Assembly (NCBI RefSeq): GCF_900105475.1
Contig: NZ_LT629777.1
Coordinates: 1,984,001 to 2,048,000 of the forward strand
Direction of reading: 5' to 3'
Length of the DNA stretch: 64,000 bases
Source: Pseudomonas asplenii
GTDB lineage: Bacteria; Pseudomonadota; Gammaproteobacteria; Pseudomonadales; Pseudomonadaceae
Shown here in pieces: positions 1-64,000 of this stretch (positions are counted from its first letter, which is position 1; every line of letters starts with the position of its first letter). The notes under the pieces are model-generated. The model was not told the DNA's origin. It searched no databases and was given only the letters and a program-made list of their open reading frames with translations. The translations under genes were made by a program, and so were the position numbers.

Positions 1-411
1 ATCTTCGTTGGCGTGCAGACTCACCCGGACAGCGATCCGCGCAGTGCTTTGATCGAGAGCCTGACCCGCCAGGGTTTCCCGGTGCTCGACATGACCGACA
101 ACGAGCTGGCCAAGCTGCATATCCGCCATATGGTCGGCGGGCACGCAGCGCGGGTCAGTGACGAAATGGTGCTGCGTTTCGAGTTTCCCGAGCGTCCGGG
201 CGCGTTGTTCAATTTCCTCAACAAGCTCGGCGGTCGCTGGAATATCTCGATGTTCCACTACCGCAACCATGGCGCGGCCGATGGCCGGGTGGTCGCTGGC
301 CTGCAGGTGCCGAGCGAGGAACGGCACCTGGTGCCGGCGGCCTTGGCGGAAATCGGCTACCCGTACTGGGACGAAAGCGACAACCCGGCCTATCGCCTGT
401 TTCTGGGCTGA
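1..411 (+). CDS. ilvA: Threonine dehydratase (deaminase), C-terminal part; 5' end outside the window
   Basis: This is the last 136 residues of the biosynthetic, PLP-dependent L-threonine deaminase, which makes 2-oxobutanoate for isoleucine synthesis. The frame is open from base 1 (IFVGVQTH...), so the catalytic domain lies upstream of the window. What remains is the regulatory ACT-like region: the FEFPERPGALFNFL segment and the downstream MFHYRNHG and DNPAYRLFLG segments match the end of IlvA. This C-terminal domain senses isoleucine and valine in characterised enzymes. The GTG at position 13 is internal and not the true start. Identification is firm; which ilvA paralogue it is cannot be told from the tail. 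Confidence 0.93.
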   Translation: MFVGVQTHPDSDPRSALIESLTRQGFPVLDMTDNELAKLHIRHMVGGHAARVSDEMVLRFEFPERPGALFNFLNKLGGRWNISMFHYRNHGAADGRVVAGLQVPSEERHLVPAALAEIGYPYWDESDNPAYRLFLG

Positions 412-462
412 AGCCGGGCGGATGACTGCTAAGCTGATGGGCAATGATTAAGGAAAGATCCG

Positions 463-891
463 ATGGAAACCTTCACCGCCTTGAAAGTGCTTCACAGCGT
501 GGCCACGGTGTTGCTGCTGGGCAGCGCGCTGGCCGTGGCCATCGGGTTCTGGCGTGGACGCCGTGGCGGGGATCTGCCGATTACCGGGCGGTTGCTGAAG
601 ATGCCCTGGGTGTTGGCCTGGGTGCTCATGGCTCTGTGTCTGGTGGTGCAGCCGGTCAGTGGCTGGTGGCTGGTGCATCTGGGCGGGTTTGCGCTGAGCC
701 AGGCCTGGCTGCTTGGCTCCAGCGTGCTCTACACGTTCGGTTGCCTGGCCTGGGTCTGGCTCGTGGTGCGGCTCAATCGCCTGCGCCGGGGCGAGGCGGG
801 CGGCCACTGGAAGTTTACGCTGACGTTGGCGATCTTCAGTACGCTGTGTTTCGTCGGGATTGCTGCCCTGATGGGCGCCAAGCCGGTTTAG
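463..891 (+). CDS. DUF2269-type integral membrane protein
   Basis: A 142-residue, very hydrophobic protein with about four predicted membrane segments (roughly residues 8-27, 48-70, 82-103 and 118-138) and a short basic loop after the third. It resembles the DUF2269 family, small inner-membrane proteins of unknown function. It lies 16 bases upstream of the SDR/DoxX gene and is very probably co-transcribed. The gene after that one (2161-2628) is a second member of the same family: both begin with a similar LKTLH or LKVLH helix and contain QPxSGxxLVHL. Start ATG at 463 is preceded by an AGGAAAG ribosome binding site. No enzymatic motif is visible. Confidence 0.75.
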   Translation: METFTALKVLHSVATVLLLGSALAVAIGFWRGRRGGDLPITGRLLKMPWVLAWVLMALCLVVQPVSGWWLVHLGGFALSQAWLLGSSVLYTFGCLAWVWLVVRLNRLRRGEAGGHWKFTLTLAIFSTLCFVGIAALMGAKPV

Positions 892-907
892 TCCGCCAAG
901 GATCGTC

Positions 908-2164
908 ATGAAAGTTCTCCTGGTGGGGGCCACGGGTTTCGTGGGTCGCCACTTGCTCGCCGCATTGGTCGCCAATGGTCACGAGGTGATTGCCACCAGT
1001 CGGCGTCGCCACTCCCGGGATCTGCCCGAAGTTGAATGGCAAGTTCTCGATCTGGACCTGTTGGCCAGCGATCCCCAACATTTCGTGATGCCCCAGGGCG
1101 TCGACCTGCTGATCAACGCTGCCGGTCTGCTGAGTGTCGACCCGCAGGCCCTGCGGCGTACTCAGGATCGCGGCACGCGGGCGTTGTTCGATCTCGCGGC
1201 GCAGCGGGGGCTACGGGTTCTGCATATTTCCGCATTGGGTGCCGGCGAGCAGCCGGATGTGGCTTTCCTGGCCAGCAAGGCCGAGGCGGATGCCTACCTG
1301 ATGGGGCTGGATATCTGCGCAGTGGTGTTGCGGCCGTCGCTGTTGGTGGGGGCGGGAGGGACCAGCAGTGGCTGGTTGACGCGTCTGTCGCCCTGGCCGC
1401 TGATTCCCCTGCTTGACCTCGATGCACGCTTGCAGCCCGTGCATATCGACGATGTCTGCGGTGCGGTACTCGCGTTGCTGCGGCATTGGCCGTCATCCTC
1501 GCGTGTGGTGCCGTTGGTCGGGCCGCAGGCCTTGACTCTGGCGCAGTTGCTCGATCATTTGCGCGCTGCCCAGGGCTGGGGGCCAGCCCGTTACTGCAAG
1601 ATCCCGCAGTGGTTGGCGACAGTCGGTGTCTGGTGTGGCGAGCGCCTGGGCTGGCGGGCGTTGAATCGCCAGTGCCTGAGCATGGCCCGGCGCGACAATG
1701 TTGCTGATCCCGAGCTGCTGGGTACGTTGTGCGGCTACCGAGCGGCGCCGTTGGCGACTCATCTGGTCGACTGGCCGAACCCCGCGCAAAGCGTCCAGGC
1801 GGCTCTGCGCCCGCTGATGTTGGCGGTCATGCTGCTCATCTGGTTCGGTACGGCGGCGGTCTGCCTGGGGCCGGGTTACGACTGGAGCCTGCGGATCATG
1901 GCTGAATTCGGCGTGACGGGCGGCGCTGCCAGCTTCGCCGTGTGGCTCGGCTCGTTGTGTGACGGCCTGCTCGGGTTGGGCATGCTGTTCCGGCGCTGGC
2001 GTCGTCGGACGTTCCAGGCCCAGCTGCTGCTGATGGCCAGCTACACCCTGATCATTACCCTGGTGCTCCCGCACTACTGGTTTGACCCTTACGCCGCCGT
2101 CGCCAAGAACCTGGTGCTGATGGTGGCGACTCTCTGGCTTCTATGGACTGAACCGCGTCAATGA
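908..2164 (+). CDS. SDR/NAD(P)-binding epimerase-like protein fused to a C-terminal DoxX-like membrane domain
   Basis: A 418-residue two-part protein. Residues 1 to about 290 form an extended-SDR Rossmann domain with the nucleotide-binding motif GATGFVGRHLL near residues 7-17; the substrate is unknown. The remainder, from about residue 300, has four hydrophobic helices like DoxX-type quinone-pool proteins (LMLAVMLLIWFGTAAVCL, a GLLGLGMLF segment and an LVLPHYWFDPYAAVAKNL segment). A soluble dehydrogenase-like domain is thus tethered to the inner membrane. The start at 908 has an AAGGA ribosome binding site. The stop overlaps the next gene as ATGA, so the two are translationally coupled. Flanking DUF2269 genes suggest a small membrane complex; that is inference. 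Confidence 0.8.
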   Translation: MKVLLVGATGFVGRHLLAALVANGHEVIATSRRRHSRDLPEVEWQVLDLDLLASDPQHFVMPQGVDLLINAAGLLSVDPQALRRTQDRGTRALFDLAAQRGLRVLHISALGAGEQPDVAFLASKAEADAYLMGLDICAVVLRPSLLVGAGGTSSGWLTRLSPWPLIPLLDLDARLQPVHIDDVCGAVLALLRHWPSSSRVVPLVGPQALTLAQLLDHLRAAQGWGPARYCKIPQWLATVGVWCGERLGWRALNRQCLSMARRDNVADPELLGTLCGYRAAPLATHLVDWPNPAQSVQAALRPLMLAVMLLIWFGTAAVCLGPGYDWSLRIMAEFGVTGGAASFAVWLGSLCDGLLGLGMLFRRWRRRTFQAQLLLMASYTLIITLVLPHYWFDPYAAVAKNLVLMVATLWLLWTEPRQ

Positions 2165-2628
2165 GCGCTTACCTGATACTCAAGACCCTGCACATCTTGT
2201 CTTCCACCATTCTCTTCGGCCTGGGTGCCGGTTCGGCCTATTACGCACTGCGTGCCTGGCGTACCGGCAAGGTCGAGGTGATTGCGGTGACGTTCCGCCA
2301 CCTGGTGTTCGCCGATTGGGCCTTTACCACGACTACGGCGGTGTTCCAGCCTTTGAGCGGGTTGGGGTTGGTGCATCTGGCGGGCTGGCCGCTGACCCAG
2401 GGTTGGCTGATGTGGAGCATGGGGCTGTTCGTGCTGGCGGGCATCTGCTGGTTGCCAGTGGTCTGGCTGCAGATTCGGGTGCACCGGATGGCTGATCAGG
2501 CGTTGCGTGAGGGGACGGCGATGCCGATCAAGGCGCAGACGTATATGCGCTGGTGGTTTGTGCTGGGCTGGCCGGCGTTTCTGGCGTTCATGGTGATTTT
2601 CTATCTGATGGTGGCCAAGCCCGCCTGA
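2161..2628 (+). CDS. DUF2269-type integral membrane protein (second copy)
   Basis: A 155-residue, four-helix membrane protein of the DUF2269 type, paralogous to the gene at 463-891: both have an N-terminal LKTLH or LKVLH helix, a central QPLSGxGLVHLAGWPL-like loop and a C-terminal helix ending in AKPA or AKPV. Its ATG overlaps the stop of the SDR/DoxX gene by four bases, so it is the third gene of a tight operon. No catalytic residues are apparent. A structural or redox-partner role beside the SDR/DoxX protein is a guess from the arrangement. Confidence 0.75.
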   Translation: MSAYLILKTLHILSSTILFGLGAGSAYYALRAWRTGKVEVIAVTFRHLVFADWAFTTTTAVFQPLSGLGLVHLAGWPLTQGWLMWSMGLFVLAGICWLPVVWLQIRVHRMADQALREGTAMPIKAQTYMRWWFVLGWPAFLAFMVIFYLMVAKPA

Positions 2629-2644
2629 GCGCCTTGCGGGCCCA

Positions 2645-2672
2645 TTCGCGGGCAAGTCTGAATGCCCGCGAA
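2645..2672. repeat. REP-like perfect inverted repeat, possible terminator
   Basis: Ten-base arms TTCGCGGGCA and TGCCCGCGAA are separated by eight bases. The site sits between the convergent DUF2269 gene and the HAD phosphatase gene. There is no T-tract, so it looks more like a Pseudomonas REP palindrome than a classic intrinsic terminator, though it could slow transcription from both sides. Confidence 0.6.
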
Positions 2673-2704
2673 GAGGCCAGTAGGCCCTGCCCGGTTCCAG
2701 TAGC

Positions 2705-3361
2705 TCAGCCGCGCAGGCTGATCACCGGCCAGCCACGCCGTTCGGCCTCGGCCTGCAGATTCGGGTCCGGGTCCACCGCCACCGGATGGCTCACCTGCTC
2801 CAGCAGTGGCAGGTCATTCATCGAGTCACTGTAGAAATAGCTGTCCTGCAGACTGTGGCCGGTCTCTTCCAGCCAGCGGTTCAGGCGTGTCACCTTGCCT
2901 TCGCGGAAACACGGCACATCGGTGCTGCGCCCGGTATAACGGCCGTCCTGCATCTCGCACTCGGTGGCGATCAGGGTCTCGACGCCCAGGCGTGCGGCAA
3001 TCGGCGCGGTTACAAAGCGGTTGGTCGCGGTGATGATGACCAACTTGTCGCCCGCATCACGGTGCCGGGCCAGCAGCTCCAGGGCCTTGGGCAGCACGAT
3101 CGGTTCGATGCAGTCGCGCATGTAGTCGCGGTGCCACTCGTCCAGTTGCGCCATTTCGGTGCGGCCGAGGATTTCCAGGCAGAAGTTCAGGTACTCGGCG
3201 TTGTCCAGCTTGCCGGCCAGGTAGTCCTGGTAGAACTCGTCGTTGCGGGTTTTGTAGGCCACCGGGTCGAGAATGCCCCGTTCGCACAGGTAATCGCCCC
3301 AGGCGTGGTCGCTGTCGCCGCCCAAAAGTGTGTTGTCCAAGTCGAATAAAGCCAGACGCAT
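2705..3361 (-). CDS. HAD-family phosphatase (SerB-like, HAD-IB type)
   Basis: A 218-residue cytoplasmic HAD hydrolase. Motif I is at the N-terminus ([13 protein letters not shown], with nucleophile and acid/base Asp 7 and 9). Motif II is VIITATN around residue 113, and motif IV is [12 protein letters not shown] near residue 180. The long cap insertion between motifs I and II is typical of the HAD-IB/phosphoserine-phosphatase-like group. The substrate cannot be read from the sequence; members of this group act on phosphoserine, histidinol phosphate and other small phosphomonoesters. The gene is divergent from rppH, with about 140 bases between the two starts. Confidence 0.85.
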
Positions 3362-3504
3362 TGCAGTTACTCGCTGAAAAGCCTGTAAAAAGGTGATCAG
3401 AATACGGTCTTTTCACAAGAGTGCACATAAGCTGGGACGGTGCGTTGCTGCTTTCACAACCTTTGTGGAACAATGCGATGACATGCGTTTACGAGGTGGT
3501 TGCC

Positions 3505-3984
3505 GTGATCGACCCCGATGGTTTCCGTCCTAATGTCGGGATAATTCTGACAAATGATGCTGGGCAGGTCCTATGGGCTCGGCGGATCAATCAAGATGCA
3601 TGGCAGTTTCCGCAAGGTGGGATCAACCCTGACGAGACGCCTGAAGACGCCTTGTACCGCGAATTGAACGAAGAAGTCGGCCTGGAACGTGAGGATGTGC
3701 AAATTCTGGCCTGTACCCGGGGCTGGTTGCGCTATCGTTTGCCGCAACGTCTGGTGCGTACCCACAGTCAACCGCTGTGCATCGGCCAGAAACAGAAATG
3801 GTTTCTCCTGCGTCTGCTGTCCAACGAGCAGCGGGTGCGGATGGATTTGACCGGTAAACCGGAATTCGATGGCTGGCGTTGGGTCAGCTATTGGTACCCG
3901 TTGGGCCAGGTGGTGACATTCAAGCGCGAGGTTTATCGTCGCGCGCTCAAAGAGCTTGCCCCGCGCCTTTTAACGCGCGACTGA
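3505..3984 (+). CDS. rppH: RNA pyrophosphohydrolase RppH (Nudix)
   Basis: A 159-residue Nudix hydrolase that removes pyrophosphate from the 5' end of triphosphorylated mRNA and so triggers decay. The Nudix box starts at [16 protein letters not shown] and continues with LNEEVGL around residues 37-59. The N-terminus [13 protein letters not shown] is the standard RppH start. I take the GTG at 3505 as the start: it gives the family length and has an AGGTGG ribosome binding site a few bases upstream. The upstream in-frame extension to 3421 is not family-like. It is followed 21 bases later by ptsP, a neighbour arrangement known for rppH and ptsP in gammaproteobacteria. Confidence 0.95.
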
Positions 3985-4005
3985 CACGGAGTTCGACCCC
4001 GAGCC

Positions 4006-6279
4006 ATGCTCAATACGCTGCGCAAGATCGTCCAGGAAGTTAACTCCGCCAAGGATCTCAAGACGGCGTTGGGGATTATTGTCTTGCGCGTCAAAGAGGC
4101 CATGGGCAGCCAGGTCTGCTCGGTCTACCTGCTTGATCCCGAAACCAACCGCTTTGTGCTGATGGCGACCGAAGGCTTGAACAAGCGTTCGATCGGCAAG
4201 GTCAGCATGGCACCGAATGAAGGCCTGGTCGGTCTGGTGGGGACGCGCGAAGAGCCGCTGAACCTCGAAAACGCCGCCGACCACCCGCGCTACCGTTACT
4301 TCGCCGAGACCGGTGAGGAGCGTTATGCCTCCTTCCTCGGTGCGCCGATCATCCACCACCGCCGCGTTGTCGGCGTATTGGTCATCCAGCAAAAAGAGCG
4401 TCGCCAGTTCGATGAAGGTGAAGAAGCCTTCCTGGTGACCATGAGTGCCCAACTGGCCGGTGTTATCGCCCATGCCGAGGCCACCGGTTCCATCCGGGGC
4501 CTGGGGCGTGAAGGCAAGGGCATCCAGGAAGCCAAGTTCGTCGGCGTGCCGGGCTCGCCGGGTGCTGCGGTCGGTACCGCAGTGGTCATGCTGCCGCCAG
4601 CGGACCTGGACGTGGTGCCGGACAAGACCGTCACCGATATCGATGCCGAGCTGGCCCTGTTCAAGACCGCCATCGAGGGGGTGCGCAACGACATGCGCAC
4701 CCTGTCGACCAAGCTGGCCACACAGTTGCGCCCGGAAGAGCGGGCGCTGTTCGACGTCTATCTGATGATGCTCGACGATGCCTCACTGGGCAGCGAGGTC
4801 ACCAGCATCATCAAGACCGGCCAATGGGCCCAGGGCGCCTTGCGCCAAGTGGTCACCGACCACGTCAATCGCTTTGAACTGATGGATGACGACTATCTGC
4901 GCGAGCGCGCCTCGGACGTCAGGGACCTGGGCCGCCGCCTGCTGGCCTATCTGCAGTCCGAGCGCCAGCAGAACATGGTCTACCCCAAGCACACCATCCT
5001 GGTCAGCGAAGAGTTGACGGCGACCATGCTCGGCGAGGTGCCGGAGGGCAATCTGGTCGGTCTGGTGTCGGTACTGGGTTCGGGCAACTCCCACGTCGCG
5101 ATCCTGGCCCGTGCCATGGGCATTCCGACGGTGATGGGGCTGGTCGATCTGCCGTACTCCAAGGTCGACGGCATCGATATGATCGTCGACGGTGCCCGGG
5201 GTGAAGTGTTCACCAACCCCGGCGAGTTGCTGCGCAAGCAGTACTTCAATGTGGTGGAAGAAGAGCGTCAGTTGTCCCAGGGGCTTGATGCCCTGCGCGA
5301 GTTGCCTTGCGTGACCACCGATGGTCACCGCATGCCGCTGTGGGTCAACACCGGCCTGCTGGCCGACGTCGCCCGTGCGCAACAGCGTGGCGCGGAAGGT
5401 GTTGGGCTGTACCGCACCGAAGTGCCGTTCATGATCAACCAGCGCTTCCCGAGCGAGAAGGAACAGCTGGCGATCTACCGCGAACAGCTCTCGGCGTTCC
5501 ATCCGCAGCCGGTGACCATGCGCAGCCTGGACATCGGCGGCGACAAGTCGCTGTCGTACTTCCCTATCGTCGAAGACAACCCGTTCCTCGGCTGGCGTGG
5601 TATCCGCGTGACCCTCGACCACCCGGAGATTTTCCTGGTGCAGACCCGGGCCATGCTCAAGGCCAGCGAAGGGCTGAACAACCTGCGCATCCTGTTGCCG
5701 ATGATCTCCGGGACCCACGAGGTGGAAGAAGCGCTGCATCTTATCCACCGGGCCTGGGGCGAAGTCCGTGACGAAGGCACCGACGTGCCGATGCCGCCGG
5801 TGGGGGTGATGGTCGAGATTCCGGCGGCGGTGTACCAGACCCGCGAACTGGCCCGCCAGGTGGATTTTCTCTCGGTCGGCTCCAACGACCTGACCCAGTA
5901 CCTGCTGGCCGTTGACCGTAACAACCCGCGGGTCGCCGACCTGTATGACTACCTGCACCCGGCGGTACTGCAGGCTTTGCAGAACGTGGTGCGTGATGCC
6001 CACGCCGAAGGCAAGCCGGTGAGTATCTGCGGTGAGATGGCCGGCGATCCGGCCGCTGCGGTGTTGTTGATGGCGATGGGCTTTGACAGCCTGTCGATGA
6101 ACGCCACCAACCTGCCGAAAGTGAAATGGATGCTGCGTCAGATCAGCCTGAGCAAGTCCCAGGAACTGCTGGCCCAGGTGATGACCATCGATAACCCGCA
6201 AGTTATCCACAGTACCCTGCAATTGGCGCTGAAGAACCTCGGCTTGGGCCGCATGGCCAACCCGGTGGTCAAGCACTGA
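4006..6279 (+). CDS. ptsP: Phosphoenolpyruvate-protein phosphotransferase PtsP (enzyme I Ntr)
   Basis: A 757-residue enzyme I of the nitrogen PTS, which passes phosphate from PEP to NPr and then EIIA-Ntr in a regulatory rather than transport cascade. An N-terminal GAF domain (about residues 1-160) is followed by the PTS enzyme I region. The phosphorylated histidine is His363 in the GSGNSHVAILARAMGIP segment. The PEP-binding C-terminal barrel contains GLYRTEVPFM, MRSLDIGGDKSLSYF, VGSNDLTQYLLAVDRNNPRV and the active-site ICGEMAGDP segment. Length and domain order are standard and all catalytic motifs look intact. It is the last gene of the rppH-ptsP unit and ends 34 bases before a convergent gene. 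Confidence 0.96.
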   Translation: MLNTLRKIVQEVNSAKDLKTALGIIVLRVKEAMGSQVCSVYLLDPETNRFVLMATEGLNKRSIGKVSMAPNEGLVGLVGTREEPLNLENAADHPRYRYFAETGEERYASFLGAPIIHHRRVVGVLVIQQKERRQFDEGEEAFLVTMSAQLAGVIAHAEATGSIRGLGREGKGIQEAKFVGVPGSPGAAVGTAVVMLPPADLDVVPDKTVTDIDAELALFKTAIEGVRNDMRTLSTKLATQLRPEERALFDVYLMMLDDASLGSEVTSIIKTGQWAQGALRQVVTDHVNRFELMDDDYLRERASDVRDLGRRLLAYLQSERQQNMVYPKHTILVSEELTATMLGEVPEGNLVGLVSVLGSGNSHVAILARAMGIPTVMGLVDLPYSKVDGIDMIVDGARGEVFTNPGELLRKQYFNVVEEERQLSQGLDALRELPCVTTDGHRMPLWVNTGLLADVARAQQRGAEGVGLYRTEVPFMINQRFPSEKEQLAIYREQLSAFHPQPVTMRSLDIGGDKSLSYFPIVEDNPFLGWRGIRVTLDHPEIFLVQTRAMLKASEGLNNLRILLPMISGTHEVEEALHLIHRAWGEVRDEGTDVPMPPVGVMVEIPAAVYQTRELARQVDFLSVGSNDLTQYLLAVDRNNPRVADLYDYLHPAVLQALQNVVRDAHAEGKPVSICGEMAGDPAAAVLLMAMGFDSLSMNATNLPKVKWMLRQISLSKSQELLAQVMTIDNPQVIHSTLQLALKNLGLGRMANPVVKH

Positions 6280-6312
6280 GTCATTGGGCCGCCCCTGCAC
6301 CGGGCGGCCTTG

Positions 6313-7059
6313 TCAGATTTTCAGTTCCACTTCCCCCAGATGCCCGCCATGGGGCCCGAAGCTGCGCTCGAGCAGATGCCGCGTGCCATCGGCATTAACG
6401 ATCAGCGCCGTGCTCGCCCGTGTGCCGTAGCTGGGGCTGGCGATGAACACACTGGACAACAGGCTCTCGGTCGCCAGGCCCACCCCGGTATCCGGCAGTT
6501 CGGCAAATGCGGCGGTCTGCCGGTCGCCGAGCAGCGCCAGCAGATGCTCCGGGGCTGGCCGTTCCAGCGCCTGTCCCAGGGCCGTCCTGGCTTTCAGTAA
6601 TTTGGGCCACGGGGTGTCGAGTCCGGCATTGGACAGACCGTAGATCCCTTCCTGCAGTTGGCGTGGCTGGCCCTCATGTGAATTGAAGTGCCATAGCTCA
6701 TGGGCATCACCCAGCAACAGGTTGAATCCGGCGTACTCCGGTGATCGTGCGGCGATATCCTGAAGATAATCGACAATCGAGCGGTCTTCGCCTAGAAATC
6801 GCGCTACCAGCTCGCCCCGCGATCGGCGCGCTGGCGGCTGGTGCGGATTACGGATATTGGTCAACGCGGCGAAGCGTCGATGAGCGCCAACGCCCAACCA
6901 GGTCCCGCCGGCTTCCAGGTCGCGTCCGGCGTAGATCTGCGGGTTTTCCGGCCACTGTCCCAGCGGCAGGCTCGGGCGGGCGTAGAATTCGTCGCGGTTG
7001 GCGGCGACGATCAACGGCTGGGCATGGCTGGGGCGCCAGGCGAAGACAATCAGGCACAT
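6313..7059 (-). CDS. NRDE/TANGO2-family protein
   Basis: A 248-residue protein starting MCLIVFAW and carrying the diagnostic NRDE motif (VAANRDEFYARP, residues 18-29). Cys2 exposed at the N-terminus and the overall fold place it with the TANGO2/NRDE family, related to Ntn hydrolases. Other recognisable segments are GRDLEAGGTWLGV and GLSNAGLDTPWPK. The biochemical role in bacteria is not settled, and heme trafficking has been proposed for eukaryotic members. It is convergent with ptsP and divergent from the TSUP gene. Confidence 0.88.
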   Translation of the reverse strand: MCLIVFAWRPSHAQPLIVAANRDEFYARPSLPLGQWPENPQIYAGRDLEAGGTWLGVGAHRRFAALTNIRNPHQPPARRSRGELVARFLGEDRSIVDYLQDIAARSPEYAGFNLLLGDAHELWHFNSHEGQPRQLQEGIYGLSNAGLDTPWPKLLKARTALGQALERPAPEHLLALLGDRQTAAFAELPDTGVGLATESLLSSVFIASPSYGTRASTALIVNADGTRHLLERSFGPHGGHLGEVELKI

Positions 7060-7168
7060 CAGGTGGTCCCTCTGTGTTTTCCTTCACTTTACGCAGGGTG
7101 CCCGTCGTCATCCAGTAGAGACGAGCGCCGTGCATCCGTTACCATGCCGGTCTTGTTTCGGGGGTTGC

Positions 7169-7951
7169 ATGGAATTTCTGCTCTATCTGCTGCTGGGCGC
7201 CTGTGCGGGCGTGCTGGCCGGGTTGTTTGGCGTCGGTGGCGGGATCATCATCGTCCCGGTACTGGTGTTCAGCTTCACCCTGCAGGGTTTCGACAACTCG
7301 ATCCTCACGCATCTGGCGGTCGGCACTTCCCTGGCCACGATCATTTTCACGTCGATCAACACCATTCGCGGCCATCATCGCCGGGGAGCGGTCCGTTGGC
7401 CGATCTTTACCTGGATGGCCTTGGGGATCCTGCTGGGCGCGGGCCTGGGGGCGCTGACGGCCAAGGCGATTGCCGGGCCGAACCTGCAGAAGATCATCGG
7501 CATCTTTGCCCTGATCGTTTCCGTGCAGATGGCGCTGGGCCTCCAACCCAAAGGCCGTCGGGAGATTCCCGGCAAGCTCGGGCTGGGGCTGGCGGGCGCA
7601 GTGATCGGCTGGGCCTCGGCGATTTTCGGCATCGGTGGCGGCTCGCTGACCGTGCCGTTCCTGACCTGGCGCAGTCTGCCGATGCAACAGGCGGTGGCGA
7701 CGTCGTCGGCCTGTGGCCTGCCGATCGCCGTGGCCAGTACCCTCAGTTTCATCTGGCTGGGTTGGCACGACCCGTTGTTGCCGGAGCACAGTCTGGGCTT
7801 CATCTATCTGCCGGCCTTGCTCGGCATCGCTCTGACCAGTATGTTTTTCGCCCGCTTTGGCGTGCAGCTGGCACACAAGCTCTCGCCGCTGCTGCTCAAG
7901 CGGCTGTTTGCCGGGCTATTGTTCTGTGTCGGGATGAAGTTCCTGCTCTGA
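7169..7951 (+). CDS. TSUP (TauE/SafE, DUF81) family membrane transporter
   Basis: A 260-residue polytopic inner-membrane protein with the internal duplication typical of TSUP permeases. The first repeat has GLFGVGGGIIIVPVLV near residue 20, and the second has ASAIFGIGGGSLTVPFLTW near residue 155. Members export or import sulfite, sulfoacetate or other small organosulfur anions; the substrate here is unknown. I chose the ATG at 7169 because the first helix (MEFLLYLLLGACAG) begins there and the upstream extension is not family-like. The next gene downstream is lgt. Confidence 0.88.
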   Translation: MEFLLYLLLGACAGVLAGLFGVGGGIIIVPVLVFSFTLQGFDNSILTHLAVGTSLATIIFTSINTIRGHHRRGAVRWPIFTWMALGILLGAGLGALTAKAIAGPNLQKIIGIFALIVSVQMALGLQPKGRREIPGKLGLGLAGAVIGWASAIFGIGGGSLTVPFLTWRSLPMQQAVATSSACGLPIAVASTLSFIWLGWHDPLLPEHSLGFIYLPALLGIALTSMFFARFGVQLAHKLSPLLLKRLFAGLLFCVGMKFLL

Positions 7952-8078
7952 ACCTCAGGCCCGGTTCAGTGTGTCGGGCGCAATATTGGCTTAATCGCAG
8001 GGCCCCATCATGGCCCGCTGGTCTGCTCGTCGATTGAGCGAGCAGACCCTGAATTTTCTACTCTATCAAGGAGTCGCA

Positions 8079-8900
8079 ATGCTGCCTTACCCGCAGATCG
8101 ACCCGGTGGCCCTGGCCATCGGTCCGCTGAAAATCCACTGGTACGGCCTGATGTACCTGGTCGGCATTGGCGGTGCGTGGCTGCTGGCCTCCCGGCGCCT
8201 GAACCGTTTCGACCCGACCTGGACCAAGGAAAAGCTCTCCGACCTGATCTTCTGGTTGGCCATGGGGGTGATTGTCGGTGGGCGGCTGGGGTATGTGCTG
8301 TTCTACGACTTGCCGGCCTATGTGGCCAACCCGACGCTGATCTTCGAGGTGTGGAAGGGCGGCATGGCCTTCCACGGTGGCTTCATCGGGGTGATGGTGG
8401 CGGCCTGGTGGTTCGGCCGGCGGAATGGCAAGTCGTTCTTCGAACTGATGGACTTTGTCGCGCCAATGGTGCCGATCGGCCTGGGTGCCGGCCGGATCGG
8501 CAACTTCATCAACGCCGAATTATGGGGCAAGCCGAGCGACGTGCCGTGGGCGATGATCTTCCCGCCGTTCAGCGACCCGGCCCAGTTGCCGCGTCACCCC
8601 TCGCAGCTTTACCAGTTCGCCCTGGAAGGCGTCGCGCTGTTCGTCATTCTCTGGCTGTTCACGCGCAAGCCACGGCCGACCATGGCGGTATCGGGCATGT
8701 TCGCGTTGTTCTACGGGATCTTCCGTTTTATCGTCGAGTTCGTCCGGGTGCCGGACGCACAGCTCGGCTATCTGGCGTTCGGCTGGGTGACCATGGGGCA
8801 GATTCTCAGTCTGCCGATGATCATTGGCGGCTTGTGGCTGATCTGGTTCGCCTATCATCGCGCCTCGAACACGCCGGCAACGAAAGACGCCGCGCTTTAA
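8079..8900 (+). CDS. lgt: Prolipoprotein diacylglyceryl transferase Lgt
   Basis: A 273-residue inner-membrane enzyme that transfers diacylglycerol from phosphatidylglycerol to the lipobox cysteine of prolipoproteins. The family signature [10 protein letters not shown] lies near residue 103, with [13 protein letters not shown] (the Lgt signature containing the essential Arg) near residue 143. About seven hydrophobic helices are visible. The start at 8079 has AAGGAG at 8068-8073; the longer frame from 8010 is rejected on this basis. It is followed 48 bases later by thyA, the usual lgt-thyA pair of gammaproteobacteria. Confidence 0.97.
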
Positions 8901-8948
8901 ATTCGAATCGGGGCCCACGGGCCCCGCATTCAAGGATGCAGGTAATTC

Positions 8949-9920
8949 ATGAAGCAATATCTCGATCTGGTCGCCCATGTCATCAAGAACGGCACCAAGC
9001 AGGCCAACCGCACGGGTGTGAACACCATCAGCTTTCCGGGTGCGATGCTGCGTTATGACCTCAAGGAAGGTTTTCCGGCGATCACTACCCGCAAGCTGGC
9101 GTTCAAGGCCGCCATCGGCGAGATGTGCGGTTTCCTTCGTGGGGTGAACAACGCTGCCGAGTTCCGTGCGCTGGGTTGCAAGGTCTGGGACCAGAACGCC
9201 AACGAAAACGCCCAGTGGCTGGCCAACCCGTTCCGCCAGGGCGATGACGACCTGGGCGAGATCTACGGGGTGCAATGGCGCAAGTGGCCAGCCTACAAGC
9301 AGATCCCGGCGAGCAATCGCGCGGCCATCGAGCAGACCCTGGCCCAGGGCTACCGGCAGATCGCCCAGGGCGAGGAAGACGGTCAGGCCTATGTGGTGCT
9401 GTACAAGGCAATCGACCAGGTTCGCCAGTGCGTCGACACCATCATCAACGACCCGGGCAGCCGGCGCATCCTGTTCCATGGCTGGAACTGCGCACAGTTG
9501 GACGAAATGGCCCTGCCACCGTGCCATCTGCTGTACCAGTTCCACCCGAATGTCGAGACGAAGGAAATTTCCCTGACCCTCTACATCCGTTCGAATGACC
9601 TGGGCCTGGGCACGCCGTTCAACCTGACCGAAGGCGCGGCGCTGCTGAGCCTGATCGGCCGCCTGACCGGCTACACGCCGCGCTGGTTCACCTATTTCAT
9701 CGGCGATGCCCATGTGTATGAAAACCACCTGGACATGCTCAACGAACAACTCGCCCGCGAGCCGTTCCCGATGCCCAAACTGGTGATTTCCGAGCGCGTG
9801 CCGGAGTTTGCCAAGACCGGCGTGTACCAGCCGCAATGGTTGGAGTTGGTGGAGCCGGGAGACTTCTCGCTGGACGGCTACCAGCACCATGCGCCGCTGA
9901 CAGCACCGATGGCGGTCTGA
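8949..9920 (+). CDS. thyA: Thymidylate synthase ThyA
   Basis: A 323-residue enzyme that makes dTMP from dUMP using methylene-tetrahydrofolate. The catalytic cysteine is in [13 protein letters not shown] (about residue 193), and the folate/dUMP-binding [16 protein letters not shown] segment follows. It is about 60 residues longer than the E. coli enzyme because of an insertion in the first half (around residues 90-150, [16 protein letters not shown] onward), a form also seen in other bacteria. It forms a unit with lgt. Dihydrofolate reductase, the enzyme that recycles its product, is in the same window at 28344. Confidence 0.97.
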
Positions 9921-9933
9921 TCGGTTCCGGACT

Positions 9934-10383
9934 CTAGTGGCCGTGGCTCCTGCCCACATGTGAGTGTTCGACTTCGGTCGGCACCACGCTGCCACTGACT
10001 TCCAGGCGCTGCAGGATCGCGCACTGGTCGGTCTCCGGCCCGCCGCCACAACGCTGGCGCAGGTCCAGCAACTGGGCCTGCAATGCCAGCAACCCGTCGA
10101 TCCGCGCCTTGACGTGGTGGATATGCTCGTCCACCAGCGCATTCACGCTTTCGCACTGGTCCTGCGGGCTGTCACGCAGGCTCAGCAGGCTGCGGATCTC
10201 CTCCAGGGTCATGTCCAGGCTGCGGCAATTGCGGATGAAGGTCAGGCGCTCGACATGGGCTTGGGTGTACAGACGGTAGTTGCCCTCGCTGCGTGCCGGT
10301 TCCGGCAACAGGTTTTCCTTCTCGTAATAACGGATGGTTTCCACCTGGCAGTCGGTGAGTTTCGCCAGTTCGCCAATCTTCAT
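9934..10383 (-). CDS. cadR: MerR-family metal-responsive regulator CadR
   Basis: A 149-residue MerR-type regulator. The N-terminal winged helix (MKIGELAKLTDCQVETIRYY) and dimerisation helix are followed by the metal-binding cysteines typical of CadR/PbrR: one in SPQDQCESVN around residue 77, one in LRQRCGGG near residue 112, and one in DQCAIL near residue 119. The C-terminus is His-rich (HSHVGRSHGH), as in CadR of Pseudomonas putida. In that system it activates cadA in response to cadmium by untwisting an over-long promoter spacer. It is divergent from cadA and shares the 87-base intergenic region containing the operator at 10411-10431. Confidence 0.93.
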   Translation of the reverse strand: MKIGELAKLTDCQVETIRYYEKENLLPEPARSEGNYRLYTQAHVERLTFIRNCRSLDMTLEEIRSLLSLRDSPQDQCESVNALVDEHIHHVKARIDGLLALQAQLLDLRQRCGGGPETDQCAILQRLEVSGSVVPTEVEHSHVGRSHGH

Positions 10384-10407
10384 CGATCGATCTCCCGAAA
10401 AGGATGC

Positions 10408-10440
10408 TTGACCCTATAGTGGCTACAGGGTGTTCACTTG
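10408..10440 (+). promoter_or_regulatory. CadR operator and cadA promoter
   Basis: A near-perfect dyad ACCCTATAGTGGCTACAGGGT at 10411-10431 (arms ACCCTATAG and CTACAGGGT) overlaps a TTGACC -35 element at 10408-10413. The -10 region must lie around 10432-10440, giving the long spacer (about 19-20 bases) characteristic of MerR-regulated promoters. The dyad faces cadA and lies 28 bases before the cadR start on the other strand. Confidence 0.85.
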
Positions 10441-10470
10441 GCAACAGGCACCTTTTCAGGGACGTATCCC

Positions 10471-12918
10471 ATGAGCGACTCCATTCACACTCCGCGCCAA
10501 CCTGGCAGCGCCCACCAGCACGGCGCTCATGAGCACAAGCATGAGCATGGCGGCTCCTGCTGCTCGCATTCCGTCGAGCCAGTTTCCGACGCGGGTCACC
10601 CGCATGCTGATCACGATCACGATCACGATCACGATCACGATCACGATCACGATCACGATCACGATCATGGCCATGCCGACAAACAGGCCCAGGGTGCCTG
10701 CCAACCGCTACAGCCCGTGAAAGCCGCTCATGCCCACAGCCACTCGGAGCACTCCCACCACTGTTGCTCGAATGCAGAGGCTCCGGCGTTGGTCAAACTC
10801 GGCAGCAGCACCGATGGTCGCTTGAGCCGCTTTCGTATCGAGGCCATGGATTGCCCTACCGAGCAGACGCTGATTCAGAACAAGCTGGGCAAGCTGGCAG
10901 GTATCCAGCAACTGGAGTTCAACCTGATCAACCGGGTGCTCGGTGTGACCCACGATCTGCCGTCGAGCGCGCCAATCGTCGAGGCGATCAAGTCGCTGGG
11001 CATGCACGCCGAGCCACTGGACGACGGTGCGGACAGCCAGGCTGCCAGCCAGCCTCCAGCGAAGAAAGTCTGGTGGCCGCTGGCTATCTCCGGTATTGGC
11101 GCCCTGGCCGCTGAAGTCATTCACTTCAGCAACGCCGCGCCCACCTGGGTAGTGGCCATTGTCGCGCTGATCTCGATCCTCAGCGGCGGTCTCGGTACCT
11201 ACAAGAAGGGCTGGATCGCCCTGAAGAACCGTAACCTGAACATCAACGCGCTGATGAGCATCGCCGTGACCGGTGCGGTGCTGATCGGCCAATGGCCGGA
11301 AGCGGCGATGGTGATGTTCCTCTTCACCATCGCCGAGTTGATTGAGGCGCGCTCGCTGGACAGTGCGCGCAATGCCATTGGTGGCCTGATGCAGATGACC
11401 CCGGAGACCGCCACGGTCCGCCAGGACGATGGCAGTTGGCTTGAGCTTGAGGTCAAGCGCGTCGAGTTGGGCGCGAGAGTCCGGGTCCGCCCTGGCGAGC
11501 GCATCGCCCTGGATGGTGAGGTGGTCGAAGGCTCTTCCAGCGTCGATCAGGCGCCGATCACCGGCGAAAGCCTGCCGGTCGAGAAGAATCCGGGCGACAA
11601 GGTGTTCGCCGGCACCATCAACCAGGCCGGTTCCCTGGAGTACCGGGTAACGGCGGCGGCGGGTGACTCGACCCTGGCACGGATCATCCATGCGGTAGAG
11701 CAGGCCCAGGGCGCGCGGGCACCGACCCAACGGTTCGTCGACAGTTTTTCGAAGGTCTATACCCCGGCGGTATTCGCGTTAGCCCTGGCCGTGGCGGTTA
11801 TTCCGCCGTTGTTCATGGCCGCTGCCTGGTTCGACTGGATCTACCGGGCGCTGGTCCTGCTTGTGGTCGCCTGTCCGTGCGCGCTGGTGATCTCGACGCC
11901 GGTCACGATTGTCAGCGGTCTGGCGGCCGCAGCCCGCAAGGGCATTCTGGTCAAGGGCGGGGTCTATCTGGAAAGCGGCCATCAGCTCGATTACCTGGCC
12001 CTGGACAAGACCGGCACCCTCACCCATGGCAAGCCGGTGCTGACGGACTTCCTGCCGCTGGAGCCGCTGTACCGTGAGCGCGCCGCCGCCATTGCCGCCA
12101 GCCTCGCGGCTCGTTCCGACCATCCGGTATCCCTGGCGATTGCCCGCGATGCCCGGGACAAGCAACTCGCACTGCAGGAAGTCGAGGCCTTCGAAGCCCT
12201 GGCCGGACGTGGCGTGCGTGGCGACATCGCGGGTCAGCGCTATCACCTGGGCAACCATCGGTTGGTGGAAGAACTGGGTTTGTGCTCGCCGGCCCTGGAG
12301 GAAAAACTCTTCGCCCTGGAAGCGCAGGGCAAGACCGTCGTGCTGCTGCTCGATGGCTCGGGGCCGTTGGCGCTGTTCGCCGTGGCCGATACGGTCAAGG
12401 ACAGCAGTCGCGAGGCCATTCGTCAGTTGCACGAATTGGGCATCAAGACCCTGATGCTTACCGGCGACAATCCCCACACCGCCAAGGCGATCGCCGTTCA
12501 GGTTGGTATCGATGAAGCTCGCGGCGATCTGCTACCGACCGACAAGCTGCAAGCCATCGAGGCGCTGTACGCCAAGCGGCATCGTGTCGGTATGGTCGGT
12601 GACGGCATCAACGATGCGCCGGCCCTGGCTCGTGCCGAGATCGGCTTCGCCATGGCGGCAGCCGGTACCGATACCGCTATCGAAACCGCCGATGTAGCCC
12701 TGATGGACGATGATCTGCGCAAGATTCCGGCGTTTATTCGCCTGTCACGCCAGACTGCGAGTATCCTCAAGCAGAACATCGCCCTGGCCCTGGTCATCAA
12801 GGCGATCTTTCTGGCGGTCACCTTCCTTGGCATGGCGACCATGTGGATGGCGGTCTTTGCCGACATGGGTGTCAGCCTGCTGGTGGTGTTCAATGGGCTG
12901 CGCCTGTTGCGCAAATAA
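10471..12918 (+). CDS. cadA: Cd2+/Zn2+/Pb2+-exporting P1B-type ATPase CadA
   Basis: An 815-residue heavy-metal efflux ATPase of the inner membrane. Residues 1 to about 110 are a His-rich tail with ten consecutive Asp-His pairs and several more His clusters. A ferredoxin-like metal-binding domain with EAMDCPTEQ follows (about residue 130). The membrane metal site CPC is in VVACPCALVISTP, the phosphorylation site in ALDKTGTLTHGKP, the TGES motif in PITGESLPVEK, and the hinge in VGDGINDAPALA. The start at 10471 is chosen over 10438 because MSDSIHTP is the usual beginning. Regulation is by divergent cadR. The His-rich N-terminus is much longer than in many homologues and is encoded by a hexanucleotide repeat that may vary in copy number. 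Confidence 0.95.
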   Translation: MSDSIHTPRQPGSAHQHGAHEHKHEHGGSCCSHSVEPVSDAGHPHADHDHDHDHDHDHDHDHDHDHGHADKQAQGACQPLQPVKAAHAHSHSEHSHHCCSNAEAPALVKLGSSTDGRLSRFRIEAMDCPTEQTLIQNKLGKLAGIQQLEFNLINRVLGVTHDLPSSAPIVEAIKSLGMHAEPLDDGADSQAASQPPAKKVWWPLAISGIGALAAEVIHFSNAAPTWVVAIVALISILSGGLGTYKKGWIALKNRNLNINALMSIAVTGAVLIGQWPEAAMVMFLFTIAELIEARSLDSARNAIGGLMQMTPETATVRQDDGSWLELEVKRVELGARVRVRPGERIALDGEVVEGSSSVDQAPITGESLPVEKNPGDKVFAGTINQAGSLEYRVTAAAGDSTLARIIHAVEQAQGARAPTQRFVDSFSKVYTPAVFALALAVAVIPPLFMAAAWFDWIYRALVLLVVACPCALVISTPVTIVSGLAAAARKGILVKGGVYLESGHQLDYLALDKTGTLTHGKPVLTDFLPLEPLYRERAAAIAASLAARSDHPVSLAIARDARDKQLALQEVEAFEALAGRGVRGDIAGQRYHLGNHRLVEELGLCSPALEEKLFALEAQGKTVVLLLDGSGPLALFAVADTVKDSSREAIRQLHELGIKTLMLTGDNPHTAKAIAVQVGIDEARGDLLPTDKLQAIEALYAKRHRVGMVGDGINDAPALARAEIGFAMAAAGTDTAIETADVALMDDDLRKIPAFIRLSRQTASILKQNIALALVIKAIFLAVTFLGMATMWMAVFADMGVSLLVVFNGLRLLRK
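10609..10668 (+). repeat. In-frame hexanucleotide tandem repeat (GATCAC)9 plus GATCAT
   Basis: Nine exact GATCAC units are followed by one GATCAT and encode ten Asp-His pairs in the CadA N-terminal metal-binding tail. Copy-number change by slippage would add or remove two residues without a frameshift. The opposite strand shows an open frame of alternating Ile-Val, which is only the shadow of this repeat. Confidence 0.97.
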
Positions 12919-12921
12919 ACG

Positions 12922-13830
12922 ATGAGAGGCCGCTGTGCGCCAAGTGCCGAGTTGAAGAGTGCCGAATTGAAGAGTGCCGAGCTGAAGGCGTTTTACATGG
13001 TCGCTCGCCTGGGCAGCATCACCGAGGCGGCGAAAAAACTCGGCCTCAGCCAGCCCACGGTGACCACTCAGATCCGTCACCTGGAAAGCCAGTACTCGGT
13101 TGAACTGTTCTATCGTGGCGGTCGCCGCCTGAGTGTCAGCGAGGAGGGCGCGCGGCTGCTGCCGATGGTCAAGGCGCTGTTGCAGCAGGAGGCGGATATC
13201 GAGTTCTTCCTGCGCAACAGTGGCCAGGTTCAGGGCGCCTTGCGCATTGCCGCGACCGCGCCGTACTACATTCTCGATCTGGTCAAGGCGTTCCGCGAGC
13301 GTCTGCCGCAGGTCGAGGTATCGATGGAGATCGGCAACTCCCAGCAGGTGCTGGAAGCGCTGGAAGAATATCGAGTCGATGTCGCCGCCTCGTCGCAGTT
13401 GCTCGACGACCCGCGGCTGATCCGCCGGGTACTGGGCAGCGACCCGCTGGTGTTGGCGGTGCATCGCAATCACCCGCTGGCGATTCATGATCATGTGCCG
13501 TTGAGTGCGCTGGCCGGGCATTGCCTGCTGATGCGCGAGCCGGGCTCGACCACCCGGCAACTGACGGAAGAGCTGTTGCGCGATGCCCGGGTCAGCCATG
13601 GGCCGTTGCTGGAGATCGGCAGTCGCGAGTCGATCCGTGAGGCGGTGCTGCGCAACATCGGCATCAGCATCATTGCCCGTCAGGAAGTGCCCCATGACCC
13701 GCAGTTGCGGGTGTTGAGCATCGAGAACGCGCCACAGATCCCCGAGTACCTGTATTGCCTCAAGGAGCGCAAGTCGGCGCGCCTGCCGGCGGCGTTCATG
13801 GGGTTGGCGCAGGAGATGGCGCCGGTCTGA
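12922..13830 (+). CDS. LysR-family transcriptional regulator, probable regulator of the phosphonate locus
   Basis: A 302-residue LysR-type regulator. The winged helix-turn-helix is at about residues 20-80 (SITEAAKKLGLSQPTVTTQI) and is followed by an effector-binding domain with the usual two-lobe pattern. The gene starts 3 bases after the cadA stop but is followed by the ABC importer and oxidative genes, so its target is more likely those. LysR regulators beside 2-aminoethylphosphonate transporters are common in Pseudomonas. The N-terminus is odd: the first residues include three tandem AELKS/AELKA units encoded by a 15-base repeat. No good ribosome binding site precedes the ATG at 12922, so a TTG start inside the repeat (12952 or 12967) is an alternative. 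Confidence 0.82.
   Translation: MRGRCAPSAELKSAELKSAELKAFYMVARLGSITEAAKKLGLSQPTVTTQIRHLESQYSVELFYRGGRRLSVSEEGARLLPMVKALLQQEADIEFFLRNSGQVQGALRIAATAPYYILDLVKAFRERLPQVEVSMEIGNSQQVLEALEEYRVDVAASSQLLDDPRLIRRVLGSDPLVLAVHRNHPLAIHDHVPLSALAGHCLLMREPGSTTRQLTEELLRDARVSHGPLLEIGSRESIREAVLRNIGISIIARQEVPHDPQLRVLSIENAPQIPEYLYCLKERKSARLPAAFMGLAQEMAPV
12946..12990 (+). repeat. Three 15-base tandem repeats in the LysR gene 5' end
   Basis: Units at 12946-12960, 12961-12975 and 12976-12990 have the form GCCGARYTGAAGAGT, with the last one ending GCG. They encode AELKS, AELKS and AELKA directly before the helix-turn-helix domain. The duplication looks recent and in frame. Confidence 0.85.
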
Positions 13831-13988
13831 CTTGGCGTGGATGGTCACATAATCTCTTCAGCGCAGCAGTAGAGCGCGGAAATTTCCACAATATCTACAG
13901 TTCGTTTCCTACCCAAATCCGCCAATACCACTATCGGTAGCTTTTGCCTTATTGCCACACGACGTACGCATTGCCTCCCTAGCATGAG

Positions 13989-14007
13989 CCTCATCCGCTT
14001 GATGAGG
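13989..14007 (+). promoter_or_regulatory. Hairpin overlapping the ribosome binding site of the ABC ATPase gene
   Basis: CCTCATC (13989-13995) pairs perfectly with GATGAGG (14001-14007) across a 5-base loop. GAGG at 14004-14007 is the likely Shine-Dalgarno sequence for the ATG at 14015, so the hairpin would mask it. The 184-base gap before it (13831-14014) must hold the importer promoter, but I cannot place it with confidence. Confidence 0.55.
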
Positions 14008-14014
14008 TCCGTCC

Positions 14015-15091
14015 ATGAACAACCCGATCGTTCACCCCCAGGCCAACCCCGGTGCTGCGCTGAAAGTTCGCGGCGTGCAGAAACGCTTTGGCGCCTTCAC
14101 CGCACTGGAGAACGTTTCCCTCGACGTCGCCGCTGGCGAACTGGTGTGTCTGCTGGGGCCGTCGGGTTGCGGCAAGACCACGTTGTTACGCTGTATTGCC
14201 GGCCTTGAGCGCCAGGACGACGGTGAGCTGTTCCTCGGCGAGCGCAATGTTTCCGAACTGCCACCCCAGGCCCGCGATTACGGCATCCTGTTCCAGTCCT
14301 ACGCACTGTTCCCCAATCTCACCGTGGAGGCCAACATCGCCTACGGCCTGACGGGCAGCGGTCGCGACGAAGCACGCCAGCGCGTGGTCCAGATGCTCGA
14401 ACTGGTCGGCCTGGTCGGCAGCGAGAAAAAGTACCCCGGCCAGCTCTCCGGCGGCCAGCAGCAGCGGGTGGCGCTGGCTCGCGCGCTGGCCCCGGCACCG
14501 TCGTTGCTGCTGCTCGACGAACCGATGTCGGCCCTCGACGCGCGGGTCCGTGAACACCTGTGCAGCGAACTGCGCCAACTGCAACGCCGTCTCGGTGTGA
14601 CCACGCTGATGGTGACTCACAACCAGGACGAAGCCATGTTGATGGCCGACCGGATCGCCGTGATCAACAACGGCAAGGTCGAGCAGTACGCCACGCCCCA
14701 GGAGATCTACGACAAGCCCGCCACACCGTTCGTCGCCGAGTTCGTCGGCCAGGGCAACTGGCTGCCGTTCCAGCAGCGCAACGCCCAGCATGCCCAGGTG
14801 GGCAGCATGCAATTGCGCCTGGCCGATGGCGCTGCGCGGGCCGATTCCGGTCGGCTGTTCTGCCGCCCCGAGTCGATCAGCGTCAACCCGCCGGTGCATG
14901 AGGAAAACCTGTTTGCCGCGCGGGTGCGGGAAATCACCTTTCTCGGCAATCGCTGCCGCATGCGTTTCGAACTCAACGAACTGCCCGGCCATCCGCTGCT
15001 GGCCGAAGTCGGCCCGCAGGACATGCCGCGCCTGGGCTCGCCGGATATCTGGGTCGCGTTGCCCCCGCGCAGCCTGCAGGTGTTTGCCTGA
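14015..15091 (+). CDS. ABC importer ATP-binding protein, putative 2-aminoethylphosphonate type
   Basis: A 358-residue ATPase of an ABC import system. Walker A is GPSGCGKTTLL near residue 49, the signature LSGGQQQRVALARAL near residue 143, and Walker B LLLLDEPMSALDARV near residue 164. The His-switch is in MVTHNQDEAM, and a C-terminal TOBE-like regulatory domain follows from about residue 240. It is followed by a permease gene one base after its stop and then a binding protein, a complete importer. The set resembles the putative 2-aminoethylphosphonate importers (PhnT/U/S-like) found beside phosphonate catabolic genes. An iron(III)-type (FbpABC) or polyamine importer is the main alternative, but the downstream PhnZ-like gene favours a phosphonate. 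Confidence 0.85.
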   Translation: MNNPIVHPQANPGAALKVRGVQKRFGAFTALENVSLDVAAGELVCLLGPSGCGKTTLLRCIAGLERQDDGELFLGERNVSELPPQARDYGILFQSYALFPNLTVEANIAYGLTGSGRDEARQRVVQMLELVGLVGSEKKYPGQLSGGQQQRVALARALAPAPSLLLLDEPMSALDARVREHLCSELRQLQRRLGVTTLMVTHNQDEAMLMADRIAVINNGKVEQYATPQEIYDKPATPFVAEFVGQGNWLPFQQRNAQHAQVGSMQLRLADGAARADSGRLFCRPESISVNPPVHEENLFAARVREITFLGNRCRMRFELNELPGHPLLAEVGPQDMPRLGSPDIWVALPPRSLQVFA

Positions 15092-15092
15092 G

Positions 15093-16817
15093 ATGGCCGC
15101 TGCAATCAGCCTGGCGCCGCTGCGCAAATCGACCTCGACCGTCAGGCGCGGTGACTGGGGCGATCGCCTGTTCGTGGTCGGCGGCAAGCTGCTCTGGCTC
15201 TGCCTGCTGGGTGTCGCGGTGCTATTGCCGCTGTTGGCGATCTTCTGGCGTGGCTTGAGCAGCGAAGCCGGGCAGGGCGGCGGCTGGCTCGCCGCACGGG
15301 AATTGCTGGGCAGCGACAATTTCCACTGGCTGCTGGGCAACAGCCTGAAAGTATCCTTGAGCGTTGCGGCGATTGTCGTACCGCTGGCCTATCTGTTTGC
15401 CTACGCCCTGCAACGCACGCTGATTCCCGGAAAGCCCCTCTGGCGCGGCCTGTCCTTGCTGCCGTTGATGGCCCCCTCGATGCTGCCGGGGATCGCCCTG
15501 GTCTACCTGTTCGGCAACCAGGGCCTGCTGCGCGGATGGCTGGCGGAGAATATCTATGGCTTCTGGGGCATCGTCGTCGGCGAAGTCATCTACACCTTTC
15601 CCCATGCGCTGATGATCCTGTTGTCGGCGCTGTCCCTGGCCGATGCCCGGCTGTTCGACGCGGCCTCGAGCATGGGCGCCAGTCCATGGAAGGCCTATCG
15701 CAGCATCACCTGGCCGGCCACCCGGCAAGCGGTGTTCGCCGCCTTGTGTTTGGTGTTCACCCTGACCATCACTGATTTCGGTGTGCCGGTGGTGGTGGGT
15801 GGCGATTACCAGGTGCTGGCGCTGGAAGCCTACAAGGCGGTGGTCGGCCAACAACAGTTCGGCCGTGGTGCGCTGATCGGCATGATCCTGCTGCTGCCGG
15901 CGCTGTTCAGCTTTGCCGTCGATGCCTGGCTGCGCCGGCGCCAGGGCGAGGCGATGACGGGTCGGGCCCAGGTGTTCCAGCCGGTGCGCTGCCGATCGCG
16001 GGATGCCTGCTACCTGGTGATTGTCCTGCTGGTCTGCGCCGCGTTGCTGCTGGTGTTTGGCATGGCGGTGTATTCGTCGCTGGTGAAATTCTGGCCATAC
16101 AACCTGTCGTTGTCCTTGAGCCATTACCGCTTCGACGAGACGGCGGGCGGCGGCTGGCTGGCCTATCGCAATAGCCTGACCCTGGCGCTGTGTACGGCGT
16201 TGGTCGGCAGCCTGCTGATCTTCACCGGCGCCTACCTGATGGAAAAGACTCGCGGTCAGCGCGGCCTGAACCGGGTGCTGCGTCTGCTCAGTTTTGTGCC
16301 GATGGCGGTACCCGGCCTGGTCCTGGGGTTGGGCTATGTGTTCTTTTTCAACCTCGGCGGCAACCCGCTGCATGTGTTCTACGGGAGCATGACGCTCTTG
16401 GTGGTGTGCACGATCGCGCACTACCTGACCACCGCACAGATGACCGCGACCACTGCCCTGCGCCAGCTCGACAGTGAGTTCGAGGCCGCCGCGCTGTCGC
16501 TGAAGACGCCGTTGTACCGCCACTACCTGCGGGTCACGGTGCCGATCTGCCTGCCGGCCCTGCTGGACATCATCCGCTACCTGTTCGTCTCGGCGATGAC
16601 CACGGTTTCGGCGGCGATCTTCCTCTACAGCCCCGACACCCTCCTCGCGGCGGTGGCAGTGCTGAACATGGACGACGCCGGCAATGTCGGCGGCGCAGCG
16701 GCCATGTCGACCCTGATCCTGTTCACCTCGGCGGGCGTGTCGCTGCTGCTGGCCTGGGCCTCGCGCGGTTTGCTGCAGCGTACCCAGGCCTGGCGACAGA
16801 CCACGCCCGGCCATTGA
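15093..16817 (+). CDS. ABC importer permease, fused double-domain, putative 2-aminoethylphosphonate type
   Basis: A 574-residue inner-membrane protein with about twelve hydrophobic helices, built from two concatenated binding-protein-dependent permease domains. Each domain carries an EAA-type coupling loop: DAASSMGASPWKAYRSITWP in the first half and AAALSLKTPLYRHYLRVTVP in the second. This fused arrangement is shared by FbpB-like and PhnU-like permeases. The ATG at 15093 follows the ATPase stop (15089-15091) with one base between, so translation is coupled. The upstream in-frame extension from 14790 overlaps the ATPase and is rejected. Confidence 0.87.
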   Translation: MAAAISLAPLRKSTSTVRRGDWGDRLFVVGGKLLWLCLLGVAVLLPLLAIFWRGLSSEAGQGGGWLAARELLGSDNFHWLLGNSLKVSLSVAAIVVPLAYLFAYALQRTLIPGKPLWRGLSLLPLMAPSMLPGIALVYLFGNQGLLRGWLAENIYGFWGIVVGEVIYTFPHALMILLSALSLADARLFDAASSMGASPWKAYRSITWPATRQAVFAALCLVFTLTITDFGVPVVVGGDYQVLALEAYKAVVGQQQFGRGALIGMILLLPALFSFAVDAWLRRRQGEAMTGRAQVFQPVRCRSRDACYLVIVLLVCAALLLVFGMAVYSSLVKFWPYNLSLSLSHYRFDETAGGGWLAYRNSLTLALCTALVGSLLIFTGAYLMEKTRGQRGLNRVLRLLSFVPMAVPGLVLGLGYVFFFNLGGNPLHVFYGSMTLLVVCTIAHYLTTAQMTATTALRQLDSEFEAAALSLKTPLYRHYLRVTVPICLPALLDIIRYLFVSAMTTVSAAIFLYSPDTLLAAVAVLNMDDAGNVGGAAAMSTLILFTSAGVSLLLAWASRGLLQRTQAWRQTTPGH

Positions 16818-16870
16818 TCTGCCCACAACACCTGCCTGAACCACAGCCACATAACCCAAGGAACCGCATC

Positions 16871-17893
16871 ATGTTCAAGCCTTTGACTCTTGCCGCTGCC
16901 GTCCTCTCGCTGTTCAGCCTGAATGCCTTTGCAGCAAAAACCGAACTGACCGTCTATACCGCCCTCGAAGCCGAGCAGCTCAAGAGCTACCAGGATGCCT
17001 TCGAGAAGGCCAACCCGGATATCGGCATCAAGTGGGTGCGCGACTCCACCGGCATCATCACCGCCAAGCTGTTGGCCGAGAAGGCCCGGCCACAGGCGGA
17101 TGCGGTGTGGGGGCTGGCCGCGTCGAGCCTGGCGATCCTCGACCAGCAGGGCATGTTGCAGCCCTACGCACCCAAGGACCTGGGCAAGATCGGTGGCAAC
17201 TACCGCGATTCGGCCAATCCTCCGGCCTGGGTCGGCATGGACGTCTGGGCCGCCACCATCTGCTTTAACACCGTCGAAGCCGAGAAGCAGCACCTGAGCA
17301 AGCCGGTGAGCTGGCAGGACCTGACCAAGCCCGAGTACAAGGGCAAGATCGTCATGCCCAACCCGGCTTCGTCCGGCACCGGTTTCCTTGATGTCAGCGC
17401 CTGGTTGCAGACCTTCGGCGAGAAGCAGGGCTGGCAGTACATGGATGACCTGCACCAGAACATCGGCCAGTACGTCCACTCCGGCTCCAAGCCGTGCAAG
17501 CTGGCGGCGGCGGGTGAGTTCCCGATCGGCATCTCCTTCGAGTATCCGGCAGTGCAGCTCAAGCGCCAGGGCGCGCCGCTGGACATCATTCTGCCGAAGG
17601 AAGGGTTGGGCTGGGAGATCGAGGCGACTGCGGTGATCAAGGGGACAGCGCATGAAGAGGCGGCGAAGAAGTTGGCCGACTTCTCCGCAAGTCCTGCGGC
17701 GATGCAGTTGTACAAGGAAAACTTTGCCGTGCTGGCCCAGCCGGGCATCGCCAAGCCGCAGACCGAACTGCCGGCCGACTACGAGCAGCGTCTGATCAAG
17801 AACGATTTCGCCTGGGCCTCGACGCACCGCGACGAAATCCTCGCCGAGTGGCGCAAGCGTTATGACGGCAAGTCGGAGAAGGTTGCCCAGTAA
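16871..17893 (+). CDS. ABC importer periplasmic binding protein, putative 2-aminoethylphosphonate type
   Basis: A 340-residue periplasmic solute-binding protein. The signal peptide is residues 1 to about 21 (basic start, hydrophobic core LAAAVLSLFSLNAF, cleavage near AFA-A). The mature part starts with TELTVYTALEAEQL, like the FbpA/PhnS group of ligand-binding proteins. The IVMPNPASSGTGFLDVSAW segment is the hinge region typical of this family. An AAGGAACC ribosome binding site lies just upstream of the ATG. It is the third gene of the importer; a 270-base repeat-containing gap separates it from the catabolic pair. The ligand is inferred from context, not read from the binding site. Confidence 0.85.
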   Translation: MFKPLTLAAAVLSLFSLNAFAAKTELTVYTALEAEQLKSYQDAFEKANPDIGIKWVRDSTGIITAKLLAEKARPQADAVWGLAASSLAILDQQGMLQPYAPKDLGKIGGNYRDSANPPAWVGMDVWAATICFNTVEAEKQHLSKPVSWQDLTKPEYKGKIVMPNPASSGTGFLDVSAWLQTFGEKQGWQYMDDLHQNIGQYVHSGSKPCKLAAAGEFPIGISFEYPAVQLKRQGAPLDIILPKEGLGWEIEATAVIKGTAHEEAAKKLADFSASPAAMQLYKENFAVLAQPGIAKPQTELPADYEQRLIKNDFAWASTHRDEILAEWRKRYDGKSEKVAQ

Positions 17894-17914
17894 TCCAACC
17901 GGCTGCACACCAAC

Positions 17915-18065
17915 CCTGTGGCGAGCGGGCTTGTCGGAACGCCGCCCCCCGCGCTCGGCGGCGTAGCCGTCGTAAATCCAGTGACCTGATGCTGTCTGAC
18001 ACAACCGGGTTGCTGGCTTCAGGGGCGCGGTGCGCCCCAGCGCGGGCGAACCCGCTCGCCACAGG
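17915..18065. repeat. BIME-like palindromic element between importer and oxidase genes
   Basis: Perfect 15-base outer arms CCTGTGGCGAGCGGG (17915-17929) and CCCGCTCGCCACAGG (18051-18065) enclose about 120 bases. An internal perfect hairpin GGGGCGC-GGT-GCGCCCC is at 18022-18038. This is the structure of a bacterial interspersed mosaic element made of paired REPs. The whole 17894-18163 gap holds no other feature that I can see. The element could attenuate or stabilise the importer transcript. Confidence 0.8.
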
Positions 18066-18163
18066 TTTCGATCGTTCCCCGAGCTCGGCGTCCGCTCTGG
18101 TGACGTGCAGCGTCAAGGGCTGCCGGGGAAACGATCAACATAACCATTGCTTCAGGACCCTTC

Positions 18164-19303
18164 ATGACCCCTCACAGCGATATTCTCATCGTCGGCGCCG
18201 GCATCCTCGGCCTGTCCCATGCCTACGCGGCCGCTCGCCGTGGCCTCAAGGTCAGGGTCTTCGAACGCAGCGCCACGCCCCTGGGCGCGTCGATCCGCAA
18301 TTTCGGCCAGGCGCTGGTCACCGGCCAGCCGCCGGGTGTCATGCTCGACCTGGCCCGCGCCAGCCGCGAAATCTGGAGCCACTGGTCGCAGCAGGCCGGT
18401 TTCGAACTCAAGCGCCACGGCAGTTTCCTCTTCGCCCGCAGTGAAGCCGAGGAGCATCTGCTGGAAGCCTTCTGCGCCGGCCGGGCGCGGGAGCATGGCT
18501 ACCGGGTAAAACTGTTGCAGGGCCGGGCCCTGGCGGACTTGCACGGCGGCCAGTTCAGCCATCACCGCGCCGCCTTGCATGGCCTGGACGACCAGCAACT
18601 GTATTCCCGCGAGGCGATACTCACCCTGATCGATTACCTGCGCCGTGAACTGGGCGTCGAGTTCCACTTCTCGACCCTGGTCCGCGAAGTCACCCCCGGC
18701 CAGTTGCACAGCACCGCCGGAACCTTTCGCGGCGAACGCATCGTGGTCTGCTCGGGGCACGATTACCAGACCCTGCTGGCCGAGTCGCTGGCGACTCTGC
18801 AGGCGAGTATCTGCCGCCTACAGATGCTCCGCGCCCGTCCGCTGTTGAGCGGGCTGAACCTGCAACATGCGGTGCTGACCGGCTTGAGCTGTGTGCACTA
18901 CGGCGCTTTCGCCGACCTGCCGGAAGCGGCGGCGATCCGCGCGCAGATCCAGCGCGAAAGCCCGCATCTGCAGGACCATGGTATCCATCTGCTGATCAGC
19001 CCAACGCCCCACGGTGAGCTGATCATCGGCGATTCCCATCACTACGGCAGCGATCCTTCGCCGTTCAATGCCGAACAGGTGGATAACTGGATGCTGGAAC
19101 TGGCCGAGCACACCCTCGGCTGCAAGGTCCAGGTGCTGGAGCGTTGGCAGGGCGTCTACGGTGCCCGCGGGCCGGGGCCGTTTTCGTTCCTGCAGGCCGC
19201 GCCCGGCGTGCATGCCGCGCTGATGCACACCGGGGTCGGGATGAGCGTCGGTCCGGCGTTGGCCGAGGCCAATCTCGCCTCTCTGCTGGGAGAGTCGCGG
19301 TGA
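18164..19303 (+). CDS. FAD-dependent oxidoreductase of the phosphonate-locus family (DAO-like)
   Basis: A 379-residue flavoprotein of the D-amino-acid-oxidase/glycine-oxidase superfamily. The N-terminal dinucleotide fold is DILIVGAGILGLSHAYAA (GxGxxG at residues 10-15), and a C-terminal flavin-contact segment HTGVGMSVGPALAE lies near residue 358. The family with the TIGR03364 profile occurs next to phosphonate transport and degradation genes; members would oxidise an amine, for example an N-substituted aminoethylphosphonate, to an aldehyde or imine. The stop overlaps the GTG start of the HD gene as GTGA, so the two enzymes are made together. The exact substrate cannot be seen. Confidence 0.83.
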   Translation: MTPHSDILIVGAGILGLSHAYAAARRGLKVRVFERSATPLGASIRNFGQALVTGQPPGVMLDLARASREIWSHWSQQAGFELKRHGSFLFARSEAEEHLLEAFCAGRAREHGYRVKLLQGRALADLHGGQFSHHRAALHGLDDQQLYSREAILTLIDYLRRELGVEFHFSTLVREVTPGQLHSTAGTFRGERIVVCSGHDYQTLLAESLATLQASICRLQMLRARPLLSGLNLQHAVLTGLSCVHYGAFADLPEAAAIRAQIQRESPHLQDHGIHLLISPTPHGELIIGDSHHYGSDPSPFNAEQVDNWMLELAEHTLGCKVQVLERWQGVYGARGPGPFSFLQAAPGVHAALMHTGVGMSVGPALAEANLASLLGESR

Positions 19304-19896
19304 GCCGGGTCGAGCAGGTGCTGGACGAAGTCTTCGGCCTCTACCGGCAGTTTGGCAGCGCCGACTACATCGGCGAGCCGGTTTCGCAGTTGGAGCACAT
19401 GTCCCAGGCCGCGCAACGGGCGATGGCCGAAGGCTGCGACGACGAAGTGGTCCTTGCGGCGTTCTTCCACGATATCGGCCATATCTGTCCACGGCCGGAG
19501 TCAGCCGGGGAGAGCATGGGCGGTTATGGTGTTGTCAGCCACGAACGGCTGGGCGCGGACTATCTGCGCCGCCTGGGTTTCAGCGAACGCCTGGCGCGGC
19601 TGGTGGAGTATCACGTGCAGGCCAAGCGTTATCTGACACGGGTCGAGCCCGGGTACTACGAGCGCTTGAGCGAGGCCAGCCGGCGGACGCTGGAGTACCA
19701 GGGCGGCATGATGACCCGGCAGGAGGCCGCGGACTTCGCCCTGAACCCCCTCTGCGACTTGAGCCTGCGCATGCGTCAGTGGGACGAGCAGGCCAAGCAG
19801 TTGCACATTCCGGTCATCGATCTGCAGCTTTTGAGAAGCAAGGCGCAACATCTGCTGAGCCGATCCGTAATCGATACTACAACGCCTGGCGCTTAG
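19300..19896 (+). CDS. HD-domain protein of the PhnZ type (probable mixed-valent di-iron oxygenase)
   Basis: A 198-residue HD-fold protein. Candidate metal ligands are His33, His57-Asp58, His81, His105 and a late Asp in the DFALNPLCDLSL segment. The DYIGEPVSQLEH segment (residues 22-33) and Lys109 also fit the layout of PhnZ, the oxygenase that cleaves the C-P bond of 1-hydroxy-2-aminoethylphosphonate. The family is otherwise annotated as phosphonate-operon HDIG protein. The GTG start at 19300 overlaps the oxidase stop; the longer frame from 19144 runs through the oxidase gene and is rejected. No PhnY-like 2-oxoglutarate dioxygenase is next to it, so the source of a hydroxylated substrate is unclear. 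Confidence 0.82.
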   Translation: MSRVEQVLDEVFGLYRQFGSADYIGEPVSQLEHMSQAAQRAMAEGCDDEVVLAAFFHDIGHICPRPESAGESMGGYGVVSHERLGADYLRRLGFSERLARLVEYHVQAKRYLTRVEPGYYERLSEASRRTLEYQGGMMTRQEAADFALNPLCDLSLRMRQWDEQAKQLHIPVIDLQLLRSKAQHLLSRSVIDTTTPGA

Positions 19897-20084
19897 TTCT
19901 GACTCCGGCGGTGACGATTCAGGCGCCGAGTATTCGCGGGTCTTATAGTTGGCTTTTTCGCTGATTGGGAGAATGGTCGGGCACTCCAGCCATGCCCTCG
20001 GGCCTGTGGGGTGCGATGAAATTCAAGCCGGATCGTGTGTTCGGCCTGATGTGTTTTTCATAACTCGATCAATGAGGTATCCCG

Positions 20085-20243
20085 ATGGAAGACGTTAAGC
20101 AGCAAGACAATGCCCCGCAGGAAATGACCCTCGAAGAAACCATGGAGATCCGTGGGGCTGGTTGGGGCGCCGAGGGAGGAGAGGCGGTTAGAGATTTCTT
20201 CAGCGAACTGGGTCAGTTTTTCAAACATACGGTCAAGTCGTAA
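20085..20243 (+). CDS. System A: short peptide with a double-glycine-type leader, candidate precursor of the C39 exporter
   Basis: A 52-residue ORF with a GAGG ribosome binding site at 20074-20077. Residues 14-25 (MTLEETMEIRGA) fit the leader consensus read by C39 peptidases: hydrophobic at -12 (Met14), Thr at -11, Glu18 at -8, Ile22 at -4, and Gly24-Ala25 at -2 and -1. Position -7 is Thr rather than the usual Leu or Met. Cleavage after Ala25 would release a 27-residue product beginning GWGAEGG and continuing as an amphipathic helix (hydrophobics Ala34, Val35, Phe38, Phe39, Leu42, Phe45, Phe46, Val50). It has no Cys. A GG at residues 31-32 is a second, poorer cleavage option. The adaptor gene follows 51 bases later. 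Function (microcin, signal or modified peptide) is unknown. Confidence 0.75.
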   Translation: MEDVKQQDNAPQEMTLEETMEIRGAGWGAEGGEAVRDFFSELGQFFKHTVKS

Positions 20244-20294
20244 CCCTCACTGACAGGCCATGAGCTGAAGTGACAGCGTCAGGCGGGGCGGCTG

Positions 20295-21635
20295 ATGGCC
20301 TTGCTCCGTCTGGCGCCTGATCGACGGCGAACTTTCCCCTGTACGGATTTGCTCATGCTCGAATGGGGAACGGTCACCCCGAGATCAGCGCTCCAGCCCT
20401 TGCTGTTGGGCGGGGTACTCGGCCTCTTTGTCGTGGCGGTGCTGGTGCTGTTGTCGACGGGAAGTTACGCCAGGAAGGAAGACGTCCCCGGACGGGTCAT
20501 GACCCGCGATGTGGTCCGTATCGCCAGTGAAAAGGCGGCCCATGTCGACGAGATGCTGGTCGCTACCGGCGAGCCGGTCAAGCGTGGCCAGCCTTTGATC
20601 CGCCTGCACACGGTGAACCCGGAAAATATCGAGACTGACGGTGATCAGGCCCTCTCGCTCAGGAATATCGAGCGTTTGAACGAGCTGCTCGATGGCCTGG
20701 CGGCGCAGGAGAGCCAGGCCCGCTCCGCCCACACGGTCGAAAAAGACCTTCTACAACGCCAGTTGCAGCAACTGGATCAGGACCTGGCGCTCAACAGCAG
20801 GATCGGGCAATCGATCGAGCGTCGAGTTCGCGTTGCCCTGGAAGAAAGGCAGCGCCATGAACAATTGGCGGGTGAGGGCGCGGTTTCCGGTTCCGACCTG
20901 GACCGTGTGGTCGTCGTCCACCAATCCGCGTTGGAAGACCAGGCCGGCAACGAGTTGGCCAAGGTCAGTACGCAGCAGCGCCGCCTGGAGTTGCAGCAGC
21001 GCCTGAGCCAGGCGGAGCAGGACCAGGCGGCCCGCCTGGGGCAGTTTGGCCGCCAGCGCAACGAGTGGCTGGAGCGTCTGGAATCACTGGGCAAAAGCCA
21101 GGGTTATGTCCTGCTGTCTCCGGTGGACGGTATCGTCGATACGGTGGTGGTGTTTGCCGGTGGCAGGGTCGAGGGCGGCCAGCCGATCTTGCTGCTGCGT
21201 GTTGTCCAGCCTCGGCATCCGCCGCTTCGGGTTCTGCTGGACGTCGGCCCATCGGTCATTGGTTTCGCCACTCCCGGTACCGAGGTGACCTTGCGTTTCG
21301 ATGCTTTTCCTTATGAGCGCCATGGGGTTGTCAAAGGTTCCGTCGTCCACAGTTCCGCCAGTACCTACACGGCGGCGATTCCCGGTGCGAGCAACGATGA
21401 GTCGCGCGAGGTGCCCACCTATCTGGTGGAGGTGGAACCCGATTTCAGCGCCGCTCACGTTCGTATTCGCCCGGACTGGCTCAAGGACGGCATGACCGTC
21501 CGGGGTTCCTTGAGGCTGGAGCGCCTGAGCCTGATGGAATGGTTGTTCCTGCCGGTGCTCAAGGGCATCAAGCGTAATCCAGGCGTGTGGCCGGCGGCCC
21601 GAGCGGAGCCTGTAAGGGTGGACGAACCGGCATGA
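20295..21635 (+). CDS. System A: HlyD-like periplasmic adaptor (membrane fusion protein)
   Basis: A 446-residue adaptor for type I secretion of the CvaA/RaxA class. One membrane helix lies near residues 35-55 (LLLGGVLGLFVVAVLVLLS). It is followed by a lipoyl-like half-motif (VDEMLVATGEPVKRGQPLI, about residues 91-109), a long coiled coil (about 110-260, rich in Gln, Glu, Arg and Leu) and the second lipoyl half (SPVDGIVDTVVVFAGGRV). It would bridge the ABC exporter to an outer-membrane TolC-type channel, which is not encoded nearby. The stop overlaps the exporter start as ATGA. The ATG at 20295 has only a weak ribosome binding site, so the exact start is uncertain. Confidence 0.85.
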   Translation: MALLRLAPDRRRTFPCTDLLMLEWGTVTPRSALQPLLLGGVLGLFVVAVLVLLSTGSYARKEDVPGRVMTRDVVRIASEKAAHVDEMLVATGEPVKRGQPLIRLHTVNPENIETDGDQALSLRNIERLNELLDGLAAQESQARSAHTVEKDLLQRQLQQLDQDLALNSRIGQSIERRVRVALEERQRHEQLAGEGAVSGSDLDRVVVVHQSALEDQAGNELAKVSTQQRRLELQQRLSQAEQDQAARLGQFGRQRNEWLERLESLGKSQGYVLLSPVDGIVDTVVVFAGGRVEGGQPILLLRVVQPRHPPLRVLLDVGPSVIGFATPGTEVTLRFDAFPYERHGVVKGSVVHSSASTYTAAIPGASNDESREVPTYLVEVEPDFSAAHVRIRPDWLKDGMTVRGSLRLERLSLMEWLFLPVLKGIKRNPGVWPAARAEPVRVDEPA

Positions 21636-23791
21636 GTCAGCTCAAGGCGGTACTGCGCGATGCCCTGGCACGCTCCGCACAGAGGCTGCGCAAGCGGGTG
21701 CCGGTGATCCTGCAGGACGAAATGTCCGAGTGTGGCCTGGCATCGATTGCCATGGTTGCCGGTTATCACGGCAAACACCTGAGATTGCGCCAATTGCGCC
21801 GCGACTACAGCGTGGCGCGCGATGGGATGTCGCTGTTCCAGATCATCAAGGTGTCCGACGAACTGGGGTTTACCTGTCGACCCTTGAAAACCTTGCTCGA
21901 CGGGCTCAGGCAGTTGCGAACGCCATCGATCCTGTTCTGGAACAAGCGACATTTCGTGGTGCTGGAATCGGTGACCAGAACCGGCCTGCACGTGGTCGAC
22001 CCGGCTGTGGGAAGGCGTTTCTATACCTGGGAAGAAGCCTTGCCGATGTTCAGTGGCGTGGCATTGGAAATGCTCCCGGGCCTGGCCTTTACCCTCCAGA
22101 GCGGTCCCCGGCCTTCGGCATCGCTGGGCTTTGCCAGCCTGCTGCGCAAGAACCCCTGGCTCTTGCGTTACCTGATCCCCATGGGGCTGCTGTCGGTGGT
22201 CGGCTACCTGGGCGGGATTGCCGCGCCGAAGTTGTTTTCCCTGACGATCGATGAAGTCGTCGCCAAGAACGACGAGGATTTCCTGTACCTGATCCTGTAT
22301 GTCTTCGGCGGCATCTTTGTGTTCAAGACCATTGCCGCCTGGCTGCGGGCGCTGCTGGATGCGCAACTGCGGGTCGCGCTGACGCAGGATCTCTCGACCG
22401 GCGTCATTGCCCGCCTGTTACGGCTGCCGCTCGGTTACTTCGAGCGGCGTGCGCCGGGAGACATCCTGCGTCGCACCCAGGCGGCAGACAAGGTGTTCCT
22501 GCCGTTCACCTCGGGGTGGATGGACATCGGCATCGACAGCCTGTTCGGCCTGGTCTTCCTGATATTGATGGCACTGATCAATATCCAGTTGGCGGGGTTG
22601 TCCCTGGCGCTGTGCCTGCTGTTTTTTCTCTTCCGTGGTCTGACCTTGCCGGTGATGGAAAAGCGCCACAAGGCCTCGATCGAGGCCGAGACCCTGCGTA
22701 ATGTCACGCTGCTGGGCGTGCTGGGGGGGATCGAGTCGATGAAACTCCATCACTACGAAGCGACGAAACTGGCGACCTGGAGCAACCGGCAGGCGGACAC
22801 CGAAACGGCCCGCGCCGGGGTCCAGCGCATGCAGGCAATGAATCAGGTGATCCATGACGGCCTGGCCCATGGACACTCCCTGTTGGTCAGCGCGCTGGGG
22901 GCCCTCACTGTGTTGAACGGTGAGAACAGCGTCGGCGATCTGTTTGCCTTTGTGCTGTACAAGGACATGTTCATGGCGTGTGCCTTCAAGCTGGTGGAGG
23001 GCTACATGAACCTGCGACTGGTGCAGGTCGAGCTGGGTCGGCTGGATGACATCATCGACGAGCAGCCGGAGCCGTTCGAGTCCTGCGTCTACAGCAGCAG
23101 CCCGTTGGGGCAGCCCGATGCGATCCGTTCCATTCGCCTGCAGAACGCACGATTCTGCTACAGCTCGTTCGAGCGCCCGACCTTCGACAAGCTGGATTTC
23201 ACCCTGGAGGACCAGGGGGCGAAGATCGCCATCCTGGGACCTTCCGGTTGTGGCAAGAGCACCTTTCTGAAGGTCCTGGCCGGCTTTTATCCTCTGGATG
23301 AGGGGCGGTTCCGGATCAACGGCCAGGCGATGCGGCATTTCGGTCTGCGCCGTTATCGCCAGGGTGTGGCTTATGTCATGGCTCAGGGTGAAATCGTCGA
23401 CGGCAGCCTGGTGGACAATGTCGTGATGGATAATGAACTCGATGGCCCATGGTTGCAGGCGTGTGTCGAGCAGGTGGGGCTGCTCCCGTGCGTGCTGCAA
23501 TTGGCCAATGGTTTCAACACGCAACTGGGGTCGACGGGTATTCAACTGTCGTCCGGGCAGCGGCAGCGTCTGTTGATCGCCCGGGCTCTGTATCGGCGCC
23601 CTCAGTTGCTGCTGCTCGACGAGCCGACGGCGCATCTGGACCTGGCATCACGCGATGTGGTGATTGAAATGATTCGTCATCTGCCCTTGTCCTGCGTGGT
23701 GGTCACCCATGACCGGGAGGTGGCGCACGCCTGCACGACGGTGCTGCAGATGTGCGAAGGGCGCCTGGTACCGTTGGCGCAAGCATGCTGA
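21632..23791 (+). CDS. System A: peptidase-containing ABC transporter (C39 peptidase, membrane domain and ATPase)
   Basis: A 719-residue exporter that removes a leader peptide and secretes the rest. The N-terminal C39 cysteine peptidase has all catalytic residues: oxyanion Gln28 and Cys34 in LQDEMSECGLASIAMV, His107 in NKRHFVVLES, and Asp123 in HVVDPAVG. Six membrane helices follow (about residues 180-460), then an ATPase with Walker A GPSGCGKSTFL, signature LSSGQRQRLLIARAL and Walker B LLLLDEPTAHLDLA. The start at 21632 overlaps the adaptor stop. The intact peptidase implies a partner with a double-glycine-type leader; the 52-residue peptide upstream is the obvious candidate. Confidence 0.93.
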   Translation: MSQLKAVLRDALARSAQRLRKRVPVILQDEMSECGLASIAMVAGYHGKHLRLRQLRRDYSVARDGMSLFQIIKVSDELGFTCRPLKTLLDGLRQLRTPSILFWNKRHFVVLESVTRTGLHVVDPAVGRRFYTWEEALPMFSGVALEMLPGLAFTLQSGPRPSASLGFASLLRKNPWLLRYLIPMGLLSVVGYLGGIAAPKLFSLTIDEVVAKNDEDFLYLILYVFGGIFVFKTIAAWLRALLDAQLRVALTQDLSTGVIARLLRLPLGYFERRAPGDILRRTQAADKVFLPFTSGWMDIGIDSLFGLVFLILMALINIQLAGLSLALCLLFFLFRGLTLPVMEKRHKASIEAETLRNVTLLGVLGGIESMKLHHYEATKLATWSNRQADTETARAGVQRMQAMNQVIHDGLAHGHSLLVSALGALTVLNGENSVGDLFAFVLYKDMFMACAFKLVEGYMNLRLVQVELGRLDDIIDEQPEPFESCVYSSSPLGQPDAIRSIRLQNARFCYSSFERPTFDKLDFTLEDQGAKIAILGPSGCGKSTFLKVLAGFYPLDEGRFRINGQAMRHFGLRRYRQGVAYVMAQGEIVDGSLVDNVVMDNELDGPWLQACVEQVGLLPCVLQLANGFNTQLGSTGIQLSSGQRQRLLIARALYRRPQLLLLDEPTAHLDLASRDVVIEMIRHLPLSCVVVTHDREVAHACTTVLQMCEGRLVPLAQAC

Positions 23792-24792
23792 CCCGCGGTT
23801 TGAGTGGCCCGGTGAGGCGCTGGTTGTTCTGGGCGATGGTCAAGGCCCGGCTGCGCCGATACGGCTTGCTCGTCCTGGCCTGGTGCTTTCGGGTCAATGC
23901 GCTTCACGTTCTGCTGACGCTGCTGCCTGCGATGCTGATGAAATTGCCCCGGCGTTTGCGAGGGGTGGACTACCGTCGCAGCTGCCAGAATCTGCAGCTC
24001 TTCGATCTGGATGCCGATCGTTGTCGAGTCCTGGCCTGCCAGCACAGCGCGATCCAGTTTCAGCGTGGGCTTTACCAGCATCTCTACCGAAGCCATGAAC
24101 CGGAGCACCTGCGGGCCTGGATCCGGTCGATCCGCTGGAGCGACCCTGGCGATCACTGGCAACGCGGCGCCAGGCGTTCGACGATCATCGCTTTGCCGCA
24201 TTGCGGCGAGTACTGGATGGCCGTCGCCTGCGTCGTCGAGCGAACGAGCGCGCCGACACGGTTCATCATTCCGATCTGGAACTTCAAGGATCCGTTTACC
24301 CATGGATCGCTCAAGAACCTTGAAGGTCTCGGGCACGTGGTCGAGGTTCTGGACAGCAATGATCCGAGGAGCGCGCTGGCGATTGCCCGGGGCGTGAAAC
24401 GGGGTGATCAGGTGATCATTTTCTGCGATCTGCCGGTAAGTCTTGATGGTATTCAGTTTGGTGAGCCGATGAGTGGCCGCTTCTTCGGGCGCGATGCCCA
24501 GTTTGTCAAAGGTCCGCTGTTCCTGGCCGCGAAGCTGGGCTGTGATCTCTTGCTGGTGGGGCATCGAGTCTGCCTGGGACAGGTGGGAGAGCTACGGGTT
24601 ATCGAGCGGGTTTTCCGCGGTCCCATCGAGCAGATGCGGGCGCATTGGCTCAAGGCGCTGGAGGGTTTCATTCTCGAAGCCCCGCAAGACTGGTTGTACC
24701 TGCCGAGGATGGAGGCTTTTCATCATCGGCAATGGTCATCGAGCGAGAGGCGGCAAGCAGGTCGATCCGCTTCTGGCGTCCGCCCGGATTGA
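23785..24792 (+). CDS. System A: LpxL/HtrB-like lipid acyltransferase homologue
   Basis: A 335-residue protein of the lysophospholipid/lipid A acyltransferase superfamily, with an N-terminal hydrophobic segment (about residues 35-55) for membrane attachment. The block FCDLPVSLDGIQFGEP leads into GRFFGRDAQFVKGPLFLAAK, which is characteristic of LpxL-like enzymes (small-substrate pocket and acceptor loop). The catalytic His-x4-acid motif appears altered: LPHCGEYWM has His139 with Glu at +3 and Trp at +5, where Glu or Asp is expected. Its start overlaps the exporter stop by seven bases, so it is translationally coupled to secretion. It might acylate the peptide, alter lipid A for self-protection, or have lost acyl transfer; none of these can be decided here. 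Confidence 0.7.
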   Translation: MLTRGLSGPVRRWLFWAMVKARLRRYGLLVLAWCFRVNALHVLLTLLPAMLMKLPRRLRGVDYRRSCQNLQLFDLDADRCRVLACQHSAIQFQRGLYQHLYRSHEPEHLRAWIRSIRWSDPGDHWQRGARRSTIIALPHCGEYWMAVACVVERTSAPTRFIIPIWNFKDPFTHGSLKNLEGLGHVVEVLDSNDPRSALAIARGVKRGDQVIIFCDLPVSLDGIQFGEPMSGRFFGRDAQFVKGPLFLAAKLGCDLLLVGHRVCLGQVGELRVIERVFRGPIEQMRAHWLKALEGFILEAPQDWLYLPRMEAFHHRQWSSSERRQAGRSASGVRPD

Positions 24793-24933
24793 GCCGCGCC
24801 GGATTGCGAGAGGGCGTAGGGCGACGGCTCTCAGAGTCTGCCGGGGTTTCCCACGAGGCGCCGGGAGTTGTTGACTGGAGCACTCGCCTGCGATGGCTTT
24901 AGCCTGAAGCGACATTCACCGAAAGGAGTCGTC

Positions 24934-25485
24934 ATGCGTTACCTGAAAGCCATTGCCCAGGATCTGGGGCAAACCGGACAGGCCAATACCGTCCTGCTCA
25001 AGTTCTACAACGATATGCTCTGCCTGCCGGAACAACAGGTGGGTATTGCCGTGGCCGTCGATCATACGGGAGATGCCCTTGTTGATTTCGCGATGGCCGG
25101 CGACATTGACCTGGACGGCCGGTTTTCCCTGCGGGACCAGCATCTGTTGCGGGCATTCACGGATGTTTTCCTGCAACTGAACTGGTTCAACCAGGGTGGG
25201 AATGAACAGCGTTATCTCAAGATGCTGGCCGAAAATTATCACCACGATGGCTCGCCGAATGTCGTCAAGCTGGAGTTCCATGAGGATTGCACGGCTTCGG
25301 GGCCGCAGACGCTGGTTTACCGGGCTGCCGGGTATGACGGGGATAACGACGGCATTTTTGAATCCTTTACCAACAGTGACGTCGATGGCAACGGCATTGC
25401 CGATACAGCCGACAAGGAACTGATCCGGAGGCTGATCAAGAGCTTTCTGGCGTTTGACGCCTGGAGCACCAGACTCCGTTCTTGA
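24934..25485 (+). CDS. System A: EF-hand/dockerin-like calcium-binding protein of unknown function
   Basis: A 183-residue protein with a very good ribosome binding site (AAAGGAG, 24922-24928). Two calcium-loop segments are visible: DIDLDGRFSLRDQHLLRAF near residue 67, and a later pair DGDNDGIFE / DVDGNGIADTADKELIRRL near residues 145-177, the latter resembling dockerin-type loops. There is no signal peptide or double-glycine leader at the N-terminus (MRYLKAIAQDLG), and one cysteine lies in each half. It is 141 bases downstream of the acyltransferase and the last gene of the locus. A role as immunity protein, chaperone or cargo regulator is possible but unsupported. Confidence 0.65.
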   Translation: MRYLKAIAQDLGQTGQANTVLLKFYNDMLCLPEQQVGIAVAVDHTGDALVDFAMAGDIDLDGRFSLRDQHLLRAFTDVFLQLNWFNQGGNEQRYLKMLAENYHHDGSPNVVKLEFHEDCTASGPQTLVYRAAGYDGDNDGIFESFTNSDVDGNGIADTADKELIRRLIKSFLAFDAWSTRLRS

Positions 25486-25514
25486 GGACGCCCGCTATCT
25501 GATGATCTTCTTTT

Positions 25515-26888
25515 TCAGCTTTCATCAAGCTTTTGCAGAAGCTTTTCCAGCTGTTCCTGGCGTTCGGTCTGGCTTAGTTTCGGCTGTGGGTTGAGCGACG
25601 ACCATTGCGGATGCGCTCTGGCCTTGTCCAGGGCTTGCGGCAGCTTGCCCTCGCGCCAGGACTTGTCCACAGGCGTTGCAACGGTAATGCTGTCCAGCGC
25701 CGCATGACCGCGCGCCTCCAAGGCTAGCAGCAGTTGCCGTTGGCGTAGTGCCAGCAGGCGTAGCACTCTGTCGTCGACGGTCAGTTCGCGTTTGCCCTTG
25801 AGCTTGCCGAGCAGGCGGCCGCCGTAGCCGCGTGCGGTCTGCAGGGCGCCGCCAGCGATGGCACCGGCCAGGGCGGCGGCGCCCAGGGTCAGGCCGCCGA
25901 CCAGCAGATCGACGCCAGCCCCCGCCGCCGCTCCGGCGGCAATTCCACCGCCGACCTTCACCCCCAACTGCTTGAGGGTTTCCGGGTTGAACAGATCGTC
26001 GCCCCAGCGGCCGTCGAGCAGTGGCAGATCGCTGGCTGCCGCGTCATTGGTACGAAATGCATAGAGTGTGAGCAGGGCCTCGACGCAACGTTGCTCGCGC
26101 TGGCGCACCGCCTGGCGCAGCTCGGCGATGGCACTGGTTTCGGCTGCCGCATCACCGGCCACCTGGCGTCGGCAGGCGGCGCAGTCGATCAAGAGCTCGG
26201 CGATCAGCCGTTGGGCGCTTTGCCGACGGGCCAGGCGTTGTGCTTCCAGATCGCGGACCAGTCGTTCCAACTGTGCTCGCGAACCTTCGAGCAGCAGTGC
26301 CAGGCTTTCATAGAGACGGCGTTCGCCGTCTTCCGGCGGCGCGACGCTGTCGAAGCGCACCAGGGCATGCAGCCCCAGGCGGGCCAGGGCTTCGCGCCAG
26401 TCGGGCTCGCGCTGGGCGGCGCTGCTGACGAAATTGAGCACCGGCAGCAGCGGTTTGCCGCAACTGGCGAGCACCGACAGTTCGTCGCGGTATTTGGCTA
26501 GCACCGGTTCGCGGGCATCGATCACATACAGCCCGGCATCCGAGGCCAAGAGCTGGCGCAGTACCTTGGCTTCCTGCTCGAAACGCTGGCGGGCTTCGCT
26601 GCCATCAAGGAAGCGACTGACCCGGGCCGGGCCATCGAGGCGTTCGCCGGGCCGGTCAAGACGTTCGAGGTAGTCGAGCAGGGCGATGGCATCTTCCAGG
26701 CCGGGCGTGTCGTACAGCTCCAGCAGCGGCTCGCCGTCGACTGACAACCGCGCCCCTTCGACATGGCGGGTGGTGCTGGGGCGGTGGGAGACTTCGCCAA
26801 AGCCGACGTCCCGGGTCAGGGTACGCAGCAGCGAGGTCTTGCCAACATTGGTGTGGCCGACCACGGCCAGTTTCAATGGTTTAGTCAT
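25515..26888 (-). CDS. Membrane-associated GTPase with DUF3482 domain
   Basis: A 457-residue protein whose N-terminal TRAFAC-type GTPase has G1 VVGHTNVGKTSLL near residue 9, G3 LYDTPGLED near residue 58 and a probable switch region RPSTTRHVEG. The C-terminal half includes long Ala/Leu/Arg helices and a Gly/Ala-rich hydrophobic segment (about residues 310-345) that could insert into the membrane. The family (DUF3482) is unassigned. Its start overlaps the end of the DUF2868 gene by 8 bases, and the two are usually neighbours, so they probably act together. It is convergent with the EF-hand gene, only 29 bases away. Confidence 0.8.
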   Translation of the reverse strand: MTKPLKLAVVGHTNVGKTSLLRTLTRDVGFGEVSHRPSTTRHVEGARLSVDGEPLLELYDTPGLEDAIALLDYLERLDRPGERLDGPARVSRFLDGSEARQRFEQEAKVLRQLLASDAGLYVIDAREPVLAKYRDELSVLASCGKPLLPVLNFVSSAAQREPDWREALARLGLHALVRFDSVAPPEDGERRLYESLALLLEGSRAQLERLVRDLEAQRLARRQSAQRLIAELLIDCAACRRQVAGDAAAETSAIAELRQAVRQREQRCVEALLTLYAFRTNDAAASDLPLLDGRWGDDLFNPETLKQLGVKVGGGIAAGAAAGAGVDLLVGGLTLGAAALAGAIAGGALQTARGYGGRLLGKLKGKRELTVDDRVLRLLALRQRQLLLALEARGHAALDSITVATPVDKSWREGKLPQALDKARAHPQWSSLNPQPKLSQTERQEQLEKLLQKLDES

Positions 26889-28260
26889 GGCCGGTCTCCA
26901 GCCAGGTCAGCGGTGCGCTGTCGGCGAATGGCAGTTCCAATTGTTGCAGGGCGTTGTGCCAGTCGCCGAGACGGTCAGCGTCCAGCGCCTGGCCGGGTGG
27001 CGCCTGCAGCAGCCAGACACGGGTGGCGGCGGCGCTGCGGGCCAACTCGGCGATCAGCGCGAGGCTGCCACGGTCTGGCGAGCGCCGTGGGTCGCAGGCG
27101 ATCGCCAGGCGGGCCGGTGGGAAGCGGCTCAGTTGTTCGAGCAGTTTCTGCCGTGACTCACGGCTGTCGAGAATCCCGGCGTCGCGGACATCTCTGGGCA
27201 GTGCTGGCGACCAGGGACGCTGGTCGTCCAGTTCGATGGCGACCAGCAAGGCGCCGGCGCTGTCCTGACGGGTCACTCCGGCTTCGGCGTTGGGCAACTG
27301 CGCGGGTGCGGCATCGCTGATGCCCAGGCGTTCGCTGCTGGGCATCAGGCGCTCGCGCAGTTGGGCATATCCGGGCAGGTTCGGCTCCAGTGTCAGTTCG
27401 CGAACACCGACACGCCAGCGCCACAGGCACAGCAGCGCCAGTAGCAGGCGGGGCAGCACACCGTATACGACCAGCACTCCGACCAGCCAACCGGCCCAGG
27501 CCTGGCGGGCATTTTCCAGATCGACGCTGGCGTTGCCGCTGGCGCGGATCATCGCTTCGCTGGGCACGCTGAAGCCCAGCAGAGCCGGCAGGGCGCCGAG
27601 GCCTTGGGTCAGGCCGACGAAAGTGTCGCCGCCGAGAATGGTGGTTTCCCAGACGAAGCCGTAGCGCCGGGTGGCGAGCAACGTCAATAGCACCACCAGT
27701 GCGCAGGCCAGGGCCAGCAGCCACAGACCGTGGACGACGAGGCCGATGGCCCAGCGGTTCAGGCGCTGACGTTGCAGCAGGAGCACCAGCGCCGGTACCA
27801 GTTGGGCCGCCTGGGCATCACGGGCGAGTTTTTCGCTGAGCCACAACCACAGCCGTCCGAGACTGGCACTGTGGTCGCCAGCGAAGAACAGGCCCAGGGC
27901 CCAGCTTGCCAACAGCAGCAGGTTCAGCCCGAGCAGGCTGCCCAGCGCCCAGAACACATTGACCGGCAATGGGCCGTTGCCCAGCGCGGCGAACGCCAGG
28001 CCGGCGCCGCTGAGGACCGTCAACATGGCGAGCAACAACAAGGCCAGTCGTGCGCCCTGCAGCCAGTGGCGCAGGGCGGCGAGCTGACCATCGCGTTCGG
28101 CCAGCCAGAGTGCGCGATTCTGGATGCGGGTCGCCAGGTCGCCACCGGCGGCGCGGGCGCGACGATTGGCTTCGAGATCCTCCAGGGAACCGGCCTGTTC
28201 TTCGCGCAGGCGCACGGTCTCGGTCAGCCAGAGGCGTTGCAGGGGAGTCGGTTCAGTCAC
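26881..28260 (-). CDS. DUF2868 integral membrane protein
   Basis: A 459-residue protein with several hydrophobic segments in the N-terminal two thirds (about residues 70-90, 98-122, 163-190 and 258-285) and a soluble C-terminal portion. It resembles DUF2868. No motif indicates activity. It is translationally coupled to the downstream DUF3482 GTPase (8-base overlap), which suggests a membrane anchor or scaffold for that GTPase. The upstream neighbour folA is divergent, with 83 bases between starts. Confidence 0.75.
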   Translation of the reverse strand: MTEPTPLQRLWLTETVRLREEQAGSLEDLEANRRARAAGGDLATRIQNRALWLAERDGQLAALRHWLQGARLALLLLAMLTVLSGAGLAFAALGNGPLPVNVFWALGSLLGLNLLLLASWALGLFFAGDHSASLGRLWLWLSEKLARDAQAAQLVPALVLLLQRQRLNRWAIGLVVHGLWLLALACALVVLLTLLATRRYGFVWETTILGGDTFVGLTQGLGALPALLGFSVPSEAMIRASGNASVDLENARQAWAGWLVGVLVVYGVLPRLLLALLCLWRWRVGVRELTLEPNLPGYAQLRERLMPSSERLGISDAAPAQLPNAEAGVTRQDSAGALLVAIELDDQRPWSPALPRDVRDAGILDSRESRQKLLEQLSRFPPARLAIACDPRRSPDRGSLALIAELARSAAATRVWLLQAPPGQALDADRLGDWHNALQQLELPFADSAPLTWLETGHD

Positions 28261-28343
28261 GCGCCGTCCTGTTTCCGGGGAGAGTCAGAAGCATAACCCC
28301 TGCGGCTAGTGCCTGCACCCGGGTGTCGGGTATCCTCGGCGGC

Positions 28344-28856
28344 ATGAAAACCAAACTCCCCCTCAGCCTGATCGCGGCCCTCGCGGAAAACCGCGTGATC
28401 GGTGTCGACAATCGCATGCCCTGGCATTTGCCGGCGGATTTCAAATATTTCAAGGCCACTACTCTGGGCAAGCCGATCATCATGGGCCGCAAGACCTGGG
28501 ATTCCCTTGGTCGACCATTGCCGGGCCGCCTGAACCTGGTGGTGAGCCGTCAGGCCGGGTTGCAACTGGACGGTGCCGAGGTGTTTTCATCATTGGACGC
28601 CGCGCTGGTGCGGGCCGAGGAATGGGCGTTGGAGCAGGGCGTCGATGAGCTGATGCTGATCGGCGGGGCGCAGTTGTATGCCCAGGGGCTGGAGCAGGCC
28701 GACCGTCTGTATCTGACTCGGGTCGGTCTGAGTCTGGAAGGCGACGCCTGGTTCCCGGAATTCGACCTGAGCGTGTGGCAGCGGGTTTCCGACGAGCCGC
28801 ATCCGGCGGAAGGCGACAAGCCGGCGTTCAGTTTCGAGGTCTGGGAAAGAACCTGA
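28344..28856 (+). CDS. folA: Dihydrofolate reductase FolA
   Basis: A 170-residue enzyme that reduces dihydrofolate with NADPH and so recycles the product of ThyA. Typical segments are SLIAALAENRVIGVDNRMPW (substrate loop with the conserved MPWHLPADFKYF), the cofactor-binding GRKTWDSLGRPLPGR, and IGGAQLYAQGL near residue 111. The ATG at 28344 is preceded by a GGCGGC stretch with only a poor ribosome binding site; the long upstream extension in the same frame is antisense to the DUF2868 gene and not family-like. Confidence 0.96.
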   Translation: MKTKLPLSLIAALAENRVIGVDNRMPWHLPADFKYFKATTLGKPIIMGRKTWDSLGRPLPGRLNLVVSRQAGLQLDGAEVFSSLDAALVRAEEWALEQGVDELMLIGGAQLYAQGLEQADRLYLTRVGLSLEGDAWFPEFDLSVWQRVSDEPHPAEGDKPAFSFEVWERT

Positions 28857-28886
28857 CGGGGCGGCTGAACGCCGGTGCCGGCTTTG

Positions 28887-28903
28887 CGGCTGCTTGGCAG
28901 CCG
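28887..28903. terminator. Short perfect hairpin between folA and tcyP
   Basis: CGGCTGC and GCAGCCG form a 7-bp stem with a 3-base loop in the 95-base gap between convergent folA and tcyP. It lacks a T-tract, so a terminator role is only possible. Confidence 0.4.
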
Positions 28904-28951
28904 AGAGCGGCGGTGCGGCGTCCCGACAACCCCGCTCACCACAACAGCTGA

Positions 28952-30343
28952 TCAGGCCTGCGCCAGCTCCGTATGCTCATCGGCATCCAGCAGACGCTTG
29001 TCGGTCTGTTGCATCACCTGGCTTGTGATGGTCCCGGCGGTTATCGAACCGCTCACGTTCAGCGCGGTACGGCCCATGTCGATCAGCGGTTCCACCGAGA
29101 TCAACAGCGCCACCAGTGATACCGGCAGGCCCATCGCCGGCAGCACGATCAGCGCGGCGAAGGTTGCACCGCCACCCACGCCGGCCACACCCGCCGAACT
29201 CAGGGTGACAATGGCCACCAGCGTCGCGATCCACAGCGGGTCCAGCGGGTTGATCCCCACGGTCGGCGCAACCATCACCGCCAGCATCGCCGGATACAGG
29301 CCAGCGCAACCATTCTGGCCAATCGTCGCCCCGAACGAAGCGGCGAAACTGGCAATCGACTGGGGAATACCCAGGCGCCGGGTCTGCGCCTCGATGCTCA
29401 GCGGGATGCTCGCGGCACTGGAACGGCTGGTGAAGGCAAAGGTCAGCACCGGCCAGATCTTGCGGAAGAACCGCAGCGGATTGATTCCGGCCAGCGATAC
29501 CAGCAGCCCGTGGACCACGAACATCAGCCCCAGGCCGATATAGGACACCACCACGAAACTGCCGAGCTTGATGATGTCCTGCAGGTTGGAACCGGCCACC
29601 ACCTTGGTCATCAGCGCCAACACACCGTAGGGCGTCAGCTTCATCACCACGCGCACCAGGCGCATCACCCAGGCTTGCAGGGTGTCGATGGCATTGACCA
29701 CCTTCTGGCCTTTTTCCGCGTCGTCCTTGAGCAACTGCAGGGCGGCGACGCCCAGGAAGGCGGCGAAGATCACCACGCTGATGATCGAGGTCGGTTTGGC
29801 CCGGGCCAGATCGGCGAAAGGATTCTGTGGGATGAACGACAGCAGCAGTTGCGGCACGTTGAGGTCGGCGACCTTGCCCGCGTAGTCGGTCTGGATGGTC
29901 TGCAGGCGAGCCATTTCCTGGCTGCCGGCCACCAGGCCTTCGGCGGTCAGGCCGAACAGGTTGGTCAGGACGATGCCGATCAGCGCGGCGATGGCGGTGG
30001 TGAACAGCAGCGTACCAATGGTCAGGAAGCTGATCTTGCCCAGGGACGAGGCGTTATGCAGACGGGCCACGGCGCTGAGAATCGAGGCGAAGACCAGCGG
30101 GATCACGATCATTTGCAGCAACTGCACATAACCATTGCCCACCAGGTCGAACCAGGCGATAGAGGCCTTGAGCACCGGGTTGCCGTCGCCGTAGACGGTA
30201 TGCAGGCCGAGGCCGAACGCCACACCCAGGGCCAGGGCGAACAGCACCTTGCGGGCCAGGCTCCAGGAGGTATGGCGGGTTTGCGCCAGGCCCAGCAACA
30301 GGGCGAGGAACACCAGCAGATTGAGGATCAGCGGCAGGTTCAT
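28952..30343 (-). CDS. tcyP: L-cystine:cation symporter TcyP
   Basis: A 463-residue member of the dicarboxylate/amino acid:cation symporter (DAACS) family. The N-terminus [12 protein letters not shown] and the [20 protein letters not shown] segment closely match TcyP of E. coli, which imports cystine with sodium or protons. The hairpin region [15 protein letters not shown] (near residue 310) and the [19 protein letters not shown] segment are DAACS signatures. I chose the start at 30343 over 30370 because a GGAG ribosome binding site lies 7 bases upstream and the shorter form matches the family. Confidence 0.92.
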
Positions 30344-30586
30344 GAAAACTCCGAAAACAATGGATGCCAATCACTCTGGGTCAGTGACTGTGAACAGATC
30401 AGACTAACAGCTTGATATATATAGATTTAATATCTAAATGGAATGTCGGGTGTCGTTTTTGGAATAAGCCGTTGGCGCTGGAACGTATGCCGGTGGCGGG
30501 ATCAGGACGCGGGCGGTCGTCCTCGGATGAGAACTGTCACATGGATTTGTTAGCGTCGATGCCTTTCAGCCAGGAAGATATCGTCC

Positions 30587-31642
30587 ATGAAATTCGTCCC
30601 GAAACTCCTCGCCGTCGCACTCTGCCTGGGCCTTGCCGGACAGGCTTGCGCCACCGAACTCAAGCACTGGCCCGAAGCCCAGGCCAAGCAACTGGAGGCG
30701 ATGATCGCCGCCAACGCCAACAAGGGTAATTTCGCGGTGTTCGACATGGACAACACCAGCTATCGCTATGACCTGGAGGAGTCGCTGCTGCCCTACCTGG
30801 AGAACAAGGGGCTGATCACCCGCGATACCCTGGACTCTTCGCTGAAGCTGATCCCGTTCAAGGACACTGCCGACCACAAGGAAAGCCTGTTCAGCTACTA
30901 CTACCGCCTCTGCGAAATCGACGACATGGTCTGCTACCCCTGGGTGGCCCAGGTGTTCTCCGGTTTCACCCTCAAGGAACTCAAGGGTTACGTCGACGAG
31001 ATGATGGCTTCGGGCAAGCCGGTGCCGAGCACCTATTACGATGGCGACGTGGTGAAGAACATCGAGGTACAGCCGCCGAAGGTCTTCACCGGCCAGGCTG
31101 AGCTGTACAACAAGTTGATGGAAAACGGCATCGAGGTCTATGTGGTGACCGCCGCTTCGGAAGAGCTGGTGCGCATGGTCGCGGCGGATCCGAAGTACGG
31201 CTATAACGTCAAGCCGCAGAACGTGATCGGTGTGACAACGCTGCTCAAGGACCGCAAGACCGGTGAACTGACCACCGCGCGCAAGCAGATCAGCGCCGGC
31301 AAATATGAAGAGAAGGCCAACCTCGGCCTGGAACTGACCCCGTACCTGTGGACTCCGGCGACTTGGATGGCCGGCAAGCAGGCGGCCATCCTGACCTATA
31401 TCGACCAGTGGAAGAAACCGGTACTGGTGGGCGGCGACACCCCTTCGAGCGATGGCTACATGCTGTTCCACAGCGTCGACGTGGCCAAGGGCGGCGTGCA
31501 CCTGTGGGTCAACCGCAAGGACAAGTACATGACCCAGCTCAACGGCATGATGAAGACTTACGCCGAGGCTCAGGCCAAGGAAGGCTTGCCGGTGACGGCG
31601 GACAAGAACTGGGTGATCGTCAAGCCTGAAGATATCCAGTAA
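30587..31642 (+). CDS. pchP: Phosphorylcholine phosphatase PchP (HAD superfamily, periplasmic)
   Basis: A 351-residue periplasmic HAD enzyme that hydrolyses phosphorylcholine to choline and phosphate. Signal peptide: residues 1 to about 22 (LLAVALCLGLAGQACA). The HAD motif I is FAVFDMDNTSYRYD near residue 50, motif II is VVTAASEELV, and the acidic motif is PVLVGGDTPSSDGYML near residue 275. Cysteines in YRLCEIDDMVCYPW may form a disulfide. In P. aeruginosa the orthologue is induced by choline and helps it use host phospholipid head groups. It ends before a strong bidirectional terminator shared with ilvD. Confidence 0.9.
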   Translation: MKFVPKLLAVALCLGLAGQACATELKHWPEAQAKQLEAMIAANANKGNFAVFDMDNTSYRYDLEESLLPYLENKGLITRDTLDSSLKLIPFKDTADHKESLFSYYYRLCEIDDMVCYPWVAQVFSGFTLKELKGYVDEMMASGKPVPSTYYDGDVVKNIEVQPPKVFTGQAELYNKLMENGIEVYVVTAASEELVRMVAADPKYGYNVKPQNVIGVTTLLKDRKTGELTTARKQISAGKYEEKANLGLELTPYLWTPATWMAGKQAAILTYIDQWKKPVLVGGDTPSSDGYMLFHSVDVAKGGVHLWVNRKDKYMTQLNGMMKTYAEAQAKEGLPVTADKNWVIVKPEDIQ

Positions 31643-31655
31643 TCCAGCAGGCAAT

Positions 31656-31684
31656 AAAAAGCCCGGCATTGACCGGGCTTTTCA
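31656..31684. terminator. Bidirectional Rho-independent terminator between pchP and ilvD
   Basis: AAAAAGCCCGG and CCGGGCTTTT pair around a 6-base loop, with A-rich and T-rich flanks on both sides, so it can end transcription from either strand. Confidence 0.92.
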
Positions 31685-31697
31685 TTGGGCGGGTGGT

Positions 31698-33545
31698 TTA
31701 TGGCACCAGCTTGTCCAGCATCGCCTTGTCGCGGACCGCGCCCTTGTCGGCGCTGGTGGCGAGCAATGCGTAGGCCTTCAACGCGGTAGTCACCTTGCGT
31801 GGACGGGTTTCCACCGGTTTCCAGCCTTTCTTGTCCTGTTCGGCACGGCGGCTGGCCATTTCCTCGTCGCTGATCAACAGGTTGATCGAACGGTTCGGAA
31901 TGTCGATCAGTACCTTGTCGCCATCCTGCACCAGGCCGATCGCGCCGCCAGCAGCCGCTTCCGGAGACGCATGGCCGATGGACAGGCCCGAGGTACCGCC
32001 AGAGAAACGACCATCGGTCAGCAGGGCACAGGCTTTGCCCAGGCCCTTGGACTTCAGGTAGGAGGTCGGGTAGAGCATTTCCTGCATGCCCGGGCCGCCT
32101 TTCGGACCTTCGTAACGGATGATCACGATGTCGCCGGCCTTCACTTCGTCGGCGAGGATGCCGCGTACGGCGCTGTCCTGGCTTTCGAAGATCTTCGCGT
32201 TGCCTTCGAACACATGGATCGACTCGTCGACCCCGGCGGTTTTCACCACGCAACCGTCGAGGGCGATGTTGCCGTACAGCACGGCCAGGCCGCCTTCTTT
32301 CGAATAGGCATGCTCGACACTGCGGATACAACCGTTTTCACGGTCGTCGTCCAGGGTTTCCCAGCGGGTCGACTGACTGAACGCGGTCTGGGTCGGGATA
32401 CCGGCCGGGCCGGCCTTGAAGAAGGTGTGCACCGCTTCGTCGTCGGTCTGGGTGATGTCCCACTTGGCGATGCCGTCGGCCAGGGTCTTGCTGTGCACGG
32501 TCGGCAGGTCGGTGTGCAACAGGCCGCCACGGGCCAGTTCGCCGAGGATGCTGAAGATCCCGCCGGCGCGGTGCACGTCTTCCATGTGGTACTTCTGGAT
32601 GTTCGGCGCAACCTTGCACAGTTGCGGCACGTGACGGGACAGCCGGTCGATATCGCGCAGGTCGAAATCGATCTCGGCTTCCTGGGCAGCCGCCAGCAGG
32701 TGCAGGATGGTATTGGTGGAACCACCCATGGCGATGTCCAGCGTCATGGCGTTTTCGAACGCCTTGAAGTTGGCGATGTTGCGCGGCAGGACCGAGTCAT
32801 CGTTGTCGCCGTAGTGACGCTGGCACAGCTCGACGATGGTCCGGCCGGCCTGCAGGAACAGCTGCTCGCGGTCGGCGTGGGTCGCCAGGGTCGAACCGTT
32901 GCCCGGCAGGGCCAGGCCGAGGGCTTCGGTCAGGCAGTTCATCGAGTTGGCGGTGAACATGCCGGAGCACGAACCGCAGGTCGGGCAGGCGTTGCGCTCG
33001 TACTCGGCAACCTTCTCGTCGGAAGCGCTGGAGTCGGCGGCGATGACCATGGCGTCCACCAGGTCCAGGCCGTGGGAGGCCAGTTTGGTCTTGCCGGCTT
33101 CCATCGGACCGCCGGACACGAAGATCACCGGGATGTTCAGGCGCAGGGCGGCCATCAGCATGCCAGGGGTGATCTTGTCGCAATTGGAGATGCAGACGAT
33201 GGCGTCGGCGCAGTGGGCGTTGACCATGTACTCGACGGAGTCGGCGATGATCTCGCGGCTCGGCAGCGAATAGAGCATGCCGTCGTGACCCATGGCGATG
33301 CCGTCATCCACGGCGATGGTGTTGAATTCCTTGGCGACGCCACCGGCGCGTTCGATCTCGCGGGCGACCAGTTGGCCCATGTCCTTGAGGTGGACGTGGC
33401 CAGGTACGAACTGGGTGAAGGAGTTGGCGACGGCGATGATCGGTTTCTTGAAGTCGGCGTCTTTCATCCCCGTGGCGCGCCACAAGGCACGGGCACCGGC
33501 CATGTTGCGGCCGTGGGTGGATGTTTTCGAGCGGTAATCAGGCAT
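31698..33545 (-). CDS. ilvD: Dihydroxy-acid dehydratase IlvD
   Basis: A 615-residue Fe-S dehydratase of valine, isoleucine and pantothenate synthesis. Starting at [20 protein letters not shown] gives the length of E. coli IlvD (616). Three conserved cysteines for the cluster occur in [30 protein letters not shown] and downstream; the catalytic [16 protein letters not shown] segment is near residue 475. The ATG at 33545 is preferred over 33653, which adds a non-family extension. The window also holds ilvA, though the two are not in one operon. Confidence 0.97.
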
Positions 33546-33850
33546 GGAGCACTCCGGGCGGCTAATCAGGTAACAAGTGGGGAGTGAGCTTCTATTGACC
33601 TTCGGGAACACCTGGAAAATGGCCGTGTGTCCGAAAGCTGCCGATAACGACACGGGATCGCCGTGCGTTTCAGCCTGAGCTCATAAACCCGCCGGGGGAT
33701 GACTGGCGATGAATAGAGCGATTCTACACCGCTGGCGCCTGGAAGGAATGGGGCGGACGCTCAAGGGGAGTAGGCCTGGCTTCATCCACGTGCCATGGAT
33801 TTCCGGGGCCGGTGGTGCGAGGGCATCGACTCGCGGGCCTGAGGCTGCGC
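33546..33850. other. Intergenic region between ilvD and the MFS gene of system B
   Basis: 305 bases with no supported gene. The ilvD promoter (minus strand) must lie in its left part. A 63-codon plus-strand frame (33709-33900) runs out of it but has no ribosome binding site or recognisable protein. I see no strong hairpin terminator for the MFS transcript. Confidence 0.7.
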
Positions 33851-35032
33851 TCAGCGCCCGATCCTGGCGCTGTTCAACAGGCCGAGCAGGCTGCAGATGA
33901 TGAAGCCCATGCCGAGGGTCGGCAGCAGCAGGGTATCGCTCCGGGCCAGGACTGCACTACCGGCGGCGGCCGCGAGAAACATGAGGGTGTTGCCCGCCGA
34001 TGCCGCAGTACCGGCGTTGGCCGAGAACAGCAGCATCGCCGCGGAGATCGCCGCAGGGCGGGTGATACTGACCGCGGCGGCGCTCAGGCACATGGGCAGC
34101 AACAGGCTGGCGGTGGAAACCAGCCCCAGTTGCAGGATCAACAGCAGCGCCAGGCCGGCGGCGCCCAGCAGAAGCAGGCCGATGTCGATCTGGGCCCGTA
34201 CTCCCAGGCGCTTCTGCAACCAGGCGGCGGCCACGCCGCCAAACAGATAGGCCGTGCCATAGATCAGCAGTACGATGGCGTACTGGTACTCGGAGAGCCG
34301 CAAACCGTCCATGAAGATCAGTGGGGAGACGCTGGTCAGGGCAAAGTAGGCGCAGAACACCAGGGCTGCAATCTGCCAGTAACGGCGGAAGTCGCCATGG
34401 CTGAGGATTTCCCCGATCGACAGGCGCTGGGCCGGGCTATGTGTTGCGTCTGCGGCGCAGCGCGGGGGTAGCACCCGCAGCGCCAACAGGAAGAGGCCCG
34501 CGGCGACAATGGCAAAGGCATGAAAGCTGCTCTTCCAGCCAAAGTGGTCCAGCAACCAGGAACCGAGCAGGGGCGACAGGGCCACGAACAGGCCGCTGAA
34601 GCTCATGTAGCTGATACGTACGCAGGCGCGGTCCTGCGGCTCGAAGAGGTCTTCGACCAATGCCAGGCCGAGAACGAAGAAGCCGCAACCCAGGGCCTGG
34701 ACGCCACGAAAGAACAGGAAGGTGGTGAAGTTCAGGGTCAGGGTGCAACCGATGGCACCCATACAGGCAATGGTTAGGCATGCCAGCAGCACTTCCTTGC
34801 GTCCGAGTCGATCGGAGAGCGGCCCGGTCAGCAGTTGCGAGAAGGCGAAGACCAGAGTGAACAGGCTGACCGTCAGGGCGATATCGGCGGTCGACGTGGC
34901 GAACTGCTCCGCCAGGGTGGGAAACGCTGGTAGCAGGACGTTGAGCGGGAAAAAACTGATCAGCGAGATGCCCGTTACCAGCAGCAGTCGGGGGCGGTTC
35001 GATGATCGTGGGTTGGTTGCGGTCGAAGGCAT
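33851..35032 (-). CDS. System B: major facilitator superfamily exporter (Bcr/CflA-like drug efflux)
   Basis: A 393-residue, twelve-helix MFS protein. The motif A loop between helices 2 and 3 is LLTGPLSDRLGRKEVLLACL (residues about 59-78), and the N-terminal helix LLLVTGISLISFFPLNVLLPAFP resembles drug:H+ antiporters of the Bcr/CflA group. Its ATG overlaps the stop of the SagB-like gene by one base (TGATG), so it is co-translated with that enzyme and probably exports its product or gives self-resistance. Start at 35032 is fixed by this overlap; the longer frame from 35299 lies inside the upstream gene. Confidence 0.85.
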   Translation of the reverse strand: MPSTATNPRSSNRPRLLLVTGISLISFFPLNVLLPAFPTLAEQFATSTADIALTVSLFTLVFAFSQLLTGPLSDRLGRKEVLLACLTIACMGAIGCTLTLNFTTFLFFRGVQALGCGFFVLGLALVEDLFEPQDRACVRISYMSFSGLFVALSPLLGSWLLDHFGWKSSFHAFAIVAAGLFLLALRVLPPRCAADATHSPAQRLSIGEILSHGDFRRYWQIAALVFCAYFALTSVSPLIFMDGLRLSEYQYAIVLLIYGTAYLFGGVAAAWLQKRLGVRAQIDIGLLLLGAAGLALLLILQLGLVSTASLLLPMCLSAAAVSITRPAAISAAMLLFSANAGTAASAGNTLMFLAAAAGSAVLARSDTLLLPTLGMGFIICSLLGLLNSARIGR

Positions 35033-36123
35033 CAAAGGTTTTCCGAGGACGTCTTGAGCAGTTCCCGAAGTTCGTCGCAGATCGACTCGCCATGGCTGTA
35101 GCCAGCGCCGACGAACAACAGCGGCTGTTCGCCAAGGTCTTCCAGGCGCAATGCCTGCTCGATCTTCCGTTCGGTCAGGGCGGCGGTCACCCAGGTCTTC
35201 AGGCCCAGGGCGGTGGCGGCGAGTTGGAAAGTTTGCGAAATATGCCCGGCTTCCAACAGGGCGACGCGATAACCCTGTGAGTGTGGATACTTCCACCACA
35301 TCTTGTCGAATCGACAGGTAATGAACAGGCCGAAAGGCAAGTTCTCGATAAAGTGCTGTCCTTGCACCAACATCGCCAGGGAGGTGTTCAGGCCTCTTAT
35401 AAGTGTCAGCGCATGTTGGTCCGGGTGGTAATAATAAAACCCCGGCCCGATACCGTCGACGTTACGGACATACAGATAACCTTCGCTGCAATTCAGGCCA
35501 CCTCCCGATGGACTGCTGCGACGAGCCCGAAAAGCTTCCGGGATGCACGGATCGATATCATGTTCGCGTTCTTTCAAATACCCCAGGGAAAGATAAAGCA
35601 CCGTGCTGAGGTGTTTGAGGGAAACACGCCAGCTCAGAAACTTCCGGCAGGTCTTGCGCTGCAGGAGCACGCTGGTGAAGCCGACGTTGCTGCCATCGTC
35701 ATGGCCTGGCAAGGGGAGGGGAAGGTGGATCATGTCCTGCTGCAGGGCGCTGGCATGGCGGTGGGGCTGCGGTTGCGGGCGCTGCATGACGTCCCGACAG
35801 TGAGCGAGGTAGTCCCGGGCCCATTGCGTGTTGTTGGCCGGGAGGTTCGACTGCGGCAGATCACGGGTGCCGATATGGAAGATTCTCGACAGGTCATCCC
35901 AGCCCCAATAGGCGCTGGCGAAGGGACTTTCGCTCAGGACGCCGGTGGTCACCAAGGTCGAGTCGACCGGGTGATTCGGGTCGAAACGGGAGGGCTTTTC
36001 GAGCAGTTCGATCAGCCGCTCGGCATGGGATTTATCCATCGAATACTGTTCATGGGACTGGTAATTCCAGATGACAAGTGCAGGTGACTTTATCAGGATG
36101 AACAGATCTGGGTTTATATACAT
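35032..36123 (-). CDS. System B: SagB/ThcOx-family flavin-dependent dehydrogenase
   Basis: A 363-residue nitroreductase-fold protein of the SagB type, enzymes that oxidise azolines to azoles in modified peptides. FMN-binding signatures: QRKTCRKFLSW near residue 157, RRSSPSGGGLNCSEGYLYV near residue 199, GFYYYHPDQHALTLI near residue 228, and HISQTFQLAATALGLKTW near residue 298 with LLFVGAG near the end. Residues 1 to about 40 (LVIWNYQSHEQYSMD) are the small N-terminal region seen in SagB-like proteins. It lies downstream of a 22-codon ORF and a stem-loop, and its stop overlaps the exporter start. No YcaO cyclodehydratase gene is nearby, so classical azole formation is not complete here. The ATG at 36123 has a weak ribosome binding site. 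Confidence 0.85.
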   Translation of the reverse strand: MYINPDLFILIKSPALVIWNYQSHEQYSMDKSHAERLIELLEKPSRFDPNHPVDSTLVTTGVLSESPFASAYWGWDDLSRIFHIGTRDLPQSNLPANNTQWARDYLAHCRDVMQRPQPQPHRHASALQQDMIHLPLPLPGHDDGSNVGFTSVLLQRKTCRKFLSWRVSLKHLSTVLYLSLGYLKEREHDIDPCIPEAFRARRSSPSGGGLNCSEGYLYVRNVDGIGPGFYYYHPDQHALTLIRGLNTSLAMLVQGQHFIENLPFGLFITCRFDKMWWKYPHSQGYRVALLEAGHISQTFQLAATALGLKTWVTAALTERKIEQALRLEDLGEQPLLFVGAGYSHGESICDELRELLKTSSENL

Positions 36124-36149
36124 GAACTTATACCCGTTTCTCGGTTTCA

Positions 36150-36182
36150 GGCTGGATCGATGAAGGGGGAATCGATCCAGCC
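36150..36182 (-). promoter_or_regulatory. Strong stem-loop between the 22-codon ORF and the SagB-like gene
   Basis: Perfect 12-base arms GGCTGGATCGAT (36150-36161) and ATCGATCCAGCC (36171-36182) enclose a 9-base loop. It begins 10 bases after the stop of the small ORF and ends 26 bases before the SagB-like start. No T-tract follows on the minus strand, so it fits a partial terminator or an mRNA stability element that keeps the peptide message above that of the enzyme, a layout known from bacteriocin operons. Confidence 0.8.
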
Positions 36183-36192
36183 TGACTCGGGT

Positions 36193-36261
36193 TTATTTTA
36201 ATGTTCCGAGCATCGTGTGATGGCCGGCGGATACTTCATGTTCAAGTTTTATCTTTGCCAT
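36193..36261 (-). CDS. System B: 22-residue peptide, candidate precursor
   Basis: A 22-codon ORF starting MAKIKLEHEVS and ending LGTLK, with a central Gly-His-His-Thr (residues 13-16), two Thr and one Ser, and no Cys. A nearly perfect ribosome binding site (AGAAAGGAGA, 36270-36279) ends 8 bases before the ATG, far better than those of its neighbours. Codons such as ATA, AAA, CTT, GTA and TTA are AT-rich compared with surrounding genes. It precedes a stem-loop, the SagB-like dehydrogenase and an exporter, all on the same strand. Size and position recall PqqA-like precursors. That it is translated is likely; that it is the dehydrogenase substrate is inference. A leader peptide controlling the downstream genes is the main alternative. 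Confidence 0.65.
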   Translation of the reverse strand: MAKIKLEHEVSAGHHTMLGTLK

Positions 36262-36284
36262 TGTCGTATCTCCTTTCTGTTTAT

Positions 36285-36306
36285 ATCGCCTCAAGAATAA
36301 GGCGAT
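36285..36306 (-). promoter_or_regulatory. Inverted repeat in the 5' leader of system B
   Basis: ATCGCCT (36285-36291) and AGGCGAT (36300-36306) form a perfect 7-bp stem with an 8-base loop, just upstream of the ribosome binding site of the small ORF and close to the predicted transcription start. It may act as an RNA hairpin at the 5' end or as an operator. Confidence 0.5.
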
Positions 36307-36313
36307 CATTCAG

Positions 36314-36341
36314 ATAGTAGGCTTGTACAGGCAGTTGGCAA
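36314..36341 (-). promoter_or_regulatory. Candidate sigma-70 promoter of system B
   Basis: Read on the minus strand: -35 TTGCCA (36341-36336, five of six matches to consensus), a 16-base spacer and -10 TACTAT (36319-36314, four of six). Transcription would start near 36307 and run into the 22-codon ORF. Found by eye in an AT-rich stretch. Confidence 0.5.
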
Positions 36342-36348
36342 AGAGTAG

Positions 36349-36387
36349 ATATGTAGGGTATATCCGAGTTATATGTCGGTCATATCC
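36349..36387. promoter_or_regulatory. Two tandem operator-like repeats upstream of the system B promoter
   Basis: ATATGTAGGGTATATCC (36349-36365) and ATATGTCGGTCATATCC (36371-36387) match at 14 of 17 positions and are spaced 22 bases apart, two helical turns. The second is itself a dyad (ATATG-TCGGT-CATAT). The pair abuts the -35 element, as expected of sites for an activator. No regulator gene lies next to the locus. Confidence 0.55.
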
Positions 36388-36519
36388 AGTTATTGGCTAC
36401 AGGCGCGTGTCGGCGGCACTTTCTGGAAGAAGTGCGTCGCAGGGATTTCAACTTGGGTGTTGGCAGAAGGTTGTCTGTGAGGTGCTGCCCGCCCCAGGAG
36501 CAGGGCGGGCGGCAACTAC

Positions 36520-37716
36520 TCAGCTGTTAGGCAGCAAGCGGCAGGTAATGCTCTTGATGTAACGCGTTTCCGGGATCGCCGGATGTACCGGGTGGTCCGG
36601 ACCCTGGCCTCCGCGCTCCAGCAGTTGGATATTGCGGTCCAGGTGGCGGGCGCTGGTCAGCAGGATGTTCTGCAGGTCGTCCTCGGGCAGGTGCATCGAG
36701 CAGGACGCGCTGACCAGAATGCCATCCTTGCTCAGCAGGCGCATGGCCTGCTCGTTCAGGCGGCGGTAGGCGCCTTCGCCGTTCTTCAGGTCCTTCTTGC
36801 GCTTGATGAACGCTGGCGGGTCGGCGACGATCACGTCGAAACGCTCTTCGGCGGATTTCAGCTCTTTCAGTGCCTCGAATACATCGCCTTCGATGCAGGT
36901 CAGCTTATCGGCAAAACCGTTCAGCGTGGCGTTGCGTTCCACGCCATCGAGGGCGAAGCCGGAAGCGTCGACGCAGAACACTTCGCTGGCACCGAAAGCC
37001 GCAGCCTGCACACCCCAGCCGCCGATGTAGCTGAACAGGTCGAGGACCCGCTTGCCCTTGGCATAGGGGGCCAGGCGCGCGCGGTTCATGCGGTGGTCAT
37101 AGAACCAGCCGGTCTTCTGGCCTTCCATTACCGGGGCCTCGAACTTCACGCCGTTCTCTTCCAGGGCGACCCATTCCGGCACCAGGCCGAACACGGTCTC
37201 GACATAACGCTCAAGGCCTTCGGCATCGCGCGCGGCCGAATCGTTCTTGAACAGGATGCCGCTGGGCTTGAGCACCTGGACCAGCGCCGCAATTACGTCG
37301 GCCTTGTGCTGTTCCATGGTCGCCGAGGCGAGTTGTACCACCAGAATGTCGCCGAAACGATCGACCACCAGCCCCGGCAGCAGGTCGGAGTCGCCGTAGA
37401 CCAGGCGGTAGAACGGCTTGTCGAACAACCGCTCGCGCAGCGACAGGGCGACGTTGAGGCGGTGCACCAGCAGCGACTTGTCCAGCGGCAGGCGGGCATC
37501 GCGCGACAGCAGGCGGGCACAGATCAGGTTGTTCGGGCTCATGGCGACAATGCCCAGGGCCTTGCCGCCAGCGGCTTCGAGGATGGCCTGGTCACCGGCC
37601 TTGAAGCCGTGCAGTGGGGTCGCGGCCACGTCGATTTCGTTGCTGTAGACCCACAGGTGACCGGCGCGCAGGCGGCGATCGGCATTGGCTTTGAGGCGCA
37701 GGCTGGGCAGGGACAT
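36520..37716 (-). CDS. rlmI: 23S rRNA m5C1962 methyltransferase RlmI (class I SAM-dependent)
   Basis: A 398-residue enzyme that methylates C1962 of 23S rRNA. An N-terminal PUA RNA-binding domain (about residues 1-75, with HLWVYSNEI) is followed by an EEHEA-like linker and a Rossmann methyltransferase domain. SAM motif I is VLDLFSYIGGWGVQAAAFGA near residue 224, motif IV is VIVADPPAFIK, and a motif VI-like catalytic SASCSMHL is near residue 350. The gene is transcribed on the same strand as system B, but 258 bases with the AT-rich regulatory region separate them. Confidence 0.92.
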   Translation of the reverse strand: MSLPSLRLKANADRRLRAGHLWVYSNEIDVAATPLHGFKAGDQAILEAAGGKALGIVAMSPNNLICARLLSRDARLPLDKSLLVHRLNVALSLRERLFDKPFYRLVYGDSDLLPGLVVDRFGDILVVQLASATMEQHKADVIAALVQVLKPSGILFKNDSAARDAEGLERYVETVFGLVPEWVALEENGVKFEAPVMEGQKTGWFYDHRMNRARLAPYAKGKRVLDLFSYIGGWGVQAAAFGASEVFCVDASGFALDGVERNATLNGFADKLTCIEGDVFEALKELKSAEERFDVIVADPPAFIKRKKDLKNGEGAYRRLNEQAMRLLSKDGILVSASCSMHLPEDDLQNILLTSARHLDRNIQLLERGGQGPDHPVHPAIPETRYIKSITCRLLPNS

Positions 37717-37859
37717 GACGTCGCTCCGGAAAAAAGAGCGGAATTATAGCGGGAGTTGTCCCTCGCCGGCTCGTCATGTTTCATGTGATTGAGTTCACAG
37801 ATCGCCCATCCGGGTCGACTTTTCCGATAGAATCGGCGACTCGCCCGGAGTGTGTACTC

Positions 37860-38726
37860 ATGTCCCAAGAACTTACAGCCGAACAGATCCAGCAGGCCTT
37901 GCAAGGCATCAGCGTGCCGCCCCAACCGCAGATCATGGTGGATCTGCAGATGGAGCAATACATGCCTGACCCGGACCTGGATGTCATCGCCCGGTTGATC
38001 AGTCAGGACCCTGGACTCTCCGGCGCATTGCTGAAAATCGTCAACTCGCCCTATTACGGCCTGACCAACAAGATCGCCTCTATTCAACGGGCAGTGACCC
38101 TGCTGGGCAGCCGTTCGATCATCAATCTGATCAATGCGCAGTCGATCAAGGGCGAGATGGCCGATGAAACCATCGTCACCCTCAACCGCTTCTGGGATAC
38201 CGCCCAGGACGTGGCAATGACCAGCCTGACGCTGGCCAAGCGTACCGGTTCCCAGGCCATCGACGAGGCCTATGCGCTGGGGCTGTTCCACGATTGCGGG
38301 ATTCCGCTGATGATCAAGCGTTTCCCCGATTACATGACGGTGCTGGAGCAGGCCTACACCAATGCTGGTCCCGATAAACGAGTGGTGGATACCGAGAACG
38401 ATGCGTTCAACACCAACCATGCGGTGGTCGGCTACTACACGGCCAAGTCCTGGCGCCTGCCGGAGCATGTGACCGACGCCATCGCCAACCACCACAACGC
38501 GCTGGCGATCTTCAGCGATGAGACTACCCGCAACAGTCAGTTGAAGAATCTGCTGGCGATCCTGAAAATGGCTGAGCACATCTGCGCGTCCCACCGTGTA
38601 CTGGGCGGTGAATCCGAGGATCGCGAGTGGAATGCCATCGCCCCTCTGGTGCTCGATTATGTCGGACTGTCCGACTACGACTTCGAGACCCTCAGGGAAA
38701 ATATCCGCGAACTGGGTGTTCACTGA
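37860..38726 (+). CDS. HDOD-domain signalling protein
   Basis: A 288-residue protein with the HDOD domain (about residues 15-215), a degenerate HD fold used in bacterial signalling. Recognisable segments are ISQDPGLSGALLKIVNSPYYG near residue 45, AVTLLGSRSIINLI near residue 75, and ALGLFHDCGIPLMI near residue 140. No output domain is fused to it. I take ATG 37860 (MSQELTAEQ) as start, with GGAG about 9 bases before, over 37776. It is followed by mutM in the same direction after 34 bases. The pathway served is unknown. Confidence 0.85.
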   Translation: MSQELTAEQIQQALQGISVPPQPQIMVDLQMEQYMPDPDLDVIARLISQDPGLSGALLKIVNSPYYGLTNKIASIQRAVTLLGSRSIINLINAQSIKGEMADETIVTLNRFWDTAQDVAMTSLTLAKRTGSQAIDEAYALGLFHDCGIPLMIKRFPDYMTVLEQAYTNAGPDKRVVDTENDAFNTNHAVVGYYTAKSWRLPEHVTDAIANHHNALAIFSDETTRNSQLKNLLAILKMAEHICASHRVLGGESEDREWNAIAPLVLDYVGLSDYDFETLRENIRELGVH

Positions 38727-38760
38727 TTTGGCGCTCGCCACTGCCTGACCTGGAATCTCC

Positions 38761-39573
38761 ATGCCTGAATTACCCGAAGTCGAAACCACCCGGCGCGGTA
38801 TCGCGCCTCATCTGGAAGGGCAGCGGGTCAGCCGTGTGATTGTCCGCGACCGGCGCCTGCGTTGGCCCATCCCGGAGGATCTCGATGTGCGGCTGTCCGG
38901 GCAACGTATCGTGCAGGTCGAGCGACGGGCCAAGTATCTGTTGATCAATGCCGAGGTCGGTACGCTGATCAGTCACCTGGGGATGTCGGGCAACCTGCGT
39001 CTGGTCGAGGTCGGCCTGCCGGCGGCCAAGCATGAGCATGTGGACATCGAGCTGGAGTCGGGATTGGCTTTGCGCTACACCGATCCACGGCGCTTCGGTG
39101 CCATGCTCTGGAGTCTCGAACCGCTCAAGCACGAGTTGCTGGCGCGGCTGGGGCCGGAACCGTTGACCGACCTGTTCGACGGTGAGCGATTGTTTCAGCT
39201 GTCCCGTGGGCGCTCGATGGCGGTCAAGCCGTTCATCATGGATAACGCGGTGGTGGTGGGCGTGGGCAATATCTACGCGACCGAGGCGCTGTTCGCTGCC
39301 GGGATCGATCCACGCCGCGAGGCCGGCGGGATTTCCCGGGCGCGTTATCTCAAGCTGGCGATCGAGATCAAGCGGATCCTGGCCCATGCCATCGAGCGTG
39401 GCGGCACTACCCTGCGCGACTTTATCGGCGGCGACGGCCAACCCGGCTACTTCCAGCAGGAGCTGTTTGTCTATGGTCGTGGCGGCGAGCATTGCAAGGT
39501 CTGCGGCAGCCTCTTGCGCGAGATTCGCCTGGGCCAGCGCGCCAGCGTTTATTGTCCGCGCTGCCAGAGCTGA
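38761..39573 (+). CDS. mutM: Formamidopyrimidine-DNA glycosylase MutM (Fpg)
   Basis: A 270-residue bifunctional glycosylase/AP lyase that removes 8-oxoguanine. The N-terminus [13 protein letters not shown] supplies the catalytic proline after Met removal and Glu at position 3. Lys in the [10 protein letters not shown] region and the H2TH segment [16 protein letters not shown] are conserved. The zinc finger at the C-terminus has four cysteines ([15 protein letters not shown], then YCPRCQ). All key residues are present and length is standard. Confidence 0.97.
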
Positions 39574-39639
39574 CCCGAGTGGCCGGCAGGCGCTATAGTG
39601 AGTCTTTGCCACCCCGTTGCTTAGCCGAAGGATAGTGCC

Positions 39640-39978
39640 ATGAACCCGTTCCGTACCCTGGCCTTGTTGCTGGCCCTGACCTTTGGCCTGCAGGCACTGC
39701 CGGCCCTGGCCGATGACGGGACCAGTGGCGACCCGACCTACCAGATCCAGAATCCACCGGCCTACGCGATGATTGGCGACCTGCTGGTTGCCCGCCCGTT
39801 ATTGGTGGGTGCGACGTTGGTCGGCTCGGCGGTTTTCGTGGTTTCGCTGCCGTTCACCGTGTTTGGTGGTTTCAAGGGCGTGGGCAAGGCCGGCAAGGCG
39901 CTGGTGGTCGACCCCGGCAAGGCGGCATTCGCCCGCTGCCTGGGCTGTACGGCGGAAGGTTTCGACGGCGATCAGTGA
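39640..39978 (+). CDS. Small exported membrane protein of unknown function
   Basis: A 112-residue protein with an N-terminal signal peptide ([18 protein letters not shown], cleavage near residue 24) and one long hydrophobic segment (about residues 50-75, [18 protein letters not shown]). Similar Pseudomonas proteins carry the label multidrug transporter, for which the sequence gives no support: it is far too short. Two cysteines lie near the end (RCLGCTAE). It is downstream of mutM on the same strand, with 66 bases between. Function not recognised. Confidence 0.7.
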
Positions 39979-40122
39979 GCAGGCGGGCCTACTCGCGGAT
40001 AAATCCATGGCTGTCGTATGAGCAGTTTGTGGGCCACACCAACCTGTAGGAGCGTGGCTTGCCCGCGAAGAGTTCGCCACGTCTTGCCCGTAACCCTCCC
40101 GCCCCGCGCAGGTCTTGGACTA

Positions 40123-41115
<993 letters not shown>

Positions 41116-42711
41116 TCATGGGGTTTTCAGGCGATCGACCAGGGCTGTCGCCAACTGGGCGGTCAGCCCATACACCGAAAGCTGGGGGTTGGCGCCGATA
41201 CTGGTGGGAAACAGCGAGCCATCGTGAATCGACAGGTTGCGCAATTGGTGATGACGGCCGAGGCTGTCGGCGACTGCGGTTTTCGGGTCTTCACCCATGG
41301 CACAGCCGCCCATCACGTGGGCGCTGCCCAGGCGGGTGCGGTAGGTTTCCAGGCGCAGGCCATCGATCAGTGTCCTGGCCTGGGCGAGCGAACTCACGTA
41401 CCCGGCATCGGCATGCAACGGCAGCACCGACTGGGCTCCGGCGGCGAACTGGATCTCGGCCATGCTGTGGAACGCCCGACGCAGGCCGTCCCAGGCGTAG
41501 GACGAGACCTGGTAGTCGAGTACCGGGCTGCCGTCGCCGCGCAGTTCCACATTGCCGCCCGGGCTGTCCGGGTGAAAACCATCACGCATCAGCGCCAGCA
41601 TCATGTGGGTGTGTGGCAGTTGTTCCATGCGCAGTGCGCTTTGTGGGCCGAAGCCACCCAGCAGCGTGCTGGCGAGCGCCGGTTGCAGCGGTGGTACTTC
41701 CAGTTTGTAGGACATGTGTCCGGTGGTGCCGTCCAGCCATTGGAAATGGTCGGAATAGATCGATTGCGGGGCGCCGTAGTAGGGATTGATCACTTCGCTG
41801 AACTGCCCGGCGGAGAAATTCACCAGATGCAGGAAGGTGCGTTTGCCCAGGCGATCGTTCGGGTCCGGCGCCTTGGAGCGCAACAGCAGCCCTGGGCTGT
41901 TGATGCCGCCGCCAGCGAGCACGTAGTGCCGGGCCTTGACGGTGATCGTGCGGCCGTTGGGTGCCACGCAGCGTGCATCCATCCCCACGCAGTGCAGGCC
42001 GCTGACCTTGTCGCCATCGATCAATAGTCGTTCGGCGCGGGCCAGGTAGAGCAGTTCGCCGCCCTTTTCCAGGGTGGCGGGGATGGTGGTGACCAGCATC
42101 GATTGCTTGGCGTTGGTCGGGCAGCCCATGCCGCAGTAGCCGAGGTTCCAGCAGCCGCGTACGTTGCGCGGAATGACCTTCCAGCTGTAGTCGAGCTTTT
42201 CGCAGCCGTTGCGCAGCACGTCGTTGTTGGCGTTGGGCGGCATCACCCAGGGGGCGACACCGAGCCGTTGCTCCATTTTCTCGAACCAGGGCGCCATTTC
42301 GGCGGCGCTGTGCCCCTTGACGTTGTGCTCCCTGGCCCAGTGTTCGAGGGTCGGTTCGGGTGTGCGGAAGCTCGAGGTCCAGTTGATCAGCGTGGTGCCG
42401 CCGACGGCCCGGCCCTGGAGAATGGTAATGGCGCCGTCCTTGCTCATGCGGCCGATACCTTCCTGGTAAAGGCTGGTGTAGGCCTCGTCTTCGAGCATCT
42501 TGAAGTCGTCGCTGGTTTTCAGCGGCCCTTCCTCGATCAGCAGGACCTTGTAGCCGGCAGCGCTGAGTATTTCGGCGGTGGTGCCGCCGCCGGCTCCGCT
42601 GCCGATGATCGCGACATCGGCTTCCAGGTTCAGGTCCTGCTCCAGCTGTGCGCCGTTATAGGTTTTCCAGCCGCGGGCCAGGCCTTCGCGGAACAGATCG
42701 GGTACGGGCAT
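41116..42711 (-). CDS. laoA: GMC-family FAD alcohol oxidoreductase, LaoA-like
   Basis: A 531-residue glucose-methanol-choline flavoprotein. FAD-binding is at IGSGAGGGTTAEILSAAG near residue 36 and IEEGPLKT; a substrate-domain GRAVGGTTLINWTSS is near residue 100. The C-terminal active-site region has AHVMGGCAMGEDP, then NPQLSVYGLTAQLA. Genes for a Tat lipoprotein, an aldehyde dehydrogenase and a divergent TetR regulator follow upstream, the same order as laoABCR of P. aeruginosa, which oxidises long-chain alcohols from alkanes or detergents. The symbol rests on that gene order. It is the last gene of the operon. Confidence 0.82.
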   Translation of the reverse strand: MPVPDLFREGLARGWKTYNGAQLEQDLNLEADVAIIGSGAGGGTTAEILSAAGYKVLLIEEGPLKTSDDFKMLEDEAYTSLYQEGIGRMSKDGAITILQGRAVGGTTLINWTSSFRTPEPTLEHWAREHNVKGHSAAEMAPWFEKMEQRLGVAPWVMPPNANNDVLRNGCEKLDYSWKVIPRNVRGCWNLGYCGMGCPTNAKQSMLVTTIPATLEKGGELLYLARAERLLIDGDKVSGLHCVGMDARCVAPNGRTITVKARHYVLAGGGINSPGLLLRSKAPDPNDRLGKRTFLHLVNFSAGQFSEVINPYYGAPQSIYSDHFQWLDGTTGHMSYKLEVPPLQPALASTLLGGFGPQSALRMEQLPHTHMMLALMRDGFHPDSPGGNVELRGDGSPVLDYQVSSYAWDGLRRAFHSMAEIQFAAGAQSVLPLHADAGYVSSLAQARTLIDGLRLETYRTRLGSAHVMGGCAMGEDPKTAVADSLGRHHQLRNLSIHDGSLFPTSIGANPQLSVYGLTAQLATALVDRLKTP

Positions 42712-42762
42712 GTGACGCCTCTTTTATTGTTGTTTTGACAGGTGTGGCTGATCGAGGAGGGC

Positions 42763-43308
42763 TCAGACCTTGGGTGGCCCCGGGTAGCCGCAATGGGCCC
42801 AGGATTCGGCGCGGTTGTACCAGGCCATCATCACCAGTTGCAGCAGCGAGGCATGGCCCATGCGCAGCAGGCTCAGGTAGCTGTTTTCCCAGCGATTGAG
42901 AAAGGCCCGGATCTGTTCGGTGCTGGCGCTTTCCCAGCCGCCCCAGATTCCCGTCAGCGGTCCACGGGTCAGTCCCATGCCGAGTACGTCGAACAGTTGG
43001 CGGGTGAGCTTGAGCATTTCCGGCGAAAGGTGGGCGAGGCTCTTGTCGAGGCTGGCCAGGGTCTGCTCGATGGCGGCTGGCATCTTGTCGGGGCTGACGG
43101 CACCTTCGAGCATCACCGGGATCAGCGCCCGCAGGAACGGCAGATCAGCGCTCTGCAGAACGACAAAACTGTTGGCCGGCCCGGCCGCCGAGCAACCACT
43201 GAGGCTGGCGGCCAGCCCGGCGGTCGTCAGGAAGGCGCTGGCACACAGGCCGATTTTCAGCAGGCCGCGTCGGGACAGCACGGGAGATTCGGACAGGCTG
43301 TAAGTCAT
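42763..43308 (-). CDS. laoB: Tat-exported lipoprotein partner, LaoB-like
   Basis: A 181-residue protein with a twin-arginine leader (SRRGLLKIG, residues 12-20), a hydrophobic core (AFLTTAGLAASL) and a lipobox LSGC ending at Cys39. It would be folded in the cytoplasm, exported by Tat and lipidated by Lgt (encoded at 8079). Small TAT-leader subunits commonly accompany GMC dehydrogenases such as gluconate dehydrogenase. It lies between the GMC and aldehyde dehydrogenase genes, with gaps of 51 and 31 bases. Confidence 0.75.
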   Translation of the reverse strand: MTYSLSESPVLSRRGLLKIGLCASAFLTTAGLAASLSGCSAAGPANSFVVLQSADLPFLRALIPVMLEGAVSPDKMPAAIEQTLASLDKSLAHLSPEMLKLTRQLFDVLGMGLTRGPLTGIWGGWESASTEQIRAFLNRWENSYLSLLRMGHASLLQLVMMAWYNRAESWAHCGYPGPPKV

Positions 43309-43339
43309 TATTGTTATTCACCTGAGCAAGGATGGAAGG

Positions 43340-44770
43340 TCAGCGAACGAACAACTTCTGGATCAGTTTCTGGATCGATTTGCCGTAGGGCGGGTAGATC
43401 AGCCGGGCAGCGTTGAAGCGCTGCTTGGTCAGCACACCCTTGGCCTTGCTGAAGGTCAGGAAACCTTCGTGCCCGTGGTAGTGGCCCATCCCAGAGGGAC
43501 CGACGCCACCGAATGGCAGGTCTTCCTGGGGCACGTGCAGCAGGGTGTCGTTGAGGCAGACACCCCCCGAGTGGGTTTCGTGGAGGACCCGTTGTTGCTC
43601 GCGCTTGTTGTAGCCGAAGTAGTAGAGCGCCAGTGGTCGAGGTCTTTGGTTGATGTAGGCGAAAGCTTCATCAATGCCGTTGTACGGGACGATCGGCAAC
43701 AGCGGCCCGAAGATTTCGTCCTGCATCAGGGTCATGTCATCGCTGACGTTCAGCAGCAGGCTGTGACCCATGCGGCGTTGTTGGCCTTGGTCGAACAGCG
43801 GAATCACCTGCGCGCCCTTGCTGGTGGCGTCGCTGATATAGCCGTTGAGCCGTGCCAATTGTCGGTCGTTGATGATGCTGGTGTAGTCCGGGTTGTCCGC
43901 CAGGGTCGGATAGAAGCCGCGTACCGCTTGGCGATAGGCTTCGACGAAGGCGTCTACTCGCTCTTGCGGTACCAGCACGTAGTCCGGGGCCACGCAGGTC
44001 TGGCCGGCGTTGAGGGTCTTGCCGAAGGCGATACGTTCGGCGGCGTCCTTGAGGGGAACGTCGCTGGAGACAATCGCTGGCGACTTGCCGCCCAGTTCCA
44101 GGGTCACCGGTGTCAGGTGCTCGGCGGCGGCGCGCATCACGTGCTTGCCGATGCTGGTGGCGCCGGTGAACAGCAGGTGATCGAACGGCAGCTTGGAGAA
44201 AGCCATGCCGATGTCCACGTCACCGAGGACCACACACACCAGGTCTTCCGGGAATACCCGGCCCAACAGCTCCTTGAGCAGCAGGCCGGTGGCCGGAGTC
44301 GATTCGCTGAGCTTGAGCATCACCCGGTTACCCGCCGCGAGGGCGCCGACCAACGGGCCAATGGCGAGAAACAGCGGGTAGTTCCACGGCACGATCACCC
44401 CGACCACCCCCAAAGGCTGGTAGATGACCTTGGCCGAGGCCGGTTGAAAGGCCAGGCCGACCTTGCGCCGTGCGGGCTTCATCCAGCCCTTGAGATGTTT
44501 GCGTGCGTAATGGATGCCGTGAAGGCTGGGCATCAGTTCGCCGAGCAGTGTCTCGTCGGCGCTGCGGTTGCCGAAGTCGACGCTGATGGCGTCGATGATT
44601 GCCTGCCGTTCGTCGCTGAGCAATTGGCGCAGGCTCTCCAGCCACTGCCGGCGTTGCTCGGCCGGCGGCATCGGATGCGCCGCGTAAGCCTGGCGCAGGG
44701 CCTGGAATTGATGCTGGAGCTGGCTCAGTTGCTGCTGGGACTCCTGCAGGTAGGCAATTTCGGCAGACAT
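43340..44770 (-). CDS. laoC: Aldehyde dehydrogenase (coniferyl-aldehyde-dehydrogenase-like), LaoC-like
   Basis: A 476-residue NAD(P)-dependent aldehyde dehydrogenase, first gene of the lao-like operon. The cofactor segment LLFTGATSIGKHVM is near residue 200, the general-base Glu is in VTLELGGKSPAIV near residue 225, and the catalytic cysteine is in NAGQTCVAPDYVLV near residue 259. The C-terminus resembles CalB and other membrane-associated fatty-aldehyde dehydrogenases (about 480 residues). The ATG at 44770 has a GGAG ribosome binding site 6-7 bases upstream, so it is preferred over 44782. It would oxidise the aldehyde made by the GMC enzyme to an acid. Confidence 0.87.
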   Translation of the reverse strand: MSAEIAYLQESQQQLSQLQHQFQALRQAYAAHPMPPAEQRRQWLESLRQLLSDERQAIIDAISVDFGNRSADETLLGELMPSLHGIHYARKHLKGWMKPARRKVGLAFQPASAKVIYQPLGVVGVIVPWNYPLFLAIGPLVGALAAGNRVMLKLSESTPATGLLLKELLGRVFPEDLVCVVLGDVDIGMAFSKLPFDHLLFTGATSIGKHVMRAAAEHLTPVTLELGGKSPAIVSSDVPLKDAAERIAFGKTLNAGQTCVAPDYVLVPQERVDAFVEAYRQAVRGFYPTLADNPDYTSIINDRQLARLNGYISDATSKGAQVIPLFDQGQQRRMGHSLLLNVSDDMTLMQDEIFGPLLPIVPYNGIDEAFAYINQRPRPLALYYFGYNKREQQRVLHETHSGGVCLNDTLLHVPQEDLPFGGVGPSGMGHYHGHEGFLTFSKAKGVLTKQRFNAARLIYPPYGKSIQKLIQKLFVR

Positions 44771-44800
44771 GGTGCGCTCCATTGGGTGTGTTTTTATTTT

Positions 44801-44826
44801 TAAACAAATGTTTAGAGCTAAAGCTC
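44801..44826. promoter_or_regulatory. Two adjacent palindromes in the laoC-laoR intergenic region
   Basis: TAAACA-AA-TGTTTA (44801-44814) is a perfect 6-base dyad followed directly by GAGCT-AA-AGCTC (44815-44826). The first is a likely operator of the divergent TetR regulator, since it sits 31 bases upstream of laoC. The second may be a separate site or an arm of the same operator. Confidence 0.65.
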
Positions 44827-44922
44827 GAAAATGTCAACAGCCGTGTGCGCCACGAACCGTTTATCCGTCGCGTGATAGGCCGTAAGATGCTGGGCATCGC
44901 ATTCTTGAAGTAAAGCCGAGTC

Positions 44923-45591
44923 ATGGCCCCACGAATAAAAACCAGCGAGCGCATCGTCCAGAACAGCCTCGACCTGTTCAACCAGCAGGGCGAGCGCAGC
45001 GTCAGCACCAATCACATCGCGGCGCACATGGATATTTCGCCGGGCAACCTCTACTACCACTTCCCCAACAAGCAGGCGATCATCGCCGTGCTGTTCGCCG
45101 AGTACGAGGCGCTGGTGGACAGCTTCCTGCGCCCGCCTCAGGGCCGCGCCGCGACCATCGACGACAAGCGCTTCTATCTCAAGGCGCTGCTGGCGGCGAT
45201 GTGGCGCTATCGTTTCCTGCACCGTGACCTTGAACACCTGCTGGAAAGCGATGCCGAGCTGGCGGCGCGTTATCGGCGATTTTCCCAGCGCTGCCTGATC
45301 CAGGGACAGTCGATCTACGGTGGTTTCGTCGAAGCCGGGATTCTGGCGATGGACGCGGTGCAGATCGAGTCGCTGACTCTCAATGCCTGGATTGTCCTGA
45401 CTTCCTGGGTGCGTTTTCTCAGCACCACCCGGGAAAGTGCCAATCACCTGAGTGAAGAGTCGATCAAGCGCGGGGTGTATCAGGTGCTGGTGCTCGAGTC
45501 GGGCTTCGTCACGCCCCAGGCCCGTGAGGCCGTCGACAAGTTGCTGAATGAATTTTATGTCCCCCTGGCCAAGGCTCTTGAGGGGGCTTAG
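44923..45591 (+). CDS. laoR: TetR-family regulator, LaoR-like
   Basis: A 222-residue TetR-type regulator. The N-terminal helix-turn-helix is ERSVSTNHIAAHMDISPGNL, followed by LYYHFPNKQAIIAVLF at residues about 43-58. The C-terminal ligand domain is of the fatty-acid/alcohol-sensing kind. It is divergent from the lao-like operon, with two palindromes between them. In P. aeruginosa the equivalent protein regulates that operon; here this is by position only. Confidence 0.82.
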   Translation: MAPRIKTSERIVQNSLDLFNQQGERSVSTNHIAAHMDISPGNLYYHFPNKQAIIAVLFAEYEALVDSFLRPPQGRAATIDDKRFYLKALLAAMWRYRFLHRDLEHLLESDAELAARYRRFSQRCLIQGQSIYGGFVEAGILAMDAVQIESLTLNAWIVLTSWVRFLSTTRESANHLSEESIKRGVYQVLVLESGFVTPQAREAVDKLLNEFYVPLAKALEGA

Positions 45592-45632
45592 GGGTCACCG
45601 GTTGGCGTTTATCCACTAACGAGGAATGAGTC

Positions 45633-46487
45633 ATGCCCCTTGCGCAACTGATCAGCCCGCAGCAACTGGCCGAGCGTCAAGCCCGGCCAGGGTTGGTGAT
45701 CCTGGATTGTCGTTTTGCCCTGGAAGACCCGGACTATGGCCAGCGCAGTTATGCCGAGGGGCATATCGAGGGGGCGCACTTCGCCGATCTGGAGCGTGAT
45801 CTCAGCGGTCCGGTGACCAAGGGCGTGACCGGGCGCCACCCGCTGCCCGAGCCGGCGGCGCTGGTGGAGCGTCTGCAGGCCTGGGGGATCAGCGCCGACA
45901 GTGAAATCGTCCTGTATGACGACGGCCCCGGCATGTACGCGGCCCGAGCCTGGTGGCTGCTGGCGTGGCTGGGCAAGCGCGATGGTGTGTTCATTCTCGA
46001 TGGCGGCCTGAAAGCCTGGCACGCGGCCGGCTTGCCGCTGAGCCTGAATCCGGCGCCGAGTGGTCGTGGCACGTTCAACGGCACTGCGGACTCTGCGCTG
46101 TTGATCAGTGCCGAACAATTGCAACAGCGGCTTGGCCAGCCTTCCATGACCCTGCTGGATGCGCGCGCGTTGCCGCGTTTTCGTGGCGAAGTCGAACCGA
46201 TCGACCCGATCGCCGGGCATATTCCGGGAGCGCAGTGTGCGGCATTCAATGAAAACCTCGGTGCCGATGGACGGTTCCTGCCGGCCGATCAGCTCAGGCA
46301 GCGCTTCGCCGCGAAACTGGGCGATCGCTCCGTGCAGGAACTGGTGGCCTACTGCGGTTCCGGGGTGACCGCGTGCCACAACCTGTTCGCGCTGAGCCTG
46401 GCGGGTTATCCCCTGGCGACCCTGTATCCGGGCTCGTGGAGTGAGTGGATCACCGATTCGCAGCGCGCGATCGCTACCGGCGATTGA
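45633..46487 (+). CDS. sseA: Thiosulfate/3-mercaptopyruvate sulfurtransferase (tandem rhodanese, SseA-like)
   Basis: A 284-residue cytoplasmic sulfurtransferase with two rhodanese domains. The first lacks a catalytic cysteine. The second carries the persulfide-forming loop CGSGVTACHNLFAL around residue 239, which matches the CG[S/A]GVTA loop of 3-mercaptopyruvate sulfurtransferases. The internal VLYDDGPGMYAARAWWLL segment is typical. It is 41 bases downstream of the TetR gene, on the same strand. Confidence 0.9.
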   Translation: MPLAQLISPQQLAERQARPGLVILDCRFALEDPDYGQRSYAEGHIEGAHFADLERDLSGPVTKGVTGRHPLPEPAALVERLQAWGISADSEIVLYDDGPGMYAARAWWLLAWLGKRDGVFILDGGLKAWHAAGLPLSLNPAPSGRGTFNGTADSALLISAEQLQQRLGQPSMTLLDARALPRFRGEVEPIDPIAGHIPGAQCAAFNENLGADGRFLPADQLRQRFAAKLGDRSVQELVAYCGSGVTACHNLFALSLAGYPLATLYPGSWSEWITDSQRAIATGD

Positions 46488-46525
46488 GTTCCGGGGCTGG
46501 CGCTGAAGTCAGAATTGGAAGCAAA

Positions 46526-46619
46526 CCTGTGGGAGCCGGCTTGCTGGCGATTGCGATTCAACCGTCGACCTGTTCGCCAGCTGAAACACTGCCATCGCCA
46601 GCAAGCCGGTTCCCACAGG
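46526..46619. repeat. REP/BIME inverted repeat
   Basis: 26-base arms at 46526-46551 and 46594-46619, with core GTGGGAGCCGGCTTGCTGG and its complement, match except for one base. They bracket 42 bases between the sulfurtransferase and hydrolase genes, which are convergent. The same core recurs at 58825-58912 and 63395-63426. Confidence 0.88.
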
Positions 46620-46635
46620 GATTGGCGGTATTGCT

Positions 46636-47616
46636 TCAGCGCCCGGCCAGCCACTCTGGAATCCGTCGCTCCAGGTAGTAGCCGGGTTTGCCCAGGCTGC
46701 CGTCGACGAAGCCGACATGGCCGCCCTTGTCCTGCAGTTCGAACTCGGTGTCCGTTGCCAGCTCGGCCGGCTCCGGCAGGCTGTGGCGGAACACGAAGGG
46801 ATCGTCCGCCGCCTGGATGATCAACGTCGGCGTGCGGATTGCCCCGAGAAAGTAGCGGCTCGATGCCCGGCGGTAATAGTCTTCGGCATCCCGGTAGCCA
46901 TGCAGGGGCGCCGTCACCCGGCCATCGAAATCCCAGAAGGTGCGCATCCCCGTCAGCGGGCCGAGGCTGCTGAGGGTCGCCAGCCCATCGACCCGGCCGT
47001 CATGCTGGAACTGACGCTGCTTGTCCTTGATGTAGGCGAGCATCTCGCGCATGAAGTGCGCCTGGTAGACCTTGGAAAAACCCTGGCCGATACGGTCTGC
47101 ACACTGGTCGAGCCGAAACGGCACCGAGACCGCGACGCCCGCCTGCAAGCCACTGTCGCCGGCGCTTTCCCCCAGATGCTTGAGCAGCACATTGCCACCC
47201 AGCGAATAACCCACGGCGTAAAGCGCCGCCAGTGGCCGCTTGCTCTTGAGGTGGGCGATGGTCGCGGCCAGGTCTTCGCTGGCGCCGGAGTGATAGCTGC
47301 GCGGCAACAGGTTCGGTTCTCCCGAGCAGCCGCGCCAATTCAGCGCGACGCTGGCCCAGCCTTGGGCAGCCAGGGCTTGTTGCATGCCGACGATGTAGGG
47401 TGAGTTGGAAGACCCGGTCAGCCCATGCAGGAGCAGCACCAGGGGCACGGTGGCCTCGTGGGGCCCGAACCAGTCGAGATCGAGAAAGTCGCCGTCCTCC
47501 AGCCAGAGTCGTTCGCGCTGGCGCTCAAGGACGGTTTTCTTGCGCCAGAGCGGGCCCCATAGGGTTTGCAGGTGAGGGTTGCCCAGGCCGGGAGCCGGGC
47601 TGAAACGGTTGGACAT
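46636..47616 (-). CDS. Alpha/beta hydrolase of the YheT type
   Basis: A 326-residue alpha/beta hydrolase. The oxyanion loop segment VLLLHGLTGSSNSPYIVGMQ is near residue 62, the nucleophile elbow is AVGYSLGGNVLLKHLGE (Ser near residue 142), and later acidic and His residues are in AADDPFVF and DKGGHVGFVD. The N-terminal NPHLQTLWGPL is a signature of the YheT/ABHD1-3 group, which have lipase-like folds but unclear substrates. The ATG at 47616 is preferred over 47658 by similarity. Confidence 0.86.
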   Translation of the reverse strand: MSNRFSPAPGLGNPHLQTLWGPLWRKKTVLERQRERLWLEDGDFLDLDWFGPHEATVPLVLLLHGLTGSSNSPYIVGMQQALAAQGWASVALNWRGCSGEPNLLPRSYHSGASEDLAATIAHLKSKRPLAALYAVGYSLGGNVLLKHLGESAGDSGLQAGVAVSVPFRLDQCADRIGQGFSKVYQAHFMREMLAYIKDKQRQFQHDGRVDGLATLSSLGPLTGMRTFWDFDGRVTAPLHGYRDAEDYYRRASSRYFLGAIRTPTLIIQAADDPFVFRHSLPEPAELATDTEFELQDKGGHVGFVDGSLGKPGYYLERRIPEWLAGR

Positions 47617-47670
47617 GGGCGGTGGTCTGTCTCGTCGAAGGTGCGCCAGGCGGCGCACCCGGTCGGTCGA

Positions 47671-48288
47671 TCAGCCGGCGGCCGGTGCGCTGCGTTGCCA
47701 TAGCGCATAGTACACCTGGCCGGACTTCTGCTCGCGGTGCAGGCGCCAGTTGCCTGGCAGGGCAAGGGTCGAGGGCGCGGTTTCGCTTTCGGTATAGACC
47801 CAGGCGTCGTCGGTCAGCCACTGGCGTTCTTCGAGCAGCGCGCAGACACCCGGCAGCAGGTTCTGGTTGAACGGCGGGTCGAGGAACACCAGATCGAAGG
47901 CGGTGGCCGGTTGGGCCTCCAGGTAGCGCAGGGCGTCGGCGGTCTGTACCTGGCCGACGGTGCAGCGTAGCGTCCCCAGGTGCTCACGCAGGTTGGACAC
48001 GGCAACGTTGCTCGCATCCAGTGCCTGGCCCATGGCGGCGCCACGGGACAACGCTTCGAGGAACAGCGCGCCGCTGCCGGCGAACGGGTCGAGGACCTTG
48101 GCCCCGGCGACATACGGCGCCAGCCAGTTGAACAAGGTTTCGCGCACGCGGTCCGGGGTGGGGCGCAACCCGGGAACATCGGGAAAGCTCAAGCGTCGGC
48201 TGCGCCATTCGCCGCCGATGATGCGCAGTTTGTTCACCCCGTTATGCGGGTGGGCGGGTTTCTTGCTGGGACGTGATGGGCTGGCCAT
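47671..48288 (-). CDS. rsmD: 16S rRNA m2G966 methyltransferase RsmD
   Basis: A 205-residue RNA methyltransferase. The N-terminal LRIIGGEWRSRRLSFPD region, SAM motif I VLDPFAGSGALFLEALSRGA near residue 73 and the catalytic motif IV LVFLDPPFNQN near residue 134 are all present. Its start overlaps the stop of the upstream M16 peptidase gene by one base, an arrangement common beside ftsY. Length is normal. Confidence 0.94.
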   Translation of the reverse strand: MASPSRPSKKPAHPHNGVNKLRIIGGEWRSRRLSFPDVPGLRPTPDRVRETLFNWLAPYVAGAKVLDPFAGSGALFLEALSRGAAMGQALDASNVAVSNLREHLGTLRCTVGQVQTADALRYLEAQPATAFDLVFLDPPFNQNLLPGVCALLEERQWLTDDAWVYTESETAPSTLALPGNWRLHREQKSGQVYYALWQRSAPAAG

Positions 48289-49778
48289 TAGTGCTCCGGA
48301 ACCCCGAGCGGTTGCTCGGCGGGTTTGTCAGTCGGCGGCGGCAACGGCTTTTGCGGTACCGTGGGGCCTGCGGTGACGACGATCATCTTGTCGACACTCA
48401 GGTGTTTGTCCATGGCGGCCTTGACCTGTTCGACGGTCAGCGCCTGGGTTTGCTGCATGAAGTCTTCCAGGTAGTTCAGCGGCAGGTTGTAGAAACCCAT
48501 CGCGCCCAACTGACCGACGATATCGCTGTTGCTGGCGGTGGACAGCGGGAAGCTGCCGGCCATTTCGCGCTTGGCGTCATCGAGTTCCTTCTGGGTCGGG
48601 CCGGATTTGAGGTAGTCGGCCAACACGTCCTCGACCAGCTTCTGCGTGCCTTCGCTCATTTCGGCGCGGGTCTGCAGGTTGATCATGAACGGCCCGCGGG
48701 CCTGCATCGGGCTGAAACCGGAATAGACGCCGTAGGTCAGTCCGCGTTTTTCCCGCACTTCGCTCATCAGGCGGGTGCCGAAACCGCCGCCACCGAGGAT
48801 CTGGTTACCCAGCGACAGCGCGGCGTAGTCGGGATCGGCGCGGTCGATACCCATCTGGGCCATCAGGATGGTGGTCTGCTTGGAAGGGAATTCGATATGT
48901 CCCTTGCTGGCTTGCGGGTCCTTGGCCAGGGCGATCTTCGGCAGTGCCGGGCCTTTGGGCAGGGCCGCCGAAACCTCGGCGGTCAGCGCTTCGGCCTCGC
49001 TGCGCGAGAGGTCGCCGACCAGGGCGATCACCACGTTGCCGGCGGCGTAGGCCTTGGCGTGGAAGGCGCGCAACTGGGCGACGGTGATCGGCGGCATGCT
49101 TTTCGCCGTGCCTTCGCTGGGGTGGCCGTAGGGATGGTCGCCGTACAGGCGCTGGGACAGGTCCAGACTCGCCAGCTTACCGGGGTTCTGCTTCTGGAAC
49201 TCGAAACCGGCCAGCAGCTGGTTCTTGATCCGGGCCAGGGAGTCGGCCGGGAAGGTCGGTTTGCCGACCACCTGGGCGAACAGCTTCAGGGCCGGCTCAC
49301 GCTTGTCGGCGGCACTCAGGCTGCGCAGCGAGGCGATCGCCATGTCCTTGTAGGAGCCGTTGCCGAAATCCGCACCGAGGCCTTCGAAGCCCTGGGCGAT
49401 GTCGCCGACATCCTTGCCGGCCACCCCTTCGTTGAGCATGGCGTTGGTCAGCGTGGCCAGGCCCGGGGTCTTGCCGTCCTGGCTGCTGCCGGCGGCGAAG
49501 GTCAGGCGCAGGTCGAACATCGGCAGTTCGTGGGCCTCGACGAACAGCACCCGGGCGCCTTCGGCGGTATTCCAGGTTTGTACGTTCAGGCTGCGCCGGG
49601 CGGGCGCCTTGTCGTCCAGTTCGCTCAGCGATTGCAACTTATGGCCCGACTTGGCCTCCTCCAGAGCCTGGCCGGCCTGGGCGCTGGACAGGCCTAGCAG
49701 GGGCAGGCCGAAGCTGCCGACGGCGACAATCAGGGCCAGGCCGGGCAGGGTGAAACGCGAACCCTTGGGCTTGCTCAT
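48288..49778 (-). CDS. M16 peptidase-family protein, non-catalytic partner
   Basis: A 496-residue M16-fold protein with an N-terminal signal peptide (about residues 1-35, VAVGSFGLPLLGLSSAQAGQA). The zinc-binding HxxEH of M16 enzymes is absent: the corresponding N-terminal segment reads LPMFDLRLTFAAGSSQDG and lacks it. The C-terminal half has the R/Y pair region of this family. It is coupled to the catalytic paralogue by an ATGA overlap. Such pairs form a chamber in which one subunit is inactive but needed. Substrate unknown. Confidence 0.85.
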   Translation of the reverse strand: MSKPKGSRFTLPGLALIVAVGSFGLPLLGLSSAQAGQALEEAKSGHKLQSLSELDDKAPARRSLNVQTWNTAEGARVLFVEAHELPMFDLRLTFAAGSSQDGKTPGLATLTNAMLNEGVAGKDVGDIAQGFEGLGADFGNGSYKDMAIASLRSLSAADKREPALKLFAQVVGKPTFPADSLARIKNQLLAGFEFQKQNPGKLASLDLSQRLYGDHPYGHPSEGTAKSMPPITVAQLRAFHAKAYAAGNVVIALVGDLSRSEAEALTAEVSAALPKGPALPKIALAKDPQASKGHIEFPSKQTTILMAQMGIDRADPDYAALSLGNQILGGGGFGTRLMSEVREKRGLTYGVYSGFSPMQARGPFMINLQTRAEMSEGTQKLVEDVLADYLKSGPTQKELDDAKREMAGSFPLSTASNSDIVGQLGAMGFYNLPLNYLEDFMQQTQALTVEQVKAAMDKHLSVDKMIVVTAGPTVPQKPLPPPTDKPAEQPLGVPEH

Positions 49779-51127
49779 GGGCGGGTTTCCTCGGGCAGTA
49801 CATGGGCGACGCTGAGACGTTCGCGGGTGAAGTAGGTGCGGGCGGCCTTCTGGATGTCTTCCGGCGTCACGCTTTGCAGGTCGGCCAGTTCGCTGTCCAT
49901 CAGTTTCCAGGACAGGCCGACGGTTTCCAATTGGCCGATGGCGGTGGCCTGGCTGGTGATCGAGTCGCGCTCGTAGACCAGTCCGGCGATGACCTGGGCG
50001 CGTACACGTTCAAGTTCTTCGGCGGTAGGTGGCTTGGTCTTGAGCTGGTCCAGCAGGCGCCAGAGACCGGCCTCGGCGTTGGCCAGGGTTTTCTTCTTCT
50101 GTGCATTTGGCGTCGCCGACAGAGTGAAGAGACTGTCGCCACGGGTGTAGGCGTTGTAGCTGGCCGAACCACCGGAGATCAACTCTTCGCCGCGCTCCAG
50201 TTGGGAGGAGAGGCGGGCACTGTAGCCGCCATCGAGCAGCGCGGCGATCAGGCGCAGGGCATTGACCGAACGTGGGTCCTGGGCGGTGGCGATGCTCGGT
50301 ACGTTGAAGCCGAGCATCAGGCTCGGCAACTGGGTCTTCACGTGCAGGGTGATCTGCCGTTCGCCGGGCTCATCCAGTTCGCGCGGGATCTTCGCCGGTG
50401 GCGTGTCGCGCCGGGGGATCGCGCCGAAGTAGCGCTGTGCCAGGGTTTTCACCTCGTCCGGGGTGACGTCGCCGACGACCACCAGGGTCGCGTTGTTCGG
50501 CACGTACCAGGCCTGGTACCAGTGGCGTAGTTCCTCGACTTTCATGCGGTCGAGGTCGGCCATCCAGCCGATGGTTGGCGTGTGGTAGCCGCTGGCCGGG
50601 TAGGCCAGCGCCTTGAAGCGCTCGAAGGCCTTGCCCATCGGCTTGTCCTCGGTGCGCAGGCGGCGTTCTTCCTTGATCACCTCGATCTCGCGGCTGAACT
50701 CGTCGGCCGGCAGGCGCAGGCTGGCCATGCGGTCGGCTTCCAGTTCGAAGGCCACGCCCAGGCGGTCACGGGCCAGGACCTGGTAATAGGCGGTGTAGTC
50801 GTCGCTGGTGAAGGCGTTTTCCTCGGCACCCAGATCCCGCAGGATCAGCGAGGCCTCGCCGGGGCCGACCTTCTCGCTGCCCTTGAACATCATGTGTTCC
50901 AGTGCGTGGGACAGGCCGGTCTGGCCCGGGGTTTCGTAGCTCGAACCGACCTTGTACCAGACCTGCGACACCACCACGGGCGCACGGTGGTCTTCGCGGA
51001 CCACGACCTTCAGGCCGTTGTCGAGGGTGAATTCGTGGGTCGGTTGCGGATCGGCGGCCAGCGCCGTGAGCGGTAGGCAAAGCGTGCTGAGCAACAGGCC
51101 GGCAGCGCGGCGGGCTAGAGCATTCAT
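49775..51127 (-). CDS. M16 zinc metalloprotease (pitrilysin family)
   Basis: A 450-residue secreted zinc peptidase. Signal peptide: residues 1 to about 24 (LLLSTLCLPLTALA). The inverted zinc motif HxxEH is in SHALEHMMFKGSEKVGPGE near residue 63, and a downstream Glu completes the site in the DDYTAYYQVLARDRLGVA and LEADRM segment. It is the first of the pair with the inactive subunit (ATGA overlap) and is divergent from ftsY. It probably degrades peptides in the periplasm; no cargo is apparent. Confidence 0.9.
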   Translation of the reverse strand: MNALARRAAGLLLSTLCLPLTALAADPQPTHEFTLDNGLKVVVREDHRAPVVVSQVWYKVGSSYETPGQTGLSHALEHMMFKGSEKVGPGEASLILRDLGAEENAFTSDDYTAYYQVLARDRLGVAFELEADRMASLRLPADEFSREIEVIKEERRLRTEDKPMGKAFERFKALAYPASGYHTPTIGWMADLDRMKVEELRHWYQAWYVPNNATLVVVGDVTPDEVKTLAQRYFGAIPRRDTPPAKIPRELDEPGERQITLHVKTQLPSLMLGFNVPSIATAQDPRSVNALRLIAALLDGGYSARLSSQLERGEELISGGSASYNAYTRGDSLFTLSATPNAQKKKTLANAEAGLWRLLDQLKTKPPTAEELERVRAQVIAGLVYERDSITSQATAIGQLETVGLSWKLMDSELADLQSVTPEDIQKAARTYFTRERLSVAHVLPEETRP

Positions 51128-51482
51128 TCGTTCTTAAACCTGTAGGACTGCCCGCTGGGTTTAGCGTCGGCGGGCGAGGAGGTGCTAGGATACTGATCCG
51201 TTTTACTGGCGGCCACGTCTATCCGGTTCCTGTGCTGCGTGCCAGGCCCGAAAAGGCTGTATGGGTCAACGGTCGAAACCCGCGCTCTGACTCTGCAGAT
51301 CGTGGTGTTTTCGCCGATTTTGCCGTTCCAGATCTTCGTTTGGCGTCTGACTTGAGAGAAGTTTGATCTTCTCGACAAAATGTTGCGCGTGAACAAGCGG
51401 GTTAAATCGCAGTCTGTTCTGCATCGAATATCATTTGCCGACGTGCCTATGGCGCGTTGCTACCTTGAGATAGCCGTCCTCC
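51128..51482. other. Intergenic region between the M16 gene and ftsY
   Basis: 355 bases between divergent genes. It must hold both promoters, which I cannot place surely. A perfect 6-bp hairpin GAGAAG-TTTGAT-CTTCTC (51356-51373) lies about 110 bases before ftsY. A 90-codon minus-strand frame here (51124-51396) has no family resemblance and overlaps the M16 start. Confidence 0.7.
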
Positions 51483-52943
51483 ATGTTTGGTTCCAACGAC
51501 GACAAGAAGACACCAGCTGCGGCTGGCGAGAAAAAAGGCCTGTTCGGATGGCTGCGCAAAAAGCCGCAGGAAACCGTCGTCGAACAGCCGCCCGTCCAGC
51601 CTGAGGTGGCGCCAGCGCCGCTAGCCGAAACGGCTCCGGTTGCCGTCGAGCCGCCAGCGACCAGCGAGCCGCTGCGCGAGCAGTCTGCTGCCGAGGTTGC
51701 TCCAGCCCTCGCGCCATGGCCAGAGTTGCCGGTGGCTGAAGAGCCGGTGGCGCTGGTCGAAGATGTCCAGGCCGAGCATGTCGTGCCGCCCATTCCACCG
51801 GCAGCCGTTGCTGAACCGGTCGTGTCTGCGCCGCAGATCGTCGAAGCGGCACCTGCACCTGCACCAGTCGTGGTCGAGGCGCCAGCGCCAGTGGTTCCTG
51901 CGGTGGTCGAGCCGGTGCCTGCTCCCGTATCCGCGCCGGTCGTGGCTGTTGAGCCCGTGGTGGCCGAACCGGTCGTCGAAGCACCGGTCCAGCCAGCCGC
52001 TGCGGAGCTCAAGACCGGCTTCTTCGCCCGTCTCAAGCAAGGCCTGTCCAAGACCAGTGCCAGTATCGGCGAAGGCATGGCCAGCCTGTTCCTCGGCAAG
52101 AAGGCCATCGACGATGAGCTGCTCGAAGAGTTGGAAACCCGCCTGCTGACCGCCGACGTCGGTGTCGAGGCCACTGGCGTGATCATCCGCAGCCTGACCC
52201 AGAAGGTCGCCCGCAAGCAGTTGACCGACAGCGATGCACTGTACAAATCGTTGCAGGAAGAGTTGGCGGCGATGCTCAAGCCGGTCGAGCAGCCATTGCA
52301 GATCGACTCGCAGCACAAGCCTTACGTAATCCTGGTGGTCGGCGTCAACGGCGCTGGCAAGACCACCACCATCGGCAAGCTGGCCAAGAAGCTGCAGCTC
52401 GAAGGCAAGAAAGTCATGCTGGCCGCTGGCGACACCTTCCGGGCTGCGGCGGTGGAGCAGTTGCAGGTCTGGGGCGAGCGCAATCAGATTCCGGTGATCG
52501 CCCAGCACACCGGTGCCGATTCGGCTTCGGTGATCTTCGACGCGGTGCAGGCGGCCAAGGCCCGTGGCATCGATGTCTTGATCGCCGACACCGCCGGTCG
52601 CCTGCACACCAAGGACAACCTGATGGAGGAGCTGAAGAAGGTCCGTCGGGTGATTGGCAAGCTCGATGAGCACGCGCCTCATGAGGTGCTGCTGGTGCTC
52701 GACGCGGGTACCGGGCAGAACGCGATCAATCAGGCCAAGCAATTCAACCAGACGGTCCAACTGACCGGCCTGGTATTGACTAAGCTCGATGGCACCGCCA
52801 AGGGCGGGGTGATCTTCGCGCTGGCCAAGCAGTTCGCTGTGCCGATCCGTTATATCGGGGTGGGCGAAGGCATCGACGATCTGCGGACCTTCGAGGCCGA
52901 ACCCTTTGTCCAGGCTCTTTTCGCCGAGCGGGAGCGTTCATGA
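51483..52943 (+). CDS. ftsY: Signal recognition particle receptor FtsY
   Basis: A 486-residue GTPase that docks the SRP-ribosome complex at the membrane. The N-terminal third (about residues 20-175) is an acidic, low-complexity A domain of Pro/Ala/Val/Glu runs. The NG domain follows: G1 [19 protein letters not shown] near residue 285, [14 protein letters not shown] near residue 319, G3 [20 protein letters not shown] near residue 365, and G4 [10 protein letters not shown]. Start at 51483 (MFGSNDDKK) matches the family. Its stop overlaps the ftsE start by four bases, the conserved ftsYEX-rpoH order. Confidence 0.97.
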
Positions 52944-53611
52944 TTCGTTTCGAACAGGTCGGTAAACGCTATCCGAACGGTCACGTCGGCTTGCATGAGC
53001 TGAGCTTTCGAGTTCGTCGTGGCGAGTTCTTGTTCGTCACCGGTCACTCCGGTGCCGGTAAAAGCACCTTGCTGCGCCTGTTGCTGGCGATGGAGCGGCC
53101 GACCTCCGGCAAGCTGCTGCTGGCCGGCCAGGACCTGGGCCAGATCAGCAATGCGCAGATTCCGTTTCTGCGCCGGCAGATCGGCGTGGTGTTCCAGAAC
53201 CACCAACTGCTGTTCGACCGTACGGTGTTCAATAACGTCGCCCTGCCGTTGCAGATTCTGGGGTTGTCCAAGGTCGAGATCGCCAAACGGGTGGATTCGG
53301 CCCTGGAGCGCGTGGCGCTGTCGGACAAGGCCGAGCTGTACCCCGGCGACCTGTCCACCGGCCAGCAACAGCGTGTCGGTATCGCCCGGGCCATCGTTCA
53401 CCGCCCGGCACTGCTGCTTGCCGACGAACCGACCGGTAACCTTGACCCGCGGTTGGCGGCGGAGATCATGGGGGTGTTCGAGGACATCAACCGCCTGGGC
53501 ACCAGCGTGCTGATCGCCAGTCACGACCTGGCCCTGATCGCCCGCATGCGCCATCGCATGCTGACCTTGCAACGCGGCCGATTGATCGGCGATGGGGAGG
53601 CTGGTGTATGA
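52940..53611 (+). CDS. ftsE: Cell division ATP-binding protein FtsE
   Basis: A 223-residue ABC-type ATPase that with FtsX activates periplasmic amidase activators at the septum. Walker A is TGHSGAGKSTLLRLLL near residue 36, the signature LSTGQQQRVGIARAI near residue 138, and Walker B LLLADEPTGNLDPR near residue 158. GTPase FtsY upstream and ftsX downstream both overlap by four bases, so all three are co-translated. Confidence 0.97.
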   Translation: MIRFEQVGKRYPNGHVGLHELSFRVRRGEFLFVTGHSGAGKSTLLRLLLAMERPTSGKLLLAGQDLGQISNAQIPFLRRQIGVVFQNHQLLFDRTVFNNVALPLQILGLSKVEIAKRVDSALERVALSDKAELYPGDLSTGQQQRVGIARAIVHRPALLLADEPTGNLDPRLAAEIMGVFEDINRLGTSVLIASHDLALIARMRHRMLTLQRGRLIGDGEAGV

Positions 53612-54630
53612 GTGCGACCCGTAGCCCGAAAGTGGCCGAGCGCGTGGCTCCGAAAGCCTCTGACGCGCCACCACCGAAGAAAAAACGCGACGAAGACGAC
53701 GGTCCGGACTTCGGTACCCTGCTGCGTGCCTGGATCGAAAACCATCGCGCCAGCCTGGCGGACAGCCTGCGGCGGCTGGGCAAGCATCCGATCGGCAGCT
53801 TCTTCACCTGCATGGTGATGGCGGTGGCCCTGAGCCTGCCGATGGGGCTGTCGCTGCTGCTGAACAATGTCGAACGCCTGGGCGGTTCCTGGCAGCGTGC
53901 GGCGCAGATTTCGCTGTACCTGCAACTGGATGCCAGCTCGAGCGAAGGTGAGAGCCTGAGCGAGCAGATCAAGGCCATGCCTGGCGTGGCCGATGCCGAA
54001 TTCATCAGCAAGGAAAAGGCGCTGGACGAGTTCCAGCAGCAGTCCGGGCTGGGTGAGGCGCTCAAGGAGTTGCCGCAGAATCCGTTGCCGGGTGTGGTGC
54101 TGGTGACGCCGGACGAAGTCGACAAGCCGGCGCTGGAAGCCTTGCGCCAGCGTCTGGCCGAGCTGCCCAAGGTGCAGCAGGCGCAGTTGGATCTGGTCTG
54201 GGTCGAGCGTTTGGCGGCGATTCTCAAGCTCGGCGACAAGTTTGTCTTCGGTCTGACGGTGTTGCTGGTGTCCGCATTACTTTTGGTGATAGGCAATACC
54301 ATTCGTCTTCATATTGAAAACCGCCGCACCGAGATAGAAGTGATTAAACTGGTGGGCGGCACCGATAGCTATGTGCGTAGGCCCTTTCTGTACATGGGCG
54401 CGCTTTATGGCTTTGGCGCGGGGATTCTGTCCTGGGGCGTCCTGGCGTTCGGTCTGGACTGGCTGAACGAAGCGGTAGTCGGGCTCGCGGGCCTCTACGG
54501 CAGCGATTTTGCTCTGACGGGTGTCCCTGTCGCCGATGGTCTGTCGCTCTTGCTTGGCGCCGTGTTGTTGGGGTATATCGGTGCGTGGATTGCGGTCGCA
54601 CGGCACCTGCGGGAGCTGGCACCGAAGTAA
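53608..54630 (+). CDS. ftsX: Cell division protein FtsX
   Basis: A 340-residue inner-membrane protein, permease-like partner of FtsE. A charged cytoplasmic N-terminus (about residues 1-65) precedes the first helix (FFTCMVMAVALSLPMGLSLLL). The periplasmic loop (about 92-210) precedes three more helices, including the FGLTVLLVSALLLVIGNTI segment and one near the C-terminus. The EIEVIKLVGGTDSYVRRPFL segment is a family signature. The N-terminal extension is longer than in E. coli. Coupled to ftsE by overlap. Confidence 0.96.
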   Translation: MSATRSPKVAERVAPKASDAPPPKKKRDEDDGPDFGTLLRAWIENHRASLADSLRRLGKHPIGSFFTCMVMAVALSLPMGLSLLLNNVERLGGSWQRAAQISLYLQLDASSSEGESLSEQIKAMPGVADAEFISKEKALDEFQQQSGLGEALKELPQNPLPGVVLVTPDEVDKPALEALRQRLAELPKVQQAQLDLVWVERLAAILKLGDKFVFGLTVLLVSALLLVIGNTIRLHIENRRTEIEVIKLVGGTDSYVRRPFLYMGALYGFGAGILSWGVLAFGLDWLNEAVVGLAGLYGSDFALTGVPVADGLSLLLGAVLLGYIGAWIAVARHLRELAPK

Positions 54631-54670
54631 TTGAACCAATTAATGTCAAATTAATGTGTTTTTGTTGGTA

Positions 54671-54718
54671 TTGACCGTAGTAGCGGTTCGAGGAACTTGT
54701 TCTGCGGTTCCCGGTCAA
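54671..54718 (+). promoter_or_regulatory. rpoH upstream region with inverted and direct repeats
   Basis: TTGACCG (54671-54677) and CGGTCAA (54712-54718) form an inverted pair about 35 bases apart, and GCGGTTC occurs twice (54683-54689 and 54704-54710), 21 bases apart. The region lies between ftsX and rpoH. It may bind a regulator or form structure in the rpoH leader, but I cannot assign one. Confidence 0.4.
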
Positions 54719-54768
54719 TTTTCGCAGTGCTTCACTGCACGAGTCATGTGAGTCGGAGGTTTTTTCGT

Positions 54769-55623
54769 ATGACCACTTCTTTGCAACCTGCTTATGCGTT
54801 GGTCCCGGGTGCGAACCTGGAGGCCTACGTCAACACGGTGAACAGCATTCCGCTGTTATCGCCGGAGCAGGAGCGTGAACTGGCCGAGAGTCTCTACTAT
54901 CAGCAGGATCTCGAGGCCGCTCGGCAAATGGTGCTGGCCCACCTGCGTTTCGTCGTCCATATCGCGCGTAGCTATTCCGGCTACGGCCTGGCCCAGGCTG
55001 ACCTGATCCAGGAAGGCAACGTCGGTCTGATGAAGGCCGTGAAGCGCTTCAACCCGGAAATGGGTGTGCGCCTGGTGTCGTTTGCCGTGCACTGGATCAA
55101 GGCGGAAATCCACGAGTTCATCCTGCGCAACTGGCGGATCGTCAAGGTGGCGACCACCAAGGCCCAGCGCAAGCTGTTCTTCAACCTGCGCAGCCAGAAG
55201 AAACGTCTGGCCTGGTTGAACAACGAGGAAGTCCACCGTGTGGCGGAAAGCCTGGGTGTCGAGCCGCGTGAAGTGCGCGAGATGGAAAGCCGGCTGACCG
55301 GCCAGGACATGGCGTTCGATCCGGCGGCAGAAGCCGACGATGACAGCGCGTTTCAGTCCCCGGCCAACTACCTGGAAGACCATCGTTACGACCCGGCGCG
55401 TCAGCTGGAGGATGCCGACTGGAGCGAGAACTCCAACAGCAACCTGCACGAGGCCCTGGAAGTCCTGGACGAGCGTAGCCGCGACATCCTCTACCAGCGC
55501 TGGCTGGCGGAAGAGAAAGCCACGCTGCACGACCTGGCGCAGAAGTACAACGTTTCGGCCGAGCGGATTCGCCAGTTGGAAAAGAGTGCGATGAACAAGC
55601 TGAAGCTGTCGATTGCTGCCTAA
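54769..55623 (+). CDS. rpoH: Heat-shock sigma factor RpoH (sigma-32)
   Basis: A 284-residue sigma factor that directs transcription of chaperone and protease genes. Region 2 includes [20 protein letters not shown], then [20 protein letters not shown]. The RpoH box [11 protein letters not shown] lies near residue 138, and the C-terminal region 4 is [27 protein letters not shown] precedes the ATG at 54769. The 139-base gap to ftsX probably holds its promoters; translation in enterobacteria is heat-controlled by mRNA structure. A terminator follows at once. Confidence 0.98.
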
Positions 55624-55638
55624 GCCTTCGCTGCAATG

Positions 55639-55669
55639 AAAAACGCCCCGACTTGTTCGGGGCGTTTTT
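55639..55669 (+). terminator. Rho-independent terminator of rpoH
   Basis: AAAAACGCCCCGA and TCGGGGCGTTTTT form a long GC stem around a 5-base loop with a T-run, 16 bases after the rpoH stop. Confidence 0.95.
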
Positions 55670-55745
55670 GTTTGGTGTGCCGGTGCGCGGGTTGTTCAGC
55701 GCTTGGCGGGTTTATGCAGTCCGACCAGGCACCACGGTAACCCGG

Positions 55746-56468
55746 CTATCGCGCCCAGGGCGCCTTGCGTGAATCGTTCAGCCCAGCCAGATACCCGGTG
55801 CCGCCCAGCTGGCTCATCTGCTGGCGAATCCAGCCCGCCCGCCGCGCCACGTAGGTGCTCGGATGGCTGGCGCTCCATTCCCGCGGATTGGGCAGCACCG
55901 CCGCCAGCAAACTGGCCTGCTGATGCGACAGGGCCGCCGCGCTGACACCGAAATGATGCCGCGCCGCCGCTTCCGCGCCGAACACGCCGTCGTCCCACTC
56001 CACGCTGTTCAGATACACCTCGAGAATCCGCTGCTTGGGCCACAGTGTCTCGATCAGCACGGTGAACCAGGCTTCCAGTCCCTTGCGCAGATAGCTGCGG
56101 CCGGACCAGAGGAACAGGTTCTTTGCCACCTGCTGGCTGAGGGTGCTGGCGCCACGGATCGAACCGCCGAGCTCGTTGTGCTGGAGGGCCGCCTGGATCG
56201 CGTCGAAGTCGAAGCCCCAGTGTTCCGGAAACTTCTGGTCTTCGCCGGCCATGACCGCGACCTTGAGTTCGTCGCTGATCTGGTCCCAGGGTTTCCAGGT
56301 CCGTTGCAGGTCGATCGGCTGGCCGTCGGTCCACGATTCGATCTTGCGCTCGACCATCAGCGCCGTTCCCGGTGGTGGCACCCAGCGAAACAGCAGCACC
56401 AGCAGGATGCTGGCGATGGCGAACCATTTCAGGGCGGTCAGCAGGCGACGGAAAAGGAACTGCAGCAT
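55746..56468 (-). CDS. mtgA: Monofunctional peptidoglycan glycosyltransferase MtgA
   Basis: A 240-residue inner-membrane enzyme that polymerises lipid II into glycan strands. A single N-terminal helix (LKWFAIASILLVLLF) is followed by the family 51 glycosyltransferase core: AVMAGEDQKFPEHWGFD with the catalytic Glu (near residue 74), GGSIRGASTLSQQVAKNLF, the KQRILEVYLNSVEWDDGVFG segment and ALSHQQASLLAAVLPNP. The start at 56468 (MLQFLFRRLL) gives the normal length; the longer frame to 56582 overlaps the divergent DUF423 gene. Confidence 0.94.
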   Translation of the reverse strand: MLQFLFRRLLTALKWFAIASILLVLLFRWVPPPGTALMVERKIESWTDGQPIDLQRTWKPWDQISDELKVAVMAGEDQKFPEHWGFDFDAIQAALQHNELGGSIRGASTLSQQVAKNLFLWSGRSYLRKGLEAWFTVLIETLWPKQRILEVYLNSVEWDDGVFGAEAAARHHFGVSAAALSHQQASLLAAVLPNPREWSASHPSTYVARRAGWIRQQMSQLGGTGYLAGLNDSRKAPWAR

Positions 56469-56538
56469 AGAGATGGCTTGGCCGGGGCGTAGGAGCGGGC
56501 CATTATACAGACCCTGTGCCCACTGAATGGAGTTCGTC

Positions 56539-56928
56539 ATGCTACGTGGTTTTCTGCTGCTTGCCGCGTTTTTCGGTTTCACCGGCGTTGCCCTCGGGGC
56601 CTTTGCCGCCCACGGCCTGAAAAACCGCCTGAGCGCCGACTACCTGGCGATCTTCCACACCGGCGTCACCTACCAGTTGGTACATGCCCTGGCGCTGTTC
56701 GGTGTGGCGCTGCTGGCTGCGCACGTCCCCGGGCGGCTGGTGACCTGGGCCGGCTCGGCATTTACCGTCGGCATCCTGCTGTTCTCCGGCAGCCTATACC
56801 TGCTGACCCTCAGCGGCGTGAGCAAGTTGGGCATCATCACGCCGTTCGGTGGTCTGGCCTTTCTCGTCGGCTGGTTCTGCCTGGGCCTGGTTGCCTGGCG
56901 CCTGAGCGGACCGCTGGGGCCGTATTAA
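56539..56928 (+). CDS. DUF423 membrane protein
   Basis: A 129-residue protein with four hydrophobic helices and the family signature GFTGVALGAFAAHGLK near residue 11. The second ATG at 56539 has GGAG 6 bases before it, so it is preferred over 56527. Later LYLLTLSGVSKLGIITPFGG is also characteristic. Function of the family is not established. It is divergent from mtgA and followed by thiS. Confidence 0.86.
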   Translation: MLRGFLLLAAFFGFTGVALGAFAAHGLKNRLSADYLAIFHTGVTYQLVHALALFGVALLAAHVPGRLVTWAGSAFTVGILLFSGSLYLLTLSGVSKLGIITPFGGLAFLVGWFCLGLVAWRLSGPLGPY

Positions 56929-57002
56929 AGACGAATGGCTTGGGTCGCCTGGACTGATCGGGCTAGAATATTGGCCCCTAAAAAATGATGGCAGCCCGGC
57001 GC

Positions 57003-57203
57003 ATGCGCATTCAATTGAACGGCGAATCCTTTGAACTGCCCGACGGCGAAACCGTCGCGGCGTTGCTGACCCGCCTCGACCTGGTCGGGCGGCGAGTGGC
57101 GGTCGAGTTGAACCTGGATATCGTCCCGCGTAGCCAGCACGCCGAGACCGCCCTGCGTGAAGGCGATCAGGTCGAAGTGGTACATGCCATCGGCGGCGGT
57201 TAG
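57003..57203 (+). CDS. thiS: Sulfur carrier protein ThiS
   Basis: A 66-residue ubiquitin-fold sulfur carrier for the thiazole half of thiamin. It ends in Gly-Gly (AIGGG), the site of adenylation and thiocarboxylate formation. The N-terminus MRIQLNGESFELPDGETVAA is typical. I take ATG 57003 rather than the frame from 56985. It is followed by thiG after 63 bases; ThiG accepts sulfur from ThiS. No TPP riboswitch fits in the 74-base gap upstream. Confidence 0.93.
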   Translation: MRIQLNGESFELPDGETVAALLTRLDLVGRRVAVELNLDIVPRSQHAETALREGDQVEVVHAIGGG

Positions 57204-57266
57204 TCCGTCCCGATTTCACGCCCTGATCCACCCAGCAAGCCCTGAACCCTTCAAGAGGATGTGTGC

Positions 57267-58061
57267 ATGAGCACTGTTCGTAGCGACAAGCCCTTCGTGC
57301 TGGCCGGCCGTACCTACCAATCCCGCCTGCTGGTCGGCACCGGCAAATACCGCGATATGGAAGAAACCCGCCTGGCCATCGAGGCCTCGGGTGCCGAGAT
57401 CGTCACCGTCGCGGTGCGCCGGACCAACCTCGGCCAGAACCCGGGCGAGCCGAACCTGCTGGATGTGCTGCCGCCGGATCGCTACACCATCCTGCCGAAC
57501 ACCGCCGGTTGCTACGACGCCATCGAGGCCGTGCGTACCTGCCGCCTGGCCCGTGAGCTGCTGGACGGCCACAAGCTGGTCAAGCTGGAAGTGCTGGCGG
57601 ACCAGAAGACCCTGTTCCCCAACGTGATCGAGACCCTCAAGGCCGCCGAAGTGCTGGTCAAGGAAGGTTTCGACGTGATGGTCTACACCAGCGATGATCC
57701 GATCATCGCCCGCCAGTTGGCGGAAATCGGCTGCATCGCGGTCATGCCGCTGGCCGGCCTGATCGGTACCGGGCTGGGTATCTGCAACCCCTACAACCTG
57801 CAGATCATCCTGGAAGAAGCGAAGATCCCGGTGCTGGTGGATGCCGGTGTGGGCACTGCCTCCGACGCCACCATCGCCATGGAACTGGGCTGTGAAGCGG
57901 TTCTGATGAACTCGGCCATCGCCCATGCCCAGCAACCGATCCTGATGGCCGAGGCGATGAAGCACGCCATCCTTGCCGGTCGCCTGGCCTATCTCGCCGG
58001 CCGCATGCCGAAAAAACTCTATGCCAGCGCGTCCTCGCCGCTGGATGGTCTGATCAAGTAA
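57267..58061 (+). CDS. thiG: Thiazole synthase ThiG
   Basis: A 264-residue TIM-barrel enzyme forming the thiazole phosphate of thiamin from deoxyxylulose phosphate, ThiS-thiocarboxylate and dehydroglycine. The Schiff-base Lys is in [17 protein letters not shown] near residue 110. Phosphate-binding loops [14 protein letters not shown] and [19 protein letters not shown] are complete. AAGAGG precedes the ATG at 57267. Confidence 0.96.
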
Positions 58062-58070
58062 GAGCCTTTG

Positions 58071-58796
58071 ATGACTGAATCGAACGAAACGCCAATCCAC
58101 ACGGAAGAAGGCGAAGAGCGCCAACACCGCCGTATCAAGAGTTTTGTGATGCGTGCCGGGCGCATGACCGAAGGTCAGCAGAAGGGCCTGGAGCAGGGTG
58201 GGCCGCTGTTCATCCTGCCGCTGGCTGATGCGCCGGTGGATTTCGATCAGGTGTTTGGCCGCTCTGCGCCGCGCTCGTTGGAAATCGGCTTCGGCATGGG
58301 TCACTCCCTGCTGGAGATGGCGGCGGCTGCGCCGGATCAGGACTTCATCGGTGTCGAAGTGCACCGTCCGGGGGTGGGGGCGTTGCTCAATGGCGTACTG
58401 ACCCAGGGCCTGAAGAACCTGCGGGTCTATGACTGCGACGCCATCGAAGTGCTCAACCGCTGCGTGGCGGACAACAGCCTGGACCGGCTGATGCTGTTTT
58501 TCCCCGATCCATGGCACAAGAGCCGGCATCACAAGCGCCGTATCGTCCAGGCGTCCTTCGCCGAACTGGTGCGCAGCAAGTTGAAGGTTGGTGGCATTCT
58601 GCACATGGCGACCGACTGGGAGCCGTATGCCGAGTACATGCTGGAAGTGATGAACGTCGCGCCGGGTTATCGCAACCTGGCGGAAGACGGCAAGTGCGTG
58701 CCGCGTCCGGCCGAGCGGCCGATCACCAAGTTCGAGCGCCGTGGCGAGCGCCTTGGGCACGGTGTGTGGGACCTGAAGTTCGAAAAGCTGGCCTGA
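58071..58796 (+). CDS. trmB: tRNA (guanine-N7)-methyltransferase TrmB
   Basis: A 241-residue enzyme that methylates G46 of tRNA variable loops. The SAM motif [19 protein letters not shown] is near residue 68, [15 protein letters not shown] follows, and the [16 protein letters not shown] catalytic segment is near residue 145. The C-terminal [17 protein letters not shown] is characteristic. Nine bases separate it from thiG. The ATG at 58071 is chosen over the TTG three bases earlier. Confidence 0.95.
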
Positions 58797-58824
58797 CACC
58801 CCTTGTGGGAGTGACGTGATACGA

Positions 58825-58912
58825 GTGGGAGCCGGCTTGCTGGCGATAGCGATCTGACAGTCGACATTTTTAGCGACTGACACGCCACTATCGCCAGCAA
58901 GCCGGCTCCCAC
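58825..58912. repeat. REP/BIME inverted repeat
   Basis: Perfect 25-base arms, GTGGGAGCCGGCTTGCTGGC plus five more bases at 58825-58849 and the complement at 58888-58912, flank 38 bases between the convergent trmB and DUF3392 genes. The same core as at 46526-46619. Confidence 0.9.
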
Positions 58913-58950
58913 AACGTGATCGATTTTGCAGTTATAGCGGTATCAGGCAC

Positions 58951-59274
58951 TCAACGCCTATCCGCCACCACCCCGATCAGGATCAACACCACCAACAGCA
59001 CCGGCGCCAGGCTGTAGTTGTTGAACTGGCTCAATCCCCGCACCACCCAGGGCGTGGCGTAGATCAGCGCCAGGCCGCTGCCGATCATGCACAGCAGGGC
59101 CATCAGCGGCACACGCAGGGCGCCGGCGATGCTGCCCAGGCGCTGGTCGACCCAGGCCTTGAGATCCGCCCCGAACAGCACCAGCAGGCATCCCACCAGC
59201 GCCAGGGAAATTTCCGATAGGTTGCTGCGGCTCCAGCGCGATACCGTGGCAAGCAGGCCGAGTATCAGATCCAT
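58951..59274 (-). CDS. DUF3392 membrane protein
   Basis: A 107-residue protein with three hydrophobic helices (about residues 22-40, 55-75 and 84-103) and short charged termini, resembling DUF3392. No function is known. It sits between trmB and hemW and is transcribed with or just after hemW (9-base gap). Confidence 0.8.
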   Translation of the reverse strand: MDLILGLLATVSRWSRSNLSEISLALVGCLLVLFGADLKAWVDQRLGSIAGALRVPLMALLCMIGSGLALIYATPWVVRGLSQFNNYSLAPVLLVVLILIGVVADRR

Positions 59275-59283
59275 GGGGTTTCC

Positions 59284-60486
59284 TTAGGTCAAAAAGTGTT
59301 GCAGCAGGTCATTGAGGAACAACTGTCCGCGAGCGGTCGCAACCAGTCGTGTCGGTTCGACCTGCAACAGGCCGCTTTGTTCTGCCTCGGCCCGCCCTTC
59401 GTTCAAGCTGTCGAGACCAAGCCCGGTGCGTTGCGCAAACAAGACCGCGTCGACGCCTTCGGTCAGGCGCAGGGCGTTCATCAGGAACTCGAACGGCAGC
59501 TCGTCGTTGTCCAGGGCCTTCTGCCCGGCCTGGAAGTGCTTGGCGGGGTTCAGGTAGTCCTTGGGCAGGCGGGTTTTCCAGGTGCGCACGATACGCCCGT
59601 CCGGGTGACTGAGCTTACCGTGGGCGCCAGCACCGATACCGATGAAGTCGCCGAAGCTCCAGTAGTTCAGGTTGTGCCGTGCCGCTCGGCCGGGCTGGGC
59701 GTAGGCCGACACCTCGTACTGGGCGTAGCCATGCTCGGCCAGCAGGGCCTGGCCGGCTTCCTGGATGTCCCACAGGGTGTCGTCTTCCGGCAGCGTCGGC
59801 GGCTGGTTCCAGAACACCGTGTTCGGTTCCAGGGTCAGTTGGTACCAGGACAGATGCGTCGGTTTCAACGCGATGGCCTGGCGCAGATCGCCCAGGGCGT
59901 CTTCCAGAGACTGGTCGGGCAGGCCGTGCATCAGGTCCAGGTTGAAGTTGTCGAAGCCGGCCTGGCGCGCCATGTCCGCTGCCCGCATGGCTTCGCCGCC
60001 GCTGTGGATGCGGCCGAGGGCCTTGAGCTTGTCTTCCTGGAAACTCTGGATGCCGATCGACAGGCGATTGATGCCCAACTGCCGGTAGGCGGTGAACTTC
60101 TCCTGCTCGAAGGTTCCAGGATTCGCCTCCAGAGTGATTTCGATGTCGTCGGCGAACGGGATGCGTGCCTCGACCCCCTTGAGCAGCCGTCCCAGCGCCT
60201 GGGGGCTGAACAGGCTCGGCGTGCCACCACCGAAGAAAATCGAACTCAACTCGCGACCATACGCGGCTGGCAAGTCTTGTTCGAGATCGGCCAGCAGCGC
60301 ATCGACGTACTCTTCTTCCGGCAACTCCGGGCTGGCGGCGTGGGAGTTGAAGTCGCAGTACGGGCATTTGCGCACGCACCAGGGAATATGGATGTACAGC
60401 GCCAGGGGCGGCAACTGCGGCAAGGCTGCCCGAGGAGGTTGCGCGCCACCGTGGATCAGCGGCAGCGCGGAGGAAGTCCGGGTCAT
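59284..60486 (-). CDS. hemW: Radical SAM heme chaperone HemW
   Basis: A 400-residue radical SAM protein. The cluster motif CxxxCxxC is in [17 protein letters not shown] near residue 36, and the SAM contact [15 protein letters not shown] near residue 83. The ETLEANP-like [14 protein letters not shown] and [20 protein letters not shown] segments follow, with a C-terminal winged-helix part. HemW carries heme to apoproteins; it is often misannotated as coproporphyrinogen oxidase. Overlaps the end of rdgB by four bases. Confidence 0.93.
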
Positions 60487-61079
60487 TTCAGGCCCAGGCG
60501 TTGCCGCAGCAGGACCATGGCACGGGCGCGATGGCTGAGTTGATTCTTTTCCACGGGATTCAGCTCGGCGCTGGAGCAGTCGCGCTCCGGCACCCAGAAC
60601 AGCGGGTCGTAGCCGAAACCGTGCTCGCCGCTGGCGGCGGTGAGGATGCGGCCATGCCAGAGGCCTTCGCAGAGGATCGGCAGCGGGTCGTCTGCGTGCC
60701 GTACCAACGCCAGCACGCAGACGAACTGTGCGCCCCGTTCGGCTTCAGGCACATCCTTGAGGGCTTCGAGCAGCTTGGCATTGTTCGCCGCATCGCCCTT
60801 GCCATCGGCATAGCGGGCCGAATAGATGCCCGGTGCGCCGCCGAGGAAGTCCACCGCCAGGCCCGAGTCGTCGGCCAGCGCCGGCAGGCCGGAGATGCGC
60901 GCGGCATTGCGGGCCTTGAGGATGGCGTTCTCGACGAACGACAGGCCGGTTTCCTCAGGTTCGACGCTGCTGAACTCGCCGATCGAGCGCAATTGCACCG
61001 ACTCGCCGAGCATCGCCTGCAGTTCCTTGAGTTTGCCAGCGTTATGGCTGGCCAATACCAATTGGGTGAAGTTCATCAT
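60483..61079 (-). CDS. rdgB: Non-canonical purine NTP pyrophosphatase RdgB
   Basis: A 198-residue enzyme that hydrolyses dITP, XTP and related bases to keep them out of DNA and [13 protein letters not shown] (residues about 11-20) and [20 protein letters not shown] (near residue 67) are the substrate and metal motifs, with [11 protein letters not shown] near residue 155. Two ATGs in a row (61079 and 61076) are possible starts; it overlaps both neighbours, so it is co-translated with hemW and the DUF4426 gene. Confidence 0.95.
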
Positions 61080-61510
61080 TCGCCTGGGAAAAGCTCTTGG
61101 TTGAAACTGAAGGTATGGGTTTGCCCGCCGCTGGTGACCGCGATCTCGAAGGTCCGATTCTCCTGCTGGGGCACCGGGAACTGGGCGATGTAGTAGACCG
61201 CGCCGGGCTCGGTGATCTGCTTGAAGCTCAGCGGCAGACGCTTGTTGGTCAGGTCTTTGACAGCACCGCTGACCTGGGCCACCACCGGTTTGCCGGCCTT
61301 GAGTACCGCGACGTTGATCACGCCCTGGTTCTTGCTGCGCACCAGTTCGGTCGCCTGGGCGATGTCCGGTTGCAGGTAGGTGGAGTTGAGCGTGTTGTAG
61401 TGCACGGTGATATCACCGAACACTTCCTGGCGCTCGCCCTTGATGGCGTCGGCGGCCATGGCCGACAGGCCCAGGCAGGCGCTCAACAGAAAAATCGCCA
61501 GACGTCCCAT
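61076..61510 (-). CDS. DUF4426 periplasmic protein
   Basis: A 144-residue protein with a signal peptide ([15 protein letters not shown], cleavage near residue 21) and a beta-rich mature part ([17 protein letters not shown]) resembling DUF4426. No function known. The ATG at 61510 sits 6 bases after GAGGAGG, so it is chosen over 61516 and 61540. It lies 26 bases after metW and overlaps rdgB. Confidence 0.8.
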
Positions 61511-61536
61511 GATCATCCTCCTCGAACCCTCGTGAT

Positions 61537-62157
61537 TCATATCGCGATCTTGTGCTCCAGCAGGCCAGGGCTGCTGACGCGGTAGATACCGATTTCTCCC
61601 AACAGATTAGGCCATAGCTTACTGGCCCACCCGTGACGGTGCTGTTGATCCACCGCAAGCCGATCGATGACCCTGGCCTGGCGCTCGCGGCACAGCTCTT
61701 CGAAGTCTTCGAAGGTGCAGAAGTGAATGTTCGGCGTGTTGTACCAGGTGTACGGCAGGAACTCGGAAACCGGCATGCGACCCTTGCTCGCCAGGTACCA
61801 GCGGCAGCGCCAGTGGCCGAAGTTGGGGAAGGTGATGATGCACTGGCGCCCGACTCGGAGCATTTCGTCGAGAATCTTGTCCGGGTAGTGCACGGCTTGC
61901 AGGGCCTGGGTCATGACCACGATATCGAAGCTGTTGCTGGCGAAGTTGCCCAGGCCCTTGTCCAGGTCCTGTTCGATGACGTTGATGCCCTTGGCCACGC
62001 AGGCGGCGATGTTGTCCGCGTCGTTTTCCAGGCCGTAGCCGGTGACCTGCTTGTTATCGCGCAGCCAGCTCAGCAGTTCGCCGTCGCCGCAACCCAGGTC
62101 AAGTACGCGGCTGCCAGCGGGGATCCAGTCTTGGATGATTTCCAGGTCGGCTCTCAT
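61537..62157 (-). CDS. metW: Methionine biosynthesis protein MetW
   Basis: A 206-residue methyltransferase-fold protein. The SAM-like motif VLDLGCGDGELLSWLRD is near residue 19 and DIVVMTQALQAVHYPDKIL near residue 82. MetW genes occur next to metX in Pseudomonas and related bacteria, and the protein is needed with MetX for homoserine acylation. Seven bases separate it from metX. Whether it methylates anything is not known. Confidence 0.92.
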   Translation of the reverse strand: MRADLEIIQDWIPAGSRVLDLGCGDGELLSWLRDNKQVTGYGLENDADNIAACVAKGINVIEQDLDKGLGNFASNSFDIVVMTQALQAVHYPDKILDEMLRVGRQCIITFPNFGHWRCRWYLASKGRMPVSEFLPYTWYNTPNIHFCTFEDFEELCRERQARVIDRLAVDQQHRHGWASKLWPNLLGEIGIYRVSSPGLLEHKIAI

Positions 62158-62164
62158 GGGGTCC

Positions 62165-63304
62165 TCACAGCGCTATTCGGTTCATGTAGTTGCCGAACGC
62201 CTGCAGGTAACGCGGGATCGGGATCAGGAAGGCATCGTGGCCTTGCGGGGCGTCGATTTCCAGGTAGCAGACGTCCTTGCGCGCGGCCATCAGCGCATCC
62301 ACCAGTTCCCGCGAGCGGGCCGGCGAGAAGCGCCAGTCGGTGGTGAACGACATCACGCAGAAGCTGGCCTTGGCGTCGGCGAAGGTCTTCGCCAGGTCGT
62401 TGTCGAAATTGGCCGCGGGGTCGAAGTAGTCCAGGGCCTTGGTCATGACCAGGTAGGTATTGGCGTCGAAACGTCCGGAAAATTCCTCGCCCTGGTAGCG
62501 CAGATAGCTTTCGACCTGGAACTCGACACTGTGGAAGTCGTAGTTGAGCTTGTCGCTCTTGAGCCCGCGGCCGAATTTTTCGCCCATGGAGTCGTCGGAG
62601 AGGTAGGTGATATGCCCGACCATTCGCGCCAGCATCAACCCGCGCTTGGGAATCACGCCGTGTTCCTGGAAAGAGCCGCCGTGGAATTCGGGGTCGGTGA
62701 GGATCGCCTGGCGTGCGACTTCGTTGAAGGCGATGTTCTGCGCCGACAGCTTGGGCGCCGAGGCGATGGCGACGCAATGGCGAACGCGATCCGGGTAGGT
62801 GATGGTCCATTGCATGGCCTGCATGCCACCAAGGCTGCCGCCGACCACTGCGGCCCATTGGCCGATACCGAGGCGATCGGCAAGGCGCGCCTGGCTGTGC
62901 ACCCAGTCTTCCACGGTCAGTACCGGGAAGTCGGCGCCGAAGGGTTTGCCGGTCTCCGGGTTGAGACTGCTCGGGCCGGTGGAACCGTTGCAGCCGCCAA
63001 GGTTGTTCAGGCTGACCACGAAGAACTTGCGGGTATCGATCGGCTTGCCGGGGCCGATGCAGCTATCCCACCAGCCGGGCTTGCGGTCTTCAGCGCTGTG
63101 GTAGCCCGCCGCGTGATGATGGCCGGACAGGGCGTGACAGATCAGCACCGCGTTGCTCGCCGTGGCGTTGAGGGTGCCGTAGGTTTCGTAGATCAGGTCG
63201 TAGGCCGGCAGGGAGCGACCACAGGCCAGGGCCAGGGGCTCGCTGAAGTGTGCCGTTTGCGGCACGACCAGCCCGACGGAATCGTGGGGAAAGACAGTGG
63301 ACAT
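62165..63304 (-). CDS. metX: Homoserine O-acyltransferase MetX
   Basis: A 379-residue alpha/beta-hydrolase-fold enzyme that acylates homoserine for methionine synthesis. The nucleophile elbow is [14 protein letters not shown] (Ser near residue 155), the oxyanion region [13 protein letters not shown] is near residue 57, and the final acid and His are in [15 protein letters not shown] and [11 protein letters not shown] near the C-terminus. Whether it uses acetyl- or succinyl-CoA cannot be told surely; many Pseudomonas MetX use succinyl-CoA. A GTGGGAGCC palindrome precedes it. Confidence 0.94.
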
Positions 63305-63394
63305 CGACCCTGCTCACGCTTGAATGAGGCGTAAGTCTAATGAGCGGGGGGATCAGCGGCAAGCAGCGCGGGCCGTGCCTGCTGGGGAGCGAAT

Positions 63395-63426
63395 CTTGTG
63401 GGAGCCGGCCAGCCGGCTCCCACAAG
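63395..63426. repeat. REP palindrome
   Basis: Perfect 15-base arms CTTGTGGGAGCCGGC and GCCGGCTCCCACAAG with a 2-base centre, between yggT and metX (both minus strand). It shares the GTGGGAGCCGGC core with the other REPs. Confidence 0.9.
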
Positions 63427-63450
63427 GGCAAGTTGCCTTGCAGTGGTGCA

Positions 63451-64000
63451 TCAGATCAGGCGGAACAGCACTTCAGGCATGCCGCTCATCACCGCCAGCG
63501 GCGGGATCACGTAGCTCTGCAGCAACTGGATCACCAGGAAGGCCAGGATTGGCGAGATATCCAGGCCACCGAGGTTCGGCAGGATCTTGCGAAAGGGCGC
63601 CAGCACCGGCTCGCTGATCTGGTACACCAGCTCGGCCGCCGGGCTTTGGCTGCTGGGTGCGACCCAGGAGAGGATCACGCTGATGATCATGGCGAAGAAG
63701 AACACCTTGAGGAACAGCGAGGTGATACCGATGATCGCCCAGATCAGCAGGTAGCCGATATGGCCGGTCATGCCGTAGCTGAGCAGCAGGATCACCGCCA
63801 TCAGCAGCATCTGCACGATGATCGCCAACACCAGCGAGGACATGTCCAGGCCGAACAGGCTCGGGATCACCCGGCGCATCGGCTTGAGCAGCGGCTGGGT
63901 GGCCTTCACGGTGAATTGGCAGAGCGGGTTATAGAAGTTGGCCCGTACCAGTTGCAGGATGAAGCGCAGCAGCACCACCAACAGATACAGGCTGCCCAGG
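63451..64000 (-). CDS. YggT-family membrane protein, 5' end outside the window
   Basis: The frame is open to the right edge; at least 183 residues are present, and the family is about 195 residues long. Two tandem YggT repeats are visible, each with an LRFILQLVRANFYNPLCQ- or ILSWVAPSSQ-like turn followed by PxxxPFRKILPN or PLLKPMRRVIPS. The protein is an integral membrane protein of uncertain function (osmotic or division roles have been suggested). In many bacteria yggT lies beside proC. The true start lies beyond base 64000, and the GTG at 63981 is internal. Confidence 0.88.
   Translation of the reverse strand, partial: LGSLYLLVVLLRFILQLVRANFYNPLCQFTVKATQPLLKPMRRVIPSLFGLDMSSLVLAIIVQMLLMAVILLLSYGMTGHIGYLLIWAIIGITSLFLKVFFFAMIISVILSWVAPSSQSPAAELVYQISEPVLAPFRKILPNLGGLDISPILAFLVIQLLQSYVIPPLAVMSGMPEVLFRLI

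Follow-up and report, generated by a model that had tools for sequence, protein, structure and literature searches.

The closest described counterparts of the locus reported here are the export systems of class II microcins and colicin V (CvaAB-TolC, MchEF), which combine a double-glycine precursor with a C39 ABC exporter, an HlyD adaptor and a TolC-type channel. The CvaB and MchF microcin cassettes work without an acyltransferase of the kind considered below, and the known LpxL/PatA enzymes use lipid substrates. Lipidated ribosomal peptides are represented by lipolanthines, goadvionins, lipoavitides and selidamides, which, according to the accessible parts of the source reports, are acylated by GNAT enzymes (PMC13060382, PMC9505594). 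HlyC-type toxin-activating lysine acyltransferases are described near Serratia microcin genes in the accessible part of a further report (PMC13101503).

We analysed a window of 64,000 nucleotides of Pseudomonas asplenii (contig NZ_LT629777.1), to which all positions refer. It contains a locus that is most likely an accessory peptide-secretion cassette. At a rough probability of 0.55, we take this cassette to make a ribosomal lipopeptide: the acyltransferase would acylate the precursor, and a C39/ABC-HlyD-TolC machinery would cleave it and export the amphipathic product. The features are as follows.

19282..19896, + strand: phosphonate-degradation HD-domain oxygenase (TIGR03276), left flank of the insertion site
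20074..20078, + strand: Shine-Dalgarno-like GAGGT ahead of the precursor gene, read directly
20085..20243, + strand: precursor peptide gene, 52 aa
20085-20159, + strand: precursor leader, codons 1-25, ending MTLEETMEIRGA
20160-20240, + strand: precursor core, codons 26-52, GWGAEGGEAVRDFFSELGQFFKHTVKS
20295..21635, + strand: HlyD-type membrane-fusion adaptor, 446 aa as called, over the cut-off of Pfam HlyD_3
21632..23791, + strand: C39 peptidase/ABC exporter, 719 aa, with Peptidase_C39 (E 9e-31), ABC_tran, ABC_membrane and the triad residues
23785..24792, + strand: acyltransferase of predicted LpxL/PatA fold, 335 aa, with HCGEYW at 24199-24216 (residues 139-144)
24934..25485, + strand: EF-hand-like protein, 183 aa, a neighbour outside the core unit
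25515..26888, - strand: GTPase with DUF3482, right flank of the insertion site

Re-reading of the open frames confirmed the five frames of the preliminary description at their positions, as well as the gene overlaps it had noted (adaptor/exporter, 4 bases; exporter/acyltransferase, 7 bases). The GAGGT stands six bases ahead of the ATG of the 52-codon frame. This frame is matched by seven further protein clusters at E 1e-21 to 7e-8, and the homology of the precursor is thus far beyond chance. The precursor had been called unannotated; the frame is real, but close relatives are already NCBI hypothetical proteins. The proposed C39-type leader ending in Gly-Ala was borne out by the homologues, in which the leader is near invariant and the core variable. 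All Pseudomonas precursors read have Gly at -2, Gly, Ala or Ser at -1, Ile or Val at -4 and Glu or Asp at -8; unlike these, the E. coli plasmid precursor has Ala at -8. At orthologous Pseudomonas loci the small frame is retained with the conserved leader positions, the decayed locus L027 excepted.

Each of the 13 cassette genomes found has a precursor gene next to an exporter gene, and one profile covers the precursors of 12 of them; since this profile was built partly from the same 12 loci it then found, its own contribution is limited to the finding of no further precursor copy. The thirteenth genome (G055) has a different double-glycine precursor next to one of its two exporters. In its second copy (L027) the exporter is split across two frames, and an adjacent precursor was looked for there and not found. 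The precursors of L045 and Salmonella, which lie outside the leader patterns used, were recovered by listing short frames.

The 27-residue core is cysteine-free and amphipathic, as had been suggested. Of 18 distinct Pseudomonas-type precursors, 17 end in Ser. Compared with 500 shuffles, 12 of 13 Ser-ending cores were more amphipathic than at least 99%, and the remaining one than 97%. Pseudomonas cores would form short, mildly acidic amphipathic helices, which distinguishes them from class II microcins. The three enterobacterial cores and the Pseudomonas core of L028 are neither amphipathic nor Ser-ending, so that the precursors as a whole have no acylation site in common.

The exporter carries the complete catalytic triad reported earlier (Cys34, His107, Asp123), together with a Walker A motif from residue 536, a signature from 639 and a Walker B region from 663. 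Its C39 domain with Cys, His and Asp, and the adjacent short precursor with a GG/GA/GS leader end and conserved positions -4, -7/-8 and -12, both agree with the definition of the PCAT family. Assignment to the NHLP bacteriocin system was rejected, because the score of the NHLM_micro_ABC1 equivalog model, 385 bits, lies under its curated cut-off of 853. The precursor, the conservation of its leader, the protease and ATPase motifs, the predicted fold of the acyltransferase and the linkage of the genes are established at the level of sequence. Leader cleavage and peptide export are well supported.

An HlyD gene adjoins the exporter in P. asplenii and in every other cassette read. The P. asplenii adaptor scores just under the cut-off of HlyD_D23 and matches type_I_hlyD at E 1e-31, under the cut-off of that model. 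It may start later than called, e.g. at Met21 (20355), because most relatives resemble it only from codons 12-21 onward and the plasmid proteins have their first residue at the equivalent position. A NodT/OEP channel gene is present in 11 of 16 Pseudomonas loci; the clade formed by the P. asplenii locus and its four nearest relatives is without a NodT-type channel gene.

In a sample of 199 Pseudomonas genomes, the acyltransferase and exporters of at least 59% identity occurred in one shared set of 11. Among the matches listed, the next exporters were 33-35% identical and lay in 4 other genomes, without the acyltransferase. The order precursor-HlyD-C39-acyltransferase was also found on one E. 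coli and one Salmonella plasmid, with double-glycine precursors and with acyltransferases only 19 and 23% identical to the Pseudomonas enzyme. A tree of 19 exporters, in which 10 of 16 Pseudomonas loci were represented and the very long row of L003 was left out (this had also fallen outside), separated 12 members from acyltransferase loci and 7 from loci without one by a 100/100 branch. CvaB, with which the E. coli cassette exporter shares about 28% identity, lies across this branch from the cassette exporters. A further difference from class II microcins is that the unit has an acyltransferase; no separate immunity gene was recognised in the loci read. The product might still be an unmodified signal or bacteriocin of the ordinary class II microcin type, to which the acyltransferase would be incidental, given that microcin C39/HlyD cassettes function without such an enzyme; the co-occurrence of acyltransferase and exporter in the sample and the shared exporter clade make this very unlikely.

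One search for relatives scored 8000 candidates. A longer protein (G537, E 1e-8) with an ordinary LpxL-type HFGNIE motif and a different gene neighbourhood was left uncounted. Partial matches came from 21 E. coli chromosome records, of which the 8 listed cover 14% (acyltransferase part); the one chromosome read (L051) has a lone, shortened acyltransferase without exporter. Samples of 369 and 274 genomes of the class yielded no further members; as proteins from E. coli and Yersinia came up in other searches, these thin samples leave the range unbounded. Viral contigs gave 73 pattern matches and no relatives.

The earlier assignment of an LpxL-like acyltransferase tied to the exporter was upheld. 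The predicted fold is intact and matches LpxM/PatA (VIA-align), placing the protein among LpxL/LABLAT folds. As far as the accessible source text goes, the cassette shares with lipolanthines, goadvionins, lipoavitides and selidamides a ribosomal peptide clustered with an acyltransferase, often also an exporter, whereas its enzyme is predicted to have the LpxM/PatA fold and not to be of the GNAT type, and the cassette contains no lanthionine synthetase. With the Serratia case, as described in the accessible part of the source, it shares an acyltransferase adjoining a microcin-type cluster; the HlyC type is another protein family, set apart by name in the same part of PMC13101503. Among the matches listed from open-licence PMC titles and opening lines of abstracts, there was no description of a C39 exporter paired with an LpxL-like acyltransferase.

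Identity to LpxL/LpxM and mycobacterial PatA is 12-18% over the aligned part, and HxG(E/D)YW replaces the HX4(D/E) of these enzymes. HxGEYW is present in 27 of 27 aligned members (alignment A2, without P0009, the fragment P0017 and P0031). The distant members read have HxG(E/D)YW, except the short P0045 with HSGEYL; P0046 and P0047 were left out of this reading. Of 13 members, no more than 6 match Pfam Lip_A_acyltrans at E <= 1, and both of those for which an individual Lip_A_acyltrans score was read fall under its cut-off. The altered motif, the outer-membrane channel gene of sister loci and the enterobacterial plasmid versions had not figured in the preliminary description.

In all 27 aligned members a Trp stands where the HX4(D/E) dyad has its acid, and acyltransferase activity is therefore not certain. 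The replacement would suit a catalytically dead or non-acylating protein that serves as a membrane-bound chaperone passing the precursor to the exporter. We consider this improbable, as the predicted fold is intact and even members of 19-23% identity share the His, Gly, Glu/Asp at +3, Tyr and Trp as well as the DLP/DIP Asp; such conservation argues for a modified active site and against decay.

The substrate of the acyltransferase could be a lipid instead of a peptide. The enzyme would then be an immunity or envelope-adaptation factor that acylates a lipid of the producer against its own unmodified, membrane-active peptide, a reading that fits the fold match to LpxL/PatA-type enzymes and the fact that no separate immunity gene common to the loci was recognised in those read; there may be unrelated immunity genes, one kind per locus. 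We rate it as doubtful, though a better candidate than a chaperone: in the loci read the acyltransferase always adjoins a peptide exporter, the shortened E. coli chromosomal copy excepted, its catalytic motif is unlike that of the lipid enzymes, and the P. asplenii genome holds three further PF03279 proteins. Plain lipid A modification is likewise less likely, because motif and linkage differ and these three proteins are present.

The EF-hand protein had been described as part of the locus; in the 199-genome sample its gene occurs in 37 genomes, 29 of them without cassette, and in 8 of the 11 cassette genomes. As a core component it was rejected, given these 29 genomes and its absence from cassettes away from the HD/GTPase site (L025-L028, L045). 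The gene itself is real. At the HD/GTPase site it is commoner beside cassettes (raw counts, 8 of 11 cassettes vs 7 of 26 cassette-free sites), and an optional tie to the cassette may therefore exist.

For the cassette as maker of a ribosomal lipopeptide, we infer the following mechanism. The C39 domain of the exporter would recognise the 52-residue precursor through its MTLEETMEIRGA leader and cut after Gly-Ala. Before export, the dedicated acyltransferase, an LpxL/PatA fold rebuilt for a peptide substrate, would put a fatty acyl group on the core, most likely on a hydroxyl or amine close to the C-terminus, where the last residue is mostly Ser. The peptide would then pass from the ABC exporter via the HlyD adaptor to a TolC/NodT-type channel, which is encoded in sister cassettes and for P. 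asplenii presumably comes from elsewhere in the genome. The product, an amphipathic, mildly acidic helix with a lipid tail, may target competitor membranes or work as a surfactant. Lipopeptide formation is suggested by the leader/core pattern, the triad, the co-occurrence, the exporter tree, the plasmid gene order, the amphipathic cores, the additional PF03279 proteins and the fact that no other tailoring gene common to the loci was recognised in those read. The Trp in place of the dyad acid, the four non-Ser, non-amphipathic cores and the lone E. coli chromosomal copy speak against it. More tentatively, the cassettes may define a class of ribosomal lipopeptides that is new. Its double-glycine peptides would be acylated by an HxG(E/D)YW enzyme of LpxL/PatA fold, and for Pseudomonas the probable site is the C-terminal Ser, which is near invariant there; a lipid A/PIM acyltransferase scaffold would thus have become a peptide lipidation enzyme common to Pseudomonas and enterobacterial plasmids.

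If true, this would add a second, unrelated enzyme family for the fatty acylation of ribosomal peptides, and a C39 exporter adjoining an HxGEYW acyltransferase would be a marker for genome mining. One would then have to ask why plasmids of E. coli and Salmonella bear the precursor-HlyD-C39-acyltransferase unit. It would further show how bacteria known for non-ribosomal lipopeptides could also make gene-encoded ones, with a fixed leader and a varying core.

The cassette lies in a 6.53 Mb, single-contig genome of Pseudomonas type, and the relatives of the locus that bear names belong to P. fuscovaginae/asplenii, P. agarici and P. gingeri. Adaptor, exporter and acyltransferase genes are joined by short overlaps between consecutive genes.

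Genes of the cassette in the window and their neighbours
Left neighbour: phosphonate-degradation HD oxygenase
20085-20243: precursor gene, 52 codons, product MEDVKQQDNAPQEMTLEETMEIRGA / GWGAEGGEAVRDFFSELGQFFKHTVKS
20295-21635: HlyD adaptor, downstream of the precursor gene
21632-23791: C39 peptidase/ABC exporter, C39 triad and ABC motifs present
23785-24792: acyltransferase, downstream of the exporter gene
Right neighbour: DUF3482 GTPase

The 52-residue ORF, proposed in the preliminary description as an unannotated precursor, proved to be real, as indicated by homologous clusters, a near-fixed leader and profile matches beside exporters. A search of approximately 5.8 billion proteins returned eight precursor clusters (the window's own included), whose alignment showed the leader to be nearly constant and the core to vary. 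Comparison of the window with the P. gingeri locus L018 gave 3 synonymous against 2 non-synonymous differences over the 25 leader codons, and 10.8 against 17.2 over the 27 core codons. Using a profile of 13 precursors, with rows partly drawn from several of the very loci searched, a single strong match (E 3e-12 or better), always adjoining the exporter, was obtained in 12 of 13 cassette genomes. In the 13th, G055, a GG-leader precursor (MQEITIKETQTVFGG..., locus L028) is placed divergently by one of two exporters. G055 carries two cassettes (L027, G055:C39; L028, G055:C57), both outside the usual site; in L027 the exporter is split across frames and no precursor was found alongside.

The acyltransferase was detected in 11 of 199 same-genus genomes sampled (13 of 398 in a larger count). 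Exporters at least 59% identical to that of the window occurred in the identical set of 11 genomes, while the next ones among the matches listed (E limit 1e-100) were 33-35% identical and came from four other genomes. Of the 16 Pseudomonas loci analysed, 11 (L020-L028, L045, L046) have a gene for a NodT-type channel downstream of the acyltransferase; the window and L016-L019 have none at that position. The window genome holds a second large C39-family match (L003, G000:C1 4161443) with DSGIAS at the usual motif and no Cys, which would liken it to non-cleaving C39-like exporters.

Judging from gene content at the HD/GTPase site with and without it, the cassette has been inserted at this conserved position. 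The EF-hand gene is most plausibly a resident in its own right that is enriched at the site. The HD protein was present in 38 of 59 genomes searched; among the 30 of these loci read, four contained the cassette and in the remaining 26 the HD gene was followed by the GTPase gene. The preliminary description had counted the EF-hand protein among the cassette's components, a view that was not supported: its gene lies between the HD and GTPase genes in 7 of the 26 cassette-free loci, and is missing from all five Pseudomonas cassettes where the HD neighbour was not seen. It accompanies 8 of 11 cassettes at the site (window, L017, L018, L020, L022-L024, L046; absent from L016, L019 and L021). The family, of approximately 180 residues (window 24934-25485) and enriched beside cassettes at this site, was found in 37 of 199 genomes, including 8 of the 11 cassette genomes; one genome, G099, has five matches close together. 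Pfam matches were no better than E 0.045. Immediately to the left of the cassette (window 16814-19896), gene matches correspond to a putative 2-aminoethylphosphonate-binding protein, a TIGR03364 FAD oxidoreductase and the HD oxygenase.

Beyond Pseudomonas, a tblastn search of 72,556 plasmids yielded ten records, nine from E. coli and one from Salmonella. The two read in sequence (L048, E. coli; L049, Salmonella) have the Pseudomonas gene order, precursor(s)-HlyD-C39-acyltransferase, with one GG precursor in E. coli and two in Salmonella. The latter pair (L049 4713-5111, Salmonella enterica subsp. salamae) consists of different precursors in tandem with Gly/Ala-rich hydrophobic cores, resembling two-peptide bacteriocins, which likewise have two different precursors in tandem. 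Matches were found in 28 of 5426 complete E. coli genomes: seven on plasmids, with query coverage of 80% or more, and 21 on chromosomes, all partial (14% in the eight listed). The sole chromosomal match read, L051, lies near tRNA-Sec and an integrase; it contains a solitary shortened acyltransferase piece of the cassette family (8006-8677) and no exporter was found. In a tree of 19 exporters, constrained by long branches and outgroups numbering only seven, a 100/100 branch split the 12 from acyltransferase loci from the 7 without (four plasmid exporters outside the ten records, CvaB included among the seven, and three from Pseudomonas genomes without an acyltransferase match).

LpxL/PatA enzymes move acyl chains onto lipids. 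Here, the acyltransferase would most simply be a modifier of the exported peptide, since it is the sole tailoring enzyme recognised in the unit and accompanies the same exporter clade across genera. The protein might instead act as an immunity factor, which we consider less probable, or be a dead enzyme, which we consider less probable still. If the peptide is its substrate, the acyltransferase would modify it before export, and the exporter's C39 domain would cut the leader as the small peptide is exported. The best candidate for the acylation site in Pseudomonas is the near-invariant C-terminal Ser, found in 17 of 18 distinct Pseudomonas-type precursors (exception: L028). Twelve of 13 Ser-ending cores tested were amphipathic as helices (shuffle fraction at or above the value printed as 0.00, i.e. 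under 0.5%; 500 shuffles), the L045 core gave 0.03, and net charges of the 13 ranged from 0 to -2. The L028 core and the three enterobacterial cores showed no amphipathicity, 47-81% of shuffles matching or exceeding them. Enterobacterial peptides lack the C-terminal Ser, and their acylation site may therefore lie elsewhere.

C39 exporters are described, in the part of PMC8277102 considered, as cutting leaders that end in GG, GA or GS and exporting small peptides. In the lipidated ribosomal peptides described in the consulted parts of PMC13060382 and PMC9505594, acylation is carried out by GNAT enzymes, whereas the cassette encodes an LpxL/PatA-fold enzyme; relative to those descriptions, peptide acylation by this fold, if true, would therefore be a new route.
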